A DNA stretch of 23,659 nt. It comes from a virus. Location: IMG/VR virus record IMGVR_UViG_3300031857_001414, positions 1 to 23,659 of that record, one strand, 5' to 3'. Shown piece after piece: positions 1 through 23,659 of this stretch. Each line of letters begins with the position of its first letter. Within the stretch, counting starts at the first letter, position 1. The notes under the pieces were generated by a model. That model searched no databases. It was not told the origin of the DNA and worked only from the letters and a program-made list of their open reading frames with translations. The position numbers were made by a program, and so were the translations under genes.

Positions 1-2515
1 CATCTACTAATTTAGCTATTTCACTTTCTATTTCAGCGTTTTTTTGCTCTATTTCTTTGTAAGATTCCTGTTCTTTTAGTTTCTCAGAGTATTCTAAAAT
101 TAAGTTTTTTGAGATTTGTATTTTCTCTTTTATAATATTTGCTTGGCTTTCTATATTGTCCAAGTTAGATTTTAGTCTTTCTGCTTCGGCTTTCTTGTCC
201 TTGTATTTTTTATATGTAGAATCAGCTATTTCTAGATTCTCCATATATTCTGCTACCTCATTTTTATTTTGTTTTAGTTTCTCTAGTTTATCAAGTAATT
301 CCGGTAGCTCTTTTTTAGCCTTTTCTCCATCTAATGCATACTTGTTATTTTTTACACAATACACACAGTTAGGGTCGTGTTCATAACCTTGTAGGTGTTC
401 TATTAATTTATTACTAGATTTTATTTCAGAGTCTGTTACTGCGATGTCTCTGTCAAAATCAGATATTTTTTTTCTTACTTCAACTAGATTAGAAGATACA
501 TCAACTCTTTCTCCCATGTCATCTAGTTCGGAGAGATTCGTTTTAAGGGCATTTCTAGCCTCTACAAACGACTTTCTCTTGTCTTCTAAGGATGAACTAA
601 GGGTAGCCTCATTTCTGCTCTCCTCGTCTATCTTTGTGGCATAATTTATAGATTGCTTAGGATAAGGTATAAGTTCTTTTCTTTTGTTTTCTATTTGTAC
701 GGAAAGGATATCAGAATTCTTTTTATTTAAATCCAGACTATCCTCTACTTGTGCTAGCTTAGACTTTATATCTATTATGCTATTTTCATACTCCGTTACA
801 GATTCGTTGTATTTCTGTTTTTGGTGGTTCTCAATTTCATATTTTAATTGTTTAAGATGTTCTTTGGATGTATCATTTAATTTCTCAAAGATGTCTATAT
901 CAAAATACTTGTACAATAAATCCTTTTTATCTTTTTGTGTCTTATCAATAAAATCAGATTTATTATGTTGGTCATACATTGTTATAAGCATGAAATTCTC
1001 ATAACTTCCTAGATATTTTCTAATGCTGTCATTTGTTTCATATCTTTGCTCTCCATTTAAAGAAGTTCCATCCTCTTTATAGAAATTAACGATAACTTTT
1101 ACTTTCCCGTCTTTACCTTTCTTACCATTACGTTCGATAAAATAAGACTCTCCTGCAACCGATAATTCTAATTTACACGAAAAGAAATCGCAAGATGTAT
1201 TCATAACTTCAGCGCCGCTACTTGTCTTACTACATTTATCAAAAATACAGTAAGTCATAGCATCTAATAGGGTAGACTTCCCGGAGGCGTTTGGTGAAAA
1301 TAATCCAACTAGTCCTCCTAATTCTCCTAAATTAAATACATTTCCCTCTCCGTAGGAAAACATATTAGAAAACTCAAATCGTAAAGGCTTCCATGTAACA
1401 CCTATAAATTCGGAAGGCTCATCTAATTCTAAGGAAGCTTTTTTATGTATATCTAGGAATTTGTCCGCTTGATACTCTTGTTTTAACTCGTTTTGAACAT
1501 ATCTCTCTAGCATTGAGTGTCTCCATTCAAAGTCTCTTATTATGTTCTCTTTGTCTAGTGATACTTCCCCTTTACCATTGTCTATAATAAATTTAGTTAC
1601 TTTTGGCTTTTTTATACGTAGAACATTATATTTCTTCTCTAATGCTAAACAAAAGGAGTCTATAAATTCTTGAGTACAATTTTCGGCGGTGATAGCTACA
1701 TTAAGATTATACGGTAAATCTCCAGGTATTTTCTCAGCTACTTTATCATTTTTCAATTTAAATGTATAATAGCCATTAGAAGATGCTATTTTAATGAACT
1801 CACTTGTTTTCTTATTTAAATCCCATTCTATAATTCCATGTGTTAAATCTTCTCCAAAGTTCTGTTGTATCAAACTAGATGGATAAGCTGCTGTTCTTTC
1901 TAAATTGAGATATTGATGTTTGTGAATGTCTCCCAATAAGATGTAATCATAGTCTGCATGATTTAATACATCTAAATAATTTCCTTCTAATAGATATCCG
2001 TATGCTGTTGCCGAGTTCTTTACCGGTCCATGATACATTAATATCTTTGTTTCTGCATCAAAGGATTTTGCGGGGATTACATTTTCAATCTTATCTTTGA
2101 CATGTAATAAACTAAATGCTATTTGTTCATATTTATACACATTTGTTTCATTCAAGAAATGTAATGTAGGTAGATTTAAACTGTTTATGATGGGAGTTAA
2201 TGCATCTAATCTTGTTTTATTATTTAGATTTAAGTCATGGTTTCCTAATATTACTATGGTAGGAAGCATGTTACATAATGTAGATAATAGATTGGATACT
2301 ACTGAGAATAATTCTGGAGACATGTTTGTTTTTGAATGTACGATATCCCCGCCCAAAAATATAATGGAATTGGGTGTCATTCTCTCCTCAATGATTTTAT
2401 ACAATTTCTCAAACACTTCTATATATTCTTCATGTCTTTGATAATTGTAAACATGAATATCTGAAATGTGAAAAATCTTATCCACTTTTCTTCCTGTGTC
2501 CTTTATTAGAATCAT
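1..2515 (-). CDS. Fused Mre11/SbcD nuclease - Rad50/SbcC ATPase (T4 gp47-gp46-like), 3' end beyond window
   Basis: One frame stays open from an ATG at 2515 to the left edge: 838 full codons plus one base. I read it by reverse-complementing the sequence and found no stop. The N-terminal part has the Mre11 metallophosphoesterase motifs in order: DIH (D19, H21), GGD with a following H near residues 57-61, GNHD (91-94), a YHG histidine near residue 159, and GDIHKH (195-200). After about residue 365 a Rad50-type ATPase begins, with Walker A GKST at 412-415, a long charged region consistent with a coiled coil, and a zinc hook C-V-Y-C at 717-720. All motifs are in the same frame. In T4, gp47 and gp46 are separate proteins forming a complex that resects DNA ends and feeds recombination-dependent replication. 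The return coil, Walker B and signature motif must lie outside the window. The start overlaps the primase stop as ATGA, suggesting translational coupling. Confidence 0.9.
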   Translation of the reverse strand, partial: MILIKDTGRKVDKIFHISDIHVYNYQRHEEYIEVFEKLYKIIEERMTPNSIIFLGGDIVHSKTNMSPELFSVVSNLLSTLCNMLPTIVILGNHDLNLNNKTRLDALTPIINSLNLPTLHFLNETNVYKYEQIAFSLLHVKDKIENVIPAKSFDAETKILMYHGPVKNSATAYGYLLEGNYLDVLNHADYDYILLGDIHKHQYLNLERTAAYPSSLIQQNFGEDLTHGIIEWDLNKKTSEFIKIASSNGYYTFKLKNDKVAEKIPGDLPYNLNVAITAENCTQEFIDSFCLALEKKYNVLRIKKPKVTKFIIDNGKGEVSLDKENIIRDFEWRHSMLERYVQNELKQEYQADKFLDIHKKASLELDEPSEFIGVTWKPLRFEFSNMFSYGEGNVFNLGELGGLVGLFSPNASGKSTLLDAMTYCIFDKCSKTSSGAEVMNTSCDFFSCKLELSVAGESYFIERNGKKGKDGKVKVIVNFYKEDGTSLNGEQRYETNDSIRKYLGSYENFMLITMYDQHNKSDFIDKTQKDKKDLLYKYFDIDIFEKLNDTSKEHLKQLKYEIENHQKQKYNESVTEYENSIIDIKSKLAQVEDSLDLNKKNSDILSVQIENKRKELIPYPKQSINYATKIDEESRNEATLSSSLEDKRKSFVEARNALKTNLSELDDMGERVDVSSNLVEVRKKISDFDRDIAVTDSEIKSSNKLIEHLQGYEHDPNCVYCVKNNKYALDGEKAKKELPELLDKLEKLKQNKNEVAEYMENLEIADSTYKKYKDKKAEAERLKSNLDNIESQANIIKEKIQISKNLILEYSEKLKEQESYKEIEQKNAEIESEIAKLVD

Positions 2516-3420
2516 AATAAATTTGTTATTGCTGAATACTCATTAATTTCAACTGCTCCTTCTATAGCATCCCATGTGTCATCATACCCTAAATCGCTAG
2601 GATCTTTTGTACCTAAGTCAACTAGCTTGGTAGGAATGCCAATGGCTCCTAATTCCAAACAATACTTTATAGCTTGTTTCTTTTTATCCGGGTCAATAGC
2701 AACATATACTAAAGGAGTTTCTTCCATGAGTAGTCTATGTTTTAACTTTTCTGATATGATGCTGCCCGTTAAATAAGTCACATTTCTTCTTACTGATACA
2801 CTGTCGAAAAAACCCTCTACGATAACTATTGGGAATTTAAAATCTAAGAAAAACTCATTGACTATAATATCATTTATCTTAACAGGAGCGCCTAAGTATT
2901 TATAAGGCGAAAGACCTGTGAAATCTCTGCCTTCAAAAAAATTAAGTGTGCCGTTCTTGTCATAGGAAGGTAGTATAATTCTGCCTGCGTACTTACCTGT
3001 TAGACAATATCCAACCTTATGTCTTACTATGTCCTGGTTTGTGAAAGAAGGCTTGAATCTCCTTAAAAAATTCAATACAGCTTTATTGGGTTCCTTATTC
3101 AATGATACATATTCATCGGGCAATTTCAATAAAGCAGTAGGAATGTCTATTTGAGTATCATCTTTCATTTGATAATACTCTAAAACATTTCTAAGTTGAT
3201 CAATTTGAGTCTTTGTGGCACCGCATTTGTAGAAAAGATTACTTACACTCCTACCTTTAGTTTCGCAAATCCAACAATGATACTTTTGATTAGTTAAATT
3301 TACACTTAACTTCTTTTTGTGGTGATTGCAGAAGGGACAATGAAATACAATGTCTGATTTACCCGCTGATTCCGAAGAACCTAGCACTTCCTCTAAAACC
3401 GATAATAATCTAAAACGCAT
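2512..3420 (-). CDS. DNA primase, zinc-ribbon plus Toprim (DnaG / T4 gp61-like)
   Basis: This 302-residue protein probably makes RNA primers for lagging-strand replication. The N-terminus has a zinc-binding pattern C28-x2-C31 and C49-x2-C52 with H48 beside it, typical of the CHC2-type zinc domain of DnaG primases. The middle has AGRIILPSYDKNG (145-157), resembling the primase catalytic core. A Toprim domain follows, with E202 in VEGFFD and the acidic pair in DPD (243-245), the expected metal-binding residues. Its length is close to that of T4 gp61 (about 340). The ATG at 3420 lies 6 bases after the stop of the resolvase gene, and its TGA overlaps the next start. There is no helicase domain, so it is a stand-alone primase rather than a T7 gp4-type fusion. 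The family call is strong; the exact phage lineage is not determined. Confidence 0.88.
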   Translation of the reverse strand: MRFRLLSVLEEVLGSSESAGKSDIVFHCPFCNHHKKKLSVNLTNQKYHCWICETKGRSVSNLFYKCGATKTQIDQLRNVLEYYQMKDDTQIDIPTALLKLPDEYVSLNKEPNKAVLNFLRRFKPSFTNQDIVRHKVGYCLTGKYAGRIILPSYDKNGTLNFFEGRDFTGLSPYKYLGAPVKINDIIVNEFFLDFKFPIVIVEGFFDSVSVRRNVTYLTGSIISEKLKHRLLMEETPLVYVAIDPDKKKQAIKYCLELGAIGIPTKLVDLGTKDPSDLGYDDTWDAIEGAVEINEYSAITNLL

Positions 3421-3426
3421 ATATAA

Positions 3427-3852
3427 TTATTTTTTCTCTTCAAACCATTGCTTAGGTATGGAATAAGCCGCCCATTTTATATTGTGTTTATTGCACCACT
3501 CGGCGTAAGTGGTTTTAGCTCCTTTTGAAATTCTTACATGAGGATCCTGAAATACAATCCTGATGTCTAAATGAGGATTACATGAAATAATATCCATCAT
3601 TTTTTTACGTTCTTCTAAAGTCCATCTTCCTTTAGCTTCTATAATAATATTATTGGGTAACTCGAAATCTGCTAAATAAGTTCTAGGAGTTTCGGGTTTT
3701 ATGTACTTAATAACTTTTTTCTCATACAAATCTTTAGGGTTTACTCCCAAAGAGCCTGATATTTGTAGAGCAATAGACTTTTCGAAATTAGATCTGTACC
3801 CTTCTTTCTGCGCTAGTCTAGTCTTAAATGAATTGTTAAAAAATCCTGCCAT
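3427..3852 (-). CDS. T7-type endonuclease I, Holliday-junction resolvase
   Basis: This 141-residue protein matches the layout of phage T7 endonuclease I (149 residues), which cuts four-way junctions and branched DNA. The active-site residues fit: E24, then D62 in YLADFELP, then E72-x-K74 in IIIEAKGRW, a PD-(D/E)xK-type nuclease core. Downstream come the family-typical stretches DIRIVFQDP, SKGAKTTYAEWC and a C-terminal IPKQWF. I chose the ATG at 3852, one base after the upstream TGA. A TTG at 3864 would add four residues and overlap the upstream gene, with no supporting feature. Next come the primase and the recombination nuclease fusion, so it likely works in recombination and DNA debranching before packaging. 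T4 itself uses the unrelated endonuclease VII (gp49) for this job. The catalytic call is confident. Confidence 0.9.
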   Translation of the reverse strand: MAGFFNNSFKTRLAQKEGYRSNFEKSIALQISGSLGVNPKDLYEKKVIKYIKPETPRTYLADFELPNNIIIEAKGRWTLEERKKMMDIISCNPHLDIRIVFQDPHVRISKGAKTTYAEWCNKHNIKWAAYSIPKQWFEEKK

Positions 3853-3853
3853 G

Positions 3854-5509
3854 TCAATAATCAAATTTTACAATAACATTTAAATCTACATCATCTCTTT
3901 TCTTTATTGCTTGTCCCATTTTACCTACTGCAATTAGCTCGTTATATTTGTTGTACAAGCCAATAGTAGTTATGTAAGGAGATAAAGAACCTGTGAAATC
4001 ATCCAAATACTCCGTACTCTTAACAGTCTTAGTAGAGGAAGGGTTCAATGTGAGATTAAAATCACCTCTTTTAATTCTGCATAACATTTCAAATTCATAC
4101 AAAGTTAAACTATTTTTATAATAAAGCAACCAATTGTTAGATAAAATTTCATGATATTTTTTATCCGGGCTTGTGATTACTAAATTACCTGTTCTATAAA
4201 ACACATTACCCACTCTACTTGTCTGGTAACATGAAATAGATGATGTATTATATAAGCTAGCTACATTCTGAGATGTTGCTGCTCTATTGTAAAATCTTAA
4301 TTCATCTATAAGTCCTGTATATCCATTTCTTCCATCAAAAGAAGATGCTCCTATCATTATATCACTTACATTGACAGTTTCATCTTTAACATCTGCTCTT
4401 GATGAATTTAATGTTCCATCCACATATAATTGAATGTTTGAACCTGTCTTAACTAAACATACATGATGGAAATTATTATCTAAAATGGAATTAGATGATG
4501 TCAATTGCAATGTAGAAAAACCATCCGATCTACTGAAAGATAATTTTCCCGGCTGTGAATGAGTGTGATTATGTACGGAAAAATCATACGGGTAATAATC
4601 TACTGGGTAATATTTGAAAGAGGATGATGAAAAAACATCGGTTACTACTAAATTACCTTTATTTACTCTTTTTAATCTTCCGAATTCTTCTCTATACAAT
4701 ATGGACTTCTTGTCAATTACTGTATTTTTATTGCTAGTTAATATGCTCTGAGATACTGGCGCTTTTAACCAAAAACTTATGGTGAAATTGTCTGCTGATT
4801 CAAAACTAACTGCATCAAAATTTTTAGTGTGAATATAACCGTCGCCATAGAATTCCGCAGCTAAACCTGTTCTCGTGCCGTTAATAGGAATACCACTTGA
4901 ATAAGCTACTTGATATGATTTTGATTTTTCTTGAGGCTCAATAACTTCACTCTCGTATCTTATAAACAATGTCTTTTTTCCTCCCCTACCATAAGTGTAA
5001 GCTTTGTGAGCATCTTGAAATCCCCAATAACCGCATAAATTATCTGTATTTAAAAAAGAACCTGTATTTATATTACTGTCATATAAATTATTGTATCCAT
5101 CATCTACTACATTTATATTATTGTTTAGTCCTTTTAAATATAGTGTATTCTCTTTAATCTTATCTCCAAAATTTAAAGATGGAATTGATATTAAACTAGC
5201 TGTTAAAAATAAATGTTTAGTTGTTCTATTTCTATCCCATCCCTCCAATGATGTTGTCCATGAAAATCCTTTATGAAAATACAAATGATTTAGTGATTTA
5301 TAAACAATGTATTTATAAGACCCGTCTGCATTTTTTGGATATGTAACATCTTTTGAAGAGCTCAAATATATAGGAGATTTATAGTATAAAGCTTGTTGAA
5401 CTTTATATCCATTCTTTGCATAACTTCCTGTTAAAATATAATATTCTTTATTTACTTCAAACGGGGTTATAGTAAAATCCTCACTTTTAACAGCTGAAAA
5501 TGTACTCAT
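3854..5509 (-). CDS. LamG-domain phage structural protein with shared C-terminal domain
   Basis: This 551-residue protein is probably a tail appendage or decoration protein. Residues about 215-425 look like a LamG/concanavalin-A-like jelly roll: AEFYGDGYIHT, NFTISFWLKAP, FHHVCLVKTG, IQLYVDGTLNS and YTGLIDELRFYNRA occur in the usual order. Such domains often bind glycans, so a receptor or host-surface role is plausible but inferred. The N-terminal 200 residues are of a type I associate with phage virion proteins (FGDKIKENTLYL, then DDGYNNLYD at 136-144). The last 90 or so residues contain CRIKRGDFNLTLNPS and then YITTIGLYNKYNELIAVGK, a segment also ending the two genes just upstream (7658-5511 and 8771-7674). 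The ATG at 5509 lies one base after the upstream TAA. There is no signal peptide or membrane segment. Confidence 0.75.
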   Translation of the reverse strand: MSTFSAVKSEDFTITPFEVNKEYYILTGSYAKNGYKVQQALYYKSPIYLSSSKDVTYPKNADGSYKYIVYKSLNHLYFHKGFSWTTSLEGWDRNRTTKHLFLTASLISIPSLNFGDKIKENTLYLKGLNNNINVVDDGYNNLYDSNINTGSFLNTDNLCGYWGFQDAHKAYTYGRGGKKTLFIRYESEVIEPQEKSKSYQVAYSSGIPINGTRTGLAAEFYGDGYIHTKNFDAVSFESADNFTISFWLKAPVSQSILTSNKNTVIDKKSILYREEFGRLKRVNKGNLVVTDVFSSSSFKYYPVDYYPYDFSVHNHTHSQPGKLSFSRSDGFSTLQLTSSNSILDNNFHHVCLVKTGSNIQLYVDGTLNSSRADVKDETVNVSDIMIGASSFDGRNGYTGLIDELRFYNRAATSQNVASLYNTSSISCYQTSRVGNVFYRTGNLVITSPDKKYHEILSNNWLLYYKNSLTLYEFEMLCRIKRGDFNLTLNPSSTKTVKSTEYLDDFTGSLSPYITTIGLYNKYNELIAVGKMGQAIKKRDDVDLNVIVKFDY

Positions 5510-5510
5510 A

Positions 5511-7658
5511 TTAATATTTAAGTCTTACCGTAAAAACTGATTCGTCTGTAAAATTCTTGATAATAGGTTTAGATAATTTTCCTACTGCTATCAATTCTTT
5601 ACTATCATTATATAATCCTATTGTTGTAATATAAACTTGAGGATTTACAGAAAAATCTTCTTTTATAGAACCATTTTCTTCCGTCAAGTATTTAGTTAGT
5701 TTTTTACCTTCTTCTGAATTAGGGTCTAAGGGAAGCGATAAATCGTTTTCATTAGTTTCCGGAAGAGTATTGTATGTAAAGAAACTTGTATTGTTAGAGT
5801 AATTGAATTCTTTATTATGCAATCTGATAAAATAATAATCATTATACTCTCTAATAAGTCTTCTAGCTTTCATTCCTAAATAATCTCCGCTTACATCTTG
5901 TAGTGTTCCCGAGCCTGATATAGATTTAAACAGTTTGTGAGCATTTTGTCCATTTATTTCCGAATCTTTAGTTGTAGCAAAGGAGGCTGATAAATCTAAT
6001 TTATTCCCGTCTAAGATAACTACGCCTAATGATGGGAATAATTTACCATAATATTTAGGAAATTGGGAATTGTACACTCCGCTTTCAATACTCCCTGATA
6101 CTATGTTGTAAAATACTCCAGAATTTAAGTAATCCGGATTGGTGTTAATCTTAGAGTCATCTATTAATCTTAGTACTTTATTATTTCCTGCTAATCTGAC
6201 ATTTGAACCTGTATGAGTAGCAGTAGTACCTCCGCCTGATAAATACGCAGATCCTGATAAATGAGCTATATTTATTTCAATAACTCCCGCATCTATTCTA
6301 TCTTTTAATCTCTTTGATTGATAGTTTATTACATAGATACTATCAGTTGGAGTGCCTGTTAAATTAAATTTACCTTCTGATTTTTCTAAAATTATATTTC
6401 TATATTGTCCGTAAACAGCTTTACTTGGAGTGATATTTATTTTACCCCCCTCGTCAAATGATCCTGACCCTCCACTGTGCCCGTATGCGATACTGAATTG
6501 AATGGAAGATGTTGAAGATATTTTTGGGTTTTCATCATATATGTGAGTATAGTAATTAGAAACAGAATTAGATGTACTTCCTGTAAAAAATGTTTTTAAA
6601 TTTCTAATGTTATTAGAAAATAGTCCTTCTGTAACATCTACTATATACTTTCTTTTATCTATATCTTGAATCTCTTTTAACCAGTATAATTCCGGCTTAT
6701 ATTTACCTATGTATCTACCAATAGCTTTTACTGTAGTACCTTCGGGTACGTTTACAGTAATATTTTCAGGAGTTTTATATATGATTCTGTCATAGTCAAA
6801 ATCACTAAAAGAAACGGTATTATTTCCTGGAGAAACTGGAATTACAAAGTCTTTATTTCCTTTATTAGCTCCATTTATAAAAATATCAGGTAATTTTATT
6901 TCATTCGGAGGAGATGGGTTAAAAAAAACAGATACGTCTAATTGAGTAGGGGGTGGAGGAGGTGGAGGAGCGATAGAAGGGAATCCGGTACCTGTTTCAG
7001 GATCAGGTCCTGGTGTGCCGTAATATTGAAAAAAGGGTGTTAAATCTAATCCTATTATCGCAAAATTAGTTCGGTTACTAGACCAGAAAGGCTCAGTAAT
7101 AGTAGCAGTAAAAGTAGAACCTTGCTGTATTGGTTTGGTTTTCAAATCAGAACCAAGGTGGTATGAATTAAAATTGAACTGACTAAATACCATATCAGAA
7201 TAATTCCAGAAACCTTCATTACTAACATTAGCAGGATTAGGGGGAATAAATCCAAAATACATATCTCCAGAAAAAACATCTCCTGGTTTAGTTATAAATA
7301 AACCAGTATCAAATGTTTGTTCTATCTTACCAAGTATGTCACCCCCCGGTCCAGGAACTTGTGGACTAAATGTCGGATTAGTTATTTTAAAAGTTAGGGG
7401 CTTTCCATTAAAATTTATTGTAATTGGTGGAAATGTAGAGAAGTCTTCAAAAATAGCATTCCTATCATCTCTACGGGGCATAGATACAGAATACTTAAAA
7501 TATAATTTTTTAGGATTTGATGGTATAGTTTCTGTCTTAAACTTCTGGTAAAGTAGTTCTAAGGTTGGATCAGTAATTCGATAATTAAATCCATTCTTTG
7601 AGAGAATATAGTCTGATAGTTCATCTGATATCCTATATGTATCTAATGTTTGATCCAT
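5511..7658 (-). CDS. Paralogous phage structural protein with added N-terminal domains and poly-Pro linker
   Basis: This 715-residue protein has a C-terminal part (about 339-715) that aligns along its length with the 365-residue protein encoded just upstream. Shared blocks include QFSIAYG, DEGG, YGQY, SIYVIN, EIN-AHLSGS, THTGSNV, RLIDDSKI, SGS-ESGVYN and the terminal YITTIGLYNDSKELIAVGK segment. The N-terminal 330 residues have no counterpart there. They comprise a domain of about 230 residues, seven prolines at 231-237, and a small beta-rich domain (about 238-330) resembling Ig-like or carbohydrate-binding modules. This suggests duplication followed by gain of new N-terminal domains, perhaps for a different receptor or partner. 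The ATG at 7658 lies 15 bases after the upstream stop, with TATAAATA two bases before it. The exact role in the virion is unknown; a tail or baseplate appendage is the best guess. Confidence 0.7.
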   Translation of the reverse strand: MDQTLDTYRISDELSDYILSKNGFNYRITDPTLELLYQKFKTETIPSNPKKLYFKYSVSMPRRDDRNAIFEDFSTFPPITINFNGKPLTFKITNPTFSPQVPGPGGDILGKIEQTFDTGLFITKPGDVFSGDMYFGFIPPNPANVSNEGFWNYSDMVFSQFNFNSYHLGSDLKTKPIQQGSTFTATITEPFWSSNRTNFAIIGLDLTPFFQYYGTPGPDPETGTGFPSIAPPPPPPPTQLDVSVFFNPSPPNEIKLPDIFINGANKGNKDFVIPVSPGNNTVSFSDFDYDRIIYKTPENITVNVPEGTTVKAIGRYIGKYKPELYWLKEIQDIDKRKYIVDVTEGLFSNNIRNLKTFFTGSTSNSVSNYYTHIYDENPKISSTSSIQFSIAYGHSGGSGSFDEGGKINITPSKAVYGQYRNIILEKSEGKFNLTGTPTDSIYVINYQSKRLKDRIDAGVIEINIAHLSGSAYLSGGGTTATHTGSNVRLAGNNKVLRLIDDSKINTNPDYLNSGVFYNIVSGSIESGVYNSQFPKYYGKLFPSLGVVILDGNKLDLSASFATTKDSEINGQNAHKLFKSISGSGTLQDVSGDYLGMKARRLIREYNDYYFIRLHNKEFNYSNNTSFFTYNTLPETNENDLSLPLDPNSEEGKKLTKYLTEENGSIKEDFSVNPQVYITTIGLYNDSKELIAVGKLSKPIIKNFTDESVFTVRLKY

Positions 7659-7660
7659 AA

Positions 7661-7668
7661 TATTTATA
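7661..7668 (-). promoter_or_regulatory. TATAAATA element, exact T4 late-promoter core, at the 715-residue gene start
   Basis: The minus strand reads TATAAATATTATG, so the box ends two bases before the start codon. It matches the T4 late core exactly. If used as a promoter the transcript would be nearly leaderless, so a translational role is equally possible. Confidence 0.3.
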
Positions 7669-7673
7669 TATTA

Positions 7674-8771
7674 TTAAAAGTCTAGTTTAACTTTAAGCAA
7701 AGCTTCTCTAGTGAAACTCTTTTGTAGTGGTTTAGACAACTTAGCTACTGCAACTAATTCATAAGAATCTGTATACATTCCCACTGTTGTTATATATACT
7801 TTAGGGTCATTTATAAAAGTAGGTTGTGAGAAGTCTCCTTCTGATCCTGTTATAAATGTAGGATTATTACTGAAATTATACCTATCATTTCTTACTCTAA
7901 CAAAATAATGAGTAGATTTAACTTTTTCTGCGCTTCTTGCTTGAAATCCTAAAAAATCTCCCGAGGTATCTTGAAATTTAGCAGATCCAGACATAGACTT
8001 GTATAGTTTGAAAGCATTATCCCCTGCTACCTCGGACCCTGATACAGTTCCAAAAGAAGAAGACATGTCTAAAGCTACACCATCGATAATTACTACTCCT
8101 ATATTAGGATATACTAGACCATATCTATGTGGATTGCTAGGATTATAAACTCCAGATTCTAAAGAACCGGATACTAAATTGTATATTTTCCCTGCTGTAG
8201 TCACAGAAGCAGCTCTAATTTTAGAATCATCAATCAATCTAGTGCGTCTACTATTTCCAGCTAATTTTACATTAGAGCCAGTATGTGTAGAATTACTTCC
8301 AGGCCCTGCAATAAATTGAGACCCTGATAAATGAGCTAAATTTATTTCAAGAGTACCCGCATCTAATGATTCCCTCAATCTAGCTCTATTAATATTTATT
8401 ACATAAATGCTATTTGTAGATTTACCATTTATTGTAAATTTATTTTCACCCGGATCAAGGCATAATTGTTTATATTGCCCATATATAGCTCTAGTAGGAG
8501 TATCATTTATCTGCCCTCCCTCATCAGAAGATCCGGACCCATTGTAATTACCATAAGCAATACTAAACTGAGCTTCTGAACCTAATGAATTAGACGAGCT
8601 GTTAAAAATTTCGTAATAGTATCTTTTCTGAGTAGATGTCTGTCCGGATGAAGTAAAATAAGTTGTTAGATTTCCGTCATTATTAGAGAATAAAGCTCTA
8701 GTGACAATTTCTTCTTGATTTGGAACTATATCTGAAGTTTCGAATCTAGTGAATATATCTGTATTTGCCAT
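7674..8771 (-). CDS. Phage structural protein, short paralog
   Basis: This 365-residue protein appears to be the minimal form of a family whose longer member follows (7658-5511). It starts with MANTDIFTRF and contains SEAQFSIAYG, DEGGQIND, AIYGQYKQL, NSIYVINI, THTGSNVKLAGN, RLIDDSKI, SGSLESGVYN and IGVVIIDG. From about residue 285 comes the domain shared with both downstream neighbours: YFVRVRNDRYNFSNNPTF, then VYITTVGMYTDSYELVAVAK and a final VKLDF. I recognise these phrases as typical of virion proteins of large T4-like phages, but no function is established here. The shared C-terminus may be a common virion-docking or assembly domain; that is inference. The ATG at 8771 is immediately preceded by TATAAAA. 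There are no enzymatic motifs or membrane segments. Confidence 0.7.
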   Translation of the reverse strand: MANTDIFTRFETSDIVPNQEEIVTRALFSNNDGNLTTYFTSSGQTSTQKRYYYEIFNSSSNSLGSEAQFSIAYGNYNGSGSSDEGGQINDTPTRAIYGQYKQLCLDPGENKFTINGKSTNSIYVININRARLRESLDAGTLEINLAHLSGSQFIAGPGSNSTHTGSNVKLAGNSRRTRLIDDSKIRAASVTTAGKIYNLVSGSLESGVYNPSNPHRYGLVYPNIGVVIIDGVALDMSSSFGTVSGSEVAGDNAFKLYKSMSGSAKFQDTSGDFLGFQARSAEKVKSTHYFVRVRNDRYNFSNNPTFITGSEGDFSQPTFINDPKVYITTVGMYTDSYELVAVAKLSKPLQKSFTREALLKVKLDF

Positions 8772-8786
8772 TTTTATATATTATAT

Positions 8787-9470
8787 TTATTCTGTTATTC
8801 CACTTCCAGGAGTTGTTCCGGCAGTAATTCTATTTACGGTTATACTAATGCTTACTCTTCCTCCCGTTTCATTACCTGTTATAGATAATGTAGCTTTTCT
8901 TTGATTTAAAGTTGACCCCTTTGCTTTAAGTGTAAAAGATAATCCAGTAACACTAACAGCTTGAGAAGCCTCCATTTCAGAAATAGCTCTAGGAGTAGAT
9001 GAGGCGGTGTCTTGATTGTTATTTTGAGCAGGAGTTGGAGTCACTCCTACGAAAGATGCAACATCACTATCAGATAAAGTAGCGGTGTAACCAAAAGTAG
9101 TATTACCTCCTTCAAAGTTTATAGTTCTAGGAGAAATTGTAATTTCTTCTCCGTTAGTTAAAGTTACAGCTGTTTGACCTACAGAAATTATAGGAATTCT
9201 AACAGTTCTTTTAGGCAGAGTGACGAGTTTATATTTCATCATCTGAGTTTCATCTACCACTGCTTCGGTTAGAGGCATATTTTCGATGGTTATTCCATAA
9301 TATGCTGTACCTAGTGGATGATCTGTATTCCATAAAGAATAGTCTACTTCATCGTCTCCTAAGGCAAAGTGAGTAATTTGAAACTCATTCCTACCTCTAG
9401 CAAGTAATTCTCTACCTCTTCTTGTGAGGATAGCATCTACTGTTATTTGATTATTATTTAAATATCCCAT
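8787..9470 (-). CDS. Phage structural protein with conserved N-terminus and Ig-like tail
   Basis: This 227-residue protein opens with MGYLNNNQITVDAILTRRG, then RGRNEFQITHFALGDDEVDYSLW. That pattern is familiar from small virion proteins of T4-like phages, where the first 100 residues are conserved. After residue 100 it becomes Thr/Ser/Ile-rich and beta-strand-like (TLTNGEEITISPRTINFEGG, then a Pro/Asn/Ser linker near 143-160 and ATLSITGNETGGRVSISI near the end), consistent with one or two Ig-like or BACON-like surface modules. This part is likely the exposed, fast-evolving portion. The gene lies between the 1419-residue baseplate-type protein and the family of paralogous appendage proteins. 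The gap before its start is 41 bases, the longest in the window, and holds a candidate promoter. The precise role is unknown. Confidence 0.65.
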   Translation of the reverse strand: MGYLNNNQITVDAILTRRGRELLARGRNEFQITHFALGDDEVDYSLWNTDHPLGTAYYGITIENMPLTEAVVDETQMMKYKLVTLPKRTVRIPIISVGQTAVTLTNGEEITISPRTINFEGGNTTFGYTATLSDSDVASFVGVTPTPAQNNNQDTASSTPRAISEMEASQAVSVTGLSFTLKAKGSTLNQRKATLSITGNETGGRVSISITVNRITAGTTPGSGITE

Positions 9471-9482
9471 TTTAAAATTAGT

Positions 9483-9495
9483 TTTATAATAAATA
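9483..9495 (-). promoter_or_regulatory. Candidate late promoter or AT-rich start signal (13-mer, copy 1)
   Basis: On the minus strand this reads TATTTATTATAAA. The identical 13-mer lies at 21577-21589 before another gene start, and both sit in the only two intergenic gaps longer than 30 bases. TATAAA resembles the T4 late promoter core TATAAATA. In an AT-rich genome chance matches occur, so this is tentative. Confidence 0.3.
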
Positions 9496-9511
9496 CTTTA
9501 AATTTTTATTT

Positions 9512-12500
9512 TTATACCACTATTTGATTAGCGCTAACTTCTCTAAATTCTACAACCGGCCCTCCGTCTATGGTTTCTGTAGTGTCTACATTAAAATCTA
9601 GTCCAGTTAATTTACATCCTGTATATCTTAATCTATTAGATACGGAATCCTCAATGTATTGATAATTAACAGAATGTAACGAAGATGAATAATATTTTTT
9701 CAAGCTCATAGATACAGCTATAGATAAATCTTTTTTATAAAGTGAATCAAAATTAGAAGATATACTACTAGAATAATGATATATAACTTTTTTATAGTTA
9801 GGATTTATCTTTTCTGATTCAATATAAGATTGAGTGACATTGTAAGTTTTTCTATAAATACTACCTTGATTATTCACAAAGTAATCATTTTTATATAAAT
9901 ACTCTTGTAATTGTTTTTTAGTAAATGTAGAATTAAAATTGTTATAACTTGATGATATTACATAATTGTAATTTACATTAGTATTATAAAAATCATCAAT
10001 ATTAAAATTATTTACCTTCCCCACTATATTTTCTACTGTATTTATGTTAGATTCGTAAGAGACATTAGATGATATAACTGAAATATTAGCATCGTAATAA
10101 TTTATTTTTCTAGTTCTAGAAATTTTATCTTTATTAATTCCATTTCTCTTTACTTTATATACCATAACTTCATCATAGGATCCACTTAAAAAGTAAAACT
10201 CTCCTAATAACGTATTATTATTTGTAATAGTTGCGATGCTTTCATTTATTTTTCCGGTATTATCAACTTTGTATAAGGATTGAAACTCTGAATTCATGTT
10301 TTCTACATCCAATAAGCCTATGTGATTGTATATATTAATCTCACTTCCTATTTCTTGAAGTGTATTATCAAAATTCAATGATTGATTATCTAAAGAAGAT
10401 TCTATGAAATTATAGTAATACGGATTTTTTATAGACCCTGATAATTTTTGATATGTTATTTCAGTATTTATAGGATTTTGCAAAGATGACGTATACTTAA
10501 TATACTCAAAATTCAAAACAGGCGGATTAGATATAGAAGAAGTGTACTTTTCAATAGACATTTCTACCGGCATTAGATAGTCTATAGATCCTGTGTATAA
10601 AATATATTCGCCTGTTTGAGAATCCGTTTTTATTATTGTTTTTTCGTATTGGGGATTGGTTAAACTAGGATTTTTTCTAGCTATTCTAGTCCTTTCTAGT
10701 AAGTTCTCCTCTAACAATACCCCAGCAATTAAATTCGCCCTAGCCGGAACTAATTGAGTGACTTGTTGAAAAAAGGAATAATCATACAAAGAAAATATTT
10801 CTATATATTTATTATAATTATTTCTGTTTTTATACTTTTTCCAATAATTTTCTCTGTTTACTCTCAAGGAAGAATAGGTGTCTTTGGATAAATCATTAGG
10901 GTCTCCTATTAAATTATCTAAATTAACATTTCCAAATTGATTAGATATGTCTCTATTCACTTGATCTGTAGGACTAAAAACAATCGCTAATTTATTTGAA
11001 TCTACAGGAGTGGTATCGAATGTATTTATTTGCACTCTTTTTTCTGCTGATAAATTATTTACTCTAATTGTTTCCTCTATTCTTATTTTATCACTTTTTG
11101 GTATATTAGCCCCTATGGTAGGAGAATAAGAATAATAAATTTCAGTGTAAGGTTTGTATTGATTTTCCTGTGACCCTGAGAAGCCTATAAAACTAGCGGT
11201 AGTATACAAGCTTTCTACTCTGTTAGGATGGCTAGAAGATACGTATATATAAGTTGAATGATCATATCTTAAAGAGTCCACACCTAAAGGATAATATCTG
11301 TTAAGTGTATCAAAAGAAGACGAGTATGAATCGCCATGATAAGCGGCAGGATTCAACGTATGCTCCTCAAATACTTTAGATGAGTAAAAATCGCTATAAT
11401 CCTTGTAAGACTGTAAGAAGCCCGTGAACCTAGATGATGTAGAATACGAAAATTGACTTCCTGTAGCTCCGCCTAATATTAAACTATGTGGGGATGATAA
11501 AGAACTTGTGGATCCCCAAGTAAATGATATATCCTCATTAGAATTCAAAGACATAGATCCAGAAAAACTAATCCAATTTTCAAATTGACCACTAGATTTT
11601 TTCCATTCTATATTTATAGATCCTGTTTTATTTGTATCATTTATATTTTTATCTGTAAATATTCTAACATTCCAAACATCTCCATCAAAAAATGGATAAT
11701 AATTTGACTTTACTGTATTAACAGATAATGAAGATGTAGAGTACGTTGCACTAGATGCTCCTTTATATCTTAAATAGCCATAAGAGTAACTTCCACTGAA
11801 AGACGATGTGGATATAGACCGATAACTAACCAATTCTAAATTATTATATACTTTATTTGAATTTTTAGAATCTACTATAGACCATAAACTCATGCTTAAA
11901 CTAGCGGACGTATTTGATTTGAATCTAAATTCCGATACTCTAGGTGCTGATGATTCCGACTCATTAGGGGGTATTCTTTTGCCCCAAGGTATTTTAACAA
12001 ATTGATTTCCGTCAAATTTTAATAAATATTGATATCTGTAGCTTTTGTGAACGGGAGAATATTTAGGTGGTGCAGCTCCTCCGTACTCCTTTATACTTAT
12101 TAGAGTTTGAGGTATTCCATATATGGATAATAATGATTTTATACTTCTTTCAGTACCTTTAGTTTTTAACAAATACGGTATATTATTTACAACTCTTCTC
12201 CATATTTGATGAGTAAGGTTCTCATGTGCCTGTGACGCTAATAGTCCTGTATTTGAAAAACTACCAGTAGAATCACTTCCTATTTTATATAGCCATAAGT
12301 CACTTAGTTGATACCCATTATTAACCTCCCATCCTAATGATTTTGCATAAGTTTTTAGAAGTTCATTAGGTATTCCTCTTTTTGGGTGTTCGTCTCTTCT
12401 GTGTATAGATGTTAATTCTTTTATAAATGCATATAAATTGTCAAAATGCTCTCCAATCATATTTAAAAATACTAAATACTCCGAATTATCGGGGTCATTT

Positions 12501-13771
12501 ACAATATGTCCCGGAGTAGCTTCGTATAAAGAATTATAGTTTCTTATGTCAAAATTATAGGCTTTAGATAAAGAAGAAGAATACCAATAATTGTAAGTAG
12601 CTGTAGTGATATGGTAATTTATATATTTACCACTATTTATATATTTTGGAGTAGGCGTTAAGCTTCCCGTAATATCATAAGAAAATAAACTTCCTGTAGA
12701 GTAATATAAATAATTTTCAAAATCATCAAAACTATTTTTTAATCTATGTGCTCTTTTTAAAATTTTATCATAATCTAAGGATGGGTAAGAAGAACTAGAT
12801 GCATTAGAATTTATTATAGAATTACTTTGGCTAGTATAAAACTCAATTAATTGTAATTTGTAATTATAATTTTTTATTCTCTCTTGAGCCGATCCATAAA
12901 ATACAAAATTTGAAAAATTTGAATAATCAATGTTTAAAGGAACGGAAGCTGATGAAGATATAACTTTGTTTATTATATTATTAGATGTTTCTATATCAGC
13001 GTCCAATAGACTATTCCATGTAGAATAATTAGTAGACTCTCCACTTGTCTCACTTAGTAAATAATTTGGAGTTAAAATTCTAGGCTGGCTTACTATTTCT
13101 GGAGAGGATACAGTGAAAGAATCAAAATAATCCTCCGCCGCTTTGAAACAAATATGGCACATCATACCAGTATTTATTCCTATAGGAGTGTTTAGTAATT
13201 TTATATATATAACATACTCATTATCACAATCTACTTTTATATTTACTATTGTGTATATTTTATTTTCCCCTAAATTTATTACTATGTTGTTCAAATAACC
13301 TACGGTACGTAAAAAAGCAACTCTATCTCTAAAAGATTTTAATTTGTCTATTATTTCCGGGTTTTCAATAAGATATTTAGGTCTTATAGCTAATTTTAAT
13401 TCTAGTTCATCCGGACTTATCTCTTGTATATAGAAGTATTGATTATTAATATTACCAAAGATATTATATAAAAAATTAAAACAAATCTTGTGTGTTCCTT
13501 CATAAATGTCAGAATCAAAAAATAATTTACAAACATCTAAATTAATGTCATCAAAAGAAGAATCGAAATCATTTTTAAATCCATATATTGATTTAGTTAA
13601 CTCGAATTTAGAATCATAAACATGAATATCTAAAGAACATGGACTTTTTAATTCATCAATAATTGCTTTTGATATATCTAAACTCATAAAAGATTCATAA
13701 TTAAATGATACTCCTTCTATTAATGAACTGGATTCTTTTATTTTATCTTTATTTACGAATCTATCTATCAT
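9512..13771 (-). CDS. Giant baseplate/tail structural protein with LamG-like insertion
   Basis: At 1419 residues this is the largest protein fully inside the window. The N-terminal 310 residues end in IDYSNFSNFVFYGSAQERI (281-299), followed by NYKLQLIE. Residues 525-565 carry RRVVNNIPYLLKTKGTERS, then LLSIYGIPQTLISIKEYGG, a motif I associate with large tail or baseplate proteins of T4-like phages. A LamG-like segment follows from about 583 (YLLKFDGNQFVKIPW) to about 850, including LSMSLWSIVD and SLILGGATGSQFS. Near residue 1010 is LVPARANLIAGVLLEENLLE, again typical of these proteins. The remaining 380 residues are rich in Ser, Tyr and Asn. By position, after gp6-like and before appendage genes, it could fill the role of T4 gp7 or gp10, but I see no clear homology to either. 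TATAAA lies two bases before the ATG at 13771, and AAGGAA is 14 bases upstream. Confidence 0.7.
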   Translation of the reverse strand: MIDRFVNKDKIKESSSLIEGVSFNYESFMSLDISKAIIDELKSPCSLDIHVYDSKFELTKSIYGFKNDFDSSFDDINLDVCKLFFDSDIYEGTHKICFNFLYNIFGNINNQYFYIQEISPDELELKLAIRPKYLIENPEIIDKLKSFRDRVAFLRTVGYLNNIVINLGENKIYTIVNIKVDCDNEYVIYIKLLNTPIGINTGMMCHICFKAAEDYFDSFTVSSPEIVSQPRILTPNYLLSETSGESTNYSTWNSLLDADIETSNNIINKVISSSASVPLNIDYSNFSNFVFYGSAQERIKNYNYKLQLIEFYTSQSNSIINSNASSSSYPSLDYDKILKRAHRLKNSFDDFENYLYYSTGSLFSYDITGSLTPTPKYINSGKYINYHITTATYNYWYSSSLSKAYNFDIRNYNSLYEATPGHIVNDPDNSEYLVFLNMIGEHFDNLYAFIKELTSIHRRDEHPKRGIPNELLKTYAKSLGWEVNNGYQLSDLWLYKIGSDSTGSFSNTGLLASQAHENLTHQIWRRVVNNIPYLLKTKGTERSIKSLLSIYGIPQTLISIKEYGGAAPPKYSPVHKSYRYQYLLKFDGNQFVKIPWGKRIPPNESESSAPRVSEFRFKSNTSASLSMSLWSIVDSKNSNKVYNNLELVSYRSISTSSFSGSYSYGYLRYKGASSATYSTSSLSVNTVKSNYYPFFDGDVWNVRIFTDKNINDTNKTGSINIEWKKSSGQFENWISFSGSMSLNSNEDISFTWGSTSSLSSPHSLILGGATGSQFSYSTSSRFTGFLQSYKDYSDFYSSKVFEEHTLNPAAYHGDSYSSSFDTLNRYYPLGVDSLRYDHSTYIYVSSSHPNRVESLYTTASFIGFSGSQENQYKPYTEIYYSYSPTIGANIPKSDKIRIEETIRVNNLSAEKRVQINTFDTTPVDSNKLAIVFSPTDQVNRDISNQFGNVNLDNLIGDPNDLSKDTYSSLRVNRENYWKKYKNRNNYNKYIEIFSLYDYSFFQQVTQLVPARANLIAGVLLEENLLERTRIARKNPSLTNPQYEKTIIKTDSQTGEYILYTGSIDYLMPVEMSIEKYTSSISNPPVLNFEYIKYTSSLQNPINTEITYQKLSGSIKNPYYYNFIESSLDNQSLNFDNTLQEIGSEINIYNHIGLLDVENMNSEFQSLYKVDNTGKINESIATITNNNTLLGEFYFLSGSYDEVMVYKVKRNGINKDKISRTRKINYYDANISVISSNVSYESNINTVENIVGKVNNFNIDDFYNTNVNYNYVISSSYNNFNSTFTKKQLQEYLYKNDYFVNNQGSIYRKTYNVTQSYIESEKINPNYKKVIYHYSSSISSNFDSLYKKDLSIAVSMSLKKYYSSSLHSVNYQYIEDSVSNRLRYTGCKLTGLDFNVDTTETIDGGPVVEFREVSANQIVV

Positions 13772-13773
13772 AA

Positions 13774-13779
13774 TTTATA
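13774..13779 (-). promoter_or_regulatory. TATAAA element adjoining the start of the 1419-residue gene
   Basis: Reads TTATAAATTATG including the start codon, in an 18-base gap between two structural genes. It is one of five TATAAA elements placed 0-2 bases before a start codon here. It could be a late promoter core giving a very short leader, or part of an AT-rich translation start. Confidence 0.25.
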
Positions 13780-13789
13780 ATTTTATTCC

Positions 13790-16700
13790 TTAAGAATTTG
13801 TGGAAATATTAGGAAAAGATTCGAAACTAGTAGTATTCCCTGAGGTTCCATAATTTATATTTTGTGTTCCGCTACCTTCTGTGTCAGTTACGCTAAAAGG
13901 GCAACTGAATACTCCATTTATAATAGTTATAGGTGTAGTAGATATAGAGGATATGCTAGATTGTGCTATAGATGTATTGGAACCTCTGTACTGATATGTT
14001 CTTTCGTCGTTAGTTTTTACAATTTGATTCATATTAAGTTTCTCCGTTGTATAAATACTACCACCTGGTGTCTTGAAATCGCAAGGATCTAATCTATACA
14101 CAGTTACATTATTAGGTGATACGCAATCATATAAATTTGTTTTTATCAATCCTCTAGTTCTTTCTATATATAACACATTAGTAAGTTGATAACCCTGTGT
14201 TGAGTCACTAATACCTTTGTATTGATATTTTGCATTGGTTCCTGCTACTAAGTATATTTGATTTATAGAATCAGGCTCAATGCTAGTATTAATCATAGAT
14301 TTTCCATCTATAGAAAGACCGTCGCATGCGATTAATATCCAATATTTTATTTCTGGACAATCTTTTTCGTTTACGAGTAGTTCTAGGTTATTTGAAGAAT
14401 CTACTTGAACGGAATTTAAAGGAGGAGCTAAATCATTCCATGTATAATATTCATTTGGGTTATTTTTTAATCTATATCTTTGTTTTGGAATAATAGGTTT
14501 TATCTTAGTGTATAAAACGGGAGAATCGTAAGAAGTACAACCTGTTAATGTCCAATACGTATCAGTAGTTGTACCACCTCCACCGGATTCCCCTCCACCT
14601 TCTGTATCTGAGCAAATAGGATAATCCTTTTCTAAAACAGGCTTTTTACTGTCTATAATTTGATTATCTTTTAAATCAGGATTATTTTTCTTTAATTGTG
14701 TTCTGAAAGCTGTATTTTTACTTTCATAATTAGGTATTGCATAATCAAATAAATCTTCAACCCCATTAGGTGTGCAATATGCAAAATATATAGGACAAGC
14801 TAAAACACTATCATCCCTTTCCACATTCACAAAGTTGCTTGGTTTACTAGTTAATTCAACCGCTGTAGTACTTACTGTAGTAAAGTACAAACTTTTATAT
14901 ATGTTCTTATAAAATGATTTACTAGACAAAGGCGCTATGTCTGTATAATATTCCTGATCGTACCAACATTGTTTTATTTTCCAGTATTTAGTCTTAACAC
15001 CTCCTGTACTTCCACCTCCTCCAGGACTTCCGCCGCCAGTACCCGTTTCACCTCCAATGTCTCCCCCTTCTACATCAGAACAATCCGGATATTCGTCTAT
15101 TGGTATAGGAGTTTTACTAGCTACTATGTGTTTATCTTTTATTGGTCCATATTTACTAAATAAATCCGACCGCTTAAATAAAATTCTCTCCTTTAAATCT
15201 GTATTAGTATAATTATCATAATTTGTAATAGATTCTTGAGAAGTTTCAATACCATCCTTAGTACAATAAGCGTAATATACTTGACATCCTTTTATGTTAG
15301 AATCAGTTTCTATATCTACTTCAATAAAATTCTCTGGCTTATAATCTAACTCTATAGCATTTAAATTTTTTATTATGTAATAATCGTATTGGTTATATCT
15401 ACCATCTAATTCTGATTTATAAACAGAGGATAAAGAGGTAGGTTTTTTGTCCGTATAAAAAATTCTACCATCATGACATCTATATATAACCCAATAATTA
15501 GTCTTTTTAGACTCTCCACCTCCTGTACTTCCACCTCCTCCAGTACTTCCACCGCCGGTTTCCTCCCCTTTACAGGAAGGTAACTCCGAATTACTAAACA
15601 CAGAAAAAGAGAATTTTAATGTACCACTTTTTATATTTGAGTATTTTACTCTTAAATCACTTTCAGCCTTTGTTTTTGCGTTAGATCTATCTGATTCATT
15701 ATAAACTATACTATTTTGATATAGAACATCGTTTTGACAGAATACATAATATAAAGTAAACGTATTACCACATTTAGGGTATGAGCTTTCAGGTATTATA
15801 TTTTTAGATATAATAGCGTTTGGATAAGTTTGTTTTATAGATGTTTCAAGTTTCTTATATTCTATTTCATTTTCTATATTGGTGTAAGATTTTTCAACTA
15901 TTTTATTATCGACACAATAAACTGTATATAAACTACTCCAATTATTTACAGGAGTAGTTATACATTCCTTTTTAAGTTGATTTAATAATTCAGTTTCAAT
16001 TTCTTTATCACTTATTATATATTTAAAAGAATTAATTGCAGACGGATATCCAATTTCTTTTATTATGTCGTCCTCTAATTTTTTTGTCTTTTTATCTAAA
16101 TCAGCTTGGTTTTCATAAGAAAATCTGACAATTCTATTAATTATTTGCGAATTATTTAAACAGAGTGAAACATAAGCTGTAAATACTGATTTTCCTGCGG
16201 GTAATTCTTGACATATAAAAGCTTTTTTTCTATCTTCCGTTGGCTCTACTCCTATATAATATTCTACTAAAGAAGATTTTTTGTAAATATCTAATTGATT
16301 TATTTTTTTCTTTACCTCTTTTTCCATATCTTCCGGGCTTGTATTTGCGGGGAAGACAATTTTGTCCATAAAACCAGTATAAGTTCCCGTTGTAGTTTTT
16401 GCGCAATATAAAATATAAGAGGAAGGCCCGATAACAGGAGGTGTGCCTCCACCTCCTCCTGGAGGGGTACCACCACCTGCTTCTTCGCCACCTCCACCAC
16501 TTCCCGGAGGGGTACCACCACCGGTCTCTGTTGGGGGTTTAACTTCTTCTACTGATCCGGATTCACAACAAGCATTTACTACATTTGTTATGGAAGGAGC
16601 CGTTGCGGGAGGCGGGTTTACTACGATAGGGTCTACAGGATCTACAATCAGCTGTGTTTTCTTTCTAATCTCGGGCGTCCAAAGATTAGATAAATCTATA

Positions 16701-17626
16701 CAATTTCCGTTATTATCAGGATTTATAAAATAATAAGTATAATCTTCTAATTTTCTAACACTTCCTATGTTTTCATTTGGTTCTAAAGGATTTGGTCTAT
16801 CTCTAGAATCTTCGGAACTAAAAGTATTGGATGTTGATTCTGGATTTTTAGTATTACCTGCTATTTTAACAAAAGTTCCTAATGGGTAATTTATTAATTC
16901 AGAGAAATTTGAACTTTCTATAGTTACTACGTTATTATATGTAATATTTCTTTCATACATCATAACTTCTAATGTCTCTCCATTGGGTATAACGCAGATA
17001 GAAACATTAGTAAGTCCCTCATTAACAACATCAGTAAAATAAGAAAAATTAGTATCTATAACTTTTGATAATATTGTGTCGGATACTATTGTTTTTTCAG
17101 GTCTTATAAAATAATAGCCAGGGTCTACAGATAAAGTACTCCCTTCTAATTTATAATTTATTGGAACATATTTTATACCTTTTAGATTTACTTTTAATTT
17201 TGGTTTGTTTGCTTTATTTATATCTTCGGTGGAGTATCTGTTTTTATTTTGTCCTTCTATTTCGGGAATTCTTTCATTAATTGTCCCAAACATTATTTTT
17301 TCTACATTTCCTTCATATTTTCGGATTACTTTATATTTTATGTAATCTTTACTTGTATCATTTGATTGATTCTCATTAGGGGGAATAGTTACAGATATAT
17401 CTAATTTATTATTTACATTTAAGGCATCTTCAATTTTTATTAATTCTTTGGATTCAGATGTCTTTAATCTTCCGGACATGTATTTTCCATATTCGTCTAT
17501 ATTGTATGGCCCTTTATAGATATCTCCATTTAAGTATGTAAATTCGCCTGTAGATATGTTAGGTCCACTATTTAAACTATTAGGGTCTGATAGTCTATGT
17601 AAATTTGTATTAGTATTCTCTTCCAC
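13790..17626 (-). CDS. Modular two-cysteine repeat protein, probable tail fibre or adhesin
   Basis: This 1278-residue protein has no family I can name. Residues 1-340 are unique. From 369 it is a chain of modules joined by Gly/Ser/Thr/Pro linkers (369-399, 687-705, 853-876, 1009-1019). Module A runs from an aromatic-rich strand ending Y-x-x-x-C or Y-x-C to a closing Cys, most copies with (Y/L)P-x-C. Its Cys pairs are 408/472, 489/555, 571/619, 630/685, 788/849 and 951/1005. Module B begins YW-x4-C or YR-x3-C and ends in another Cys: 717/781, 887/944, 1030/1090, 1101/1168 and 1182/1242. The order is A-A-A-A, B-A, B-A, B-B-B. The pattern suggests an extended fibre with a paired cysteine in each module, either disulfide after release or metal-binding. 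The start is GTG at 17626, overlapping the upstream TAG by one base; the next ATG is at codon 50. A host-binding role is inferred from position and architecture. Confidence 0.7.
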   Translation of the reverse strand: MEENTNTNLHRLSDPNSLNSGPNISTGEFTYLNGDIYKGPYNIDEYGKYMSGRLKTSESKELIKIEDALNVNNKLDISVTIPPNENQSNDTSKDYIKYKVIRKYEGNVEKIMFGTINERIPEIEGQNKNRYSTEDINKANKPKLKVNLKGIKYVPINYKLEGSTLSVDPGYYFIRPEKTIVSDTILSKVIDTNFSYFTDVVNEGLTNVSICVIPNGETLEVMMYERNITYNNVVTIESSNFSELINYPLGTFVKIAGNTKNPESTSNTFSSEDSRDRPNPLEPNENIGSVRKLEDYTYYFINPDNNGNCIDLSNLWTPEIRKKTQLIVDPVDPIVVNPPPATAPSITNVVNACCESGSVEEVKPPTETGGGTPPGSGGGGEEAGGGTPPGGGGGTPPVIGPSSYILYCAKTTTGTYTGFMDKIVFPANTSPEDMEKEVKKKINQLDIYKKSSLVEYYIGVEPTEDRKKAFICQELPAGKSVFTAYVSLCLNNSQIINRIVRFSYENQADLDKKTKKLEDDIIKEIGYPSAINSFKYIISDKEIETELLNQLKKECITTPVNNWSSLYTVYCVDNKIVEKSYTNIENEIEYKKLETSIKQTYPNAIISKNIIPESSYPKCGNTFTLYYVFCQNDVLYQNSIVYNESDRSNAKTKAESDLRVKYSNIKSGTLKFSFSVFSNSELPSCKGEETGGGSTGGGGSTGGGESKKTNYWVIYRCHDGRIFYTDKKPTSLSSVYKSELDGRYNQYDYYIIKNLNAIELDYKPENFIEVDIETDSNIKGCQVYYAYCTKDGIETSQESITNYDNYTNTDLKERILFKRSDLFSKYGPIKDKHIVASKTPIPIDEYPDCSDVEGGDIGGETGTGGGSPGGGGSTGGVKTKYWKIKQCWYDQEYYTDIAPLSSKSFYKNIYKSLYFTTVSTTAVELTSKPSNFVNVERDDSVLACPIYFAYCTPNGVEDLFDYAIPNYESKNTAFRTQLKKNNPDLKDNQIIDSKKPVLEKDYPICSDTEGGGESGGGGTTTDTYWTLTGCTSYDSPVLYTKIKPIIPKQRYRLKNNPNEYYTWNDLAPPLNSVQVDSSNNLELLVNEKDCPEIKYWILIACDGLSIDGKSMINTSIEPDSINQIYLVAGTNAKYQYKGISDSTQGYQLTNVLYIERTRGLIKTNLYDCVSPNNVTVYRLDPCDFKTPGGSIYTTEKLNMNQIVKTNDERTYQYRGSNTSIAQSSISSISTTPITIINGVFSCPFSVTDTEGSGTQNINYGTSGNTTSFESFPNISTNS
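15001..15037. repeat. 37-base direct repeat in Gly-linker coding region, copy 1
   Basis: This segment matches 15520-15556 at 35 of 37 positions by eye (mismatches at the 25th and 32nd bases). It encodes the Gly/Ser/Thr-rich linker before the second B module of the 1278-residue protein. The copies are about 520 bases apart, so recombination between them would delete or duplicate one linker-B-A unit, if the intervening length keeps the frame. Confidence 0.8.
15520..15556. repeat. 37-base direct repeat in Gly-linker coding region, copy 2
   Basis: Partner of 15001-15037. It encodes the linker before the first B module. The start-to-start distance is 519 bases, a multiple of three, so unequal recombination between the copies would keep the reading frame. 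Confidence 0.8.
16461..16522. repeat. 17-base direct repeat pair in Gly/Pro linker
   Basis: The 17-mer ggaggggtaccaccacc occurs at 16461-16477 and again at 16506-16522, a 45-base period that keeps the frame. It encodes GGGTPPG-type linker sequence ahead of the first A module. Confidence 0.85.
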
Positions 17627-18750
17627 TATTTGCTAACTTTAAAATATATAGAATCATCAATTGTTTTTTCAATGTCTCCTCCATCCATCTTCACTTTAAT
17701 TAGAACTTTATAATATCTATTTGGAAGAAATGTATTAAAATTTACTTTAAAATAATTTCCTTTATTATCACAGCTTATTACATTCCTATCATCAAATGGA
17801 ACAACATACATAGATGTTTGTTCATCTTGTATTGCATAATAAGAAGATGTTGGTAATCTTTTACTTGAAATGTAATTTGAGGATGTAGAATATGTTTTAA
17901 CTGGGATTCTATCTCTTACTAAGAATCTAAACTTTGTTTTATCTGTTGGGTAGTAAGATGCTTTTTTATTTTTGAAATGTAGAATGAAATCTTCGTTTGG
18001 TACTTGGGAGAATGATGATGTTCCTGAGAAGTCTGCATCATTCCATACAATGTCTAATCTTGGGATGAATATAGTATTAGTTTCCCTGCTGAAAAATTTG
18101 ACCGCCCCCATCACATCACAACTTTTCTCATCATTATCACTTCTTTTTATGATGAGACCATTATTGGGGATAGAACCGGAAATCCATTTATGAATAATGT
18201 TAGTGATGTCCATTCTTACATCCGGACTTTCTTGGTCAAAAGATTGAGATGCGACGAAAGCACTTTGATAATACCAAGTTCCACCTCCTTTTTGTGTTAC
18301 GTATGAGCCAGTAGTTCCTGCAACAAATGAACCAGAAGTCCACTTTTTACCCGTTGTACCAAAAGAGCCATTTCTATAAGTCCATGAAACTCCATCTTTA
18401 ATTTGAGGAGAAGAATTGTAATAACCTTTTCCTTGGCTCCAAGATTCACTAACAGGATACGCGTATAAAGAGTAAGATAAGGCTAAATTATCAGCTTGTG
18501 CAGAAAATAAATTTAAATAATATTTGCTTGATTTTCCTACAGTTCCATTCTGAATTAACTTATTTATTTCGATGGAATCTATTTGAAGCAATATCCTAGA
18601 ATTATAATTGTAATTATAAAAAATATCATTAGCATCTGCAACATTATGAGATATCTTTTCTAACTCTATTATTGAATCTAAACCTGAATTTAAATCAGGT
18701 TTTCCTTCATATATAGTGGCATCTCTTGTTGGATATACTGAATACTGCAT
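17626..18750 (-). CDS. DNRLRE-like phage structural protein
   Basis: This 374-residue protein starts MQYSVYPTRDATIYEGKPDL. Its first 240 residues have the layout of DNRLRE-type carbohydrate-binding or surface modules: an opening DATIYEGKPDLNSG, a strand RILLQIDSIEI, and a late MDITNIIHKWISG followed by NNGLIIKRS and PRLDIVW. In bacteria such domains occur in extracellular proteins; in phages they occur in tail proteins. The C-terminal 130 residues (FRFLVRDRIPV, then LPTSSYYAIQDEQTSMYVVP) form a second domain I do not recognise. The gene follows the gp6-like gene, with ATG at 18750 one base after its TAA, and overlaps the next GTG by one base. That position is taken by gp7/gp8 in T4, so it may attach to the wedge. 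Confident as a gene; moderate for the domain call. Confidence 0.65.
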   Translation of the reverse strand: MQYSVYPTRDATIYEGKPDLNSGLDSIIELEKISHNVADANDIFYNYNYNSRILLQIDSIEINKLIQNGTVGKSSKYYLNLFSAQADNLALSYSLYAYPVSESWSQGKGYYNSSPQIKDGVSWTYRNGSFGTTGKKWTSGSFVAGTTGSYVTQKGGGTWYYQSAFVASQSFDQESPDVRMDITNIIHKWISGSIPNNGLIIKRSDNDEKSCDVMGAVKFFSRETNTIFIPRLDIVWNDADFSGTSSFSQVPNEDFILHFKNKKASYYPTDKTKFRFLVRDRIPVKTYSTSSNYISSKRLPTSSYYAIQDEQTSMYVVPFDDRNVISCDNKGNYFKVNFNTFLPNRYYKVLIKVKMDGGDIEKTIDDSIYFKVSK

Positions 18751-18751
18751 T

Positions 18752-20638
18752 TTATGATAGGTTTACAACTCTTCCCAATATGTCTTTATTTTTGTACTTA
18801 ACTTCAAATATAGAAGGGTCTAGAGCTGGGTATAAAATATTATTTTTTGTAGCTGTTTTTATATCGTAGTAATTTCCTGAATATCCCTCTGCTTCATCGT
18901 ATTTATTATGAATTTCAAAATTCATTACGTTTTTAACTCCTTTCACGTCTTTTATTAGGCACATTACTTCGCTTATATAAATAGGTTTACCTATTTGCAT
19001 TTTATCATTATTAAAGTAGTCTCTTAAGTTAGAAAGGCATTGAAGTAATATTTCATTTGAGTTATAAGTTGAAAGGGTTAAGATTTCAAAGCTAATTGCT
19101 ATATTAATAATAAAAGCATCTCTAATATTTATAGCATCTGTTAACATTCTATATTGCAGTAAATAATTTTTAATGTTCATTTTAACCGCTGTATTTAGTG
19201 ATGTAAAATTTTTATTATTATCATAGCCGAGAAGATATAAATTTAGAGAGAGTTGATTCGGGATAGAGTCGTATGTCCCAAATTCTTTAGTTTGAGAGTC
19301 TCTTTCAATATGGGCTTTAGAAATAGCTCCAAATTTAGGGGGCATGCTGTAACATCTAATCAAATAATCATCTTTAGTTACTGCTCTATTTTGAGAAGCA
19401 AAGTGATTTATAGTTTCTTCTCTTATATTCTCAATTGATTTATCGGATATTCCACCTCTCGCTGGCTCCGGGTTATTTACAACAATAGAAGAAATTGAAG
19501 AATTATATAATATAGGGTCTAAAGAACCAAGTGGCGTTAATACATTTATACTGGATACTGTGTTTATTGAGTTGGCGGACACATTATCCGGAATTCCGCC
19601 ACCAATTGTATAGTTGATAGTTAAAGTAGTATTAGAGGGTGCAGAACCGTATGTTTTGGTATATAAAAAATTCTCAGGTGCTATACTTAAGTCTACAACT
19701 CGCTCAAAATAATTTAATCCAGAACCTACATTAAAAGGGTTAGGTACTATTTCTTCATCCACTTCAGAACTTATACCACCACCAAACTGAATCTCCATTC
19801 TATCATCTAAACGAAGTCTAGTGACAAATCTTTTTTCAGTCTGTAGATAAGTTAATAAATAGGGGGCAGAATCTCTATACTCAGATAATTTCTGATCATT
19901 AAAAGGTAAATTCTGTACAGGTAAAGGAATTGTGTCTTGAGCTAAATAAGGCACTTCATACCATTGATTTCCATCAGAATCAAAAACACTAATAATTTCT
20001 AGGATATTTGTTTCAGGTAAAGTTATTTTATCATAGGGTTTAGGTGAGCTAAAAGAATACGACCTATTTATCACAGTGCCTGATACAGCTTTTACTTTTT
20101 TTCTAAAAAGGTAATTTTGGACTTCTCCTGAGTTATCTATGGTGTATACGGATATTTCCGTAGGGTCTAAAGAAGAACTATATCTAAAATCTACGGATTC
20201 CACGGTTCTAAAAGAAATTCCCTCATCACTACTTAACAAAGCCCCACCTTCTATTGTCAAAGCGTACTTAAAATCTGGTTTATTATTTGGCCCAGAACCT
20301 GCGGCTGGCACTACTTGGTAAATATCTATATCAGCAGATGAACCTGCTATAAAAGAAGGCTTGTAACCTAAAGAATTAGCTATATTATATAAATTTATCT
20401 TCTCTTGCACAGTAGCTAGTAAGGATTCTCTTAATTGAACGTCCGTATAGAAAGACAAGACATCTCCCACATAAGAAGCTAACTCTATAAACATCATTCC
20501 TGGAGATGCCTCATTAAAGTCATTGTAAGTATCCGGAAAATAATTTCTAGAAAAATCAATTAGAGATTGTCTGAATTCTCCAAAATCTTTATTGACATAT
20601 TTTACATCCTTACTAATTAAATTACTTCTTTTGCTCAT
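18752..20638 (-). CDS. gp6: Baseplate wedge protein, T4 gp6 / baseplate-J-like
   Basis: This 628-residue protein has the architecture of T4 gp6 (660 residues), the wedge protein that forms the inner ring around the tail hub. The N-terminus contains the typical sequence YVNKDFGEFRQSLIDFSRNY, then SPGMMFIELASYVGDVLSFY, then INLYNIANSLGYKP (81-94). The C-terminal half carries the baseplate-J core: EPARGGISDKSIENIREET, FASQNRAVTKDDYLIRCYSM and, further on, a conserved late region with GKPIYISEVMCLIKDVKGV and a final ILGRVVNLS. The gene follows gp25 with a two-base gap, matching the gp25-gp6 linkage seen in contractile tails. TATAAAA, formed partly by the gp25 stop codon, directly precedes the ATG at 20638. 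Confidence 0.9.
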   Translation of the reverse strand: MSKRSNLISKDVKYVNKDFGEFRQSLIDFSRNYFPDTYNDFNEASPGMMFIELASYVGDVLSFYTDVQLRESLLATVQEKINLYNIANSLGYKPSFIAGSSADIDIYQVVPAAGSGPNNKPDFKYALTIEGGALLSSDEGISFRTVESVDFRYSSSLDPTEISVYTIDNSGEVQNYLFRKKVKAVSGTVINRSYSFSSPKPYDKITLPETNILEIISVFDSDGNQWYEVPYLAQDTIPLPVQNLPFNDQKLSEYRDSAPYLLTYLQTEKRFVTRLRLDDRMEIQFGGGISSEVDEEIVPNPFNVGSGLNYFERVVDLSIAPENFLYTKTYGSAPSNTTLTINYTIGGGIPDNVSANSINTVSSINVLTPLGSLDPILYNSSISSIVVNNPEPARGGISDKSIENIREETINHFASQNRAVTKDDYLIRCYSMPPKFGAISKAHIERDSQTKEFGTYDSIPNQLSLNLYLLGYDNNKNFTSLNTAVKMNIKNYLLQYRMLTDAINIRDAFIINIAISFEILTLSTYNSNEILLQCLSNLRDYFNNDKMQIGKPIYISEVMCLIKDVKGVKNVMNFEIHNKYDEAEGYSGNYYDIKTATKNNILYPALDPSIFEVKYKNKDILGRVVNLS

Positions 20639-20640
20639 TT

Positions 20641-21153
20641 TTATAATATTTCAGCGGCTAAATCATTGCCGGAATTGTAAATTACTACTGTTCTATTAGC
20701 TCCTTTTTCGGTTACTGAAAAAGATATTCTTATATTAACGGAATTTTCTGCCTCTGAATATCCGTAATTTTGATTACCTCCAATACCTACGCTTAAATCC
20801 TTAAGAACTATATAAGGAAGCCAAAAACCTATATCTTCCTCTAAGGAAGACTCTAAAAAACCTCTATTAAAAGAACTATTTTGTTCAAAAACAAAATCTC
20901 GAAGTATTGTTCCAAAAGTGGGCTGCATATACCTTTCACTTTTTCGTGTCATGAGTAAATTTATCAAATTACTTATAGCTTGCTCTTCTGTAGTGTATGA
21001 TTGCTTGAAAGCCCCTACGTCTCTAGCGGGCTTTTTATTATAAGCCTCAAGAGGACTTCGGACATAAGTGTTTCTATTAAATGGGAGTAAAATACCTACG
21101 GCTTTATCTAATTTAGTGTCAGGTGGATATGCTTTGTATATTATTCTACCCAT
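20641..21153 (-). CDS. gp25: Baseplate wedge protein, T4 gp25 / GPW family
   Basis: This 170-residue protein belongs to the gp25/GPW family, the most conserved baseplate component of contractile tails and also found in type VI secretion as TssE. The core signature is clear: a Thr-Glu-Glu-Gln-Ala-Ile motif followed by SNLINLLMTRKSERYMQPTF, then GTILRDFVFEQN, with a later acidic segment EEDIGFWLPYIVL and a beta-hairpin ending in the C-terminal 40 residues. It contacts gp6 and helps trigger sheath assembly. Its ATG at 21153 overlaps the preceding TAA by one base (TAATG), and it is followed two bases on by the gp6-like gene, so both are probably translated in a coupled way. Confidence 0.9.
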   Translation of the reverse strand: MGRIIYKAYPPDTKLDKAVGILLPFNRNTYVRSPLEAYNKKPARDVGAFKQSYTTEEQAISNLINLLMTRKSERYMQPTFGTILRDFVFEQNSSFNRGFLESSLEEDIGFWLPYIVLKDLSVGIGGNQNYGYSEAENSVNIRISFSVTEKGANRTVVIYNSGNDLAAEIL

Positions 21154-21575
21154 TATTTTAGTTTTTCTGCTTTTTTCAATACGGGTGTATAATTTCTAGA
21201 AAGTAGTTTACTCATTAGATTACCCCCTTCTGATGAGGGTAGTACTACTTTACCGTCCATATCAACTACAGGTTCATTTAAATATGAATAGTTAGAGGAA
21301 TTAATGTTTTCTGTAGTTACTGATGGGCCGTATTCCATATCCGAGCTATTGAAAGGAGAAGTACTAGATAGAAGAGAATCTATAGAGTTATATGATTTTT
21401 GAGTATAGCTTTCTTTTGTGTATACTGGATTAACAGTTTTATTTTTATTTGCAAGGATATTAACATTAGAAGAAGCTAGTTTATCAAACTCTTCTTTAAT
21501 AATAGATTTTATTTCTTTTTTTATTTCTTGAGATATTTCTTTTACCAAGAATTTTATAAGTGAGTTCTTATCCAT
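21153..21575 (-). CDS. Small unknown protein between spike and gp25, N-terminal coiled coil
   Basis: This 140-residue protein is not one I recognise. The first 35 residues (MDKNSLIKFLVKEISQEIKK onward) are an amphipathic, Lys/Glu/Ile-rich helix, likely a coiled coil or a membrane-free oligomerisation segment. The middle is Ser/Asn/Tyr-rich and probably disordered. The end (NLMSKLLSRNYTPVLKKAEK at about 118-137) is a second basic helix. It lies between the gp5-like spike and gp25, where T4-type phages carry small hub or wedge proteins, so a minor baseplate or chaperone role is plausible. TATAAAC directly precedes its ATG, and the stop overlaps the gp25 start, which supports it as a real gene. 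Confidence 0.6.
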   Translation of the reverse strand: MDKNSLIKFLVKEISQEIKKEIKSIIKEEFDKLASSNVNILANKNKTVNPVYTKESYTQKSYNSIDSLLSSTSPFNSSDMEYGPSVTTENINSSNYSYLNEPVVDMDGKVVLPSSEGGNLMSKLLSRNYTPVLKKAEKLK

Positions 21576-21576
21576 G

Positions 21577-21589
21577 TTTATAATAAATA
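21577..21589 (-). promoter_or_regulatory. Candidate late promoter or AT-rich start signal (13-mer, copy 2)
   Basis: The minus strand reads TATTTATTATAAA, ending two bases from the ATG at 21575. It is identical to 9483-9495. It lies in a 33-base gap between the spike gene and the 140-residue gene. Confidence 0.3.
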
Positions 21590-21608
21590 TTTGTTACTGT
21601 TAATAAAT

Positions 21609-23659
21609 CTAAAAGTTAACTTCAACTATTTTATTTAAATAAACTAACTCATGTGATAAATGAGTGTAATTATTATCATATAAAGTTACTTCTAGTTGTT
21701 TTTTTATACAAGTTGAATCTACTAAAGTTTTACTTTCTACTAACATAGACTCTTCTAAAAATAGCGAATTGGTATTTAATAATTTTTCCAAATCTATATT
21801 ATCCTTTAACTTACTTCCTATTATATACCATCCAGGCTTACAATTTTTTTGTATAACCAATATTAAATATACAATATCAGACATAACTGCAATAGTTCTT
21901 TTGCTTTTTAAAATAGATACTATTTTATATAAATGTCCATAACATTTACCATCAGGGTATTGCACGTCTAAGGGTATAGGTATAAGGTCTAGAGATAAGG
22001 AAGGCCCTCCAGGCCCTCCAGGTCCGCCGGGCCCACCGGGACCACCTGGGCCACCTGGGGTTCCCGGAGCAGCATTAGGTAGTGTAGAATCAGATCCTCT
22101 AGGACCACCGGGAGACCCAGGCCCACCGGGACCTCCTGGTCCACCGGGACCACCGGGACCACCGGGACCATCAGGAAATCCGGGGGTGCCTTCATTTCCG
22201 GACGTACCTTCGCTTGATGGTGTTCCTGGTAAGTCAACAGGAGAGCCATCAGGTTCTTCTTTAGATCCTCCATTCTCCGGGATTGATTCAGTTTCTAGAT
22301 TTCCCGCTTTTGGAGGTACTCCGGGTTCTTTAATTAGTAATTCAGGTGTTTTTTTATTAATTGTCAAGCCAGGTACCGATACTCCAGGATACCCAATAGA
22401 TCCGATACCAGATGTCTCCCCTCCCGGAAATTCAGGACTAGTGGTAACTCCTCCACCTACACTTCCGGGTATGCCAGGTATATTGTTTGTAAAGCCTGTA
22501 GGGGCTACTCGAGATAATCCATCAGTTCCTAACTTAAAATTAGAAGGTAACGCGGGAGGTTGTGGAAAACTTTGAGAACACCCCCCACCCCAAACACCTC
22601 TAGTGGGATTTATTGTATATCTAGGTTTTAATGATATTATACTAGGTAGCCGTGGAGAAACTAAAGAAGGTCCTCCAAGGGGTGATGTGGTTATACCTCC
22701 TGGGCCGGCTAATGCTTGTAATTCGCTATGTAATCCTAAAACAAAATCTACAAGGTCATCGAAATCTACATCATGTTTATTAGTGGTAAGTCTTATTCTT
22801 GAAGCAGATAAGTATATTGTTTTTTTTGCAATCAACATCATATCATCTTTCTTTGCTTGCATTACAATTCTATCTGCATTTGTAGCCGATTGAGCTTTAT
22901 TAAAACTTGGAATACTAGACAAAGGAGAAGGACATGCTCTAACCGAAACAAATCTTGATAAGGCTTGATCAGAAGTCCAATAAGTAGTAGAGAAATCATT
23001 AGCTGCATCTTCTATGGCGTAAGATAATGAATTTTTTATTTCTCTATTTGGTATATCTTTTACTTCGTTAGGTAATGGCTTACTTGGTCCTATAGGTTTA
23101 TTAGCTACTATAGTTATTGGATTTCCCGCTTTCCCAGATTTCCATGTCGGTTGATTTTCATGTTGTGGATGAGGACCCGAGCCAATGCCTAGTCTTATAG
23201 ATGAGCCACCTCTACCGGTAAAAGTAGTGTCTCCTTCAAAGGGTTGTATGAAGTTAGCAGTATAAGGTCTTTTAGGGAAGGTGTTTCCGGGAGTAACAAA
23301 CGGAGGTGCAGGTTTATTGTCAGATGATTTAGATCTATTAGAAGCGTGTGGTATTTGATTTATTACCGAATCATTAGTTGAATTAATTGGTAAAGGAATG
23401 TAGTATAGTACTTTATCTAAATTTGGAGCATCTGTACCATCAAATCCTGTTAGCTCAAAAACAACTACATGTTCTCCTCGTAATGGTATATTTCTAAAGT
23501 TAGTGAATAAAGGTCTAGCATAGTGAGCGCGAACATTCCCTATTAAAGAATTTGGGTGCAACTTAATTTTTACAGAGCCTAATGGAAGTATTCTACCTTT
23601 ATCGTCTTTTTGGTTTTTACTATATGCCTTAGAGGTCTCTATCACTTCCGCCGATACTA
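21609..23659 (-). CDS. gp5-like baseplate spike/hub protein with collagen-like segment, 5' end beyond window
   Basis: The frame is open through the right edge, so the start lies outside; the GTG at 23645 is probably internal (V-S-A-E precede it in frame). Numbering from that GTG, residues 1-90 resemble the OB-fold of T4 gp5-type hub proteins ([13 protein letters not shown], then [12 protein letters not shown]). Residues 133-180 ([20 protein letters not shown], then [10 protein letters not shown]) and 258-290 ([19 protein letters not shown], then [12 protein letters not shown]) fit the spike beta-helix entry. A Gly/Pro/Ser-rich region spans 315-490, collagen-like Gly-x-y repeats span 493-548, and a folded C-terminal domain of about 125 residues ends the protein. 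No T4-type lysozyme domain is visible. The protein probably forms the trimeric membrane-piercing spike of the tail. Confidence 0.78.
22002..22169 (-). repeat. Collagen-like Gly-Gly-Pro coding repeat
   Basis: About 56 codons (residues 493-548 of the spike) are mostly Gly-Pro-Gly triplets in two blocks separated by a short [13 protein letters not shown]-type break. Gly falls at every third position, as in a collagen triple helix. The DNA is strongly GC-rich against the AT-rich background and includes the exact 9-base tandem ccaccggga (more than three copies at 22141-22170), so copy number could vary by slippage without loss of frame. Confidence 0.9.

Follow-up and report, generated by a model that had tools for sequence, protein, structure and literature searches.

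In the virus studied here, an aquatic contractile-tailed phage, the Mre11 nuclease and Rad50 ATPase very probably form one polypeptide, a single-chain Mre11-Rad50 (SbcDC) complex that would dimerize, cut DNA and process ends for recombination-dependent replication. The DNA analyzed, referred to as the window, is the entire IMG/VR record IMGVR_UViG_3300031857_001414 (23,659 nt), for which a longer contig does not exist. An earlier note, made from the sequence alone, had claimed that Mre11 and Rad50 are joined in one open frame of 838 codons. This is confirmed by the minus-strand ORF at 2-2515 and by the Pfam matches, which place a Metallophos domain (8.5e-12, residues 13-199) and an AAA_23 domain (5.7e-7, residues 383-587) in the same chain. 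The parts of the gene and its two upstream neighbors are located as follows.

2..2515, minus strand: fused Mre11-Rad50 gene; ATG start, 838 codons without a stop, about 1043 codons in full, 3' end beyond the contig edge.
1919..2479, minus strand: Mre11/SbcD metallophosphoesterase domain (residues 13-199); PF00149, similar to the Mre11 folds 3thn/4nzv (TMt ~0.6).
1610..1777, minus strand: region resembling the Mre11 capping domain (residues 247-302) in the AlphaFold model; the profile aligns to residues 203-370 of T. maritima Mre11 (3tho_B).
1433..1531, minus strand: helix-loop-helix (residues 329-361) with which Mre11 probably binds Rad50; helices at 329-344 and 350-361 in the model.
1397..1432, minus strand: predicted linker between the halves (residues 362-373, 12 aa; AlphaFold model).
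896..1396, minus strand: Rad50 ATPase N-lobe (residues 374-540; PF13476), including Q-loop residue Q516, invariant in 46 relatives.
1274..1297, minus strand: Walker A motif SPNASGKS (residues 407-414), with G412-K413-S414-T415.
389..895, minus strand: predicted ascending coiled coil (residues 541-709; AlphaFold model).
356..367, minus strand: zinc hook C717-V-Y-C720, both Cys invariant in 46 relatives.
2..343, minus strand: predicted descending coiled coil, ending at the contig edge (AlphaFold model).
2512..3420, minus strand: DnaG-type primase-like protein, upstream of the fused gene; phrog_47 (7.4e-27), with a weak Pfam match to Zn_ribbon_DnaG below the cut-off.
3427..3864, minus strand: T7-type endonuclease I (Holliday-junction resolvase family; PF05367, 3.2e-34), just upstream in the same direction.

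The nuclease domain of the window protein carries D19xH21, G56-D57-IV-H60, G91-N92-H93-D94, H162-G163 and G195-D196-I-H198, and these residues are invariant or almost so across 46 relatives. Of the Mre11/SbcD metal ligands (DxH, GD, GNHD, H and GHxH), only the first His of GHxH is not present; D196 stands in its place and may act as a ligand. Walker A and the CxxC zinc hook lie exactly where they had been placed, at codons 412-415 and 717-720, respectively.

The C-lobe of the ATPase (signature, Walker B, D-loop and H-loop) falls off the window contig and was read from full-length relatives. A scan of IMG/VR returned 18 loci with the same gene, and near-identical IMG/VR contigs show 98-77% identity to the window gene. 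In these near relatives, the complete gene occupies one frame of 1043 codons (L005, L007-L015 and L017) or 1044 codons (L018), so that the resulting 1043-1044 aa agree with the predicted total of 1000-1050 residues. Searching for Walker B and signature motifs after the hook had been proposed as a check; complete relatives contain both (FFFIDEGFG and SGMERF), followed by a D-loop (LDSDN) and an H-loop (ISHLD). Of the Rad50 ATPase set, the window thus supplies Walker A and Q516 and the relatives the remaining motifs; the signature is SGME, not SGGE.

The fused form extends far beyond these loci. A profile scan with the whole fusion detected at least 563 relatives, and 65 contigs at ~35% identity among the best 80 of these are all fused, none with an internal stop; where complete, their proteins measure 1046-1063 aa, and two lose the 3' end. 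Since the first profile query was the whole fusion, a second scan was run with the Rad50 half. Mre11 motifs were found upstream in the same frame in 77 of its best 80 matches, and one more has 392 in-frame upstream residues outside the motif filter, giving 78/80 fused; the other two end at a contig edge, and a separate Rad50 gene occurs in none of the 80. As both scans comprise the best 80 matches each, distant members lie outside them, and the two sets share a few contigs. Among the ~145 viral contigs matched, the fusion is present in all except the contig-edge cases, and none carries the halves as separate genes. A cellular origin of the fused gene was considered and rejected: only seven of ~85,000 cellular genomes match, every one of them a MAG, on contigs of ~4-20 kb that could be phage, and no plasmid match was found.

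These surveys bear directly on the concern that an assembly or sequencing error deleted a stop and that the halves are really separate genes. The window gene ends at a contig edge, and T4 and most cultured relatives do have separate genes. However, the fusion recurs in more than 140 further contigs from different metagenomes and in the cultured Microcystis phage Mel-JY01, which answers both the worry about sequencing error and the proposal to look for other fused homologs. Moreover, dN/dS between the window and six relatives is 0.015-0.021 over codons 300-400, lower than in the nuclease domain (0.03-0.10) or the coiled coil. Purifying selection at the junction is therefore strong (dN/dS ~0.02), and this, together with the independent contigs, refutes a lost stop, its probability being practically nil; the in-frame Mre11-Rad50 fusion is genuine. 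Synonymous divergence from L017 is uneven along the gene, with dS of ~0.3 for codons 1-300, 2.7 for codons 300-400 and 0.6 for the coiled coil, and the unevenness of the window gene against L017 and L011 suggests mosaic recombination between relatives.

A separate Rad50 might additionally be made from the fused gene by internal initiation or proteolysis. In-frame ATG codons are available at 335 and 385, and in the window as well as in L005 and L017 the first comes after a GGAGA stretch. Yet ATG335 is missing from L018, M385 is an invariant residue right after the first conserved Rad50 strand, and a conserved start preceded by a ribosome-binding site is lacking at the domain boundary (362-373), which makes such a second product improbable.

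Modeling of the fold, another check that had been suggested, was performed with AlphaFold on the L017 protein and a 46-sequence alignment (pLDDT 81, pTM 0.46). The model places the nuclease core, the cap, a loose stretch (305-323), the helix pair, the 12-residue link and the first Rad50 strand (from residue 374) in this order, and continues into a Rad50 head with coiled-coil arms (541-709 and 725-895) on either side of the zinc hook. The antiparallel coiled coil with a CxxC hook characteristic of Rad50/SbcC is thus predicted to be present. Parts of the model match Mre11 (3thn, 4nzv; TMt ~0.6) and Rad50 (3av0, TM-score by target 0.76), and sequence profiles match SbcC (8e-36) and T. maritima Mre11 (5e-10) in the PDB. 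The individual parts are accordingly modeled with Mre11 and Rad50 folds; given the low pTM, the domain arrangement is tentative, and the helix-loop-helix may bind in cis or in trans. For T. maritima Mre11 and Rad50, 9-12 residues were estimated to be enough to bridge the termini (Yoshida, Claverie and Ogata, 2011; PMC3175470). The modeled retention of the cap and helix-loop-helix region together with a linker of 12 aa fits the fusions of that study (~9-12 or more).

The one departure from a canonical nuclease site concerns a metal ligand. D196 occupies the metal-2 ligand position of GHxH and is invariant in 46 family sequences, as is H60 (GDxxH in place of GDxxD). D19, D57, N92, H93, H162 and H198 are invariant as well, and H21 nearly so. 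Given D196, the activity or metal preference of the nuclease may differ from that of canonical Mre11. The replacement of the metal-2 His in every member could also be taken to mean that the nuclease half is degenerate and chiefly structural, leaving Rad50 as the working part. This is unlikely, as the remaining catalytic residues are retained and the nuclease domain has the low dN/dS given above. Asp is capable of ligating Mn, so D196 could still serve. Mimivirus R555 contains both changes, a His in GDxxD and an Asp for His206 (PMC3175470), and because R555 shares the same substitution, D196 is considered a family trait and not decay. GDxxH is also found in T. maritima Mre11, and only the Asp is distinctive of the R555 type.

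Whether such a fusion had been described in phages was left as a question in the earlier note, and the answer is yes. Fusions of Mre11 and Rad50 were reported for R555 and twelve other proteins, including one of Bacillus phage 0305phi8-36, with plasmids, bacteria and eukaryotes among the sources described (Yoshida, Claverie and Ogata, 2011). In the same study, R555 homologs turned up in large numbers in the viral fractions of aquatic samples, where their neighbors included primases (SPO1 gp21.95, Twort, A511) and T7-type endonucleases, and some of them were argued to be phage-borne. Beyond this paper, searches of the literature outside subscription journals yielded only a review of jumbo phages, in which SbcC and SbcD figure as partners. 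As the fusion, its aquatic homologs, their neighbors and the same two motif changes of R555 have all been reported, the window protein belongs to a described class and the fusion principle is not new. What is added are complete genes, the tailed-phage context and evidence for fusion as the rule in the lineage of the window phage.

Like the R555-type proteins, the window protein shows the order Mre11-cap-HLH-linker-Rad50, GDxxH and the Asp for His206; with their aquatic homologs it has in common the aquatic viral contigs and the neighboring SPO1/Twort-type primase and T7-type endonuclease. In contrast, it measures 1043 aa compared with 1351 aa for R555, and complete genes are found here in contractile-tailed phages. 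In BFVD, the whole model is matched best by fusion-length proteins of mimivirus-like giant viruses (Tupanvirus, 25% identity), and it is these fold matches that suggest a kinship with R555 itself; Tenacibaculum phages also appear among the matches, with proteins 1310 and 1318 aa long. Among cultured phages, the closest relative is WWT39521.1 of Mel-JY01, a 1066-aa fusion with 35% identity that is annotated only as 'AAA domain containing protein'. Mel-JY01 also has a primase nearby and a related baseplate gene (49% identity), but it encodes a DNA methylase downstream where the window lineage has a collagen-like fiber, and endonuclease I is absent. The fusion is further carried by uncultured huge phages of 484 kb and 735 kb. 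The copy of the 484-kb phage (LR756508.1, L003:4953-9175) is interrupted after GDIHKRQ by an insert of ~1 kb with a zinc-finger ORF (5674-6588) that is possibly homing-endonuclease-like; an Rfam intron search of this copy gave no convincing match. The 735-kb phage (LR756501.1, L004) carries two further AAA_23 and three further Metallophos genes besides the fused one, unlike the smaller phages.

Most other detectable phages, e.g. Herelleviridae and T4-like phages, have two separate genes. T4 gp47/gp46, SPO1 gp21.3/gp21.9 and SbcD/SbcC of Staphylococcus and Listeria Herelleviridae contain the same domains in nuclease-then-ATPase order and a CxxC hook, and Herelleviridae share the nearby primase with the window phage. 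Their two genes, however, are divided by small ORFs or spacers, and their signature reads SxGE instead of SGME. In an unrooted tree with long branches, 23 fused and 6 separate forms lie on opposite sides of one 100/100 branch. E. coli SbcCD and T. maritima Mre11/Rad50 (6s6v, 3qg5, 3tho) have the same folds and catalytic motifs but consist of two polypeptides with canonical GHxH and SGGE. The cultured Flavobacterium phage immuto (Immutovirus immuto, NC_055915.1, L095) shares a baseplate gene (42% identity) and the primase with the window phage; it shows no AAA_23/Rad50 match, and the gene after its primase encodes an exonuclease.

In the window, the primase gene ends in a TGA that overlaps the start codon of its fused neighbor (ATGA), and most other genes encode tail and baseplate proteins (gp25, gp6-like). 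Endonuclease I is present in 6/6 larger IMG/VR relatives. The fused gene is the single AAA_23 gene in each of these six contigs and in Mel-JY01, so no second, separate Rad50 was found in these viruses, and a RecA-family gene occurs in 8/9 records checked. Two tail-region proteins of the window (21609-23657 and 13790-17626) contain long Pro/Gly-Gly low-complexity repeats; no family was found for the former in Pfam or PHROG, and an Rfam search of the window gave no match. Directly downstream of the fused gene, L017 encodes a collagen-like fiber with a C-terminal S74 chaperone (9136-13743), which includes a Hint/intein-like domain (aa ~978-1110) with a Cys start and an HN end followed by Met. Judged by its residues, the normal splicing nucleophile of this domain seems to be absent. 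A scan of 11 relatives, several of them incomplete, for HN[C/S/T] found nothing; this pattern would miss an HN-Met end as well.

In the proposed mechanism, two fused chains would dimerize via the nuclease and the ATP-clamped heads to form an M2R2 complex with a built-in 1:1 ratio; this fixed ratio and the tethering of the nuclease to the ATPase are inferred from the fusion. The enzyme would capture phage DNA ends and resect them, leaving 3' single strands with which UvsX/RecA could carry out strand invasion in recombination-dependent replication, as with T4 gp46/47, and the adjoining primase and endonuclease I would act later. A gp46/47-like role is inferred from family knowledge and is supported by the gene content, with the fused gene as the only Rad50 in most of the larger records checked and a RecA-family gene in 8/9.

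As a one-chain Mre11-Rad50, the protein represents a convenient object for structural and mechanistic work, with Mel-JY01 as a cultured phage source. The finding also helps with a point left open in 2011, the identity of the viruses behind the abundant aquatic R555-like fusions (PMC3175470), because the window gene adjoins baseplate genes and complete relatives co-occur with UvsX/RecA and endonuclease I. A broader picture can be drawn only tentatively, and it may well not hold in full: a large uncultured lineage of contractile-tailed phages might have fixed a single-chain Mre11-Rad50 with the His-to-Asp ligand change as its usual end-processing enzyme. This form would derive from one old fusion, which would also be the source of the R555 genes of giant viruses, and, acting by itself as a homodimer, would differ in its metal use or in the specificity of the nuclease.
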